Shown: positions 1-64,000 of the stretch, one piece after another
How the letters are laid out: each line of letters opens with the position of its first letter
How positions within the stretch are numbered: position 1 is the first letter of the stretch
From: Gordius sp. MW1
Lineage: Eukaryota > Nematomorpha > Gordioida > Gordea > Gordiidae
NCBI GenBank assembly: GCA_964036665.1
Contig: OZ038529.1
Location: 10,090,501 to 10,154,500, forward strand
Length of the DNA stretch: 64,000 nucleotides
Reading direction: 5' to 3'
Made by a program: the position numbers and the translations under genes
Notes under the pieces: model-generated
The model's input: the letters and a program-made list of their open reading frames with translations, nothing else
Databases searched by the model: none
What the model was told of the DNA's origin: nothing

Positions 1-222
1 AAGCTAAACGCACATTTTTTTTCCTCGTATTCTAACCACCGAAAACTGACATACCAGCTTGCCTAGAATCATCTATTGCCTTTTTTTAATCTGGATGCTG
101 TATTTGAAATTCTATTTTAATTGATTGGGCTCCTTCAACTTAATTTCATCCCCTAAAAATCTCATTATACCTAATACTCATAGAATACTTTACTTGACAA
201 GATTTGATTGGAATCAAAATTA
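1..222 (-). mobile_element. hAT element, 3' continuation of an interrupted outer copy
   Basis: The reverse complement of this stretch matches plus-strand positions about 985-1360, which lead into the hAT transposase relic at 1405. It is therefore part of a second, oppositely oriented copy of the same hAT family. The matching 5' portion of this copy lies at 8192-8735. The two halves are separated by the 231-8183 insertion, which is bounded by an 8-bp duplication. The copy runs off the left edge of the window. Confidence 0.6.
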
Positions 223-1404
223 GAGATATCCAGTGGCGAAGCCCCCCAAGAGCAAAAACCGGGCCCTATGGCCCCCCCAAGCGAAAATTCTTAGGCCCTT
301 TAAGACATTTTTTTTATAATTAAGAAACAATATAAAGAGTATTATTATTGTTTCTGAATAAAAGTTTTAATTATAATATTACAAATAAAAATAAAGATGC
401 TGTATAAGACAATAAAGGGTGAAAATTAAGTCAAATTGTTGAGTTGACATAATTTAATAATTAATATTAATTTAAAACTAGAGTTTTTTATAATTAATTT
501 CCACCTTACTTTTATTAATTGATATGAATAACAAACAATTAAAGCTTAACATGTTTTTAAAGACAGCTCCAAGCAATAGGTTAAATCAAATAGGTATTTA
601 AATTTTTTTATTATTAGGTTTATATAAATATAATATTATATTAGGTGAAAAAAATGCAGTCCTGAAAGGTATTTACTTAGTGTTAGTGCTTTCATTCATT
701 TATTCAAATTTATAGAAAATGAAAAGGAGAATTATATTGACATTTATAGCTCTTCATCCTAAACCTCGAGTATTTATATTAAATAATTTTAAAGCCATCA
801 ATTAGGTTACACTGAAGGTCTTACTAACTTAATTGAAAATGGCATTCTAGAAAATTCCAATCAAAAAAATAAAAGTATAGCTAAGATTTTCAAACATTAT
901 GGCTTTCAGACAACAATAAATTTAATAGCACAAGTTATTATAAAAATGATAACTACCATGATCCAGTTTCAAAAAATTCTACCTTATCAAGTAAACTATT
1001 ATATTTATAGCAAATATCAGTATTATAATGTACACCTTTCAAATTTTAAAAACCAAGCTAAATTTTGCAGAGATACTCTAGGATAAATTTTATTAAGCTA
1101 CTGAAATAACAAAACCATAAAAATAACTAACTAGTTGTACAGTTTGTTTTGTTGGGGTCACCATGACCCTAACTCATCTACGAAGTGTTAAGTGTAATGA
1201 TATATTTAAAGGATGAAATGAAATTGAAGGGGTCCAATCAACCAAAAATAGATTTTCCATTTACACCAACCAAATCCAAAAAAGGGAACAGAAGAGCTTT
1301 CCAGACAAGCTGGTATGTCAGCTTTCGGTGGTAGAGTACAATGAAAGCAAAAACTGTGCCTTCTGCTTTCCATACCGGGCTTTGGGAATTTATCTGGAAA
1401 CCAT

Positions 1405-2130
1405 ATGGAGCTGAAATTTATCACCATAGGCTTCAACATTTGGAAAAAGGCGATAGAAGCGTTTAATACACATGCAAAATCTTCTCATCACCTTGATAGA
1501 ATGCAAGCTTGGAATTATTTTCAGGCAACGTTTGTATCAGGGAACATCGTGGAAACGTTTGAAACCTGTACTAAAGCTCAGATTCATGAGAGGCGTAAAT
1601 ATCTTAAACGCATAATAAGTGTATTAAAAATGGTTTCAAAATTAGAGCTTCCTTTAAGGGCTCATAGGGCTGGGCAAACAGCACCTAAAAAGGGAGTATT
1701 TTTAGAAACCTTGTCTTTATTAAAATCTTATGACCCCTTTTTACAAACCTACAACCCTCCCTTAAATTGTACTTACACATCACCAGAGATTCAAAATGAA
1801 CTATTAAATGTAATGGCTGAAATGGTCCCTAATAATATTATGTCAAAATTAAATGAATCAAATTTTTATTCACTAATTTTATATGGAACTAGGGACGTGG
1901 GATGCACAGAACAACTTAGTGTTTGTGTACGTTTTGTTGAATCTAATGACACACCTAAAGAATATTTTTTAGGATTTTTGCCCCTTGAAAGCTTTGATGC
2001 ATTATCAATTGTCAATAAAATTCAAGAATTTTTAATTAGTATTAATTTAAAAGCAATATGTGTCGCTCAGACTTATGATGGGGCTTCAGTAAAGAAGGGA
2101 GAAAAAAATGGTGCAAGTCATTTTTCTTAA
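1405..2130 (+). pseudogene. hAT transposase relic, central region (ZMYM1/DUF4371-like)
   Basis: This 241-codon open stretch carries hallmarks of the animal hAT group annotated as zinc-finger MYM-type protein 1-like. LPLRAHR stands where the family has an L-R-G-H-like motif. YTSPEIQNELLNVMAEMV, the CTEQLSVCVRFV block and VAQTYDGASV, which surrounds a catalytic Asp, follow. The reading frame breaks near 2095. Translation in the next frame from about 2108 continues with YVHCYAHKLNLVL, a classic hAT motif, so a frameshift has inactivated it. The first ATG is not a reliable start, because similarity to the outer copy extends upstream to about 540. Confidence 0.75.
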
Positions 2131-2830
2131 ATCAAATCCATTGGCTTTATATGTGCATTGCTATGCTCACAAATTAAATTTGGTTTTGATGACAATTTGC
2201 TCTACAATCCCTTCTGCCAATACCTTTTTTAATATATTACATAATGTGCATATTTTTTTTTCAGTTTCAGCTGTCCACCCACCATGACCATGAGGGACTA
2301 AAAAATATGCAAGAGATGTTAAATATTAAGCCTAAATCATTGAACTGCCTTGTGCAGTGAGATGGACAAGTAAATTAAAATCGATGGCATAATTATTCTG
2401 CAATAATTATGTATCTTAAAAATTTAGAAAGGACAAAAGGCATGGCTCAAGCCAATGGGATTTTACATAACCTCTTGTCATTTGATACAATTCTGAATTT
2501 AATAATATTTCAATATATTTTTGAAATTGTTCAAAAAGTTCAGAACGAGTTTCAAAGCCCAAATATTTGTTTAATAAATGCAATTTCAACGGTTAACGGC
2601 CTAATATTAACTTTAAATGATATTAGAAATAAGGACCACTATCAAATTATTTATAATATGGCAAAAGATTTAGCTGCAATTTTTGATTTATTACCTTCTA
2701 AAGGTTTTAAAAAATCAAAAAAGTATGACACATTTTACTCATATTAATCTACTAATTCATTAATTGATTTCAAAATTGATTTATATTATCCTATCATCGA
2801 TAGAATAATAGCAGAATTAAAAAATTAATT
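2131..2830 (+). pseudogene. hAT transposase relic, continued after frameshift
   Basis: The stretch begins with the shifted YVHCYAHKLNLVL motif near 2140. It then contains stops, and a 112-codon open segment (2409-2747) resumes the region between the catalytic motifs and the dimerization domain. Similarity ends just before 2841, where the hairpin-ended repeat is inserted. The C-terminal part reappears after that repeat at 4980. Frame changes and stops show it is not functional. Confidence 0.6.
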
Positions 2831-2840
2831 GTAATTTATA

Positions 2841-4875
2841 ACTCGGGCCTTCGGCCCTCGTGGGAAGGGGGAGAAGGGAAGGGGAGTAGGGGAAGGGAAG
2901 AGGGGAAGGGGGAACTCTTCTATACTCCGTATAAACGTAGCATATTTGCTATGCAATTTATGGGCGAGAAAGGTGGGAAGGGGCGAGAATGCCTATAGGG
3001 GGTTTAGATGCAAAATAATTAGTTAATTAGTTATAGGCCCTTGTAGGGGAGGACATAGGGTAATTATCAATGTTAACCAATTCAAAAACGAAAAAAAATT
3101 TCGATTTATTTGGCCAATGGTCATTTTTTTATTGGTCAGTAGCCAGCGGACGGTCAAAAATTCATATTATCATTGGTATTAACATGAACAAATATTAATT
3201 TAATTTAAAAAAATTAAAAAAAATTTTGTCCCCTCCCAGACTTGAACCCCACACCTCCAATTCACAAGCCGGCGCTATAACCACTATACCACGCTGGCTT
3301 TAAAATAGTAGAAGTTATTATGTTATTTATATAGATAATGAAATAATAAAGTTGTGTTTTATGTTTAGAAAATCAATATATTTCGTCGGTCAGTAGCCAG
3401 CGGACGGTCAAAAAGTCATATTATCAATGGTATTAACAAAAACAAAATATTAATTTAATGTAAAAAAAAAAATTAAAAAAAAAAGTTTTTTTTTAGTTTT
3501 AAAAAAGGGCTAAATTCTTAAACTACCAGCCCGATTCGCTCGAAACTTTACCCGTAGGTGCCCAGGGCGGCCGGGGGTAAAATAACCTTTTCAGATTCCT
3601 AAAATACCTTTTCATTTTAAAAATATCGGACATTTCCCTGCCACACGTGCGGTGTAATATCTATGACACGTAGAAAAATTTTACTAATTATATAAACTTA
3701 CGCGCGCCATCTAATAAAGTACAATTCGTGTTTGAGTTTAATAGTAGATTCAATTTAATTAGAAATAACGGGCTATGATTATACCTTTGAAGGAGGTTTC
3801 GAATTTTGTGTTAGTTTCTATCGATATATTTTATCGTAAATTTGAATCTAATACCTATATTATTTTTTTAAATATTACTTTTTAGGTTTTCTATGAAATC
3901 ACAATCTAATTAAATGAAATATATTAACCCAATAAAAAAATATATAAGCATTTATAAGGTTAAAAATATATATTACATAGTTGGCTGGCTGTTAGACCAT
4001 CTATAATAAATTTTTAGGTTATATATAAAATTTGGCCAATGGTCATTTTTTTTCATTGGTAAGCAGCCAGGACACGGTAAAAGTGGATTTAAATTCATAA
4101 GTCAAAAAAAAAACGAAAAAAAAAATTTTCGAATCACATTTTGGCCAATGGTCATTTTTTTCCATTGGTCAGCAGCCAGGACACGGTAAAAGTGGATATA
4201 AATTCATAATAGTCAAAAAAAAAATTTCGAATTACATTTTGGCCAATGGTCATTTTTTCCCATTGGTCAGCAGCCAGGACACGGTAAAAGTGGATATAAA
4301 TTCATAATAGTCAAAAAAAACGAAAAAAAAAATTTCGAATCACATTTTGGCCAATGGTGATTTTTTTCCATTGGTCAGCAGCCAACGGACGGTTAAAAAG
4401 TCATAATAGCAATGGTAGTAACAGGAACAATCATAATAGTCAAAAAAAAAACGAAAAAATAAACTCGGATTCACATTTTGGCCAATGGTCATTTTTTCAT
4501 TGGTCAGCAGCCAGCGGACGGCCAAAAAGTCTTATTATCAATGATAGTAACAAGAACAATCATAAGAGTCGAAAAAAACTCCGGGATTCTAACCCCAAAA
4601 CTAGTTAAATTGCATAGCAATTACCAAAATTTAAATATAGATATACTTATGCATTAATTTAACGTAGCAATTAAAACCCGACCCCGCCCGAAAGCGAGGG
4701 AGATAGAGATGAGGGGTGGGGCACCTCTTGATAGAGATGAGGGGTGGGGCAACTCTTTCTCATGCATTTATTTAAAAAAGCGATAACCTAATATACCCAA
4801 TGCAAATAGATAGGGAGGGTAACGGACGACGGACGGACACCAAAAAACGATCCCATAAATTGCATAGCAATTAAT
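2841..4875 (+). mobile_element. Hairpin-ended minisatellite repeat element, copy A
   Basis: This copy interrupts the hAT transposase. The left end is an ACTCGGGCC stretch containing the perfect hairpin GGGCC-TTC-GGCCC. The right end contains the perfect hairpin ATTGC-ATA-GCAAT followed by TAAT. The same two ends delimit copies at 33494-34866, 34868-36957 and 41103-43028. Next to the left end is a GGGAAGGGGG-rich tract. The centre (about 4030-4590) is a tandem array of roughly 97-130-bp units. Each unit carries TTGGCCAATGG and CCATTGG facing each other, followed by an A-rich CAAAAAAAACG segment. No transposase is seen. Hairpin ends, lack of long inverted termini and head-to-tail copies suggest a Helitron/Helentron-related non-autonomous element, but neither 5' TC nor 3' CTRR is visible. 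Confidence 0.6.
3235..3300 (-). tRNA. tRNA-like remnant (pseudogene)
   Basis: The minus strand reads GGTATAGTGGTTATAG (A-box-like) followed about 35 nt later by GGTTCAAGTC (B-box-like), the spacing expected of a tRNA. The acceptor and T stems do not pair properly, so this is a decayed tRNA or a tRNA-derived fragment inside the repeat element. It is absent from the other copies of that repeat. Confidence 0.35.
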
Positions 4876-4979
4876 AAGTCAGAAGGTTTAAACCCTTCAT
4901 CCCCTTTTTTTGCGATAAATCTCTTTTATCAGAAATAATTAACCATTATGAATTAAAACTGGAAGATTGCGAAATAGAA

Positions 4980-5330
4980 ATGGCAAAAAATTATGTAACA
5001 CATTATAACTCTTTATCTTCGAATAAAATAAAATGCAATGATATTTTTTCACTTATTAAAATTTTGCCCTCAATAGTGTTTCCAAATTTTATTATTTTGA
5101 TTAAAATAATTTTAACTATCCCAATAACTTCATGTTCATGCGAAAGATCGTGCTCATGGCTAAGACGGATTAAAACTTATCTTTCTTCCACAATTGGACA
5201 AGATAGGTTATCTTCCTTAGCTTTATTGAGCTTAGAACATGACTTTATAAATGTTATTCCCCCGGATGATATTATAAATTCGTTTGCAACATCGAGTAAA
5301 AGGCGTAATGAACTACTATTAAAAGACTAA
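4980..5330 (+). pseudogene. hAT transposase relic, C-terminal dimerization domain
   Basis: The 116-codon open stretch contains LTIPITSCSCERSCSWLRRI and SSLALLSLEHD, the hydrophobic core of the hAT family C-terminal dimerization domain. It is the downstream end of the transposase at 1405-2830, separated from it by repeat copy A (2841-4875). The frame ends with a normal stop at 5330. Confidence 0.8.
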
Positions 5331-5434
5331 TTTTAATATTTAATGAAAAATTATCTGGGCTTTTAAACTTGTTTTAAACTTTTTAACACTTTCAAAATAT
5401 TAAAATACTATGAAATTTAGGAAAATTTCATCCT

Positions 5435-5808
5435 GAATTCAATTTAATTGCCCATCTCACATGCTTATTGTTTAACATCTCTTGCATATTTTTATGTACC
5501 ACATGAACATAAAAAACCAATGATTTTCCAAAAAATAGTTTGTACACCATTATTTCCCCTTTATTAGTGATATCCCATCATAAGTTTAATAAATTAATAT
5601 TAATAACAAATTCCTGAATTTCATAGACAATTGTAAACGAATCAAAACTTTCAAGGGATAAAAATCCTAAAAATTCCTTTTGGTGTGTCATCGGATTCAA
5701 CAAAATGTACACAAACGCTAGGTTATTCTGTGCATCTCACATCTCTAATTTATTCTAAAATTATTAAATAAACTTTTGATTCATTTAATTTTGACAGAAT
5801 ATTTTTAA
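5435..5808 (-). mobile_element. hAT core fragment, inverted relative to its neighbour
   Basis: The reverse complement aligns with plus-strand 1830-2365, the hAT catalytic core, with a stop and small indels. It continues across the palindromic insertion: sequence at 7436-7470 extends the same alignment. This fragment and the palindrome therefore record two successive insertion events. It is too decayed to code. Confidence 0.6.
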
Positions 5809-5813
5809 GGTTT

Positions 5814-7430
5814 ATTGTATTCCCAGAATATATTTCGTTTTCTGAATATGATTAACTTTCCTTTCAAGACGATCGTTCTGTTGTGGTTAGTTGCTCGAAT
5901 AATTAGTGTGAATAAATTTTCCTTTGTTTTGACACCGGAATCAGGATATTGGAATTTCCATTGCGGGCGCGGCTTCAGTATTCTGACACCAATATTGTAT
6001 TCCCAGCACCTCGGGAATATGTAGTTAATTTTTAATTAGAATAATTTATTTATTTAACTTTATTCTTCCGCGTTTATATCCGCGAACTAATAGTAATTGA
6101 TTTCACCTACTAGGATGGCTACATTTTTCTTTCTTTTATTATTTCACTATTAAACCAAAAAATTATAATAATTCTCATTCTACGAGCGATATCTAAGTAA
6201 TCAACAATATCTGCTAAATCATCATAATAATGAGTGGAACAACTAACAAAATCATCGTGATTAGTATAATCATACGACAAGCAATAAAACTATGGTAAGC
6301 AATAAAACTATTTTTAAATTTGAGAAACGAGTGAAGGATAAACCACTTGGCAAAATTCCAACATAATGAATTTTCTAAGTGCAAGGAGTAATAAAACTAG
6401 AAGTAAGCACGGGGGGGGGATTAGATATACCACACCTACCTTTTTTCCCAAAAACAAATCTACCCCTGCGGATCACCCGTGAGGGTTAAAGCCGCCAACG
6501 ATAGTATTAAGACCCCGCTAGTCGTCAGTAACGGTTGCACCGCATTCGTGGGTCTCTCTAAACGTTATCGCGCGCACATCGGTAACCCATGCCATCTCTG
6601 GCACGCCTCACAACGACCCCTACGGGTGCCTCTCGTACGCCGTCGATTGCGCTAGCCACCAAGCAACTGTGGACCTCTTCTCGGTAACGCTGCCTCTATA
6701 AAGTGTATAATACGAGGCACTCCGTCCATGCCTATAACAACTGAGAAATGCAGAGGGACGGGTTGATGTAGGGGATTAGTTCCTTCGACTACCACAGAGG
6801 CACACGTAGGGGTCGTTGTGAGACGTGCCAGAGATGGCATGGGTTACCGATGTGTGCGCGTCCGGATAACGTTTAAGAGAGACCCACGAACGCGGTGCAA
6901 CCGTTACTGACGACCAGCGGGGTCTTAATACCACCGTTGGCGGCTTTAACCCTCACGGGTGATCCGCAGGGGTAGATTTGTTTTTGGGAAAAGGGGTAGG
7001 TGTGGTATATTTAATTTCCCCCCCCGCGCTTACTTCTAGTTTTATTACTCCTTGCACTTAGAAAATTCATTTATGTTGGAATTTTGCCAAGTGGTTTATC
7101 CTTCACTCGTTTCTCAAATTTAAAAATAGTTTTATTGCTTGTCGTAAAATTATACCAATCACGATGATTTTGTTAGTTGTTCCACTCATTATTATGATGA
7201 TTTAGCAGATATTGTTGATTACTTAGATATCGCTCGTAGAATGAGAATGATTATGATTTTCTTGTTTAATAGTGAAATAATAAAAGAAAGAAAAATGTAG
7301 CCATACTAGTAGGTGAAATCAATTACTATTAGTTCGCGGATATAGTTTAACGCGGAAGATTAAAGTTAAATAAATAAATTATTCTAATTAAAAATTAACT
7401 ACGTATTCCCGCGGTGCTGGGAATACAATA
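5814..7430. mobile_element. Palindromic (foldback) element built from a gypsy 3' end
   Basis: Two arms of about 640 bp (about 5993-6633 and 6796-7430) are near-perfect reverse complements around a roughly 160-bp loop. Both outer ends read TATTGTATTCCCAG inward, and this 14-mer is also repeated directly at 5814 and 5993. AGGTT flanks the unit at 5809-5813 and 7431-7435, and hAT similarity runs across both flanks, so it inserted as one unit. The loop and inner arms resemble the region downstream of the gypsy integrase at 21026-21390: minus-strand loop codons encode VVIGMDGVPR, against IVIGMDRVPR there. It is most simply a gypsy 3' end joined head to head. Confidence 0.65.
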
Positions 7431-7470
7431 AGGTTCATTTAGCCGTTAAATTTATTAAAATGTAAGGGGG

Positions 7471-8183
7471 GGGGTGTGCAAATATATCTATAATATCAAG
7501 GGATAACTTCTAAATACTAATTTTAATTTCATAATTAATTTTTTTTATATTTTATGTTAAAATTGCGCCTTTTGAGGATCTAACCTAAAAAAAGGCTTTT
7601 AAATGTTCTCATTGTTTTTCCTAATATAAATGCTGCCAATATTGCATATGTAAAATTATAATTTTTTATATATGGCCAAAATTAATAGGGTTGTGGCAAT
7701 AAAATATTTTTATAAAAACTTTGTTGTATAGTTTTTTAACTATTTGCATTATTTTTTAAAATGTCAAAGATTTCTTGTCAATATCCCCGTTCCACTTTGT
7801 ACCCTTAAAATTCATTTATGAAATTTTTTATATTGTTTCAACTACATCACTTTATTTTATTTATGAATAAATTTTATTTATTTTGTGCCCTATAAACATG
7901 AGGGGACATATTAGTGCGATGTTAATAGAAAAAATACACAAAGTAATAGCGGATTTTAAGTTTGTCCAACGTTTATAAGGGAAAAAATTTTCAATTGCAT
8001 TTGACCCATGGTAGTATTTGGGTTTTGGATGGGGGGGGGAGGGGCACGACATAAATATTTTTTATTCTTAAGGGTGTGCGTAGGAAATTTTTTTTTTGTC
8101 CCCCCCCCCCTCCCCCCCCCCCCCCTATTTGACCAGCTCAGCCCCCCCCCCCATTCAAGGCAAAAAGGCTAACTACGCCATTG
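7471..8183. other. Unassigned AT-rich stretch with homopolymer C/G tracts
   Basis: This is the right part of the 231-8183 unit. It holds AT-rich sequence, a G tract near 8031-8041 and long C tracts at 8099-8152 just inside the right terminus. No coding segment or further repeat family is recognised. Confidence 0.4.
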
Positions 8184-8191
8184 GAGATATC

Positions 8192-8735
8192 TCTTTCATT
8201 CTTATTATAAATTGTTGAATCTGGTTCCAGGTGGTTATGATTTTTATAATAACATCTGCTTTTAAATTTAATGTTGATGGATAGCCAATTAAGTAGTTTG
8301 AAAATATGAGCTATACTTTTATGTTTTGAAATTAATGGGTCTAGAAACTCATCTTTGCTTTTTTCAGTCCCGTTAGTAAGACAATTTAAATCTGGTTGGT
8401 TTAAAATGATAGAAATTTTTCTTCAGAATCACATAATTTGAATTATTTAATATTAATATTTGAAGATGAAGAGTCACAACTGTCATTAGATAAAAATATA
8501 TGGGAATGAGAAGGTAGTGACTCAGAATCCTTTGTTTTTCTATAAATTTGAATAAAAGAATGAAAGTGCTAGATACCGTTTACACAGGCATTCGGGACTC
8601 CATTTTTTCACCTAATATTATATTTATATAAACCTTAAAATGAGAAATTTTAAATACATCTATAAATTTAAGGTATTGTTTGGAGCCAAGGGCCTTAAAG
8701 GTAAGTTAAGCTTTAATTGCTTGCTATTAATTTTT
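8192..8735 (-). mobile_element. hAT element, 5' part of the interrupted outer copy
   Basis: The reverse complement matches plus-strand about 540-970, with a shared stretch around GGTTTATATAAATATAATAT. It is the upstream half of the outer minus-strand hAT copy, whose continuation is at 1-222. The break between the halves carries the GAGATATC duplication. Confidence 0.6.
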
Positions 8736-9079
8736 CATTGCGGATTAATGGATAAAAATAAAGCCAAAATTAATTTTCAAAAAACTCGGATTTTAATTTA
8801 AAAAATTAATTTTAAATTATGGAACAGGTCCAATATTCAAAAGGTTCCGTTTGCCTGTTCAACTGGTTCGCTGTAAAATATCTTACCCACTTAAAATAAA
8901 TTCTCAATAGCTGTTTGTCACACTCGGTGGTCAGCTTCTTTGGAGACTGGATGAAGAATGTGACATATAATACACTATTGGAAGAAAGTGCTGTTAGCGG
9001 GTAAAACCGCGAACTCTTGTTTCAAAGACAAAGCCTATACCACTAATATGTACCATTGAATTAGAAAGTATACGGAGCA

Positions 9080-9350
9080 ATTGAGTCGTCGGTAGTTTTC
9101 TAAAGCTTTGACATTATTTGCACCTTGATCCATGAAAATACAATTGAGAAAATGCTTTAATAGTAACTCAAAGAGTCGTACTTTGTTCAACATCTCATTT
9201 TTAATATAACCCCGCGTTTTTTTGTGTGTGCATACATGGGATCGCTAATAAGATTTATTCGAAGGCTATCATTTATAAAATGAATGCCAAGCGTTAAAAC
9301 GGAAACCTTTATGCAATCAGACTTCCACATGTCACTAGTTGCGACACACA
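9080..9350 (-). pseudogene. Fragment of a different hAT transposase
   Basis: Minus-strand translation gives VATSDMWKSD followed by HFINDSLRINLI and, further on, MDQGANNVKALE. The order matches the hAT catalytic core, where an Asp-Xaa-Trp motif precedes a D-xG-N segment. It is not the same subfamily as the copies at 1-8735. The surrounding sequence (8736-9080, 9351-9993) shows no further frame, apart from a GC-rich GCCCGACCCG patch near 9832-9860 that recurs elsewhere in the window. Confidence 0.5.
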
Positions 9351-9993
9351 GTCCTTTCTGAATGTAATAAATAAAGACACATGCTCTGATAGACCGCTAG
9401 TTTATAAAACCCTTAAAATAATAAATGTATTATTATAACATTTAGTACATAAAGTTTAAATAGTTAATTTTATACAAAATTATTACTTTATCTTGTTATG
9501 TTAAAGTGAAGTCGGGGACTAGGGAATAAATAAACTACAAGATAAAAGAATGTAATATCGCGCCAGAAATGCGAAATGTATGAATTTAATGTTATTCATG
9601 AAATTGTTCGTAATTAAGTGGATTAAACAAATTAATAGTAACACGTATTTAGCTTAAACAAGTAAAAATTATATCTTTTTGTCGTCTAAGGAATTTTTTT
9701 GTATTAAATTTTTTATACGCAAAATATAATAAAACTAATTGTCTAATATTATAATTCAAGACCGTTTGTGGCTGATTCAAAAACACTGCTGCATAATTCG
9801 TGGATAGTTTACCGTTCTTTAAAGTGTGGAGCCCGCTCGAGCCCGACCCGTTAAAACTTTCATTTTCTAAACCAGGTACCAGCCAGCGGGCCGAGCCTGC
9901 CCGTGCAAATCTTTAAGGGTAGCCTTACATAACTTTACCCCCCCCCGTTCTGCCCAAATAATCGTAAAGCCTATGTCTTATATATATGATAAC

Positions 9994-10155
9994 CTGCTCC
10001 AACCATGTAGCTATAACTTTTTCCATGTAGAGATAGCTGGTGAAGAAGCACACTATCCCATCGGGGACTATGCGGGTCAGGTCGAGGAGTAAATTGCCAT
10101 AATTACGAATGACGGCCACGTCGTCTCTCGCTTCGAATTTGGACGTTAAAATTGA
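9994..10155 (-). CDS. ERCC2: XPD exon 12, last exon visible
   Basis: The exon encodes 54 residues, including [13 protein letters not shown] and [17 protein letters not shown], from helicase domain 2. The acceptor at 10156-10158 and the donor at 9993 keep phase 0 on both sides. No continuation exon is recognised in 8736-9993, and further left the DNA is all transposon. Confidence 0.9.
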
Positions 10156-13100
10156 CTAATTAAAAGAAGTGGTTTAATTCTTACAAAAAAAGAGATACAA
10201 TAAATTAGAGTAATGATATTTGTAAGCTAGCTTGTAAAAAAGACGAGAGTTAAATATAGATTTGAATAAAAATTATACAAAGCATCCCACGAATCTCTTG
10301 AGATCGTGTTTAATGTTTAGCCTAATTTTAAATCAAACACAATAAATGCTGGTATAATTTAACTTGTTTCCTATTTAATTTGTGAGACGCAGATTGAAAC
10401 AATTTAGTATATTTATATTTACAAAAATGAGAAATTTTATTTCTACACCAATCTAATATATAAAAATGAAACTATGTATGTATGTGTGTATGCCGCCACC
10501 AATTTTGGAAAACTACCAGACCGATTTGGCTCAAAATTTCACACTTTATTCCCCACACTCCGGAGCATGTTTTAAGATTTGTTCGAGCCAAATCGGTCCA
10601 GTAGTTTTCAATCGAGTTTGTTTTATACGTTTGACGTTTAATAACATGTCAATCAAACTGTACTGCGTATCTATCGTTTGTAGTGGATAAATGTAGGCAA
10701 GTGCTGTTTTTACGATTTGAAACATTGAGTATCAAAGTCATTTTTTTGCTTATTTTTCACGTCAGTTATTATTATTATAGGACGGTCGTGTCCCCTCCTG
10801 CGTGGCTAAATAAATTAAAAAATCTAATTTTGTCATTTATTGCGCGTTAAATAAGAAGAAAAATTAAAATACTTTTAACAAAGTGCCAATAAATGTTGAT
10901 ATATCTCAGTTCTTCGGACATTATTAAATTCAGAATTAAAAGTTTCATTCAGGAACAAATATTATAATTATGATATTGTTTCTTATTACAAAAAATTAAA
11001 AAAAATTGCTTGAAGGGCCAGGGGGCCAAAGATTTTTCCCATGGGGGGGGGGGGGGCTTGGGCCAAACTATGATTTTAAAAAATAACATTTTGTAGGTCT
11101 CTAGCGATAGATTTAAAAAATGTATCCAAAATTTAATGATTAATTTTGATTATAGGTAATTTTGACTTAAAAAATTTGCTTGGGGAGGGGGCAAAAGTGC
11201 ATAATTTTGCACAACGCCACACCTTATCTTAAAAATATCAATTATTTGTTATTTTTCGTTAAATAAACTTTATGCGTATCTGTATCCGCCTTTTGTTTAT
11301 ATTTTATCATAAAGGCAGGCGCGATATTTTTATTTGATTTACGAGCATCAAAATTTATAACTGATCAACTATTTTGCAACAATCTTTTAAAACCTTTTTA
11401 TAAATTGAGGCCCCCTTTGCCCATGCCCTTTAAAAAATATTTAAAATTAAGGTTTTTTTTTCACGTCAATTATTATTATTATAGGACGGTAGTGTCCCCT
11501 CCTGCGTGGCTAAATAAATTAAAAAATCTCATTTTGTCATTTTTTGCGCGTTAAATAAGGAGAAAAATGAAAATACTATTAACAAAGTGCCAATAAATAT
11601 TGATATATCTCAGTTCTTCGGACATTATTAAGTTCAGAATTAAAAGTTTTATTCAGAAACAAATAATTTAATAATGATATTGTTTCTTAATTACAAAAAA
11701 TTAAAAAAAATTGCTTGAAGGGCCAGGGGGCCAAAGATTTTTCCCTTGGGGGGGGGGGCATGGGGCCAGGTTTTCTCTCTTGCGTGGGCCTGGGCCTTGG
11801 ACCCTCTTTAACTATTTGTTTAAAAATCTTTGCATAATAAACACTTACCATTCATATTTGATATATTCTTAATTTATTAAAATTTATCTATAAGATGATA
11901 TATATTCTGCTAATACACCCGGGTAAATGGCAAAACAACGTTTGCCGGGTTCATCTAGTACGTAATAAAACCAAAGCCTGATATTGAGTAACTTACTGTC
12001 AATACGTTATTTAACTTGATATACAAGCCCAATTACTAGCGAATTCGCGATTAACAGATCCATTTTTTTAAATAATCTAAAAATTATTACATTTCTAAAC
12101 AGTTCGCTAATAATCTTTTTAGAGTTATAAGGTTTTACAGAAATAATTGTCACATTATCAATAAAAATGACTACTGGAAAATTGTAAATTAAATATGTCT
12201 CAACTTCTTTCGCATCGCAATATTTCCTTATAAATATAAGGCGCAACTAAACAAGTAACTGGCGAAAATAACCGGTGAAATATTTCAAAAATTAAGTTTA
12301 ATGTTACAGGAAAACCTATTAAAACGATATAGATTGTGATGAAAAATAAATAAAGAAATTACTTGATCGTTTCCTTTGGTAACTATCATAGGACAAAGGC
12401 ATATCCTCGCCAAGGTCATAGTGAAAGAGGCCATGGTAACCGGGTGAAAATCTAAGATTTTAGGGTACATTTCGATCGGAGATAACGTCTGGATAGAGTG
12501 TAAATGTATTAGAGTGTTACATTTTTCATACCTTTATTTTTCCGTATATAATTATCTCGCAAATTTAAGTTACAAAATATTCGAGATTTAACTATTTTGT
12601 GGATCAATAAAAGGCCACTTAAACAAAGCCTAAAAAACCAAATTGCTCGCTAGCTAACTTTACCGTCGTGGCAAAAATGATAAATAGTGATAGAAACATC
12701 AATCTGATCAAATCTGAAGTTTTGGGTCATATAGTAGATTTTTTGATTACACACTAGAATGCTAAAATTGATAACTTAATATAAAGTTAACGGATGGAGT
12801 GTTGGATAGCAAAGAATTTAGGGATGGTCTTAAAAGTCATTAATATAAATAAAAATATAAAAAAATATAATAAATGATAGGAATACAGATTAAATTGTCA
12901 TATAATTATAGAATAATAATTAAGCTATAAACTGACTCCCGATGTAATAATGACAGATTGAAATCGGCGGAAAACGGGTTTGATCGCTATAGATGCGTCG
13001 AGGCAGGTGAAGTACAGAATGGGATTAATAACCGTCGGGCTTCGGTCTTGGAAGGGTTCGATGATTGTACTAAAACCTTATAATGTTATAACAAAGATGT

Positions 13101-16100
13101 CATAATAAGTATATGAGTATGAGTTCTGCACACGAGCTGATATTCGTGAAAATATATTTTTAGGTTTGTATCAATTTAGAAGGTTAATTAAGTCATAATA
13201 ATAGAAATAAACAATCATCTTCGAAACTTATGGGAAGAAATTTAATGACTTAAGAATAATTATTTGAAATCAAGATTAAAGTTACATACAGGCCCGACGT
13301 TTCAAAATAATATTAGCATCATGGGCAATAGAATTTAAAGGTTCAATTGAACAATTTCGAAAATTGCTGTTAAAATAAATAATAAAAATACGGCTTTGAC
13401 ATCACACACAAAACCTTTGGTGTAGGTGCTTATGAGGGTAGCGAAGTTGGCGATGAGCGTGAGTGGAGTAATGTTCGTTAAATCGGGCAAATCTAAAGTG
13501 TGAACCAGGCACCGTAACCTCTCGGAACAAAACCTGGGTTGAATGCAAAATAAAATTTAGGCGTTAACGTAACTTAAAAATACCCAAAAATAAAAGACCA
13601 AGTTTTGGTAAAAATGATTCATTCGATTAATTTAGAGTGGAATTTGCAAGATTTCATAGCTTGTAAAGTATTACAATACGTTTCAAAGTTAAGTCACAAC
13701 ACCCCAAAAGTGTGCACAAAATACCCCAAAAACCTATATAAGTGATTGCTTATCGAGCGTTATGCGTCACTAAAAAAAGAGTATACTTATCATAATCCTA
13801 AATCGCTGATGATGCCCAACAAAATTTCGCATAAATACATTTCCAAGACGTCAATAAACAAACGTTATCGAAATTATTATGCGATAACTAGTGGTGTTAC
13901 ACTTCTGTTCAAAATCCCATATTTAGGGGGTTTGGGTGACTTTATATTTATCTCGATCTTTCGGACCTCGGTAGGGCCCCCGGGTGTCGAGTTGATTTTG
14001 TTGAACCTTTAAACTAGACTTTTCTAAACTTCGTATAGAAGCCATTAATTTGTTATGCAATTTAAGCAGGGCTGAAAAAACGACCCTAATATTTAAGGGC
14101 TAGGAGCCTGGCAAAATCCATGCTGACACCGGCTGCTTTAAGTTATTACAAAGTGTATCTGAAAAATGTGGTTACAACGAGGCTCATTGACAATTGGCCA
14201 ATGGTTCGTTTTAAATGCCTATCACTCCCCTAAATAACTCTGTTTTCCAAGATCTACATCTAAGCTAATTTTAAAGTTATCAAACGTAAAACGATTCAAA
14301 TTCCAACCAAACACAAAAAATCAACCCAAACTTAATAGCCGGTTCTGTTGTGGCTCTACTAAATTAAAAGACCCCCAACCTGAGCGGTTTGCGATCGATG
14401 AAGACCTTGTCGTAGCAGTCTTTGAGGAAGGAGGCCGGAGTTTCTTGTACGATATGTTGAACCCGTAGCCGATACTTGATGTATTCGAGCCAACGGTTCA
14501 AAAATTTCAAGAAATGTTCCGCCTTCCTAATACTGCCCGGCACGCTCTCCCTCAGCATGTCGTCCGATATGACGGGGCTATTCCACGCGTACACATCCGT
14601 TTCTCGCGTCTCCAACGATTTTTTCAAGCCCTCCACCAGCGTTTCGTACTCTCGCGTTAGCTTGGCCGCGTTGTTTTGCTTCAAACCATCCACCGTTTTC
14701 GTGAGTAGTTGGATGCCTAATAGGTTAAAATCCTGCACACTTATTGGGCCGATAAATTAAGGATTCAAAGCAGAATCTGTAGTATTTCTAATCAAACTTG
14801 GGCATAATTTATTTCAAAAGATCACTCGCCAAACCATCTTGCTGCTAAAAACTTGATATGGGCCCTAACTTTAGCAAAAAAATTTATTTCAATTTTTAGG
14901 GTGGCTTTAATACTAGTGTTTTTTGACTATCATCGAGTTATTGCAATATTATCGTTCTTGGTTTTAAATGTAACAACAGGAGTTGTCTATCCCAATAATT
15001 ATGGGGCAAAGTTGTTTGCAAACAATGATACTATTAATGTAAAACGTCACTCTAAATAATTGAAATAGCTATTTCTTAAAAAAGGACTTTCTTTTTAAAA
15101 ATACATTTGAGAAGCATCGTGATCTACGTATCGGCAAAATATAAACGAAAAAAACACACACACATATATATATTACTACTTAATTCTGTATAACTTTAAA
15201 AATTTTATTTCTGAGTTAATCTGGGCCAATCAAATAAAAATTTGCCGAATTCCGGGTTAGCGCTTCTAAAGATTGCACGGAGGAGTTAAATAGAAGGTCT
15301 TAGATGTCGTTAAACTACATCTAACTTCAATAGCACAATTGTCCATTCTTAAGAAAACATAATTTATAAAAACGTTTGACAAAAATCAGCACAAGTTAAG
15401 CTATTGTCTGCTTTTATAATGTTTATAACTTCGAATAAAATTAAAATTTTAAATAAATAATACCTTTATCGCATTTGTCCAACATTTTCCGAGTGATTTT
15501 GACGCTGAGCGATTCTATGCAAACGTTGTCAATGTTATGGGCCTCATCAAAAACGACGACCGAATTTCTCGATATTTCTTTGCTAATCAATTCAGCTATT
15601 TTCGGGTCGAGCATATAATTGTAGCTGTAGATGATGGCATCGGCATTGTATATGTGCTGTCTGAAATACAAATTTATCAGCAAAAAATGTCATTACTTAA
15701 AAATCTTAATAAAAAAATAAATAATTCTTTACCATAATGATTGATTTTAGTTTGTAACACCCCCAAAACTTTGCAATTTCAAGTGTGTTTTTACAAAATA
15801 GATAAAAGTTATGTGATATATTAAATTAATAATGAGCCTTTAGCAAAGTTAAATTGACATAAAATCATGAAGATTAAATAGCATTAACAGTATATTGTTG
15901 TAAAAATATTAATTTAAAAAAATAGGTAATTACAATAATTATTAGTTTTATTAGGTAAAATCCCCAAAACTTTGCAGTTTTAAGTCTGTTTTTACCAAAT
16001 CAATAGTGAGCCTTTGGCAAAGTTAAATTGACATAATAAATGAAAATTAAATAGGAATAACAATTGTTGTAAAATTTAGCATCCAAAATGAATTTAAAGT

Positions 16101-17042
16101 TATAGCATAATAAATAAATGCAGTTTGTTGAATTAATAATATTAAATTTTAAAACCTTGCCATGAAATATGGACACCATTCATTGGATGAACAAAAATCC
16201 TTGAAGTCATCTATATTATACACACCTTGAGGTACCGAGGCCTGGCGTCCTAAAGTGTCAAACCTTTCATAAAAATGACAAATCTTTGTAGGGTCTGAAT
16301 CTGTTTGATAATTAAGCATAGCAGCTGGTGAGGTTAAATTATAGCACATAGCATCAACAACCCTTCCATTTCTTTCTTTACTTACCTAGACATAAATAAA
16401 ATATATTAAATTCTTAAGGTTGTTTCTAATTAAATGAGTTAAAAAATAAATAATACCACTGGATGTATGCAATAATTTTTGCGTGATGACAGAGCTAGAG
16501 CAAAATAATTAATATCAATCCCTTCCTTATGGTAATATGCTATTAACGCCTTGAGTTCTTCTAAGACCTATCATATTAAATTACAAAAAACAAAGATAGA
16601 AAGATTATACCTTTTCTATTTCTGGCACAGTTCTTGAACAATATATTAATTTTTGCAAATCATTAGGGTAGGCCTAAATAATTACCAAGATATCTTAAAG
16701 ACTTTAAAAATTAAAATATAATTATGCAAAAAAAATCAAATATATTTTAAAATAAAAGAAATATCAAAGAACTGAATTAAGATCACTTTTTGGTATGCAA
16801 CAATAAGAGATAACAAAGACACTGTTTTGCCTGTTCCAGATGGCATTTCCAAAGCTCCATGACCCTTAAAAAATAAACTATAGTCATGAGTTAGTACCTT
16901 TGCATCTAACGTTTTCTTCAACTCCTTCATATATAAATATTGTTCAGGATATATATATTCATAGGGAAATATAACAGTTAGTCCATCAACGTCCACCCTT
17001 AAAATTTATATTTTCCAAATTTGAATTTTAAATTTACTTCAT
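9994..17042 (-). CDS. ERCC2: TFIIH DNA helicase XPD (ERCC2), 12 exons, 3' part missing
   Basis: XPD is the 5'-3' superfamily-2 helicase of TFIIH, which opens DNA in nucleotide excision repair and links the core complex to the CAK kinase. Exons on the minus strand: 17042-17038, 16997-16898, 16864-16787, 16673-16611, 16567-16457, 16385-16156, 15660-15464, 14716-14380, 13533-13415, 13076-12937, 12488-12363, 10155-9994. All phases agree and give 556 codons. Walker A is GTGKT (residues 45-49), the four iron-sulphur cysteines are C115, C133, C155 and C190, and the DEAH box is at 234-237, as in animal XPD. About 200 C-terminal residues, including helicase motifs V and VI, are not found before the left edge. 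They lie beyond the window or are lost. Intron sizes range from 33 nt to 2.2 kb. Confidence 0.93.
10452..11958 (+). mobile_element. Non-autonomous Helitron in XPD intron 11
   Basis: The element starts 5'-TCTAATATATAAAAATG and ends CTAG-3'. It is inserted between a host A (10451) and T (11959), the exact hallmark set of Helitrons. A few bases before CTAG is a GGCAAA-ACAACG-TTTGCC hairpin. There are no inverted termini and no target duplication. Internally a roughly 300-bp segment is repeated directly (about 10747-11055 and 11461-11756, 713 bp apart), each copy ending in a G tract. No Rep/helicase is encoded. It lies on the strand opposite to XPD. Confidence 0.8.
12363..14716 (-). CDS. ERCC2: XPD exons 8-11: Arch domain and start of helicase domain 2
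   Basis: Exon 8 (14716-14380) encodes the Arch region ending [12 protein letters not shown] and RKPLR. An acceptor at 14717 keeps both phase and length relative to the family. An upstream acceptor at 14733 would break the frame. Exon 9 (13533-13415) reads [14 protein letters not shown]. Exon 10 (13076-12937) reads [12 protein letters not shown] and FQSVIITSG. Exon 11 (12488-12363) reads [19 protein letters not shown]. The introns between them are AT-rich with no recognised insertion. Confidence 0.88.
15464..17042 (-). CDS. ERCC2: XPD exons 1-7: helicase domain 1, FeS domain, DEAH box
   Basis: Exon 1 contributes only five coding bases (ATGAA) before a 40-nt intron. Exon 2 gives the N-terminal [10 protein letters not shown] block. 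A 33-nt intron (16865-16897) with an internal TACTAAC branch site precedes exon 3, which holds [10 protein letters not shown]. Exons 5 and 6 carry the four iron-sulphur cysteines, and exon 7 carries [12 protein letters not shown]. The start codon is fixed by the conserved M-K junction and lies inside the target duplication of the adjacent Mutator-like element. Confidence 0.92.
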
Positions 17043-17047
17043 TTTTG

Positions 17048-18871
17048 GGCCTTGGCTATGTATTCTCGATTCAGAGTGATAAATAACAAAACGTAAAACG
17101 CATTTCTTAAACGTTCCATTCCCGAGCGCAATCATCGCGTTCGTTAATTTGTGTGTTATTGTTTACATTTTTTTAAATTCGCCATTTTTGCTTGTTCTAA
17201 TTCATATGGTAACAACAACATTTTGTGGGAAAAGAAAGGTATGATAAATAGATATATTAACTATTTTCCTAGATAAATAATTTTTAATCTTTTCAAACAA
17301 GATTTGTTCATTTATTCAACATTTTGTGGCAATAAAAAGGTATGATAAATTGATATATTAACTATTTTCCTAGATAAATAATTTTTAATTATTTTCTTAG
17401 ATCAGTTGCAAAAGAGGTGGGAAAAATACATCAACCATTCAAATGTTCAACATATTTGTCTTATTTACTAAAACATCAATCAATAGTTGATTCACCATTG
17501 TTTCTTATTGTTTAAAAATAATAAACTGCAGCTGACATATTTGAGTGTTGTTTTTTTAGAGATTCAATAAATTTCCTAAAAGGTTTGCTGAATTTGGCTC
17601 AAATTTAAATAAACTGTATTTTTTAAGATAGCATGTTATAAAAAATTAGATTTGAAAATGCTTTTGACATTTTTATACGTGCATTTTATAAAAAATGAAA
17701 TAGAAGATTGTTGGTAACTATCTTGAGTAACTTTTAGGTTATGACATCAGGTAAAAAATATTGAAAATGCTTTTGACATTTTTATATGTGCCTTTTATAA
17801 AAAATGAAATAGAAGATTGTTGGTAACTATCTTGAGTAACTTTTAGATTATAACATTTAAAAAATAAGTTTTGAAAATAGAATTAATAAATTGTTGGTAA
17901 CCATATGCACAAAGCTTTTGCACTTTTAGAACATACAGGAATTCTAATACTACCAATTAACTCTTAAAATAAGAAAACAGCACTTATATTATGTGACTCT
18001 TAATGAAATATGTATAAATGTATTCAGATTTTTACAAACTAATATTTAAGGATTTGTCAGAATATGTATGCAAAATTGTCAATTGTTATACTAATGATTT
18101 CTAATGAAAATCATATTATAAATTTGATAAAATACTTAAATGGTCATTCTTATCAATATAAATTGCATAGCAATTAATAATTGTAACTCTCCCTGACTCA
18201 CAAATAGTATTAATATGTTGAAACACTAACAACAATAATATAAGCAACAACACAAGGTTTATTGTATTACACGGATAACAAATAAGGTTTCCAACCTCAT
18301 TAAAAAAACCTATTAGATATATGTTATAAATTCTTAAATACAATGGTTAATCAACTATTTATTGATGTTTTATTAAATGAGACAAATATGTTGAACATTT
18401 GAATGGTTGATGTATTTGAATCAACTATTGATTGATGTTTTAGTAAATGAGACAAATATGTTGAACCTTTGAATGGTTGATGTATTTTTCCCACCTCTTT
18501 TGCAACTGATCTAAGAAAATATTTTAAAATTATTTATCTAGGAAAATAGTTAATATACCTATTTACCATACCTTTTTATTGCCACAAAATGTTAAATTAA
18601 TGAACAAATCTTGTTTGAAAAGATTAAAAATTCAAAATTATTTATCTAGGAAAATAGTTAATATATCTATTTATCATACCTTTATATTGCCACAAAATGT
18701 TGTTGTTACCATATGGATTAGAACAAGCAAAAATGGCGAATTTAAAAAATTTGTAAACAATAACACACAAATTAACGAACGCGATGATTGCGCTCGGGAA
18801 TGGAACGTTTAAGAAATGCGTTTTACGTTTTGTTATATATCACTCTGAATCGAGAATACATAGCCTAGGCC
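17048..18871. mobile_element. Mutator-like element with ~455-bp inverted termini, at the XPD start codon
   Basis: The termini are GGCCTTGGCTATGTATTCTC on the left and, read inward, GGCCTAGGCTATGTATTCTC on the right. The inverted arms extend to about 17499 and from about 18413. The 9-bp direct repeat TCATTTTTG flanks the element at 17039-17047 and 18872-18880. Long inverted termini plus a 9-bp duplication are typical of Mutator-like elements. Each arm contains two copies of a roughly 100-bp unit, and the centre has two copies of a roughly 108-bp unit. No transposase frame exists, so it is non-autonomous. The duplicated target, read on the minus strand, is CAAAAATGA, which includes the XPD initiator ATG. 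Confidence 0.82.
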
Positions 18872-18880
18872 TCATTTTTG

Positions 18881-19918
18881 CAAAATCTATTAATAGAAAT
18901 GCTATTAATCGAAAGTAATCCGCTGATATATTAGATCCAGATAAGATATTCTACGCATAGACTGTAACAAGGCCTTACCCTAATTTACACTAGATAATTC
19001 TACTGAGGTTCATTCTAAAAATATATAGTAAAAGAATAGACGACTCTATGAGTCAAAATATAAAGTGTGGATAGTCTACATAAATTATTATTTCAAGATT
19101 GCTAATCGCGCATTTGCCTAGAATTGGTCTACAATTTGCCTAAAACTATTGTAAAGATTAGTTTTGACTTAAATTTGGAATTTGTGTGAGGGTCTAAATT
19201 AAGATATGGTCAAGGCCTTATAGGTTCGTATTTACTGAATATGCTTCGCGAAACAAAGCTGTGAGGAGTTTTATGATGGCCTTTTTGATCTTTTAAAGTG
19301 TGCTTAAAACTTAATTCATCTTTTTTATAAAAGCTTTAGCATATAGTTAAGAAGAATATGATGGCTAGAGAAAATATAGTTGCGGTGAAGGAATCTTAAT
19401 ATACTTTTCAGAGGAGTACTAAAAAAGAGCAAATAAAGAGGAAGATTTAGATTTAGAACTGCATTTTTTTTATCAGGATAAGAGAAAACTAATTTAGGAA
19501 GTAGCATAAGCTGTTTAAATAACATGCTACTACAATAATCCACCATTCACATACTTCAACCAAAGTATAAAAACCGAGTCTTTTATAAAAATTCCTTAAG
19601 CACAAGCTTCCTTATTAAGTTTCACTCTTAATTAAAGATATATAAACTCTCCTTTTAGATTTATTGTTTGTTATAATAATCTTGTGATCTTTAACCAGCC
19701 AGTCTATTGATTATATTGACTTCTAAATTAAATGGTTATCTGCAAAAGTATAAGTAAACCATTATATCTAAACAATTAGAAATAAATTTACTAATAAATA
19801 TTACCCATTAAAAACACATTTATTTGGAAATCATAAGCATATTTGAATATTATATAGCATCTATTGTCATTAGTCAATAGTCACATAATATGAATAAAAA
19901 TAGAATGTAACTGATAGT
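18881..19918. other. Intergenic sequence upstream of XPD
   Basis: This AT-rich stretch lies between the Mutator-like element and the gypsy fragment. It should include the original promoter and 5' leader of XPD, which reads leftward. I recognise no exon, repeat end or RNA gene in it. Confidence 0.4.
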
Positions 19919-21470
19919 TCTGCGCTTATAGATAAAGTTGCTGTTAATGTGTTAAAGGCTATTGATCTTAAGGATATTGTTGAAGGTACAGATAATAGTG
20001 TTGAATTAACAGCTTTAAAACAAATTATTGTAGGGGTTAAAGATATTCTCAATGTTCCTTTTTATTTTAAACATGTAATAAAGGAGTTATACATTGAAGA
20101 TAATTTGGTTAAACGCAATGATAAGTTGGTAATTCCAGTCGAATTGCGTAGTAATGTTTTAGATATTTTGCATGAAGGACATGCTGTTATGGTTAAGATG
20201 AAGGAGCTCGCTAGACAATATGTCTGGTGGCCCAAGATCACTAGGGAGGTTGATAACTATGTTAGGCAGTGTGCGATGTGTAAATTAAATGCAGCCATGC
20301 CTCGTAGGGATAAAAGGGCTCGTTGGCCTCGTCCGAATAGTCCATGGTTTAGAATACATATTGATTTTTTTGAGTTTAACAAGAAGAGGTATATTTTGGT
20401 TGTAGATGCATATTCAGGTTGGACTGAATTTAAATTAGTGCATAATATACTACGAATGTTACTGTATTATTTTTAAAAGATTTAATAGGCGCGTATGGCC
20501 CCTAAGTTTATAGTAACTGACAATGTGAAAGCTTGTACGAGTTCAGATTTTAAAAATTTTTGTAATAGTTGGAAGATAACTCACCTATTTACACCACCAT
20601 ATCACCCTAGTTCTAATGAGCAGGTTGAAAGGTATGTCGCAATTGTTAAGAAATGGTTAGAGCTTGCCCAAGCTAATAAAGAAGGCACATGATTATATCA
20701 TTTATATCATAATATGACACCTCGATATAGACGTTTGCCCGTAGGCGTGGAGTTTTTTGGTCATAAGTTACGGTTTCCGCCTGATTTTTTGCAGGATAGC
20801 GGGTTTAGAAATAACTTAAATGGCAAGACCAGATATAATGTTAATGATCTAGTTTGGTTTAGAAATTATTTAAAGCAAGCTAGGTGGGAATTGGCTAGAA
20901 TAACTGCCCATCTAGGTAATAAGATTTATCAAATTCGGTCATTAGAGACTGACAGGATAGAGGTTAGGCACGTGGAACAATTAATAAGTTACGCTGCTTA
21001 ATGCCTAATTTTTATTTGATATTAGATGGAACTAATTACGTCTTGGTGTAGGGTACAAGTGTTGGTCGAGAGAACCAATCAGCTACATCAGCCCGGTCCT
21101 TTACATTTCTTAATAGTAATAGGCATGGATAGAGTGCCTAGAAATGTGCACTTTGTGGAGGCACCGTTACCAAGACGAGTTCCACAGTTGCCGCCTACTT
21201 TTCCAGTTCTAGGAAGACTTAGCGGGGGGCGCAATCGACGGCGTGCGAGAATTACCCGGAGGGGTCATTGTGGGCATGCCAAAGATGGCATGGGTTACCG
21301 TTGTGTGCGCGCCCGGGCAACGTATTGGTTAGACCCGGGACGGAGGAGCAACCGTTACTTACGGTCAGCGGGGTCTTGGTACCACCGAAAGTCAAAAAGG
21401 GCAAATCATTGCCACGTTACTAAAATTTGGAATTACTAAAATTTGGCTTAATGCCACATATGTGTATAGA
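19919..21470 (+). pseudogene. Truncated Ty3/gypsy pol (integrase) and 3' region
   Basis: The frame at 19949-20476 encodes the integrase H2C2 zinc finger (GHAVMVKMKELARQYVWWP, then CAMCKL) and the first catalytic Asp in HIDFFEF. A shift follows. The frame at 20495-20692 continues with FIVTDN and a catalytic Glu in SSNEQVERY. A stop at 20690 is followed by 20714-21001, with the C-terminal module near NDLVWFRN. The 3' part (21026-21439) matches the loop and inner arms of the palindrome at 5814-7430. No LTR or reverse transcriptase is found, so this is a 5'-truncated, frame-broken copy. A purine-rich tract follows at 21479-21521. Confidence 0.75.
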
Positions 21471-23226
21471 ACTGAATTAAGGGAGGGGGAAGGAAAGGGG
21501 GGGGGGGGAGGGGGGGGGGGTAAATTTTGTGTCAAAAAATTACTTGTTAAATTTATATAAATTCATTATCTACGAAGGGTTTTTGGTGAAAAATGCATTA
21601 ATAACATCTTTAGAGATGCAAATTGCAAAGAGATTCTTATATTGTGCTAATTAGGGCCATTGTTTGAACTAAATAAGCTTAATTTGCCCGCCAGTACCAA
21701 AAATTGTCCTTGCCCGGGACCGTTAAAATCAAATTATAGATCCGAGCTACCCCGCTAATTTTGCAAAGCACCGTCTTAGCATACACTCTTCCCGAAAAAA
21801 ATCTTATATATTCTTCGGTTTTTTAACATTTTTATTAATAATAAAACAATCATTTATTAATATGATGAAAATGTTCATATTAACAATGTAAAAAAATCAG
21901 TCTCAAACAACCTTTTGTTTCTTCCAACAAGCAGCGCGCCGTTTAATTTTCACTAGTAGCACTTGAAACCGCATAAAATAAAATCATTTATGTAAATTGA
22001 AACTCTCTGCAAGATTAATTATATTTAACTATAATAGTCAATTTTTTTAGATTTTTTACCATCCCTTATTAACAAATAAAAACGCTTGAAATCCACTTAT
22101 TAAAGAATCACAAATTCTATGAATAAATACAAACAGTAATTAATAATGATTTTATTATATTGTGAAGTTAAATAAGAATAAAATCTGATAAACATCCGAA
22201 AAACACTTTTTTTATATATTTAAGTACCAAAATAAAACGGTTATTGAAATATTTCTGGTGGCCGGAGTTTGTTTTATTACTATAATGCTCGTCCAAGCAC
22301 GGCTGGCTAGTTTTTTAACATTGGCGATTAGCTATATCATGATCATCAAGAAGAAACTTTAAATAATTTACTAAACCATGAGAAAGATTACATTTTAGTT
22401 GAATTTTCACATCAATTTCTACTGTAGAATTAGCACGCTCAATTTCTAAAAAAAAGAGACATTAAAATATGTTTAAAAATGAAGCATGCCTGAATGAAAT
22501 GTGCAAAACGATTTACTACATTACTTTACACACACATACACCCAACTAACATAATAAAATCCAAATCCGCTGGCATCTGGTTACGGATCCATACATTTTA
22601 ACTATCAAATACATTTTTTTATATTTGCAAAAGTAAAGGTTAAGCCATATTCTATCATTTTGTAAATCCAGCTTAATTTTAACAAGTAATATCTCGTTTT
22701 GCATAGGTTTAAATTAGAATTACATATATTTTGAAGTATAACATAATTCCAAATGAGAAATTGATTTATTTTATGCCATTAAAGGAAACTACTTTTAGTA
22801 AGCTGAGCAATTAAACAGAGTGATAAATATTATAGCTTTAATAAATTATTATAAATATTTTAGAAGATAGGTCTTTAAATTGTCTTTTCTGATAAATTGT
22901 CGACTAATAAATAACCTTTTGATTTTGATTACAAATGTTGACTTTGCTAGGCATTGAGTAATTATTTTGGGGACGAGGCTGATAAAGATCCGAATTAATC
23001 TCGTTATCATATTTTTATAATAAAACTTAGATAAAATCTTAATAGATAAAATTTTCTAAATTTGGTTTTATATACGATCATTGACAGAGATTAATATTTG
23101 CTTCCTTTATATGGATTTTATAAATTATAAGACATATATATTATTAAATGTATTATACTTACTAAAATAAACAAAAAGAGTCGTATGTTCTATTATAGAA
23201 ACTAAATTTAAATTTATGATAATATA
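21471..23226. other. Intergenic region upstream of the guanylyl cyclase gene
   Basis: It holds a G-rich tract (21479-21521), a GC-rich GCCCGGGACCG patch near 21690-21725 that recurs in diverged form at 9832, 24685 and 31580, and AT-rich sequence. The cyclase promoter must lie here, but no specific site is identifiable. Confidence 0.4.
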
Positions 23227-26119
23227 ATGGTATTGGTATTTAAAATACTGTGTATATTAATACACCAATATATACAACTTATCGCTAATATGGAATCTGA
23301 TGTATTATTTAATGATAGAAGTAATATTTCCGATGAGCGCAAAATGTGCAATAACATGGTGAAAAGAGCGATATCTTTGTCGGTTATGAATTCAACGGAC
23401 ATCCGCAGTGTAAACTCTAAATCAATACATGATAAATCATCCGATCCATTATACAATATCAATGCAATTGCTCAGAAAAAAACGCGTGGCGTAGATGATG
23501 ATGACGACGACATTGAGGATTATCCCGATCTATTAACAACCAAGCGGCCAGATATAAATGAGCCGGTAACCCTCTTACCTATTAAAGTAGGTGTCATGTT
23601 ACCTTTTCTCGGGGATTACCCGTTCTCGTTGGAGAAAGTTTACGGCATCACCCTTTTGGCATTAAGAAAAATAAACGACGCCATTTTTCGAGATGTCATA
23701 AACTTACGCGAAGGCGTTAAGCCACCCAACAATGGTAGTCGAAAGATAAAAGCATTGCTGCACCTCACTTATGCTGACACAGGAAGCGATGGAATGGGTA
23801 AAAACATCTATCATGAATGCAGCGAAGAGTTTGCCACTTTTCACGCCACAAATTTATACTATGAAACGGGAGTGGTAGCATTTTTGGGACCCTTGTGCTA
23901 CCTGACTTTTATATCGGTAGCGTATTTAACTACACGATGGAACATACCTATGATAACGTCTTTAGGGCCGGACGTGGCGAATTCTATAGCATGGCCAACC
24001 GCGATACGAACGGGATTTAAAACTACCGACATACAAAATGCCATATTGGCTCTTTTAAATGTTTACGGGTGGAACGATTATTTTTTCTTATACCTAGAAT
24101 TACCTAGAAGTTTGGGACTTTTTACACTTGATTACAGTATGCACATCATTCAAAATTCCATCCCTCCTCCGATAGGCACTTACAAATTAAATTCATCATC
24201 CTTACGCACTGATGCAAATATGTTGTATCCATTACTCTTTGGAAGCGTCTTTGCTAGAGGTAATAGAAGAATTTTGATATTTTTTAAACTAACCCACATA
24301 ATTTATTTAAAAACCTATTGTTAATTGATCATAAAAGTGATTTTTTATTATTTTGTTGAACAAGTTTTTGTGGTTGAGGCATCGGTCAGTGTAACCAAGC
24401 AAGTAATTCTTGAAGCGTATGACATGGGCCTCCTATCTGAAGGAGATTATGTTTTTATTGCTACAGAGTTATGGGATTGCCCGTGTTTTGGCGGCACTTT
24501 TTTCAATTTTTCCGGAGACAGTCGCGTGGAGGTTTAATTTTAGATCATAATTTATTTATTTCGATCTATTTTAAAACTTCTTACATTTTTTAAATGCACA
24601 TAGACTACTTAATGTGTTAATGACGGCCCTTTATATACAGCCTTGCAAAATGAATTTTCTGGGCCTGAACTCGACTTTCTTATCTTTGATATGACCGCCA
24701 CCGACCCGAGCCCGGCCCGTTTTTTAATAAAAAGCAAATTTTACACGTGAAGACTATTTTGACTTTCTAATAGAATGTATTTAACTATTATTCATAATTT
24801 GAAACAAGGATAAGTTGGAAATAAAAAAACCAATAATTACATTTATTACTCTAGAAAAACCTATATTAATTCAAAATAAATAGGATTTGAAGATTGCCTA
24901 TGAATCCTTATTGATAATAACTCTTAAACAAGAAGACGACAAAGACATACAAAACTACAAGAACGTCGTCAAAAAATTTTCGAAACAATTGAATGAATTC
25001 ACCCATGATTTTAAAAACGAAGAGGTAACTGCTGAAGGTTAAAACCCATGGTTTCTTTTTGGTCGCAGACTTGATTAAATTTCTTTCATTTCTTGATTAG
25101 TAATCATTTTCATATTTTAATTTGCTTAGCGATTTGCAATTTATTAGACGTTTAATATTATGAGCTATTATTAAACTAATTTAAATTTAGGTACTAAACT
25201 AAGTCATTTATATTGTTTGTAGTTAAGTCTTATTGTAACCGGTCTATATGAAGGGTTGTTGCTATATGCAAACGCATTAAAAGATCATTTGGAAGAAGGT
25301 GGATCAATTGATGAAGGAAAAGAAATAACTGCCAAAATGAGAAATAACCGATTTTATAGTAATGACAAAAAAAGTCACCTTGGACTTTAAATTTTACATA
25401 TTATTTTTCCCCATAATGTAAAAAATAATATACTTCCCCATTTTGCAATAATACATAATTAATGTCTTGATTTTAGATGTATAAGCCTTTTTTTAATTTT
25501 AAAACCTTTCATTTAATATCAAAGATTGAATCATTGCAACAGAACATTGTTATTAAAACAAAATTATTTTATAAAATGAATCCCAGCACCTTTAATGTCC
25601 TCAGGCTGGTGCACATAAATGATTTGAAGATTTTTTATTTGAATTATCATACTTAAGCTTCCAACATTATAAATTTGTCGATATTAATACCTAATATCTA
25701 AATCTTTCCAAGGCGTACGATTTTGTTTACCAAAAAATTATCTTTGGCTTTTGAGTTAAATCTATTCGATGGGACTTAATTATCATAGATAGTGAGAAAT
25801 AGTCAACAAATTGATAACTAACTTTCAAATTGGATGTGGACTATAATTAATATCTAAGATGTTTTTTATTTTTCTTTAATACTAGTTTGTTTTTTCACAT
25901 AAACCCATTTATAATTTACATAATTTTTTTGTGTTAAAAAGTTTTTAATTGTAAATTTAATTATTGCTAACATTTTTTAAAATTTTTAAAGTGAGAAACT
26001 CTAGATCTACATGTATTTATTTAATAGGCGAAATGGGGGAAACGAAAATCGATCAAGGTGGTGACAAAATTTTAGATTACATAATATGGGATTTTGATGG
26101 GACAACTGAAAAATGGATA
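23227..26119 (+). CDS. Guanylyl cyclase exons 1-5: signal peptide and ligand-binding ectodomain
   Basis: The start [20 protein letters not shown] is a plausible signal peptide, which favours the first ATG over the later Met-22. An acidic run ([14 protein letters not shown]) precedes the ANF-receptor fold, recognised by [32 protein letters not shown] and, in exon 2, [11 protein letters not shown] with [12 protein letters not shown]. Exon 5 holds [14 protein letters not shown], the usual membrane-proximal strand. Exon 2 uses the weak donor GTTTAA. Confidence 0.88.
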
Positions 26120-29100
26120 GTAAGTATTCGCTTATCATTAGTATTATTTTAATCATGGGCATATTAAGTATTTAAAATTTTTCTAAAATTTATTACTATA
26201 ATTCAAATCATTAGCAAATTCTCTTTTGTTGCGGCTGCGACATTTAACCTTTTATAAGGCAACCGTAGTCACAAGATTAAAACTCTCATACATAATCAAA
26301 ATAAAAAACAAACTATTTTAATTGAGCTATTACTAATTACTTTTTCTGACATGGGGTTGTATCCGCCTATTTGGTCATTATAATATTTTTGCATAAGTGT
26401 TTATTTTAATTAATGTAATAAATTTACGAATAGAAATGACAATTTTTATAAGGTATTGAAGAGATATTAGCAAAAAAGTGTTTAATATATTGGTTTACAA
26501 AACTACTTTATAGCTTTTCCCAATTTTTAGAATCTTCTGTTGCATGTTTGTAATAAAAGCCTTGATTAATAAAAATTTGTGCGAGGGCTAAAATGTAATA
26601 TTAATAAACATTTTGTAACGCGACAAACTAAGAACTCTGAATAACTTTTTATATAAATAAACAATAATTTTTTATACTGTCACAAATTTAATTGTAGAAC
26701 CAAATTTATATGTGTGTAGAATAATTAACATTTGAACACTACCTACGACGGTCCCAAGTCCGTGTGCAAAAAGTAGAGGGTTGGCGTCAGGTCGGAAACC
26801 GGCTATAAAAACCAACTCTAAAATTATGATAGTTTCAAAGAAGATTTTACAAGAAAAGGCTAGGGCGTCCTCCACAAATGACGCGCACTGCATACCCCGC
26901 CCGTGCAATGTGAAAAATACACTAGGGTCACTGCCCAACTCACAACGAAGGCGGTTAAGGAAATCAGTTATTGAAAGAATGCGAATAACGTGTTGGAATG
27001 TGGGAACGTTGACGGGGAAGAGCATCGAGGTCGCACAAATGCTAAAAAAAGAAAGGTACACATCGCTTGCCTACAAGAGACAAGGTGGAACGGAACGAAA
27101 GCTGGGGAATTAGAAAGGATACAAGCTTTTCTACAATGGGTCACCAAATCGTAGAAACGGGGTCGGTATCGTTCTAAGCAAATCGTTCAAGGACAAGGTA
27201 GTGGAAGTCAAGCGTTGTTCCGATAGGCTAATGCGGGTGAAAATTGCAGATCAATGGGGCCTCCTAACCGTTATGTCCGCGTATGCCCCCCAAATTGGGT
27301 GTTCGGAATCAGAGAAAGACATATTCTTCGATTCATTGGAAAAGGAAATACAAGGAATAGGATAGGAAGAAAGGCTAATTATTGGGGCAGATTTCAACGC
27401 TCATGTAGGAAAAGATTGTCTCGGGTATGAACGCAATCATGGAGGCTATGGGCATGGTCTGAAGAACAAAGAAGGGGAAAAACTTCTCCAAGTATCCCAA
27501 GCATATGACATGGCGATCGTTAACACCTATTTTCAAAAACGCGAAGATCATATTGTGACCTATAGAAGTAGGAAGCATTTTAGTCAATTGACTATTTGCA
27601 TATACGGCGAAAGGACTTATGGAGTATCAAGGATTGCATAGTAATACCGGGAGAAGAAATCGCCAAGCAACATCGTCCCCTTGTTATGGATCTTGACAGA
27701 AGAGTATTTCCCGGAAGAAGAAAGGTCTATGAACCCCGAATTTGATACGAAAGGCCAAAAGGATACGTCGACGAACGAAGAATACCATCAAAAAGCCTCC
27801 TCACTCTTGGGTGCAAAAAAGTTGCAAAGGGACGTAGACGATTAGGAGACGCTATCTAAGGGTAAGGAAACAGCGATTCATGTTCTAGGACAGACCAAAG
27901 GAGGCAAAGCTATGAATAGGGAACTATGGTGGTGGGATCAATCGGTTAAAGATTTCATCGAAAGAAAGAAAAATCTATATAGACGGTGGTATAAATCAAA
28001 AAGGGAGAATTATCAAGAATATAGGGACGCAAAAAAGGCCGTTGCAATAACGAAGAATGCCGCCTACACCGAGATGGCAAACAAACTGGTTCATAAAGGG
28101 GGTGATAGGCTTATGTACAAATTGGCCAAGATAAGGGAGAAGAAAAGTCGCGATGTCGGAGTTCTTAAAATAGTCAAAAACGAGAAGGTTCAAACCTTAT
28201 TCAAGCCGAAAGAAGTGATGGAAAGATGGAAAGGATATTTTAAGAAACTTATGAATATTGCAAATGACAAAGATTCCCTTCCCAAAATTGAGCCAAATAT
28301 AAGTATGGTCGAACTCTTTCAGGAGGATGAAGTTAGGACACAAATGAACAAGATGCAAAAAGGAAAAGCAAATGTCCCAGATGGAATACCAATGGAAGCA
28401 TTGCTAGGATGTCGTGAAGAAGGAGTCACCACCATGACGAACCTCCTTAACAAGATATTGGTAGAAGAGCGAATTCCAAATCAATGGAGAGCAAGTACGA
28501 TTATACCCTTATTTAAAGGCAAAGGAGACCCTCAGGACTGTAGCAATTACAGAGGTATCAAGCTAACTTGTCACTCCTTGAAGCTTATGTAAAGAATCTT
28601 AGTAACAAGGTTGAAAAACGAGATGGAAATATCGGCTAATCAATTCGGATTTGTGGCCGGCAAATCCACAATCGACCCAATCTTCGCACTAAGACAAATG
28701 ATGGATAAGTTTGATGAAAAGAGGAAAGACCTACATTTTGTCTTTATCGTCTTGGAGAAAGCTTATGACACGGTCCCCCGCGATTTAATATGGTGGTGCC
28801 TGAGAAAGCAAAATATTCCTGACGCATAGGTACGGCTTATGAAAAATATTTATGAAGCCTCAAACTCTAGCTTTAGGACGACAGTTGGAGACTCTAAATC
28901 TTTTCGGGTTAAAATTGGATTACATCAAGGATCTGCTTTAAGTCCCTCTTTATTTAATATGATTATAGACACGATAACGAGGGACATTCAAAAGCCATCG
29001 CCATGGTGTATGCTATATGCCGATGATATAGTACTATGCGAGGAAACAAGGGAGAAAGTATTCAAAGAAGCCGAAAAGTGGTCGAAGCGCTTAGCTGAAT

Positions 29101-32100
29101 ATGGTTTAAAGGTCAACGATCGAAAAAGGGTATACATGGAAATGAACGTTACAGGCACCCCATCGCTGGATGACCATCTAAAGTATCCAAAAGTAGACAG
29201 ATTCATATACCTCGGCTCGATGCTACATCAAGAGGGAGGTTGCGCAGCGGAAGTCAATGCCCGGATCCAAAAAAGATGGCTAAAATGGCGAAGTATATCC
29301 GGTGTAATGTGCGACAAGAAAGTGCCAATATGGTTGAAAAGCAAAGCTTACAAATCCATCGTAAGATCGGTGTTACTCTATGGAAGTGAAACATGGGCAT
29401 TAAACACCACGGAAGGAAAGCTATTACAAGTCACAGAGATGAGAATGATACGATGGAGCTTGGGGTATACTAAGCTCGACCATATGACGAATGACTTTCT
29501 CATGACAAAAATGGGTATTCAACCTATGGCGGACATGATTAACGAAAATCGGCTAAAAGATATGGGCATATACTAAGAAGGGACACGGATGACGTAAATC
29601 GAAAAATACTGGACATGGAGGTAACGGGGAAGAGAGGAAGTGGACGACCCCGTGTCACGAGGAAAGGGCAAGTCGATAAAGTTATGAAAACTAAAGAGAT
29701 TAGTAAAGATATGGCACTCACCCGGTCAAGATGGAAGAAGCTTACCCAAACAAACCCCACGAATGTGGGACCAAATAACTGATAAAGAAGAAGAAGAAGA
29801 ATTTACATTTGGTGGCAATTATTAAGCCTACGCGACGTTTATTTATTATATTCATATATAGTGACAATCGAAGATCAAATGAGCAATTAATAGTTTATCC
29901 CTATTATAAATATTTTATGTTTTAGTTGTTATTCTGGAAAATCGGCAATGGTAAAAATAAAGTTTAAATTGATATCAATCTCTAGCCTGCGTTGTTGTTT
30001 TCCAGCGAACAAAACGTACTACTGCCATATGAGGATAACGATATCAAATGGCCAATGAGGGACGATGCACCACCTAATGAGCCAAGATGTGGTTTCCGTG
30101 GTGATAACGCATTCTGTATACCCCCCGAACCCATCTCTTTACTAGGAGTATTTACCATAATGCTGTCCTTTTTAGTTATAGTTGGGGCGATTCTCGCCAT
30201 TTATTTGTACAGGTACATGATTAATCTTAAAAGTTTTAATCTTTATACATAACTCTTCTTACATCTTTTAATCAGCCTCATATAATTTTACACTAGATGA
30301 TTCGAAAATTGTTAAATGACCTTAGTGATTGTTGTTCAAACTATGTGCTATATATTTGAGGTTTTTTTTTATTTTAATCGAAGTGGTCATTATAAAATAG
30401 AAAAATTAAACTGGAAGCGGAATTAGCCGATCGATGGTGGGAAATACGATTAGCTGACATAAAGTTGTCACAGGGTAAGAGTGCGACCTCTCTCAGTGAT
30501 AGGATGTCTCAAATGACCGAAGGAGATGTAACGTATAAAAGTTCATTAAAAATTTAAAAATATTACGAATTAAGAATGCTAACAAACCTTCCTCGGAGGA
30601 AACACCCATCGATACACGAACGTCAAAATATTCTTTGACATCCAGAAGCTTTGTGACTGGAGAATATAGAGTAAGTGATGATAGGATATTAACATGAAAA
30701 ATTGATTATATTATTATTAGGGCGTAGCACTTAATATAAAAGGAATGGACTTGCAACCGGAGTTTCGTGTCAACCGCCAGATACTAATTGAATTTAAATA
30801 TGTAAGTTTATCATCTAAACGCTTAGTCTTGTTGCTTTAAGAATTCAAAAATTGCAGCTTACGAACAATTATTGAAGATTTAAAGAAGAAATCGGAATTT
30901 AAAACAGCCTTAACTTTGTAAAATGCTTTGGTAATTTTAAAAAGTGGCTTCTTAGTCAATGTTTACAAAACTATGAATAGGCTTTTAAAATAAAAATAAA
31001 TTATTTATACAAATATAACATGACTCTTCATCCTGCGGCAATTCATTTCAAGGTACATCATACATAATAATAATAACCTTTGCTTTTTGAACGTATCTCA
31101 AAACTCATTTTTATTTTGAGTAAAAGCCATATATTAAATGCATTATCTATTTATTTTCAAAAATACCTAGGTATTAGCTATTAACATAACATCAATGTAA
31201 CACAGCTCAATTGTTTATAGTCTCAACATGCATATTTATTTGTTAATACATACACTGGCGTAGCTAACATTTCCCTTAGGAGTGCCGAACTTACATTTTA
31301 CATTTGCGGGGAGGGGTCAATGGCGGTTTAAACATAAGTTTCATAGTTTCAAATCAACTATTCCTTTATAATATTTTCTTTTCAAAATTCACCAAAACTC
31401 GTACCTTTTTAAGTCCATATCATTACTGTGTTCCCAAATCTTAGATCTTCCCTCATTCGTGTACCTTCGACATACACAAGAATGCGAGATTATAAACCTG
31501 CAACGGGCCTCTTTAAATTTATCAGCTCGCCCGTTACAAATATATAAACTGTGGGTCGGGTCAGGGCCCATTAAATAATAAATGATACCGGCCCGCTAAT
31601 TTTTACAAAGCCCGAAGCCCGGAGTTTAAATAATTGCTTGGGGAGGGGGGCAAAGGTGCTCTTTAGGGGCCTTGGCCCCGCCTACGCCACTGGCTTATAA
31701 AATATGTGATTTTTTAGACCTGAACTTTAGTTTCTAAATCAATCCCGAACACTTTTGAATAATTAACATATTACAAGGAGAAAATAGCCATCGATTTGTC
31801 AACTTCATAATAAATGATACTTTTAAACTTATTTTTTGTCAGTCATTATTCTGTTTAATATTTTCTTTTGTATATTAAAATACCTATATACTAGAACATT
31901 AAGAGCGTTGATGTTGCAGGGCATTTTATATATGTATAACTATAAAAGTTTTACTTTACTATACAAGAACAATTATCGTATTTAGATCAACACTTTCTCT
32001 TTAGTGTAAACTTATTTCTTTAAACCAATTGTTAATTTAAACATGTAGGTTTTTTAATTTGCTGATTTTCAATTTAATCACTGTTATATAATGTGAATTT

Positions 32101-35100
32101 AAGCTACGCGAAGTCCAGCACACCAACCTGTGCCGATTTATTGCCGTAGCCTTTGATTTGCCAAAAATATATGTTTTGATGGAACATTGTAATAAGGGGA
32201 CCCTTCAAGTAATGTGAATTAAGTTGTAATATAAAAAGATTTTGTATTAATTATAATAAAACAACTTTTTATTGATTAGGCCATAATTAAGAATGAATCA
32301 TTTCAAATGGATATGGAAATGAAGACTGCATTTATAAGGGACATTGCCGCCGTAAAATATATTGTATTTTTAGTTAATGATTATAGGGAATGTTGTACTT
32401 GCATTTGACCCCAATTTCGTTTCACGGCAATCTGAGGTCGGGCGAATGTTTTCTAGATTCCCGATTCTCTGTAAAGTTATCAGGATTTGGTTTAAATAGT
32501 ATAAGAGAATTGGAAATTAATGATGACTCTGAATTGGAATACCAACTAAGTATTAATATATACAATTTTTTAATGAAAAGCTATAAAATGTGTGAATTTG
32601 TTTAGAGAAAATATGGATGGCACCCGAAATTATTAGATCTGACTATCACATTGTGGGAACCAGAGAAGGTGATGTATATAGTTTTGGTGTAATTATGCAA
32701 GAAATATTAATGCGGTGTGCTCCGTATCAAACGCCAAACAACGCTGATAAGTTTAACATTACAGAGCCATTAGGTAATAACAACTTGGATAGATATTGAA
32801 TCTTGTAAACAATATTAGTTTCGAAAAATAGTTTCATTTATGAACATTTTTATTAAATTAAGTGATATTATTAAAATGATAACTGAGACATTATAATATA
32901 CTACTAACCTTTGCTCAATTACTATAGTTATAATAGCTAAAGTCAAAGGCTTCCATGATCCACCTTTTAGGCCTGTGATTGGATCTAGCGATCAACTTGA
33001 AATTCCTAATGCTTGGATTAATTTGGCCAAAAGTTGTTGGGAAGAAAACCCAGACTTTAGACCCACGTTCCAACAAATCAATGCCAACATAAAAAAAATG
33101 AACAAGTCTTTTTTGTTGATAGCTCTGTTATTATTATTATATAATATAAGACACAATTGTAATAAATTGTGTTATTTTAATGGGCGATTTGACCAAGTCT
33201 ATAATATTTTTACAAAGGGGGAAGGATGATAATGTGGTAGATAGCTTATTAAAGAGGATGGAACTATACGCTAATAATTTGGAACTTTTGGTCGAAGAAC
33301 GGACTAGCGCTTATGTCGAACAAAAGAAAAAAGCCGATAATTTATTATATCGCATAATGCCCGAGTACGTTGAATATTTTATGATAAAATAATCATATTT
33401 TTATTTCCCAAGTTTTCTATTTCAAAAAATGCAGATTGTGAATAATAAGAATTTTATATAGTGCGCGATCATTTAACTTGGTGTAAGATAAATATTAATT
33501 GCTATGCAATTTATGGGCTCGTTTTTTGGTGTCCGTCCGTCCGTCCGTCGTCCGTTACCCTCCCTATCTATTTGCATTGGGTATATTAGGTTATCGCTTT
33601 TTTAAATTAATGCATGAGAAAGAGGTGCCCCACCCCTCATCTCTATCTCCCTTGCTGTGTTATTTTTTAAATTAATGCATAAGAGGTCCCCCACCCCTCA
33701 TCTCTATCTCCCTCGGTGTGTTATATATAAGATTTGTTAAATTATCTATTATATAATAAACATAAATAAAAGTTGTTTACTTTTAATGCTATGCAATTTA
33801 ACTAGTTATATAATAAACATAAATAAAAGTTGTTTACTTTTTAATTGCTATGCAATTTAACTAGTTTTGGGGTTAGAATCCCGGAGTTTTTTTGACTCTT
33901 ATGATTGTTCTTGTTACTATCATTGATAATAAGACTTTTTGGCCGTCCGTTGGCTGCTGACCAATGAAAAAAATGACCATTGGCCAGAATGTGAATCCGA
34001 GTTTATTTTTTCGTTTTTTTTTGACTATTATGATTGCTTGTTACTACCATTGCTATTATCACTTTTTGGCCGTCCGCTGGCTCCTGACCGATGGAAAAAA
34101 TGACCATTGGCCAAAATGTGAATCGAAATTATTTTTTTCGTTTTTTTTCTGACTATTATGATTGTTCCTGTTCCTACCATTGCTATTATGACTTTTTGGC
34201 CGTCCGCTGGCTGCTGACCAATGGAATAAAATGACCATTGGCCAAAATGTGATTCGAAAATTTTTTTTTCGTTTTTTTTTACTCTTATGAATTTATATCC
34301 ACTTTTACCGTGTGCTGGCTGCTGACCAATGGAAAAAAATGACCATTGGCCAAAGTGAGCATCAAAATTTTTTTTCCCGTTTTTTTGGCTATCATTGACT
34401 TATAGAGTATCTGTTGGTACTGACCAATAGAGAAAAAGTGACCATTGGCCAAATTTTTGATTTTTTTAATTAAAAATTGTTCAAATTCAACAAAAAATTT
34501 ATCCCAACAATTCTGCAAATTCTTAACATTGTGTATGTTTTATAATATAATGTTTGTTAGACCCATAATCACTAAAGGCCATAAAAACTAATGTAATACG
34601 CAACTAGATGCAAACACTAAATCTAACCCTAACCCTTGCCTATATTACATTTTGCCTATAATGGAAAATTTGTATAAATAATTAATTAATCATTAGGCAT
34701 TTAATACCCCCCTATAGGCATTCTCGCCCCTTCCCACCTTTCTCGCCCATAAATTGCATAGCAAATATGATACATTTATACGAAGTACAGATGAGTCGTC
34801 CCCCCTTCCCTTCCCCTCTTCCCTTCCCTTCTCCCCCTTCCCACGAGGGCCGAAGGCCCGAGTTTTCATTAATTGCTATGCAATTTATGGGCTCGTTTTT
34901 TGGTGTCCGTCCGTCGTCCGTCCGTTGTATCCTCCCTATCTATTTGCATTGGGTATATTAGGTTATCGCTTTTTTAAATTAATGCATGAGAAAGAGGTGC
35001 CCCACCCCTCATCTCTATCTCCCTCGCTGTGTTATTTTTTAAATTAATGCATAAGAGGTGCCCCACCCCTCATCTCTATCTCCCTCGCTTTCGGGCGGGG

Positions 35101-38100
35101 TCGGGTTTTAATTGCTACGTTAAATTAATGCATAAGTATATCTATTCGTTTTTGAATTGAGTAACGTCGATATTAATTGCTATAATTACCCTATGCCCTC
35201 CACTACAAGAGTTTGGGTTAGAATCTCGGAGTTTTTTTAGACTCTTATGATTGTTCTTGTTACTACCATTATTAATAAGACTTTTTGGCCGTCTGCTGAC
35301 CAATGAAAAAAATGACCATTGGCCAAAATGTGAATCCAAGTTTCTTTTTTCTTTTTTTTGACTATTATGATTGTTCCTGTTACTACCATTGCTAATACGA
35401 CTTTTCGGCCGTCCACTGGCTGCTGATTAAAGAAAAAATGACCATTGGCCAAAATGTGAATCCAAGTTTATTTTTTCGTTTTTTTTTTGACTATTATGAT
35501 TGTTCCTGTTACTACCATTGCTATTATGACTTTTTGTCCGTCTGCTGGCTGCTGACCAATGAAAAAAATGACCATTGGCCAAAATGTGAATCCAAGTTTA
35601 TTTTTTCGTTTTTTTTTGATTATTATGATTGTTCCTGTTACTACCATTGCTATTATGACTTTTTGGCCGTCCGCTGGCTGCTGACCGATGGAAAAAATGA
35701 TTGGTCAAAATGTGATTCCAAGTTTTTTTTTCGTTTTAGTTTTGACTATTACGATTGTTCTTGTTACTATCATTGATAATAAGACTTTTTGGCCGTCCGC
35801 TGGCTGCTGACCAATGAAAAAAATGACCATTGGCCAAAATGTGAATCCGAGTTTATTTTTCCGTTTTTTTTGACTATTATGATTATTCCTGTTACTACCA
35901 TTGCGATTATGACTTTTGGCCGTCCGCTGGCTGCTGACCGATGGAAAAAATGACCATTGGCCAAAATGTGATTCCAAGTTTTTTTTTCGTTTTAGTTTTG
36001 ACCATTATGATTGTTTCTGTTACTACCATTGCTATTATGACTTTTTGGCCGTCTGCTGGCTGCTGACCAATGAAAAAAATGACCATTGGCCAAAATATGA
36101 ATCGAAATTATTTTTTTCGTTTTTGACTATTATGATTGTTCCTGTTCCTACCATTGCTATTATGACTTTTTGGCCGTCCGCTGGCTGCTGACCAATGGAA
36201 TAAAATGACCATTGGCCAAAATGTGATTCGAAAATTTTTTTTTCGTTTTTTTTTGACTATTATGAATTTATATCCACTTTTACCGTGTCCTGGCTGCTGA
36301 CCAATGGAATAAAATGACCATTGGCCAAAATGTGATTTGAAAATTTTTTTTTCGTTTTTTTTACTCTTATGAATTTATATCCATTTTTACCGTGTGCTAG
36401 CTGCTGACCGATGGAAAAAAATGACCATTGGCCAAAGTGAGCATCAAATTTTTTTTCCCGTTTTTTTGGCTATCATTGACTTATAGAGTATCTGTTGGTA
36501 CTGACCAATGGAGAAAAAATGACCATTCGCCAAATTTTTGATTTTTGTAATTAAAAATTGTTCAAATTCAACAAAAATTTCTCCCAGCAATTCTGCAAAT
36601 TCTTAACATTGTGATGTTTTATAATATAATGTTTGTTAGACCCATAATCACTAAAGGCCGTAAAAACTAATGTAATACGCAACTAGATGCAAACACTAAA
36701 TCTAACCCTAACCCTTGCCTATATTACATTTTGCCTATATTACATTTTGCCTATAAATGGAAAATTTGTATAAATAATTAATTAATCATTAGGCATTTAA
36801 TACCCCCCTATAGGCATTCTCGCCCCTTCCCACCTTTCTCGCCCATAAATTGCATAGCAAATATGATACATTTATACGAAGTAAAGATGAGTCGTCCCCC
36901 CTTCTCCCCTCCCCTTCTCCCCTCCCCCTTCCAACGAGGGCCGAAGGCCCGAGTTTTTTATATATTGTATTATTTAGAATTACAAAGGAAACAATTTTGA
37001 TTTTAAAAGTTGAATAATAAAATGATCAACTATATGATAGTTTCCAATTTTATACATGAAAATATACATATAATTTAGTTGAGTGCGATTATGACTTTTA
37101 AAGTCAAGTTTAATCAATCAATTTTACAATGATGAACTTTATAACCTTGATTTTTGAAAGAATAAAAGTGATGAAAGCCGTAATATTTTTAATTATTGAT
37201 CAAATAAGGCTAAGTATTTAAATGTTAATTTTAAAAGCAATGTTAAAAATAATAACTTGCCCCAATAATATATTCTAGAGATTAGAGAAAAACAAAAATG
37301 CTAATAGTATTTGAATCCATTGATATATCATTATGTATAAGTTATTCAATGGAATCTAATAAAGATATCAATATAAACCACTCTTTAAGTAATGCAAATA
37401 CTTGTTTATTAATGTTTAGATCAGTGGCAGAAAAACTGAAATCGGGTTTGACTGTTGAACCGATAACCTATGAAGGTGTGACGATATATTTTAGTGACAT
37501 TGTGGGATTTACTTCAATGTCATCCGAAAGCACGCCATTCGAAGTATTTATATAAGTTGTCAATGAATAATTTTCAGTTTTACATCATAAACATAAAAGA
37601 ACACATTTAGGTTAATTATTTTTCGAAATTAAACATCATTTTATGATTTTCGAATCTCATCTACACCTTTAGAAAGTGATTCTCTTTGGCTAATGTTTTT
37701 AGTATTTGACCCAGGTTTTTTGGCCGTAAATCAACAATCTCAGATAGAGTCTCTTAACGTAGATAACCATTTAGCCCAATTGAAAATATCGTAAGTTTCT
37801 TGCAAACGTCGGAGGTTTTGTTTTAACTTAAGTAATATGTGTAACTCAGCAAAGACGTTACGTCCTTTAAGCTGTCTACATAAATTCTATAACCATTTTA
37901 GTCTCCAAATTTAAAAAAATAACTAAAAACATTTTTTACTAATTTTTAATTTGGATTTAATTTCGCAACATATTGTATTCATTAATCTTGCAATTGGTAT
38001 ATTTACATTGAATGACAATATTTTAGAAAATAAACATTATATACTATAGGTTGTTACGTTTTTGAACGACCTATACACTTGTTTCGATAGCATTTTATCG

Positions 38101-41100
38101 TATTATGATGTCTACAAAGTAAGAATCACAATAAATATTTTTCATATTTAAGTTTTGAACATAAATTATAAAGCAAGATTGCTTAAGTTAGCTCATGTCA
38201 ACACTCTAGTAATAGTTAACAACCCAGTTTTTAAAAATAAATTTGCTTTAAAGGTTGAAACTATTGGTGATGCTTATATGGTTGTTTCGGGTGCTCCGAT
38301 TCCAAATGGTAACAATCATGCAAAGGAAATTTCTCGGATGTCCTTGGCCCTTCTGCATGCTATTAAAGTCTTCAAGATAAGGCATAAACCTAAGACGCAG
38401 CTCAAATTAAGAATAGGACTTCATTCAGGTGCCTGGATTTTTAATAATACAAAAAAATATAAAGTTAACGGGCATTAATTATGTGACAAAAATATTTGAC
38501 CCTTTGTGTTGGTTTCTATCTAAAGCATAAATTTATCTGTTAAAAGACTGAGATATATGGGACACGATAATTTCTATATAATTCCGTTTGGTTATTTTGC
38601 GTTTTATTGAGATGCTGCTATGGTCTTTTTAGATAGCTATATTACAATTAGGTAAGCATTATAGAGATGTATTATTACTACTAATATAGCGAAGACTTAA
38701 AATCTATTTTTCACCATAAATTTATTTATATCATATATCATGATATTGATTAAATTTTAAAATTAAATTATTAAAAATTATAACACGGCAAACTTTATCA
38801 CTAATGAAATTGGGCTTTGTATCAATAAACTTTGGTTAATATTAAAAACATATTCATTTTTCCTTCATTACTAACAATTAGGGTTTGGATGAATGTTACC
38901 ACCTTCATTAGCAAAATATGGAGTGCATTTTAAATTAGCAAAACAGCTTTGTATTAAAGATCATCTTTTTATTAACAATTTCAAAATCCAAATTATATCC
39001 AAATGATAGTCAGAGCTGTTAATCGCACCTAAAAAACCGGTGCGGCACTCGCACACGCACTTTGAGGGTGCGCGCACTCGCACCCGCACCAATTTTAACA
39101 GAGGTGCGCGCACTCGCACCCATAATTTTTTACACTCTATCTAAATTCTAAATATATTACAATGTTCAATTAAAAACTTTTATTACGCCGATTTATTATA
39201 ATTATAAAAATAATAAAGATACAGAAAAAACAATTAAAAAAGCATTTTATTGACATTCATCAATAAAAGCATTTCGAGTTGACTATCTGTCAGGCTACCC
39301 CTTCTGTCGCTTAAAATCGCCTTAGCTTTGCTGAAGAGGCGTTCCACGGGGGCACTCGAAGGAATCGGAGTGTTATATCTTATATATAATTTATTTAACG
39401 AAGAAAATTGTTTAAAAAATATGCTTAGTAACAAGACAAATTATAATAATTTGTTTATAATATTTGATGTACAATTCAATTATAAATAGCAAAGTATTTT
39501 AGCATGAAAGAGAAACCATAGAAATTAATATTTAAAAATATATTTTATAACAAAATTATTATGTGATCAAACTTACGATAGCGATGAGAAGTTTAAAAGT
39601 GTTGTAAGTTAAATATCAAGATAGTAACGGCGGGTAAAAGTTTTCCAAAAAACACTGAATAGAAATATTACAATATTGTTAATTATTTATCCTAATTACC
39701 TCTCTGTTTTTGTTTTTCTAATTATACTTCAACTTCTATTGCAATATTAATTATGATACACCAAAACGTTTTAAGCAATAATTGATAAAGTAAATAGGCG
39801 AATAATATAAAATATGGCGGATATATTTATTAATTATATTGTCTATCGATGTTAATTAAATTTCCCGCCTTGTTATCTCGTCCACCAGGAACATAAATGT
39901 ATCTTTGATGTTGTTTCACTACAATGTTAATTTGTGAGATATGCTATGCGCGATATATAAGATAATGTCAAATATATTAATTGTAAAATTCATAATGTGC
40001 TCAAAATAGGAGCGCAATTTCGCACGCGCACCGAGTGAATAAGGTGCGCGCACCCGCACTCGCTCTTGGTTTTAAAAAAGTGCGCGCACCAGCACGTCGC
40101 ACCGCAAAACCGGTGCACGCAAGTGCGCGCTCCTTAACAGCTCTGTGATAGTGATATATTAGTATAATGTTGTGATGTGAGCCAATAGTTTATTAGATAT
40201 ATAATTAGGATAAAATAATCTTTGCAAGGCTCCAATTATATTTTTTGTCTAAGTATTAAAAATCATATTACTTTAGTAGAGAGGATATTTCTAATGGATT
40301 ATATAGACTTTAATTTAACATTGTAATTATTAAAACAGGCCCCGTTGCTGCCGGGGTTGTAGGACTAAAGATGCCCAGGTATTGTTTGTTCGGATATACA
40401 GTAAACACAGCTTCTTGTATGGAATCAGGCGGAGAAGGTAAATTTTTATTTGCCTAAATTCTGAACTCTTTTTAAAACATAAATCTGGCAAATTATATAA
40501 TTATAGCAGAAATAGTTTTGTCCTACGTATAAAATGAATTTATAAGCTAGTTTTTTGCAAAACAATTAAACTTAACCTTTATAAAGTCATTTATCTTTGA
40601 TAAAACATAAAATGTCTCTTATTACTTTATAAAAAATTTACGCGTATATATATTTTCAATATAAATTAAAAGCTTTGAAAATCCACGTAAGTCCAACGAC
40701 GCAGACCATACTTCAAAAAGATGGAAATTTCGTTTTGGAGCCTAGAGGTCCAATCGAATTGAAAGTAAATCGAGAGTGTAAATAATCTCAATGTCGTGCA
40801 TAATACATACCGATTAAAAGCATCGATATCATTGTAATATCAAATGCACACAAGTTAACATGATTAACATGGTGGACATTTTAAAAACATATGCCATTTT
40901 TTAAATTGGAGCTTTCAAACAAATTACATAAAGGAATTATTTAGCGTTACCTTTTAATTACATGCAAATATTTGTTAACACCGTGATTCTTATTTTATAA
41001 AGACCCTAGAACTCAAAATTTATCGAATAGACAATATGGGTATTAAGGTTAAAATTAAATTTTTAATTCTGTTGCTGGATTGGGAAGCAATTAAACAAAA

Positions 41101-44100
41101 AAACTCGGGCCTTCGGCCCTCGTGGGAAGGGGGAGAAGGGAAGGGAAGAGGGGAAGGGAAGGGGGGACGACTCATCTTTACTTCGTATAAATGTATCATA
41201 TTTGCTATGCAATTTATGGGCGAGAAAGGTGGGAAGGGGCGAGAATGCCTATAGGGGGGTATTAAATGCCTAATGATTAATTAATCATTTATACAAATTT
41301 TCCAATATAGGCAAAATGTAATAAAGGCAAAATGTAATAAAGGCAAAATGTAATATAGGCAAGGGTTAGGGTTAGATTTAGTGTTTGCATCTAGTTGCGT
41401 ATTACATTAGTTTTTATGGCCTTTAGTGATTATGGGTCTAACAAACATTATATTATAAAACAACACAATGTTAAGAATCTGCAGAATTGTTGGGAGAAAT
41501 TTTTTGTTGAATTTGAACAATTTTTAATTAAAAAAATCAAAAATTTGGCCAATCGTCACTTTTTCTCTATTGGTCAGTACCAACAGATACTCTATAAGTC
41601 AATGATAGCCAAAAAAACGGAAAAAAAAATTTGATGCTCACTTTGGCCAATGGTCATTTTTTTCCATTGGTCAGCAGCCAGCACACGGTAAAAGTGGATA
41701 TAAATTCATAAGAGTAAAAAAAACGAAAAAAAAATTTTCGAATCACATTTTGGCCAATGGTCATTTTTTTTCATTGGTCAGCAGCCAGGACACGGTAAAA
41801 GTGGATATAAATTCATAATAGTCAAAAAAAAACGAAAAAAAAGTTTTCGAATCACATTTTGGCCAATGGTCATTTTATTCCATTGGTCAGCAGCCAGCGG
41901 ACGGCCAAAAAGTCATAATAGCAATGGTAGGAACAGGAACAATCATAATAGTCAAAAAAAAACGAAAAAAATAATTTCGATTCATATTTTGGCCAATGGT
42001 CATTTTTTCCATAGGTCAGGAGCCAGCGGACGGCCAAAAAGTCATAATAGCAATGGTAGTAACAGGAACAATCATAATAGTCAAAAAATACGAAAAAATA
42101 AACTCGGATTCACATTTTGGCCAATGGTCATTTTTTTCATTGGTCAGCAGCCAACGGACGGCCAAAAAGTCTTATTATCAATGATAGTAACAAGAACAAT
42201 CATAAGAGTCAAAAAAACTCCGGGATTCTAACCCAAAAACTAATTAAATTGCATAGCAATTAAAAGTAAACAACTTTTATTTATGTTTATTATATAACAT
42301 TGGTCAGCAGCCAGCGGACGGCCAAAAAGTCATAATAGCAATGGTAGAAACAGGAACAATCATAATAGTCAAAAAAAAACGAAAATAATAATTTCGATTC
42401 ACATTTTGGCCAATGGTCATTTTTTTCATTGGTCAGCAGCCAGCGGACGGCCAAAAATTCTTATAATCAATGATAGTAACAAGAACAATCATAAGAGTCA
42501 AAAAAAACTTCGGGATTCTAACCCCAAAACTAGTTAAATTGCATAACAATTAAAAAGTAAACAACTTTTATTTATGTTTATTATATAACTAATTAAATCG
42601 CATAGCATTAAAAGTAAACAACTTTTATCTATGTTTATTATATAACAAAAACTAGTTAAATTGCATAGCAATTAAAAGTAAACAACTTTTATTTATGTTT
42701 ATTATATAACTAGTTAAATTGCATAGCAATTAAAAGTAAACAACTTTTATTTATGTTTATTATATAAAATTAATAAAATTAAACAATAATAAAACAAGCG
42801 GACGACCAAAAAGTCATATTATCAATGGGGCACCTCTTATGCATTAATTTAAAAAATAACACACCGAGGGAGATAGAGATGAGGGGTGGGGCACCTCTTT
42901 CTTATGCATTAATTTAAAAAAGCGATAACCTAATATACCCAATGCAAATAGATAGGGAGGGTAACGGACAACGGACGGACAACGGACGGACACCAAAAAA
43001 CAAGCCCATAAATTGCATAGCAATTAATATGAAAGGTTAGGATAATAAAAACATTTTAACGGGGTAAGCAGGTTTTGGACATTATGTCTACACTGGCAAA
43101 CCTAAATACACACTCTTTCATCCAATTCCATTCAAAAAAGAGAAACATAAGAGATCCATCGAATTTTTAGTCTAGCAGAACTTATATATTAAAAATTAAA
43201 GTATTGATTAATGTTTATAAGTATAAATTCTGCTATGTTTTGCCAAGGCAGCAATAGCTCATGGCCTACACTTTTTAAAGGTTACGCAGATTCTCTAAAC
43301 GTTCCAATCATTTAGGATAAACGAGTGATGTCAACGTTTTGGTTAATCGGAGAGAAAGATGAAGCCGGAAAATTTATTACGTTCGACATGAAAACGGTGA
43401 GAACACTCCACGCCGCTCCAACCCGAATTTCTGCTATGCCAAGTGGCAAGTGCTCTGGTAGGGTAGGAGGCCAAAGTCATGTTAGATTCCCGCCCACAGA
43501 TACCCCCGTTTCTATGGGTCACAACAAAAGATTCCTTAGGTAAAATGTATTTGCATTTAAAATTAAATTTCAATGATTCTTAATAATCTCTCTCTCCTAA
43601 TACCAATCAGTAATTTGCACATTTAATTGTTAATTTATTCTAAATTATTTTCTTCCTTTCATTCATCACGACTTTTTATTTTTACTACCTATTAGTGTTA
43701 GCATATAATAATTTAAATTCTTTATTAAATAATAAGGCTAGGGAGGGGACACTAACGAACAAAGACAAAGCGATTACATATGTATTTATGTTATCATCTG
43801 GTTTTTACCAACTCGGCTTTGGCTTACAATATTATTAAAATATATAATCATAGCAAAAATATATTCTGTAGAAAATGTTAGACAAATAAAAGTTATACTA
43901 ACTTAAACTATTCTTCTTTCACGTATTCACATATACAACGACCTATTTCCAATTTTTCTGCTATCTCAAATACATCTTTGACACTTGTCAAATTTAAAAT
44001 TAGCACAATATAAATAAGGATATAATGGCGAAACTCGTATAATATTTTCATAAACATTTATAAGGAATACCGAAAAGGGTGAGGGTGAAGAACGTAAAGC

Positions 44101-44323
44101 ATTGTGGTCATCGCATTCAGCAACCGACGCTAATTTCAATGCCACCCCTGCTGGGAATCCAAATTTCAAATCGCGTTTAACCACCAGTTTGGCTCGAATC
44201 CATGAGGAATTGGTCGCCAAAAGCACAGATTTCATTTTACACGCATTCGGGACCAGGGCAGAAAAACATCAGTCCACGAGCTATGAGGCTTTACCATTAA
44301 AATCTTACAACAAAAAGGCTTGA
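23227..44323 (+). CDS. Receptor-type (membrane) guanylyl cyclase, 22 exons, 1266 residues
   Basis: The protein should be a single-pass receptor that makes cGMP at the plasma membrane. Exons: 23227-24259, 24365-24531, 24893-25024, 25223-25358, 26028-26119, 29986-30212, 30401-30527, 30575-30670, 30721-30801, 32104-32208, 32280-32351, 32387-32549, 32606-32773, 32937-33105, 33218-33364, 37420-37543, 38050-38118, 38254-38428, 40339-40437, 40673-40764, 43316-43396, 44078-44323. Every junction is GT-AG in phase and the total is 3801 nt. Order: signal peptide, ANF-receptor ectodomain, membrane span (about 570-593), kinase homology domain, coiled coil, class III cyclase. Both metal Asp residues are present, but D1114 and R1121 are replaced by Tyr and Cys. 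AATAAA follows at 44370. Confidence 0.93.
26735..29804 (+). pseudogene. RTE-like non-LTR retrotransposon in guanylyl cyclase intron 5
   Basis: The order is an apurinic-type endonuclease ([15 protein letters not shown] at about 26979), a frame-broken middle, then reverse transcriptase. The latter is seen at 27912-28592, 28611-28829 and 28839-29576, with [25 protein letters not shown] and YADDIVLC. Several stops and frame changes make it dead. It ends in a GAA microsatellite (29785-29801), as RTE-group elements do. ACATTTG occurs at both edges (26728-26734 and 29805-29811), a likely target duplication. It shares a 23-bp 3' end with the fragment at 61868-61890. Confidence 0.82.
29986..30801 (+). 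CDS. Guanylyl cyclase exons 6-9: juxtamembrane region and start of kinase homology domain
   Basis: Exon 6 continues the ectodomain in phase from exon 5 with an acceptor at 29984-29985 and the conserved IKWP and CGF segments. It then gives the span from [11 protein letters not shown] to AILAIYLYR. Exon 7 begins [17 protein letters not shown], the standard cytoplasmic juxtamembrane helix. Exons 8 and 9, after introns of 47 and 50 nt, lead into the kinase homology domain ([12 protein letters not shown]). Confidence 0.88.
31253..31692. mobile_element. Possible non-autonomous hAT-type MITE in guanylyl cyclase intron 9
   Basis: Left CACTGGCGTAGC and right, read inward, CAGTGGCGTAGG form short inverted ends of the CAGTGGCG class. 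The interior has no frame and includes GCCCGAAGCCCGG near 31606. No convincing 8-bp duplication is visible, so the boundaries are uncertain. Confidence 0.45.
32104..33364 (+). CDS. Guanylyl cyclase exons 10-15: kinase homology domain and coiled coil
   Basis: The exons encode [47 protein letters not shown] and IWMAPEIIR, then [17 protein letters not shown] in place of the kinase HRD motif shows a pseudokinase, as in all receptor cyclases. Exon 15 gives the dimerization coiled coil ([16 protein letters not shown]). Intron 11 is only 35 nt (32352-32386). Confidence 0.9.
33494..34866 (-). mobile_element. Hairpin-ended minisatellite repeat element, copy B1
   Basis: This inverted copy of the element at 2841-4875 begins with ATTGC-TAT-GCAAT and ends with the GGGCCGAAGGCCC hairpin. 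The tandem core covers about 33900-34450, and a 60-bp unit around GTTAAATTGCATAGCAATT is duplicated near 33740-33870. A telomere-like CTAACCCTAACCC lies at about 34623. It is followed after one base by copy B2 in the same orientation, within intron 15 of the guanylyl cyclase gene. Confidence 0.7.
34868..36957 (-). mobile_element. Hairpin-ended minisatellite repeat element, copy B2
   Basis: This is the second member of the head-to-tail pair, with the same ends as B1 and a longer core (about 35235-36540) of roughly ten units. The units are near multiples of three and A/T-rich, so they create long repetitive open frames that are not genes. CTAACCCTAACCC recurs near 36700. Confidence 0.7.
37420..44323 (+). 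CDS. Guanylyl cyclase exons 16-22: catalytic domain and C-terminal tail
   Basis: The class III cyclase signature [11 protein letters not shown] (exon 16) and [13 protein letters not shown] (exon 18) supply the two metal-binding Asp residues and the purine-selecting Glu. PRYCLFG in exon 19 supplies the guanine-selecting Cys. After it, the usual G-D-T is GYT and the usual A-S-R-M-E-S is ASCMES. Exon 20 encodes [12 protein letters not shown], and exon 21 encodes [11 protein letters not shown]. The final exon is a Ser/Thr-rich tail ending LKSYNKKA. The frame of exon 21 stays open to 43543, so an alternative C-terminus is possible. Confidence 0.87.
39011..40145 (-). mobile_element. Non-autonomous hAT element in guanylyl cyclase intron 18
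   Basis: The ends CAGAGCTGTTAA and TTAACAGCTCTG are inverted, and TGATAGT flanks both sides (39004-39010 and 40146-40152), one base short of the usual 8. Inside each end is a run of GC-rich GGTGCGCGC-type repeats (39025-39120, 40015-40125). The minus strand 39434-39234 encodes [20 protein letters not shown] and [15 protein letters not shown], the hAT C-terminal dimerization domain. The rest of the transposase is deleted. Confidence 0.8.
41103..43028 (+). mobile_element. Hairpin-ended minisatellite repeat element, copy C
   Basis: It runs from the GGGCC-TTC-GGCCC hairpin to ATTGC-ATA-GCAATTAAT, in the same orientation as copy A. The roughly 110-bp core array covers about 41640-42530. Next to it, four to five copies of a roughly 60-bp unit containing the second hairpin lie at 42230-42770. 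TTAGGGTTAG occurs near 41365. It sits in intron 20 of the guanylyl cyclase gene. Confidence 0.7.
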
Positions 44324-45750
44324 TGGATATTTTAAAATCGTTTAAACTGATCTCGACAAATATTTAAGAAATAAATTGTAATAAAAGGTGTTTGCTGGGT
44401 TGTTCGATGCTTTAATAATAATATTGATTGTGTTCATTTTGAGTTAAATATGTTAGCTAGCACTCCCCGACATTTAGACTGTGGGAAATCAATTTTTACC
44501 GTATCTATAATTGCTTCACGACTAACAGTATTGAGAAATGTTTAATGGAGACTCATTAAAGCTAAGTAAATAGAATCAATGATTGAATTTACATACATTA
44601 ATCGCTAAAATTATCCAGTATTTAAAATAAGATGTTTATGATTATTATATAAGACAAACATCTGCATAGATTGTATAAACTTTATGTAATTTATTTCTTT
44701 AAAAACAATTGAACATCTTCGTGCTAATAACATATTCATTTAAGTAAATAGCGGGGTTAAAAACACCTAGGTATAGTATAACTTTAATTATTCCACGCCA
44801 CTTATTTACATTTGCATAACAAGTTGCTACTCGTATAATCTTAAATAAGGCTGTCATGACGCTCGCTAAATCTCTTGTATCACTGGAGGGCATTTTGAAA
44901 ATTTATAAAATGAAAATGATAGGGCGCATACAATAAAAATAAGTCAAAATTGATCTAGCATTCGCTTATAGGCTGTTTTCCATTTTATAATATAATTCTA
45001 GGATATTAAGGTAAAGTTCATTATATTTAAATGTCATAAAATGTTTTCTTTATTCCAATATGTGATTAAAAATTAATATTTGTTTGTCGAACAGATCTAG
45101 CATCACCATCATTAAAACTTTCGCCATTATTGTTATTTTGTTTTAAAACTAACTTCAACAATACTTATTTCAATGTTACATTGAGACTAAAATTCATTAT
45201 TTGGCTAAATAATTTTTTTATATATTCACTAGTTTGTCTATTTTTAATTAAAAATAAAATTAAGGTTTACTGGTGACGTTTGGAGTTGAGTAGTAAACAA
45301 AATTTCTTTAAACAATTAAATATTGGAAAATTATTTGTTATTAGTGTGCGAAATTTGCTTCTTTGAGGGTTAAGGTCGGATTGTTAAAGCATTTATATTA
45401 AAACAACCAGTTATAAATTAAGAAAATGTAGATCTTGTAATTACAAGTAGCACTTGCTCCTCTAGTCTTAGGGTAAATGTTTGCGCGAAACATTCATAAA
45501 CGAAAAAGAGAGCTTCCTATCCCCCCCCCCCCGTAAATTTTTATGTATATCTACATTTTTATTCAACGTTGGCAATTATAACCACAAAACTTAATACGAT
45601 TGCTGCTCGGGTTTTAGAGGCTTTGGATATTTTAATGTTTTTTTGCATAAGTTACATACTAAAAATTGCTTTTGCATTTATTAAAATTCATTAAATGTAT
45701 CCATGCTTACACTATTTTACAAACTATAAAAATGAAAACAAGAAATAGGG
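44324..45750. other. Intergenic region downstream of the guanylyl cyclase gene
   Basis: This is the 3' UTR side of the cyclase gene, with AATAAA at 44370-44375, followed by AT-rich sequence. A 65-codon minus-strand frame (44893-44699) starts with a Met, but I cannot match it to a family. A C tract lies at 45521-45533. Confidence 0.4.
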
Positions 45751-45986
45751 GGCACCCGGTCAAAGTAGCAGAAAAATAGCAGCCAAATTGGTCAGAACTG
45801 ATCAAGATTGGTCAGGACTTAACATATTCAGGAGGGTTAGTGTTTTAGGTTGGCGTTTTAGGTTAGGGTTAGGGTTATTTGCACATCAAATTCCCTCCCC
45901 ATTTGAGATTTAATTCTAATATATTGATAATTTAAAAAAATATTTTTCTGCTACTTTTTCATCATTCTGCCACTTCGACCCCGATT
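45751..45986 (+). mobile_element. MITE with telomere-like core, copy 1
   Basis: This is one of three copies in the window (also 58291-58490 and 62106-62305). The left end is GGCACCCGGTCAAAGTAGCA. The right end is a decayed version of the inverted terminus (CATTCTGCCACTTCGACC). The middle contains GGTTAGGGTTAGGGTTA and the shared block TCCCTCCCCATTTGAGATTT. No coding capacity. The left end is better preserved than the right. Confidence 0.65.
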
Positions 45987-46651
45987 CAAATAGGGTACCA
46001 ATCTTATCGGCGTGCGATTGTCTACACAGCTAGTAAGATTTATTAAAAGAAAATTGACATAATTTTTGTTATTTTACAGGTATTAATATCATGTCAAATA
46101 TTAATATTAGCTTAAGAAAGTTAGAATAGTGGGTTTGAGTTCCAAATTTGACTCTGTAAAATTTTCCCATGCCATATAATACAATATAGATGGCTAGAGA
46201 CCTGCACAAAAGGCCTTGAAGGATTTCAGGCCTCGAGCTCGAGTAGGGCCCAATGAGCCAGCTCGACCTAAGTTACATGCCGTATTCGAAGCAAACTTTA
46301 GCCACAAATTATTTAAAATTATTTTTCTAAATTAACCCATCTAAGTGTAGAATATAAGTAAAGCATTTGGCTTTCTTAAAACCGCCCATGATCATGGTTA
46401 AAACAAATAATAGATGCCAATAGCTTGTTAAAATAAGGAGCATAAATATTTTTTTACTTGTAGAAAGTATCTCTATGTTGATTTGTAGAAATGAATATAA
46501 AAAAATATCTAATCTCAATTATGAAAAATATTGACATTAAATTTAATATTCAAGATTGAGGAAAATATTTAGAGAATTCTTCGCTCTTTGAAGAATATCC
46601 TAAATATTACATTATATATTTTATAAATGGATGTTAATATGAGGTCATCCA

Positions 46652-47017
46652 CAGGCGCGTAGCCAGGATTTTCTCAAGGGGGTAGAAAATTTCCAATTAT
46701 TTTAAAAACATTTTTATGTCAATAATATAAATACAAAAGCGGTGTATAAAAATAGTCGCTATAAAGCAATTTTTAATTTTCTTTTGCCAAAGATAAGATC
46801 AAGAATTTCATCAGGAGTTGGGGCTAACTCCCGATGAATCGTTAAAAGCGCCAAACCATTTAATCCATTCAAGGCTTTTATAAGTGTCTCAAAATCTTTT
46901 ATGCAACTAAACTATAATATTTTAACCCATTTAATCTAATTATTAATCAAAAAAATTTCAAATTTTGGTCAAGGGGGTAGAAAATTCCCGCTTTCTGCCC
47001 CCTTGGCTACTCGCCTG
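46652..47017. mobile_element. hAT-type MITE upstream of the transporter gene
   Basis: The termini CAGGCGCGTAGCCAGGATTT and, from the right, CAGGCGAGTAGCCAAGGGGG are inverted. Flanking 8-mers GTCATCCA (46644-46651) and TTTATCCA (47018-47025) match at 6 of 8, consistent with an aged hAT duplication. The element ends 150 bp before the transporter start, so it may lie in the promoter. Confidence 0.7.
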
Positions 47018-47167
47018 TTTATCCAACATTCAGAAACAAAATATCGCATGGTTTAAGGTCGTGTGTTTATATTTTAAAATTTAAATAATATCATATCACA
47101 TACACTAAGTTTTTCTTTTATATAGATCGGTATATAATTTGTACCTTAAAATACAACAAAATTGCAG

Positions 47168-50155
47168 ATGGGCAGACCTAGAAATGCATCAAAAATATTA
47201 TCAGAAGGCGTTACCCCTGAAAAAGATTTAATTTCGACGCCTGAAAATTCATCCAAATCTATTAATCAAACCAATGATTCAGATACGGGGAGGATCGAGC
47301 TACAAAAAAATATAACTCTCCTCAATGGCATCACCATTATTGTGGGATGTATCATAGGATCTGGAATCTTTATATCACCTACGGACGTGGTTAGATTCAG
47401 TGGGGGCAACGTTGGTATTAGTCTTATGGTTTGGTTGGCCTGTGGTCTTATCTCAATACTGGGAGCCTTGTGCTATGCCGAGTTAGGGACTACTATAAAA
47501 CGTAGCGGAGGTGAATATGTTTACTTAATGGAGGCAATGGGCCCCTTACCAGCTTTCCTCTTCCTATGGGTAAATTTAGTGGTTTCTCGTCCTGTCGTGA
47601 CAGCTATCATATGCTGGGCCTTTGGTTATTACATCGCACAAATATTTTTTTGCGAACCCGATCCCGAATCTCTCAATCAAGTAGCCAAGCTTATCGCAGC
47701 CTTTGGACTCTGTAAGATATTTATATGATACGAAATTTTCGAAGATTCAGCTATAAATGCCTATTTATTTTCTCATAAAAGTGTTCATTGGATTCATCAA
47801 TTGTGTCAGCGTGAAGTTAGCTATGAAATTGCAAGATATATTTACCATATCTAAATTGTTCGCTTTAGCCCTCATTATAGCGATTGGAATATGGAAAATG
47901 TTTGAGAGTATAATTTAAATCACTTGCATAACCATTTTATGTGAAGCAAAGGGTAAAGAGTTTCAAAATATGTTTTCCACGCCATTCTCATATCGACTAT
48001 TACCTGCAGCCTTATTCTCAGGCTTATTCTCCTACGGTGGTTGGTAACCTAAACTTTGATAAAGAAAGAATGTATTTTAATTTTATAATAGGAACAATTT
48101 AAATTACGTTATTGAGGAGTTAAAAAATCCCAATAGGTATTCTAACTACTATTATATATAAATCTAAAAAACCTTCATTACTATTGGTAGAAACCTACCC
48201 TTATCGATTATCATTGGAATGCCTCTCGTTACCATTGTTTACATCATGACAAACGTTGCTTATTTCGCAGTCTTGACACCAGTGCAGGTCGAATCATCAG
48301 TTGCGGTCGCTTTTGTAAGAGCTAATTAAATATGCGCCTATTTATACGTGTTATTTAAAAAATTTTATGGATTAATTGTTTTGTGCAATTTTATAGGATT
48401 TTATGAACACGATATTTCCAAAAATATCATGGGTTATGCCGGTCTTTGTTTCACTGTCAGCCCTTGGAAGCGTTAATGGAATTTTGTTTACCTCCGGAAG
48501 GTAAAAAACGATAGATTGAGTTTTTTAATGATGCAGCAAGCATTTTTTATGGTAAAAGTAATTCATCTTATTAAGATTGCAAAATTAGCGTTGGTTAATA
48601 ATAAAGCATATTTCAAAAATTTTTGGTACTTTATGTTATATTGCGAATTACTATAAACAAAATCTAAATCCATAACTAAAAAAACACAAAAGTAAGAACG
48701 AACTAAATTTTAAAGTCTAAAAATTGCTCAACATAATAGTATAGGTAAAATCATTTTTAAATTAGAATTGTTTATTCTGGAGCCCGAAACGGCCAACTTC
48801 CAAAATTATTTGCTATGATCCACATCACAAAATGTACACCAGTGCCTTCCATAATCCTTTTAGTAAATTGTCTTCACCTAATAAATGTTGATTTGCCTAA
48901 TATTTCTATAACTTCCACTATAAATTATTTTTACAAGCAATTTAATTAATTATATGTTAACTGTTATAGTGCATAATATCATTGATGTTTCTGCTTGGAA
49001 AAGATATCACCACTTTAATAGGCTATTTCAATTTCACCCTATTTGTTTTTGTGGGTATGTGCATCGGCTGTGTGATTTACCTTAGAATAAAAAGACCCGA
49101 AATGACTAGACCTATAAAAGTATAAATAATTTTTGGTATTACGATATATGACTATATAAATTTATTTGATATGATCATAAACTAATAATACACCGACGAA
49201 CAACAGCTTATAATTATTGTAGGCCAAACGCTATTCATTTTGTTTGATGCATGATAAATTCACGTATGGAAAAATAATCTTATTTTCACATTTCTTTTAT
49301 TATTTATAAAATCTTTTAAGGCACGAGCGAATTTAGCAAAAACCTTACTAAAAATGATGGTCTAAGTTACTTATTATATTTTATAAGGCAAAAATTAGCT
49401 GTTCGCCAGTCTATGGTGTCATTAATATATGGATATGGCCATGGGCGTAGCCAGCATAGGGATTTTGGATTTATGGGCAGCCGCCCCTCTCTGCCCCCCC
49501 CCTGGCTACGCTGGATATGGCTACCTCTTATGTTTAATAAAATCAAAGCATAAAGCTATTCCATCATTTTAAAAGTCATTTTATGGGTAGTTCTCCATAA
49601 ATCAAAAAACTCTTTTATCTTTAATTAAATTATGTTTTTTAAAAATAGTCCTTTATCACTCATTAAACTTTACCCCCTCCCCTAAACATATCTTATGCTC
49701 ATAAGTTATTCATTGTTAAAATTGTAGCAGATAACTTTAAAATCTGAAGGGTGGCTCTGGAAAACTAAATTTCTAAAATCATAGTTTTAAATTTTGTTTT
49801 TTAGCTCAATATATTTCTTCACGTATTATTCATGGGAATATGTATATTCTTCGTAATTGTGCCCATCATAAATAACCCGTTAGAGACTGCAATCGGTATA
49901 GCTATAATATTGACAGGTATGCATTATCGATGTGAATAATGTTACAAAATATTAAGGAATTCCCGTGTACTACATATTCATAAAATATGAATTGAAAACA
50001 AAAAATTGCATAGCCCAAGGACGTGAGTTGATTACATATTTTTAACCTTTATGTGTATTATTGCCTTTTATTTAATTATCTAATCTTTTATAGGAGCTAT
50101 AGAAGTGTTTTTTCAGAAACTATTAATGGTCGTGTCACCGGATAAAGATCTATAA
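47168..50155 (+). CDS. SLC7 (LAT-type) amino-acid transporter, 11 exons, 508 residues
   Basis: Light-chain amino-acid exchanger of the plasma membrane, expected to pair with an SLC3 heavy chain. Exons: 47168-47711, 47782-47907, 47947-48043, 48092-48136, 48191-48314, 48397-48500, 48766-48862, 48970-49119, 49805-49916, 49957-50022, 50094-50155. All phases agree and sum to 1527 nt, a typical family length. The first-helix substrate motif GSGIF is at residues 64-68. C162 in the TM3-TM4 loop is where the heavy-chain disulphide forms. Further marks are [32 protein letters not shown] and [18 protein letters not shown]. Introns 2-4 are 39, 48 and 54 nt, and intron 8 holds a MITE. Substrate cannot be told from sequence. 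AATAAA lies near 50213. Confidence 0.93.
49386..49425 (-). repeat. Terminal fragment of the 58558-58856 MITE family
   Basis: The stretch around AGCTGTTCGCCAGTCTATGG matches the right end of the TA-flanked MITE at 58558-58856 with few changes. Only this end is present, in intron 8 of the transporter gene. Confidence 0.45.
49440..49513. mobile_element. 74-bp micro-MITE of hAT type with perfect TSD
   Basis: The inverted ends contain CGTAGCCAG and CTGGCTACG. A perfect 8-bp duplication, GATATGGC, flanks it at 49432-49439 and 49514-49521. The core is a C tract. It lies in intron 8 of the transporter gene. Confidence 0.78.
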
Positions 50156-51116
50156 ATATGCTATTCGTTGTACATTTTAATACAGACATCGCTATATTAT
50201 ATTGCTAATTCGAAATAAAATCTGCGCTAGAATCATCTTAACGTAGTTAGAAATAATCTTAACGTAACATTGATAATTTTATATATAGAAATTGGTGATA
50301 AAAATTAAAACTGCCAAGGAACTTTAAATTATTTTGGTTAAATTGATTTGTGTATTATATACATGTATTTTTGCAATTAACCTTTTAATTTTATTATAAA
50401 GGGGTAAATTCCGGTTTAATAACATTTTGTTTACCTTTAAGCTCGTGACATTTTTTAGTTTATTATTGTTGTTGTCATGTCAAATTTTTTCCACCTACTG
50501 CCCCCTAACAACACGTGATATATTAGGAACTTTTTTGTACTTTTCATATAATAAAAAGGTGTTGCACATTTTAACCTTACCGAGACGAAAAATGTTTTTG
50601 ACTCTGCTATCCATTCCATATAAATAAAAAATATTGTAACATAAATTACTTTGAAATGTAATAATATCGAGATAGGGAGAAGCGTTGAATTAAATAAGCT
50701 TTTCCATTTCCATCATCTACATCTAAAATAATATAGTGAATCAAAATTTCTTTATTAAACTTTCAAATATAATGAATTTAAGGAATCCAATTTAATATTG
50801 TCAATGATAATGAACAGTACAATTCATGAATGTCATTTTAATGTCTATAATTAATTATAAATTATGCAATGGTCACTTCACTAATATTTAATCTGCACAA
50901 TGCTTTTAAAAGACAGTCAAAGTTTGATTATATAACTCAGCATGGCTTTACTCGTCTTAAAAAATTATTCATACCATTGATTTTGACTAATATATATATA
51001 TATGGCCGCCCCGACTAACAGTCGTTTTTTCTTAACGTTTACTCGGGTTAAGACGACTCAAAGTCTACATCTTTAGAGATCTGTATGAGGGCCTATTAGA
51101 CTGAAAATCACAATAG
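50156..51116. other. Intergenic region between the transporter and an LTR element
   Basis: AT-rich sequence including the transporter 3' UTR. A 66-codon frame at 50427-50627 is Leu/Phe/Ser-rich and matches nothing I recognise. A short TA repeat lies at 50990-51003. Confidence 0.4.
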
Positions 51117-51121
51117 TACAG

Positions 51122-51289
51122 TGTGATAAGTTGGATTTTAATTATAATTTGTTTATTTCTAATTTACATATTCCATTTTACAACAGGAACATAACATAAA
51201 CGTGGTATATCTCCACAAGGAATACATATATACAATTGTAATTAAATATCGTTAACAATAACAAAGTTATGACAAATCATATCACTACA
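51122..51289 (-). repeat. 3' LTR of the rearranged element
   Basis: Begins TGTGATAAGTTGG and ends ATCACTACA on the plus strand. It is nearly identical to 54447-54613 and bordered by TACAG at 51117-51121. Confidence 0.85.
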
Positions 51290-51319
51290 TTTCTCCCTTC
51301 ATTACAAGTCAAACTCTTC

Positions 51320-52358
51320 GTACAACCTGGCAGGTGCTTTCCGCATTCTAGTAGAGGTTCTCGTCATCGTTGTTTCGGGCACTGTATTTAAATTACTTTC
51401 ACTACAGAAATCCTTACTAGGTTCCTTATACGGTATACCTTCTGCCCAAACTCTCGGGCGTAACTGATCGGCGTGTTTCCTTTTTAGCCCTTCCTTTGTA
51501 CTAACATTGTAAGAATAATCTCCTTTCCGATATTGGACTACGCCTTTGTACCATCCAGAACCCCTTTCTTTACGAATCCAAACATTATCTCCTGATTTAA
51601 ATTCTCTAAATTTTGCCTTCTTGTCATGGTATTACTTCTGTTTCCTTAGGTTATCTTTCATTTTTTCTTTAGGATCCGGCCTAATAAAATCTAGCGCCGT
51701 CCTTAATCTCCTCCCAAGAAACATTTCGCCTGGTGCTTTACCTGTAGTGGCTTGGGGCGTATTTCTGTAGCCTATAAGTACTTGTTGCAAACATATTTCC
51801 TTAGCATTTCCTTCCTTCCTGACCAATATCTGGTCTTCAATGTGCCTATCATTCTTTCCGCCAGCCCATTTGTTTTTGGGTGGTAAGATGTCGATCTTAT
51901 GTCTTTAATATTGTTTAAGTGACAAAAATTTTCAAATTCCGCAGCAACAAATTGTGGCCCGTTGTCCGAAACGATTTGGGCAGGTATGCCAAAACGGCAA
52001 AACCAATTTCTTAACTGTCTTATCACTTGCGGTGAAGTAGTAGTGTTCATCGTTGCCACTTCCACCAATTTCGTTAGAGCATCAATTAAGATTAACCAAT
52101 AACTTCCTTCTATAGGGTTAGCAATATCTATATGCACCCTTTCCCAGACTCGATCTGGAATATCCCAAGAATTTAGGGGAACCTCTTTTTCGGCCGGACG
52201 GTTCTCTTGACACGTCACATCTTTTTACGAAAATATCTATGTCCTGATCCATCCCTAGCCACCAAACATAATAACGCGCAATATTTCTCATACCCGTAAT
52301 TCCTGGATGCCCTTGGTGTAAGATACTCAGAACTAATTGTCGTAGATTAGGAGCTGTA
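51320..52358 (-). pseudogene. Gypsy integrase, element-orientation copy
   Basis: Minus-strand codons encode CQENRPAEKEVPLNSWD, VHIDIANPIEGSYWLILIDA, IVSDNGPQFVAAEFE and STSYHPKTNGLAERMIGTLK. These give the D, D and E of the integrase core, then RNTPQATTGKAPGEMFLGR. A frameshift separates the parts at about 51800. The N-terminal zinc finger is truncated at the inversion junction near 52358. Confidence 0.82.
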
Positions 52359-53697
52359 CTAGCTCATGTATTTCTGGACGGAGCCGAAAAGCCTATTGCA
52401 TATGCTTCACGCACCCTAAGCGAAGCCCGAAAAGCATTATTCGACAATTGACCGTGAAGCTAGAGCTATTGTGTTTGGTGTGGAAAAGTTTGACCAATAT
52501 CTTCGCGGCCGAAAATTCACATTAATGACGGATCACAAACCGTTGGAAAGATTATTTGGAATTAAACGCGATTTACCTAAAGTGGTTAATAATAGATTAA
52601 TTCGCTGGGCGCTGTTTTTAAATGAATATTATTACGAAATCTAATATAGACCTGGAAAAAGTAACCAATGCGCAGATGCATTATCTAGGCCTTCGGACCC
52701 AAAATTTTATAAAGATTGGAATTTCATAAATAATGTCGGGGTATTAATGTTAAATGATTTGTCATTGGATCAGAAAAAATTAAGAAATTCAATAAAAACA
52801 GACCCAATATGCCGCGAACTTATTTTGGCTATTAGGAGAGATTGGCGGATAGAATTAAATAAAAGTTCATCGGATCTAAAAACTTATTACAATCGTCGCG
52901 ACGAGTTATCGTACGAAGATGAATTACTTTGTTATGGAAATCGGCTGATCATACCTGCTAATCTACGACAATTAGTTCTGAGTATCTTACACCAAGGGCA
53001 TCCAGGAATTACGGGTATAAGAAATATTGCGCGTTATTATGTTTGGTGGCCAGGGATGGATCAGGACATAAATATTTTCGTAAAAAGATGTGACGGGTGT
53101 CAAGAGAACCGTCCGGCTGAAAAAGAGGTTCCCCTAAATTCTTGGGATATTCCAGATCGAGTCTGGGAAAGGGTGCATATAGATATTGCTGGCCCTATAG
53201 AAGGAAATTGGTTAATCTTAATTGATGCTCTAACGAAATGGAAGTGGCAACGATGAACACTACTACTTCACCGCAAGTGATAAAACAGTTACGAAATTGG
53301 TTTTGCCGTTTTGGCATACCTGCCCAAATCGTTTCGGACAACGGGCCACAATTTGTTGCTGCGGAATTTGAAAATTTTTGTCACTTAAACAATATTAAAC
53401 ACATGATCGACACCTTACCACCCAAAAACAAATGGGCTGGCGGAAAGAATGATACGCACATTGAAGACCAGGTATTGGTCAGGAAGGAAGGAAAGAAGTG
53501 TTAAGGAAATATGTCTGCAACAAGTACTTATGGGCTTTAGAAATACGCCCCGAGCCACTACAGGTAAAGCACCAGCCGAAATGTTTCTTGGGAGGAGATT
53601 AAGGACGGCGCTAGATTTTATTAGGCCGGATCCTAAAGAAAAAATGAAAGATAACCTAAGGAAACAGAAGTATTACCATGACAAGAAGGTGAAAGTT
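52358..53697 (+). pseudogene. Inverted RNase H-integrase segment
   Basis: It starts in RNase H (EKPIAYASRTLSEA, LMTDHKPLERLFG, YRPGKSNQCADALSRPSD). It continues through the H2C2 finger (LHQGHPGITGIRNIARYYVW, CDGCQ) into the integrase core (IVSDNGPQFVAAEFE). It ends with the LGRRLRTALDFIRPD module. The segment repeats 51320-52358 in reverse at high identity. Small indels and a missing base near 53240 break the frame. Confidence 0.82.
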
Positions 53698-53699
53698 AG

Positions 53700-54210
53700 A
53701 GAAATGTCCCTTTTTGTTACACTTATAGCAGGTTTTATTAAATGCAGGGCACCTATTTACAGGGTGATTATTTCCACATCTTGTACAATTTCTTATCAAT
53801 TTGATATTTGTTGGCTGATTTTGGTTTTCAAATACTTCATTTGATTTGCTTTTACTTGAGCTTTGCAATTTGTTAATATCTATTGATGGAAATATTTCTT
53901 TGTTTGCTAATTTCATGCAGTCAGCCATTTTATATATATCTTCAAATGTGATTACCTCTCCAGCTTGATTTATTGCTTCTGGCCAACGTGTTCTTACCTC
54001 AAGCTCCAAGGTAGGATTATTAACTCCATGAAGAAATTGATCCCTAATTCTCTCGTTTAATACTTGAGTAAAATTACAAGCTTGTGATTTGGATTTTAAT
54101 CGTGTAGTATAGCTTTGAATTGTTTCATCTAATTTCACACATCTGAAAAAGTCAATTCTAGATTGAAAGATTGTAGCTTTGGTTTTGAAAATTTTTATAA
54201 CATCTATCAA
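53700..54210 (-). pseudogene. Gag of the rearranged LTR element
   Basis: Minus-strand codons give a capsid-like stretch (KLDETIQSYTTRLKSKSQAC) and two zinc knuckles (CTRCGNNHPVNRCPAFNKTC, then CYKCNKKGHFS). The frame runs directly into the inversion junction at about 53697, so protease and reverse transcriptase are absent. Confidence 0.78.
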
Positions 54211-54446
54211 ATCTTTATACTTCTAATATTTTTTGGATATAAGAAATTTCTGATTTCTTCTATAATACGTTGACCGAAATAAGCGAAAATCAAGGTCTTT
54301 CCCAGAGTATCTAACTTGTCTTTTTTCATTTTTTTGGCTTCAAAGATATTCTCAATGGTAAATATATAAGAACTAATGTTATCCTCAATATTGTATGCAG
54401 ATAATGTAATATTACCTTATGGTTCCACAGATATCGACCGCGCCAT

Positions 54447-54613
54447 TGTGATAAGTTGGGTTTTAATTTTAATTTGTTTATTTCTAATTTACATAATCCA
54501 TTTTACAACAGGAACATACATAAACGTGGTATATCTCCACAAGGAATACATATATACAATTGTAATTAAATATCGTTAAGAATAACGAAGTTATGACAAA
54601 TCATATCACTACA
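54447..54613 (-). repeat. 5' LTR of the rearranged element
   Basis: Partner of 51122-51289 with only a few differences, bordered by TACAG at 54614-54618. Confidence 0.85.
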
Positions 54614-54779
54614 TACAGGTATAGAGGTACTGCAAGTCAGTAGGCAGTACACTCGGTTTATATAAAAATCATAAGTGAAACAAAAATTTACATACCATCT
54701 ACGGCAATTACTGGAGATAAGCGATAGTTTGCCTAGTTCGATTGCACACTGGTAACTGCTTGAATATTGTCAGCCTGCG

Positions 54780-57400
54780 GGACGAGGGCTTGGTGGTTTA
54801 TGGATGGTAATCATTTTTTTGACGTGTTGGCAGAAAATTTGTAAGCTAGGTGATTGATGACAAACTTTTTCCAAGCGTTTCTGTCTAAGAAGATTGCATC
54901 GAGTGGTCGGGTAGAAGTGTTATGCCGTTTAATTCTCTCGACGTGTTGTAGGTCCACGTTCCACGGCATTTCCGGTATCCTAATTGGGGAGGTCTCCACA
55001 GTAAAATAGACATGCAGAGGTTGGGGGAGCCTCTCCGAAACTGGTGGGCTAAGAAGTTCCACTGGGGGAGTTTGCATAGAAACCATAAATTCTCATTACT
55101 AATTATTCATGGGTAGAAGATTTGACAAACAATTCTCAACATTTTGTTCACCTTTGTTTGTATGCTTTTGATTGAACTTGTCTTGAGGTTCCAGGTCTCG
55201 CAGCCGTAATAGAGTACTGGGAGAATTAAGGTTTTGTATAGACGAAGTTTGGTGTTTCTTGAGAACATTTTGCAGTTCCAAATTCTGTTGCATTGTTTGA
55301 ACCTGTTGGTAGCCTTTGTTATTTTTTCCGAGACATCAAGCGTGGTGTATTTATCCGCGCACAGAAACGCACCAAGGTATTTAACTTGGTCCTAGGGTTT
55401 AATAATAGAATTATGGCTCATGATATTCGCATTGGGTTGCGGGTTAAGGGCAAGTAGTGTGGATTTTTTTGCATTAATGATCAGGCCTCCTCGGGCAGCT
55501 TCTTGAGCATATCTATCATGCATATTTTGTAGTTTGGTCAATGAGTCGGAGATTAGGCAGATATCATCGTCAAACAAAAGAGACGATACTCAACAGCATG
55601 CCATCGCTTGGGAATATGGATCTCTTCAGTATTAGGTTTAAAACCGAGATGAAGATCAGGGGGGATAAGGGGCACCCCTGTCTAACACCTTTTGTTTAGA
55701 GTGATGGAGTGAGCAGCTGGTAATGTCTGACAAAGAGTTTTTGGTTTTCATATAGCATGAAAATAAGTCTTATGATTTTTTTTGGTAGTCCCAGTAGACA
55801 AAGGGTTTCCCATATATGTAAATGTTGGATCGAGTCAAATGCTTTGGAGATGTCAAGGAAGAGTATGTATAGGGGGCTTTTTGCGCAGTTAGATTTGTCA
55901 ATCAAGTTTTTGATGGTTAATATATGCTCGGTTGTTGTGCGCGTTCTGAAGCCTGCATGTGTGTGATTTATTTTATTGTCCATGTACGATTTAACTCGGT
56001 GGTAGAGTATGTTTATGAAAATTTTTGAGGTGACATTTATTAGTGCTATATCTCTGTAGTTATTGGGGTCAAGGTGGTTGCCTTTTTTGAAGAATTTTAT
56101 CAGAACACTGCTAGACCATGATTCGGGCAGTTGTTCGTTCGCCCATATCCTTTCGAATAATGGTTGTAGGAGCTGGGAAGAAGTTTTAGGATTGGCCTTG
56201 TAAAGTTCGGCTCAGATTCCTTCTTTGACGGTAGCTTTGTTGTTCCTAAGTTTTTTTATGGTTTTATGATCTCGTAACCACTAGGGGGTTGATAATCTAT
56301 GTTAGCCTCGCCAGGGCCTTGTTGGTTGCAATTGGATGCTCGTTGCAACTTAGGTTCAAGCCTTTAGTTAGGGCTTTTACGTTTTTATAAAGTTTGTGCT
56401 TATTGTTTGTTTTACTTGCAACTTCTGCTTCTTTTATTATATCGGCCGCGTATATCCTCTTATCGTGTTGCACACTGGCCTTTATAAGCTTGTTGATTGC
56501 TTTTAAACGCTCTTTCTTAAATTAGGCTGATGATCTGGTTATTGCGCTCCTCTCATCCATAAGGCGAAGGGATTCAAAGGAGAGTGATTGTTGTAATGTG
56601 GATGGGTTTTAAGTTGTGCGATTATGTGATTAGGCTTTCTGTTATCCAAATTCCTCGATGGTCATGTTAATTGGTTGTGGTGTTGACTCAATTCTCTTTT
56701 TTAGGTTCTCGTTGAATAATTTAATACTCTCAGCGTCGTTTGGACGTGGCAAGAGAGTTACGCGAGCCTTTTTTGTGTTATGTAGCGAAGCTGACGTGGT
56801 ATAGATTTTTACCTCTAACGTGTGGTGGTCCGATGATATGTATGGGTTGGGGTAGGATGCGTAGTTTCTAACAATCTTTTTGTATTTGAATTCGGTCAGG
56901 ATGTGATCGTTTTGATAGCATGAGGGCCTATCAGACCTCTTGTAGGTCGCTAGTTAGTTATGTTTAATGTGGAGAAATTTGATCGAATGGACCATTTGTG
57001 GTCACTACACCACTTGATCAGGATTTTGCTATTTCTGTTGGTGTGGCCAAGGGTATTAGGTCCCACACATGAGGGGTGAGAGTTTGGGGATGATTCCACA
57101 CAAGCATTGAAGTCCCCTATAAGGGTTTTAATGTCTTTTTTGGGGAGATAGGATATTTGTTGATGGATGTTTTGAAAAAATTCAACAATGTATTTTTTTT
57201 GATAGTTTGAGGTAGGGCAATTAATGTAAATAAAGATTAACCGTTTGTTTTTGTTAATCTTAAGGTTTAATGTAATGATTCTCGGGGAGACGGGGTTATG
57301 AGAGATAATATGGAGGCAGTTCTTAACTACTATGGAGACTCCTGCACCATTCTCTGTTTTTGCACCTGAATTATATGATGTGAAGCCAAACTTATGTATA
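54780..57400 (-). pseudogene. Degraded non-LTR retrotransposon (LINE)
   Basis: Minus-strand fragments in order are an endonuclease (57380-56700, with LIGDFNACVESSPNSHPSC) and reverse transcriptase (55983-55696, with HAGFRTRTTTEHILTIKNL and LYILFLDISKAFDSIQH). A later RT piece (55577-55392) has FDDDICLISDS, a variant of the YADD box. Tail fragments at 55293-54811 follow. Frequent stops and frame changes show it is dead. It is less well preserved than the RTE-like copy at 26735 and belongs to another family. Confidence 0.75.
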
Positions 57401-57484
57401 ATATACTTAATAAGAATTTAGTGTTATAAACAGCTTATTTAGTTTTAAAAGTTAATAAGTATTAACATTCATTTTTGTGTGAAT

Positions 57485-57670
57485 AGTGGTGGGAAAAACC
57501 TTAGGTTGGCGTGGGGCGAACCTAAGGTTCGCCTAAGGTCAAGTTGTGAGTTAAGGTTTTTTAAACCTCGGGGTTTTAAAATACCCTAACTTAAAATTTT
57601 TAAGGTTAGCCTTGGGTTTTGCATCCACCTAAGGATTTCCCCAAAATCCCAAATTAAGGTTTTGGGCTAG
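57485..57670. repeat. Cluster of AACCTTAGG-type repeats
   Basis: About ten short, partly palindromic copies of variants of AACCTAAGGTT and AAGGTTTTGG lie on both strands. They resemble the subterminal repeats of a hAT-type MITE, but no clear termini or duplication were found. Confidence 0.4.
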
Positions 57671-58290
57671 AGTAAAAAAAATGAAAAAGATAGCATTTTA
57701 AATCAATATATAATCTTGAAACAGATTTGTGTATACTAAATCGATTTTGGTGTGGGAAAAGAAATAGAATAGTAATTTTTATAATTTCGATATTTTTAAA
57801 AATAACATCTTGAGTTATAAACAAGAATAAGGATAACCTTGTAAATGCAATCACGAAAAGATGATGGTATGTCTAAAATAAAAACAAAAAAGTGCCAAGT
57901 GTTAACCGCATCTCGTTTTTATTACAATTTGTTCACTATTGTTGTCTGCTTTGTGCCGGTCTATGCTAGTAGTAATGCATGATAATTAGTTTAGAGCAAA
58001 AAACTTAAGCAGCTCTATGTAATTCCTTCAATAGGAAGTCACGTTTGAAATAGACAAATTAAATACCTATCAAAATTTTTACTTAAGGAAGCAAAATAAA
58101 ATAACTCTAGCAAAAATTATTCTACTCATATCAATAATTGACTACATAGCCCGACCCATATGAAACAATGATAAGCTAGTTGGTAACAAAGCAAACAACA
58201 AATGGTCAAATGACAAAATATCATGAAAACATAAAGATCCTTTTTTCTCGACCAATCAGGACGCGCTGTGCTTTACCGTTTATTTTAAAG

Positions 58291-58490
58291 GCACCCGGTC
58301 AAAGTAGCAGAAAAATAGCAGCCAAATTAGTCAGTTAGCGTCAGGATTCATCATGTTAAGGTTAGGGTTCTGGTTAGGGTTAGGAATACATCAGAAATTC
58401 CCTCCCCATTTGAGATTTAATTCTAATCTCTTGATTATCTAAAAAAATATTTTTCTGCTATTTTTTCATCATTCTGCTACTTTGACGGGT
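58291..58490 (+). mobile_element. MITE with telomere-like core, copy 2
   Basis: Best-preserved plus-strand copy. Ends are GCACCCGGTCAAAGTAGCAG and CTGCTACTTTGACGGGT, inverted with respect to each other. The core has GGTTAGGGTTCTGGTTAGGG and the TCCCTCCCCATTTGAGATTT block. Confidence 0.72.
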
Positions 58491-58557
58491 ATCGTTATGT
58501 CTAGGTAACTAGCTTGAATTGGTGAACGAACAAATTATCAAATGACAAATAAACTTA

Positions 58558-58856
58558 GACTAATAAAACCATAGACTGCCGAACAGCTGATAATTTTACA
58601 GCAAATATAGCAAGCGCCATTTTGTGGGAAATTGCAACCAAACAGTAGAATTCAGCGAAATTTATTGTTCTAATTTACTTATTTTGTTTTATTTATAAAT
58701 TAAGTTATTAGTCTTATTTATTTTCTTCAATATTTTATCGTGGAGAGTATAAATATACCTGTTGTTTAATTTTTCCTACAATACGGCAGCTATTTTGGTG
58801 TCTGAATGATTCTAATGTAAAAATCAGCTGTTCGGCAGTCTATGGTTTTATTAGTC
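58558..58856. mobile_element. 299-bp MITE of Tc1/mariner type
   Basis: The inverted ends share GACTAATAAAACCATAGACT and continue with GCCGAACAGCTGAT for over 30 bp in total. The element is flanked by TA on both sides (58556-58557, 58857-58858), as in Tc1/mariner elements. The interior is AT-rich without a frame. Confidence 0.72.
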
Positions 58857-59007
58857 TATGCAAATAAATGACTATGAGATGCATTAAGATACATATTAAA
58901 ATCATTAATAAATAAGTGTATTGTAAAACTAAACTAAGAAGTCATGGTATAATTTATGCACATTTTTATAACGTTGATGTCATAATATAATTAATAAAGT
59001 AGATTAT

Positions 59008-59282
59008 TGTGGAGGATAATTGACGAAATGTAACTTACGCTTAAGTTCTATCATACTGGTGGAGTAAAAGTCAACGCAACAGATGGCATTATCTTCCTTA
59101 TCGCGTGATATCGCGTGATTTCCTTATCGCGTGATATATATAGTTTTTATCGCGATTATTCTCATATCATTTATATATTCGTCGCGCGCGTTTATCGCGG
59201 AGTTTGGGTAAATAAAATCGTGTAGACTATAACATTCTCGAGGCTCACAAGTCGAGTTGACTATAACATTGTGAGCTCAACA
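59008..59282 (+). repeat. 5' LTR
   Basis: Starts TGTGGAGGATAATTGACG and ends GTGAGCTCAACA. It includes three direct ATCGCGTGAT repeats at 59098-59140. Confidence 0.9.
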
Positions 59283-59326
59283 TTTGGCGTCGTGAGAACC
59301 TACCGGGAAATAAATCAAAAGAGGGA

Positions 59327-60562
59327 ATGGATCGGAACATTATGGATTTATTCCGGTTATCCGATGATATTGAAACATTCCTAATTCAATTCGAGGCCAA
59401 TATAAAGGCGCAATCAGGGACGTTATCGGATACCCAGAAAACGTGCAGATTCCTAAGTTCGTTATCGGCGGAGGCATTTAAGGTTATCGCGGACGACGCG
59501 TACCCGGATAACCCTACTGAATGGACTTTCGAGGAAGCGACCAAGAGGGCAAGGAGAGTATTTAAAGGGCATACCTGCCCGCTGGCGCAGAGATTCAGGT
59601 TTGGAAATATTCGTCAAATGCCCGGGGAGGAACTCATGCGTTATATTCGAAGGCTAAAAGAGGCATCAAAGGACTGCGGTTTTCAGCCCGGGGAATTATC
59701 GGCCAGAACTCTCGATCAGCTGATTCTAGGGCTCTACGACCCAACGGTGCAAGCCGCGTTGATGGCCGAAAAGGACCTCAAATGGGACAAGGCCATGGAA
59801 ATCGCCCTAGGTCGGGAGGCAATCGGCGAAGGCCTAAGGACTATGCACCAGCCAGGGGACGAGGCATTTGCGGTCGACGCGACGAGGACGGGCCCGAGTA
59901 TGACCAGGTTCGGCCATGCATTAGATATTTTGACCATTGATTTATATGTTAATAACACCTTGATAACTTTTCTTATGGACACGGGCTCCACCGTTACAAT
60001 CGTGCCGGCTAACTTGTGGAAGGAGCGTTTACCGGTGCAAACAAACCCGATACCTTCCGTACATGCGTTCGGCGGCAAGGAGATAAAGATTATCGGGGAC
60101 GTAACAGCCGAGGCCCGTCTAGGTTCCACCCGGAAGCGCCTGCCGCTGTTAGTGGCGGATGTAAAGGGACCGCCTTTACTCGGAACGAACTGGATAAAAG
60201 AGTTCGGAAAAAACGTATGGGAGCTAGCCAAATGGAATTCGCGAACCGTCATGGAGCGCTACATAGTGAATTTCGTCGAGGCGAAGGCCCCGGAAGAGCC
60301 GAGTCCTCGGGATTCCGTGAGTATTGGAAGTCAATGTGGTGAATTGCCTCCGTTCGGTGCGGGCCCAAGGGCCAGCCCACCCGGTAGCTGGAGTTTTCCA
60401 CCCGTCGTAATGCCGGGCCCAGTTGGTTGCCCAGGCCATCAGCAAATCGGTTTGATTGGTCAGGTACCACAACAACCAAGCGTCGTACCACCAGCGCAAG
60501 CGGTTTCTAGTGTCCCGAGCTCAGCATCTCAGCGACAATCTGTATCCACTCAACCCCAATAA
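59327..60562 (+). CDS. Gag-protease polyprotein of the LTR element
   Basis: An intact 411-codon frame starts 45 bp after the 5' LTR. Residues about 1-190 form a retrotransposon capsid (QMPGEELMRYIRRLKEASKD, LDQLILGLYDPTVQAALM). The aspartic protease follows, with FLMDTGSTVTIVP as active site and LLGTNWI as flap-side motif. No zinc knuckle is seen between them. The last 90 residues are Pro/Gly/Ser/Gln-rich and may mark the deletion scar. The frame overlaps the next one (+1) at 60456-60562. Confidence 0.85.
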   Translation: MDRNIMDLFRLSDDIETFLIQFEANIKAQSGTLSDTQKTCRFLSSLSAEAFKVIADDAYPDNPTEWTFEEATKRARRVFKGHTCPLAQRFRFGNIRQMPGEELMRYIRRLKEASKDCGFQPGELSARTLDQLILGLYDPTVQAALMAEKDLKWDKAMEIALGREAIGEGLRTMHQPGDEAFAVDATRTGPSMTRFGHALDILTIDLYVNNTLITFLMDTGSTVTIVPANLWKERLPVQTNPIPSVHAFGGKEIKIIGDVTAEARLGSTRKRLPLLVADVKGPPLLGTNWIKEFGKNVWELAKWNSRTVMERYIVNFVEAKAPEEPSPRDSVSIGSQCGELPPFGAGPRASPPGSWSFPPVVMPGPVGCPGHQQIGLIGQVPQQPSVVPPAQAVSSVPSSASQRQSVSTQPQ

Positions 60563-61370
60563 GCCTGGCGCTAAGAACGCGACACCGGACCAAGATCGAG
60601 GTCAAGCCATGGCTGCCATCAAGGCTAAGGATAACGCAGCCAAATTTCGGTCGAGACGATCAAGCAAGCGTGCTTTCCAAGTTACCGAAGAGGGACTAGA
60701 GGATTCCGCGAACGCGTTTATCTCACGGAACGTGATACGCCAGTACGCCGCCAACGACGAGACATTACGGCAGCGCAAAGAGTGGAGTAAGGGTACGCGC
60801 GAAACAACAGTAGTGGTCGGGCCAAGGCGACACTACAAAAGGTACCTACCTAAGCTGCACGAGTCAAGGGAAGCGTTAAGAGAACCTGTGGCCCCCCAGT
60901 GGAGAGATACAGGAAAGGCGCGAGGGTTCGACGTCGGAGACCCAGTGTGGGTGCGTATGTTCCTGGGGCCCGATAAATGGGTGAAGGGCACCATTAGTGC
61001 CAAGCGCGAGGCGCGCTCGTTCGGCGTTAGGGCCCTAGGGAGAAACCACCATCGACATTTAGAGCAGGTGAGACGAAGGAAAATATTGGACTGGAGAAGG
61101 GTTGGACACGAAAATGGTTGGCCGCACCGGGATACACTAGCGAACGAGCCAATTGATGCGAGCCCGTGCCAACAACGTCCAATCAAGGGTCCCCTACCAA
61201 GGTTCCGAACGAAAATGCCGCTACAGGAGCGGGGGGAACACGAAGTCCTTCCCATGGCTCCGGAGTTTAGCAACGCCCCGCCTGAAGTTAGATACCGCCA
61301 GGTACGACAGGCCCCGAGCTACCTAAGGCACTATCTTTGTGAAAAGAGGGGAAGTGTGGAGGATAATTGA
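60563..61370 (+). CDS. Residual integrase C-terminal region (+1 frame)
   Basis: Open in the +1 frame relative to gag-protease from 60456. It contains FDVGDPVWVRMFLGPDKWVKG, the GPY/F-type module found at the C-terminus of gypsy integrases. The rest is basic and unassigned. The stop lies inside the 3' LTR. Expression would need frameshifting, and the product would have no catalytic core. Confidence 0.65.
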
Positions 61371-61634
61371 CGAAATGTAACTTACGCTTAAGTTCTATCA
61401 TACTGGTGGAGTAAAAGTCAACGCAACAGATGGCATTATCTTCCTTATCGCGTGATATCGCGTGATTTCCTTATCGCGTGATATATATAGTTTTTATCGC
61501 GATTATTCTCATATCATTTATATATTCGTCGCGCGCGTTGGAATTATCGCGGAGTTTGGGTAAATAAAGTCGTGTAGACTATAACATTCTCGAGGCTCAC
61601 AAGTCGAGTTGACTATAACATTGTGAGCTCAACA
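61355..61634 (+). repeat. 3' LTR
   Basis: Nearly identical to 59008-59282. It carries a 5-bp insertion after GCGCGCGTT and a G for A in AAATAAARTCG. Confidence 0.9.
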
Positions 61635-61867
61635 ATTATAATGGCAGATCTTTAATGATATAGATGAAGTATTTTAGCCAATTAAGTTACAGATTTATGT
61701 ACGATTCTATAATACAATATAATAGATATAATATAATATAATAAAAACTTAAATTATATGATATTTATTGTATAATATTTATTTAAATTGTATTATATAA
61801 TCGCCTACGTACAAGATTCTCAAAAGACGAGTCAGATAAAGTAGGCTATAATAGCAAATCTTTACGA

Positions 61868-61890
61868 CTTCTTCTTCTTCTTTATCAGTT
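61868..61890 (-). repeat. Truncated 3' tail of the RTE-like LINE
   Basis: The reverse complement, AACTGATAAAGAAGAAGAAG, is the 3' end of the LINE at 26735-29804. Only the tail is present, as in a severely 5'-truncated insertion. Confidence 0.55.
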
Positions 61891-62105
61891 ATGTAGTTGA
61901 GGCAGAGGCACCATCTATATTATATAAAATGTAAATGTATAAAGATAAAAATGTTACTTTTATAAAAAATGTTTAAGAACAAACTTACAAATTCTAATTG
62001 ACAGTGATATACTCATAAACGCTATTTTTATACACAGGTTTATTTTTTGGAGATAAACTAGAGTATAAGTTTGACATATCTCACTTCATAAATTTAAAAT
62101 AGAAT

Positions 62106-62305
62106 ACCCGTCAAAGTAGCAGAATGATGAAAAGTAGCAGAAAAATAATTTTTAGGTAATCAAGATATTAGAATTAAATCTCAAATGGGGAGGGAATTTT
62201 TGATGTATTTCTAACCCTAACCACAACCCTAACAATCTTGATGAAACCTGACGACGATATCTGACCAATTTGGTTGCGATTTTTCTGCTACTTTGACCGG
62301 GTGCC
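62106..62305 (-). mobile_element. MITE with telomere-like core, copy 3
   Basis: Inverted copy of 58291-58490, with both termini preserved (ACCCGTCAAAGTAGCAGAAT and CTACTTTGACCGGGTGCC). Its core has CTAACCCTAACC followed by CTAAC. Confidence 0.72.
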
Positions 62306-62565
62306 GACATAACTATTTTGATTGGATAAAATAGCTAAATTTCAAGTTTTGAACTAATCAACTTTACTTCTGATTTATAAAGTATCATATAATTACTATA
62401 CAAATCTTTAAAAAAATATTGTTATTAAATAAAAATGTTAGCTAGCGATAATCATTCTGTAATCCATATTATTTTTTGAAGTTTATTTTAGTTAATATTG
62501 ATATACATATATAATTTTTCCTTACTCTTTTTTAGGTATAAGCAAACTTTAGCTTAAATATTTAC

Positions 62566-64000
62566 ATGTATCGATCACGAGCTGGTAGGACTTATACGCA
62601 GCCTTATCCCTATGTGCGGTATTGTAATTTCTCTGAATTTGACATTGAGGGAGTGAAAGCTGCATTAGAGGAAAGTAAGAAAAAGGGATCAGTTCTAGGT
62701 TCATTCGAAAATGATATGAGCCATCTTGCATTTTTATGTGCCCGTGAAGGAACAAATCTCAAAAAAATTACTGTCAAAAAGTCGCGCAGATTGGCAAATG
62801 AACGTGCACAAACTGAACTAAGAACATTGCTCAGTTTAATCAAACATTACACTATTGTACAAATACCTAAGACAACTACTGATATCACATTATGGAGGCT
62901 AGGGGCTCTTTTTTGTAAAGAAGTTAGTTTTCCCTTAATTTTTTTGTATTATTTAAGACCAAGTTAGATGATTTATTTTAGCCTGTGTAATAATTATGCA
63001 TCAATAAATAACTTAATATGTCATAATTATATGCATATATTTGAAATTTAGATTTGTTCATTCTTCCACGAAGGCAAGATAATGCCATTTCTTACACAAG
63101 AACAATTAGGTCTTGCGACAACTGGTGGTTTTCCAGCAGCCATGATGCATCTTAGCTTTGGTCAATTCATACCCTCTAATTCAGTTGTATCTGATGAAAA
63201 TTATCAAAATAATGCAGCCAATGCTAGATCTCCTACCCAAAATTTGGAGCCAAATATTGGAGATGCTAACAGCACCACCACAACTTCAAATGTAGAATTA
63301 TGTACCCCATTACATCCTTTTAATCGGACCAAAAAAGAAAGCAAAAGGAAAGAGCCCAATAAAGCTTCACTATCACCTGAAGATTATGAATGTTTATACT
63401 ATGGCTATGCCTATCATCAAAAGATTTTTTACCAAGTATTAACCTCAACTACTAAGGGCCGCTGTCCTAAAAATCGAAAAACTTTGAAGCCTGCAAAGGA
63501 TATTTTGAACTATTTAGATGAACAAATAGCTTATCCAGTCATGACTGATCTTGAGAAAATACAAGTAATGACTCTATAACATTTTATCTGACATTCATCC
63601 CCATTTTTATGTCTCAATTAGGTCATAATATAAAATTTTAGTTGCTCATTAAGAATCTATTGTTTATCTAATTTTTTTAATATTTCATAATACCCAATTT
63701 ATTTTTGTAGTATTTGGAGAAGCTTAAAATACTTGTCAAGTGTGATTCAATAGAAGAAGATGAGAGTTTTGAGGGTCGTACAATGTATTATTTAGAAAGT
63801 ACAGTAAAATTTGCACTTAAAAGGTGTAAAGATGCCTGGCTAGCACAAACCCCTCAAACCGATGATCAAAATGGGGTTTTATTGGCATTTGAACTTGTTG
63901 ATGTTTATTAAGATATTCATGTATCATGCCATTTTAGTTGTTATATTACATAACCATACTCTTATTTTAGGCATTTCACACAATTTTATACCATTATTTC
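62566..64000 (+). CDS. Spliced gene with a phlebovirus-like nucleoprotein domain (candidate endogenous viral gene), 3' end beyond window
   Basis: Exons 62566-62922, 63052-63564, 63711-63902 and 63971 onward are joined by GT-AG introns of 129, 146 and 68 nt, all in phase 0. Residues 1-160 resemble the RNA-binding nucleoprotein of phleboviruses and tenuiviruses: DITLWRLGALF (106-116) and GGFPAAMMHLSFGQFI (144-159) fall in the order and spacing of that fold. A Ser/Thr/Asn-rich insert (about 162-226) separates this from a helical stretch (DYECLYYGYAYHQKIF) that fits the viral C-terminal helices. Exon 3 onward (EGRTMYYLESTVKFALK) matches nothing I know. The first ATG is the start of the open frame. 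Intron 3 uses a weak GTTTAT donor; otherwise the protein stops at 63911. A host gene of chance similarity is the alternative. Confidence 0.55.

What the first reader, a model, noticed from the sequence alone, without database searches (positions are those of the whole stretch)
62566..64000. Intron-containing gene with a phlebovirus-like nucleoprotein domain
Seen: three in-phase introns with consensus splice sites split an open reading frame that has no stops. Known: nucleoproteins of phlebovirus/tenuivirus-type RNA viruses share a compact helical fold with an aromatic-A-M-M-H-x-S-F motif, and fragments of such genes occur as endogenous viral elements in invertebrates. Inference: a captured nucleoprotein gene gained introns, a 65-residue low-complexity insert inside the domain and an extra C-terminal region. 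That points to long host retention and possible domestication, for example as an antiviral RNA-binding protein, rather than a fresh decayed insertion.
Basis: partly seen in the sequence, partly recalled or inferred. Interest (0 to 1): 0.85.

Follow-up and report, generated by a model that had tools for sequence, protein, structure and literature searches.

The report
Virus-derived nucleoprotein gene with introns
An animal chromosome carries a gene that descends from the RNA-coating protein of a bunyavirus relative, is interrupted by two apparent introns, and looks as if natural selection keeps it working, which suggests the animal has put an old virus gene to use.

Summary
Open exons lie at 62566-62922, 63052-63564 and 63711-63911; introns 1 and 2 have GT/AG ends. 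The third intron is doubtful: a stop at 63909-63911 ends the frame here and in the duplicate copy. Descent from phenuivirus (phlebovirus/bandavirus) nucleoprotein N is supported for the N-lobe. Tenui_N matches exon 1 (E 0.0015, below the curated cut-off). Exon 1 plus the start of exon 2, scored in register against viral and host N-like sequences, beat all 2000 shuffles. Motif spacing across intron 1 is 39 residues, against 38 in a solved virus N. C-lobe homology was not shown; exon folds failed.

New here: four further N-like loci in this genome: a broken duplicate with the same introns (C8), an intact intronless gene (C3), a decayed relative (C3) and a frame-broken intronless element (C4). 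C4 and C3 carry a low-complexity linker at the same place, so the insert is probably not host-made. Window gene against broken duplicate: dN/dS about 0.40 (P 0.002). Most likely a domesticated viral nucleoprotein whose own domain gained introns; an antiviral role is only inferred.

The parts
62566..62922 (+). Exon 1, 119 codons from ATG; part of the N-lobe of a phenuivirus-like nucleoprotein (residues 38-117 match Tenui_N positions 41-113)
   Evidence: Open frame; Pfam Tenui_N E 0.0015, 18.6 bits against cut-off 25; HMM of the three other N-like loci, reached by 0 of 3000 shuffles, 2679 of which were scored
62923..63051 (+). Intron 1, 129 bases, phase 0, interrupts the N-lobe
   Evidence: GT/AG ends, G+C 0.21, two stops in the exon frame, same ends in the C8 copy; the only other copy found in the genome is C8; the intronless N-like gene on C3 is continuous across this region
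63052..63564 (+). Exon 2, 171 codons; begins with the motif region FPxxMMxxxFGxxIP
   Evidence: Open frame; first 43 residues against a solved N segment (9umz_A), best at residues 27-42, reached by 1 of 5000 shuffles; against the host-family HMM alone not significant, 540 of 3000
63181..63360 (+).
   Evidence: Sequence; similar stretch at the same place in the C4 and C3 N-like loci; 7.2% different between copies against 2.3% for 63052-63180
63565..63710 (+). Intron 2, 146 bases, phase 0
   Evidence: GT/AG ends, G+C 0.23, five stops in the exon frame, ends kept in C8; the only other copy found is C8
63711..63911 (+). Exon 3 and stop codon TAA at 63909-63911; presumed end of the C-terminal part
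   Evidence: Open frame, stop kept in C8
63903..63970 (+).
   Evidence: Weak donor GTTTAT; in-frame TAA six bases in, kept in both copies
62534..62535 (+). AG after a T-run about 30 bases before the ATG, kept in C8: possible acceptor of an upstream leader intron or trans-splice site
   Evidence: Seen by eye in the sequence; not tested
58290..62305 (.). Terminal-inverted-repeat element with a nested short LTR element (59008-61637), ending about 260 bases before the ATG; not found in the C8 copy

Best explanation
The gene at 62566-63911 is an endogenous viral element derived from the nucleoprotein (N) gene of a phenuivirus-like negative-strand RNA virus. It has been retained long enough to gain two spliceosomal introns inside the viral domain, to be duplicated with its flanks to another chromosome, and to stay under protein-level purifying selection, while the duplicate decayed. 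Shown here: N-lobe homology, the open exons, the shared introns, the duplication and dN/dS below 1. Inferred: that it is transcribed and spliced, and that the protein still works as an N-like RNA-binding or oligomerising protein. The most likely use, with perhaps one chance in three, is interference: a host-made N that binds viral RNA or joins the N chains of related viruses and poisons their ribonucleoproteins.
For: Tenui_N is the best Pfam match of exon 1; of 9 decoys (1 reversal, 8 shuffles) one gave a match, to another model at E 0.074. An HMM of the N-lobes of the three other N-like loci: 0 of 3000 shuffles of exon 1 reach the observed score (2679 scored). That family is itself N-like: the C4 locus matches Tenui_N at E 2.8e-5, 24.3 of 25 bits, and solved N 3ouo at E 0.011; the profile of the three matches solved N 4j4r at E 0.00096. 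Exon 2 start against a solved N segment: 1 of 5000 shuffles. Both together, in register: observed 52.3, shuffle mean 25.3, sd 3.3, 0 of 2000; 17 control pieces of other window ORFs reach at most 36.3. Motif spacing is 39 residues across the intron against 38 in the virus. dN/dS against C8 is 0.40, P 0.002; introns differ at about 10%, exons at about 5%. Introns are kept in C8.
Against: No single search passes a curated cut-off (18.6 of 25 bits). A second, unrelated model (DUF3175, E 0.0033) matches the same residues. In the C8 exon 1 piece only DUF3175 was found, though that piece stops before the best-matching residues. Genome-wide Tenui_N does not list the window locus. phmmer of exon 1, exon 2 and the exon 2 start finds no N chain. 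Exon 1 against one virus N alone is 112 of 5000; whole exon 2, 16 of 5000; exon 3, 4168 of 5000. Against the HMMs of the other loci the exon 2 start is not significant (540 of 3000), nor are whole exon 2 and exon 3 (819 and 797 of 2000). hhalign gives probabilities of only 6.3 and 0.7%, and BLASTP of exon 1 against single loci only E 0.02-0.03. A chain test over all three exons gives 4 of 600. The C-terminal parts show no link to the family C-lobe (202 of 1000). Both exon folds (pLDDT 43 and 40) say nothing. No transcript or orthologue evidence. dN/dS rests on one pair. A mobile element about 260 bases upstream may have disturbed the promoter.
Confidence: 0.62

Rival explanations
1. A neutral, ageing endogenous viral element: N-derived but without function, its open frame a matter of luck or youth, and its 'introns' AT-rich insertions.
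For: Three other N-like loci in the genome are broken (C8, second C3 locus, C4); no expression data; transposon insertion just upstream.
Against: Introns differ at about 10% between the copies while amino-acid-changing sites differ at about 4%. The window copy has no frame break, while C8 has stops and frame shifts after the same time. Both insertions have GT/AG ends, and the protein register fits viral N across intron 1.
Confidence: 0.17
2. The locus works as RNA, not protein: an N-derived source of piRNAs or siRNAs against related viruses, as proposed for many arthropod EVEs.
For: Proposed role of EVEs in arthropods (abstract start of PMC10675110; passages of PMC10636211); transposons nearby.
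Against: A small-RNA source needs no open frame, yet amino-acid-changing differences are depleted relative to silent ones, and introns would serve no evident purpose.
Confidence: 0.1
3. A cellular gene unrelated to viral N; the weak matches are chance on a helical, lysine-rich protein.
For: Sub-threshold Pfam score and competing DUF3175 match, no C-lobe match, no PDB nucleoprotein match by exon, exon 2 start not significant against the host-family HMM.
Against: Joint register test 0 of 2000. Exon 1 and the exon 2 start match separately and in the right order. Same-genome N-like loci align in the same register.
Confidence: 0.07

Closest known systems
Phenuivirus nucleoprotein (Pfam PF05733 Tenui_N; solved N chains 4j4r, 9umz, 3ouo, 3lyf; virus names recalled)
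   Same: N-lobe order and spacing: ITxxR helix, then [YF]PxxMMxxxFGxxIP 38-39 residues later
   Different: Chromosomal, two introns inside the domain, long N/S/T-rich linker after the motif; C-lobe not recognisable; score under the family cut-off
Phlebovirus-like N elements of ticks (passages of PMC2987831 and PMC10675110)
   Same: N genes of phlebovirus relatives integrated in an animal genome, more than one lineage
   Different: Introns are not mentioned in PMC10675110 (0 occurrences) and not in the passages of PMC2987831 seen. Here one member has introns and a selection signal
Bornavirus-like nucleoprotein genes of afrotherians, EBLN (passages of PMC4982594)
   Same: Viral N kept under negative selection (average dN/dS 0.34), with introns and loci duplicated at the DNA level
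   Different: Another virus order. There the EBLN is embedded in exon 2 and exon 1 with its donor came from a neighbouring gene; a second intron in some splice variants may touch the EBLN (not clear from the passages). Here both introns interrupt the virus-derived frame and match nothing else in the genome but C8
Toti-like and other EVE genes of planthoppers and aphids (passages of PMC10636211 and PMC11978097)
   Same: Virus-derived genes with exon-intron structure, proposed or shown to be co-opted
   Different: There the EVEs lie within the last exon; here the virus-derived domain itself is split

Membership tests
Phenuivirus nucleoprotein (Tenui_N) | Match to the Pfam model above its curated cut-off | tested here: not met
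   18.6 bits against 25 for exon 1; no Tenui_N match for exons 2 and 3. Not filed as a formal member; called a distant homologue
Phenuivirus nucleoprotein (Tenui_N) | N-lobe motifs in conserved order and spacing | tested here: met
   Joint register test 0 of 2000 shuffles; spacing 39 against 38
Phenuivirus nucleoprotein (Tenui_N) | C-lobe present | tested here: inconclusive
   202 of 1000 shuffles reach the score; no match. The C-lobe of the C4 locus finds the two C3 loci only at E 0.17 and 6.9
Phenuivirus nucleoprotein (Tenui_N) | Two-lobed helical N fold | tested here: inconclusive
   Single-exon models with pLDDT 43 and 40; not used for a fold search
Phenuivirus nucleoprotein (Tenui_N) | RNA binding and oligomerisation | not testable with these tools
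   Needs protein work
Endogenous viral element | Viral gene in a host chromosome with host flanks | tested here: met
   Lies on contig C3 (25.9 Mb) of a 12-contig genome; 4 of 4 contig starts examined are TTAGGG-type telomere repeat; the flanks carry mobile elements and share a duplication with C8
Domesticated (co-opted) viral gene | Intact coding capacity under purifying selection | tested here: met
   No stop in 356 codons read exon by exon; dN/dS 0.40 against the broken duplicate, P 0.002. One pair only
Domesticated (co-opted) viral gene | Expression and splicing | not testable with these tools
Domesticated (co-opted) viral gene | Orthologues in related species at the same place | not testable with these tools

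The most novel reading that the evidence does not exclude
A phenuivirus-type nucleoprotein has become a true spliced animal gene: introns arose inside the viral domain after capture, rather than by fusion to a host exon, and the protein is kept by selection as part of a small family of N-like genes (one more intact, three broken) fed by repeated captures. It would be an animal-encoded N-like protein that can act against, or mimic, bunyavirus ribonucleoproteins.
Probability: 0.45. Interest if true: 0.78.

Novelty: new variant of a known kind. Interest (0 to 1): 0.62.

Why it matters
Co-opted nucleoproteins of RNA viruses are known (EBLN), but in the planthopper and aphid cases seen in passages here the EVE lies within the last exon, and in elephant it is embedded in exon 2 behind a borrowed first exon. 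A bunyavirus-type N whose own domain is split by introns and conserved by selection would mark the capture as old, show intron gain in a gene of known intronless origin, and offer a testable antiviral protein. The coexisting intact, decayed and spliced copies in one genome make the path from capture to gene observable.

Tried and rejected
Viral relatives: the search for related loci with exon 1 and with profile A1, and a DNA pattern for the MMH motif, against viral contigs gave no relative (the two pattern hits are contigs of 40.6 and 62.8 kb, too long for a bunyavirus segment, and were not pursued). PHROGs: nothing. Bunyavirus polymerase (PF04196) in the genome: none at E 1, but the control genomes also gave none, so absence is not shown. 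Structure: both exon models too poor, so no fold search was run. C-lobe: alignments made by eye looked tempting but failed shuffles and are dropped. Introns as mobile introner elements: rejected, no copy found other than C8. Host identity: genome size and contig lengths led to no genome note in the papers listed (20 of 1,320; 3 of 3, unrelated); the rRNA search did not complete. DUF3175: noted, not followed. Literature for an intron-split phenuivirus N gene: listings (1 of 1; 13 of 13; 25 of 38; 12 of 18; 20 of 1,660; 15 of 134) show none by title or abstract start; I read only passages of seven papers, so this is no proof of novelty.

Full report
What is in the sequence. The window is part of contig C3 (positions 10090501-10154500) of an unnamed 211.8 Mb, 12-contig genome. 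Four of four contig starts examined consist of CCCTAA repeats, so telomeres are of the TTAGGG type. The window also holds frames that I read as a receptor guanylate cyclase and an amino-acid transporter (names recalled, not searched), so I take it for an animal. In dinucleotide shuffles at least one of three frames is open in 0, 0 and 19 of 2000. I fetched the DNA beyond the window's end. The frame of exon 3 runs into TAA at 63909-63911, and an AATAAA lies at 64042. The duplicate on C8 has the same stop, so I end the gene at 63911, with two introns and 356 codons.

Is it a viral nucleoprotein? Pfam gives Tenui_N as best match to exon 1, E 0.0015 and 18.6 bits, under the curated 25. Against it, DUF3175 matches the same residues at E 0.0033. 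Nine decoys (one reversal, eight shuffles) gave one match in all, at E 0.074 to another model. Exons 2 and 3 do not match Tenui_N, and phmmer against PDB finds no nucleoprotein with exon 1, exon 2 or the start of exon 2.

The genome search at a loose threshold turned up a better match than the window gene: C4:7130449-7130700 scores 24.2 bits with Tenui_N (E 2.8e-5, just under the cut-off of 25). By phmmer all eight of its PDB matches are nucleoprotein or nucleocapsid chains (best 3ouo, E 0.011). With it as query, two further loci on C3 appear. One is an intact, intronless 330-codon frame at C3:4295804-4296793, which by itself matches neither Pfam nor PDB. The other, at C3:4311996-4312841, is 43% identical to that and has three in-frame stops. 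A profile of N-lobe pieces of the three loci (A1) finds solved N chains 9umz and 4j4r at E about 0.001, over 108 profile positions that include the motif PxxMxxxxFxxLIP region (that these are bandavirus N is recalled).

Back to the window gene. Against an HMM of those three N-lobes, 0 of 3000 shuffles of exon 1 reach the observed score (2679 scored); the exon 2 start alone is not significant there (540 of 3000). hhalign against A1 gives P 0.006 for exon 1 and 0.08 for the exon 2 start, both in the right place but with low probabilities (6.3 and 0.7%). The exon 2 start, FPAAMMHLSFGQFIP, against the 9umz_A segment YPPEMMCMAFGSLIP: 1 of 5000 shuffles. Exon 1 against the same segment: 112 of 5000; whole exon 2: 16 of 5000; exon 3: 4168 of 5000. 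From the ITxxR helix to this motif the virus has 38 residues; the window gene has 39, counted across intron 1. A joint score of exon 1 and the exon 2 start against a four-sequence profile (three host loci and the virus segment), demanding this order and a spacing within 10 residues, gives 52.3 against a shuffle mean of 25.3 (sd 3.3), 0 of 2000 at or above. Seventeen control pieces from four other ORFs of the window reach at most 36.3; a fifth control ORF was too short to score. An earlier chain test over all three exons, without the spacing demand, gave 4 of 600. I take N-lobe homology as established. The C-terminal part is another matter: no test linked it to the C-lobe of the other loci (202 of 1000 shuffles). 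The C4 locus's C-lobe itself finds the two C3 loci only at E 0.17 and 6.9, so this neither helps nor hurts much. Structure prediction of exons 1 and 2, one by one, failed (pLDDT 43 and 40).

The insert. The N/S/T-rich stretch after the motif is not peculiar to this gene. The C4 locus has a longer one and the intact C3 gene a shorter K/N/Q-rich one, between the same landmarks. C4 is frame-broken and shows no intron, the usual look of an EVE. The linker therefore probably belonged to the viral N, or at least to the family, before intron gain.

Introns and age. Introns 1 and 2 fall within the coding sequence, intron 1 within its virus-like N-lobe. The intact C3 gene runs without interruption through the region of intron 1. 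No copies of the introns were found elsewhere except at C8, so they do not look like recent mobile introners. C8:31859811-31861426 is a duplicate with flanks on both sides and the same intron ends. It has two in-frame stops, small gaps of 2, 1 and 1 bases, and a 286-base insertion in exon 2. Between the two copies introns differ at 9.6% and 10.6%, the 5' flank at 12.1% and the 3' flank at 14.6%, exons at 4.7-6.0%. By Nei-Gojobori-style counting there are 22 silent and 34 replacement differences over 224.8 and 825.2 sites (350 codons): dS 0.105, dN 0.042, ratio 0.40, Fisher P 0.002. By region the uncorrected ratio is 0.34 for the N-lobe part, 0.45 for the linker and 0.51 for the C-terminal part. 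If C8 had evolved neutrally since the duplication, it alone should have contributed about dN 0.05. The total is below that, so the window copy has hardly changed, and C8 was probably constrained for a time. This rests on one pair of sequences; gene conversion is not excluded.

Surroundings. Just upstream (58290-62305) lies an element with terminal inverted repeats and a short LTR element nested in it (LTRs about 59008-59285 and 61355-61637), whose frame matches aspartyl protease and, below its cut-off, PNMA models. It has no match in the C8 region, so it came after the duplication or was lost there. It ends about 260 bases before the ATG and could have changed the promoter. An AG after a T-run at 62534-62535, kept in C8, could be an upstream splice acceptor.

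How it may work. Shown: a conserved coding gene with an N-lobe of viral descent. Inferred from the known biology of phenuivirus N (recalled): N coats genomic RNA as chains through an exchanged arm and an RNA cleft. A host-made N could bind RNA or insert into the chains of related viruses and block them. A new, non-viral role, as suggested for elephant EBLN at the rough endoplasmic reticulum (passages of PMC4982594), is equally open. I give interference about one in three.

Comparison and novelty. Phlebovirus-like N elements are known in ticks (passages of PMC2987831; PMC10675110). Co-opted N genes under selection are known for bornavirus in afrotherians (dN/dS 0.34; passages of PMC4982594); a second intron in some of their splice variants may touch the EBLN, which the passages do not settle. 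EVE genes with exon-intron structure are known in planthoppers and aphids, but there the EVE sits within the last exon (passages of PMC10636211 and PMC11978097). I saw no case of a phenuivirus-like N split by introns within its own domain in the listings, several of which were capped; I read none of those papers in full. I therefore rate it a new variant of a known kind.

Noticed in passing
G000:C3:4295804-4296793 (L020:1291-2283): Intact intronless 330-codon N-like gene, a second candidate for domestication or a younger capture; no direct Pfam or PDB match by itself, 43% identical to a decayed locus about 16 kb away, with matching DNA found only within the coding stretch.
   Followed up: partly
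G000:C4:7130243-7131460 (L015): Frame-broken phenuivirus-like N element, no intron seen, with a long S/N/T-rich linker.
   Followed up: partly
window 58290-62305: Inverted-repeat element of about 4 kb with a nested short LTR element whose LTRs are nearly identical (98-100% over the stretches compared).
   Followed up: partly
L008 (C8 copy), within exon 2: A 286-base insertion whose two ends look like inverted repeats by eye, as in a foldback element.
   Followed up: no
window 4300-4608, 34028-34399, 35396-35776, 41704-42231; also in L021 and L023: A dispersed tandem repeat, unit roughly 100-130 bases by eye, that stays open in frame (peptide like ANGHFFHWSAASGRPKSHN) occurs several times in the window and at other fetched loci.
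   Followed up: no
window 62662-62829: Exon 1 residues 33-88 also match DUF3175 at E 0.0033, and the C8 piece matches it at E 0.014. Probably chance.
   Followed up: no
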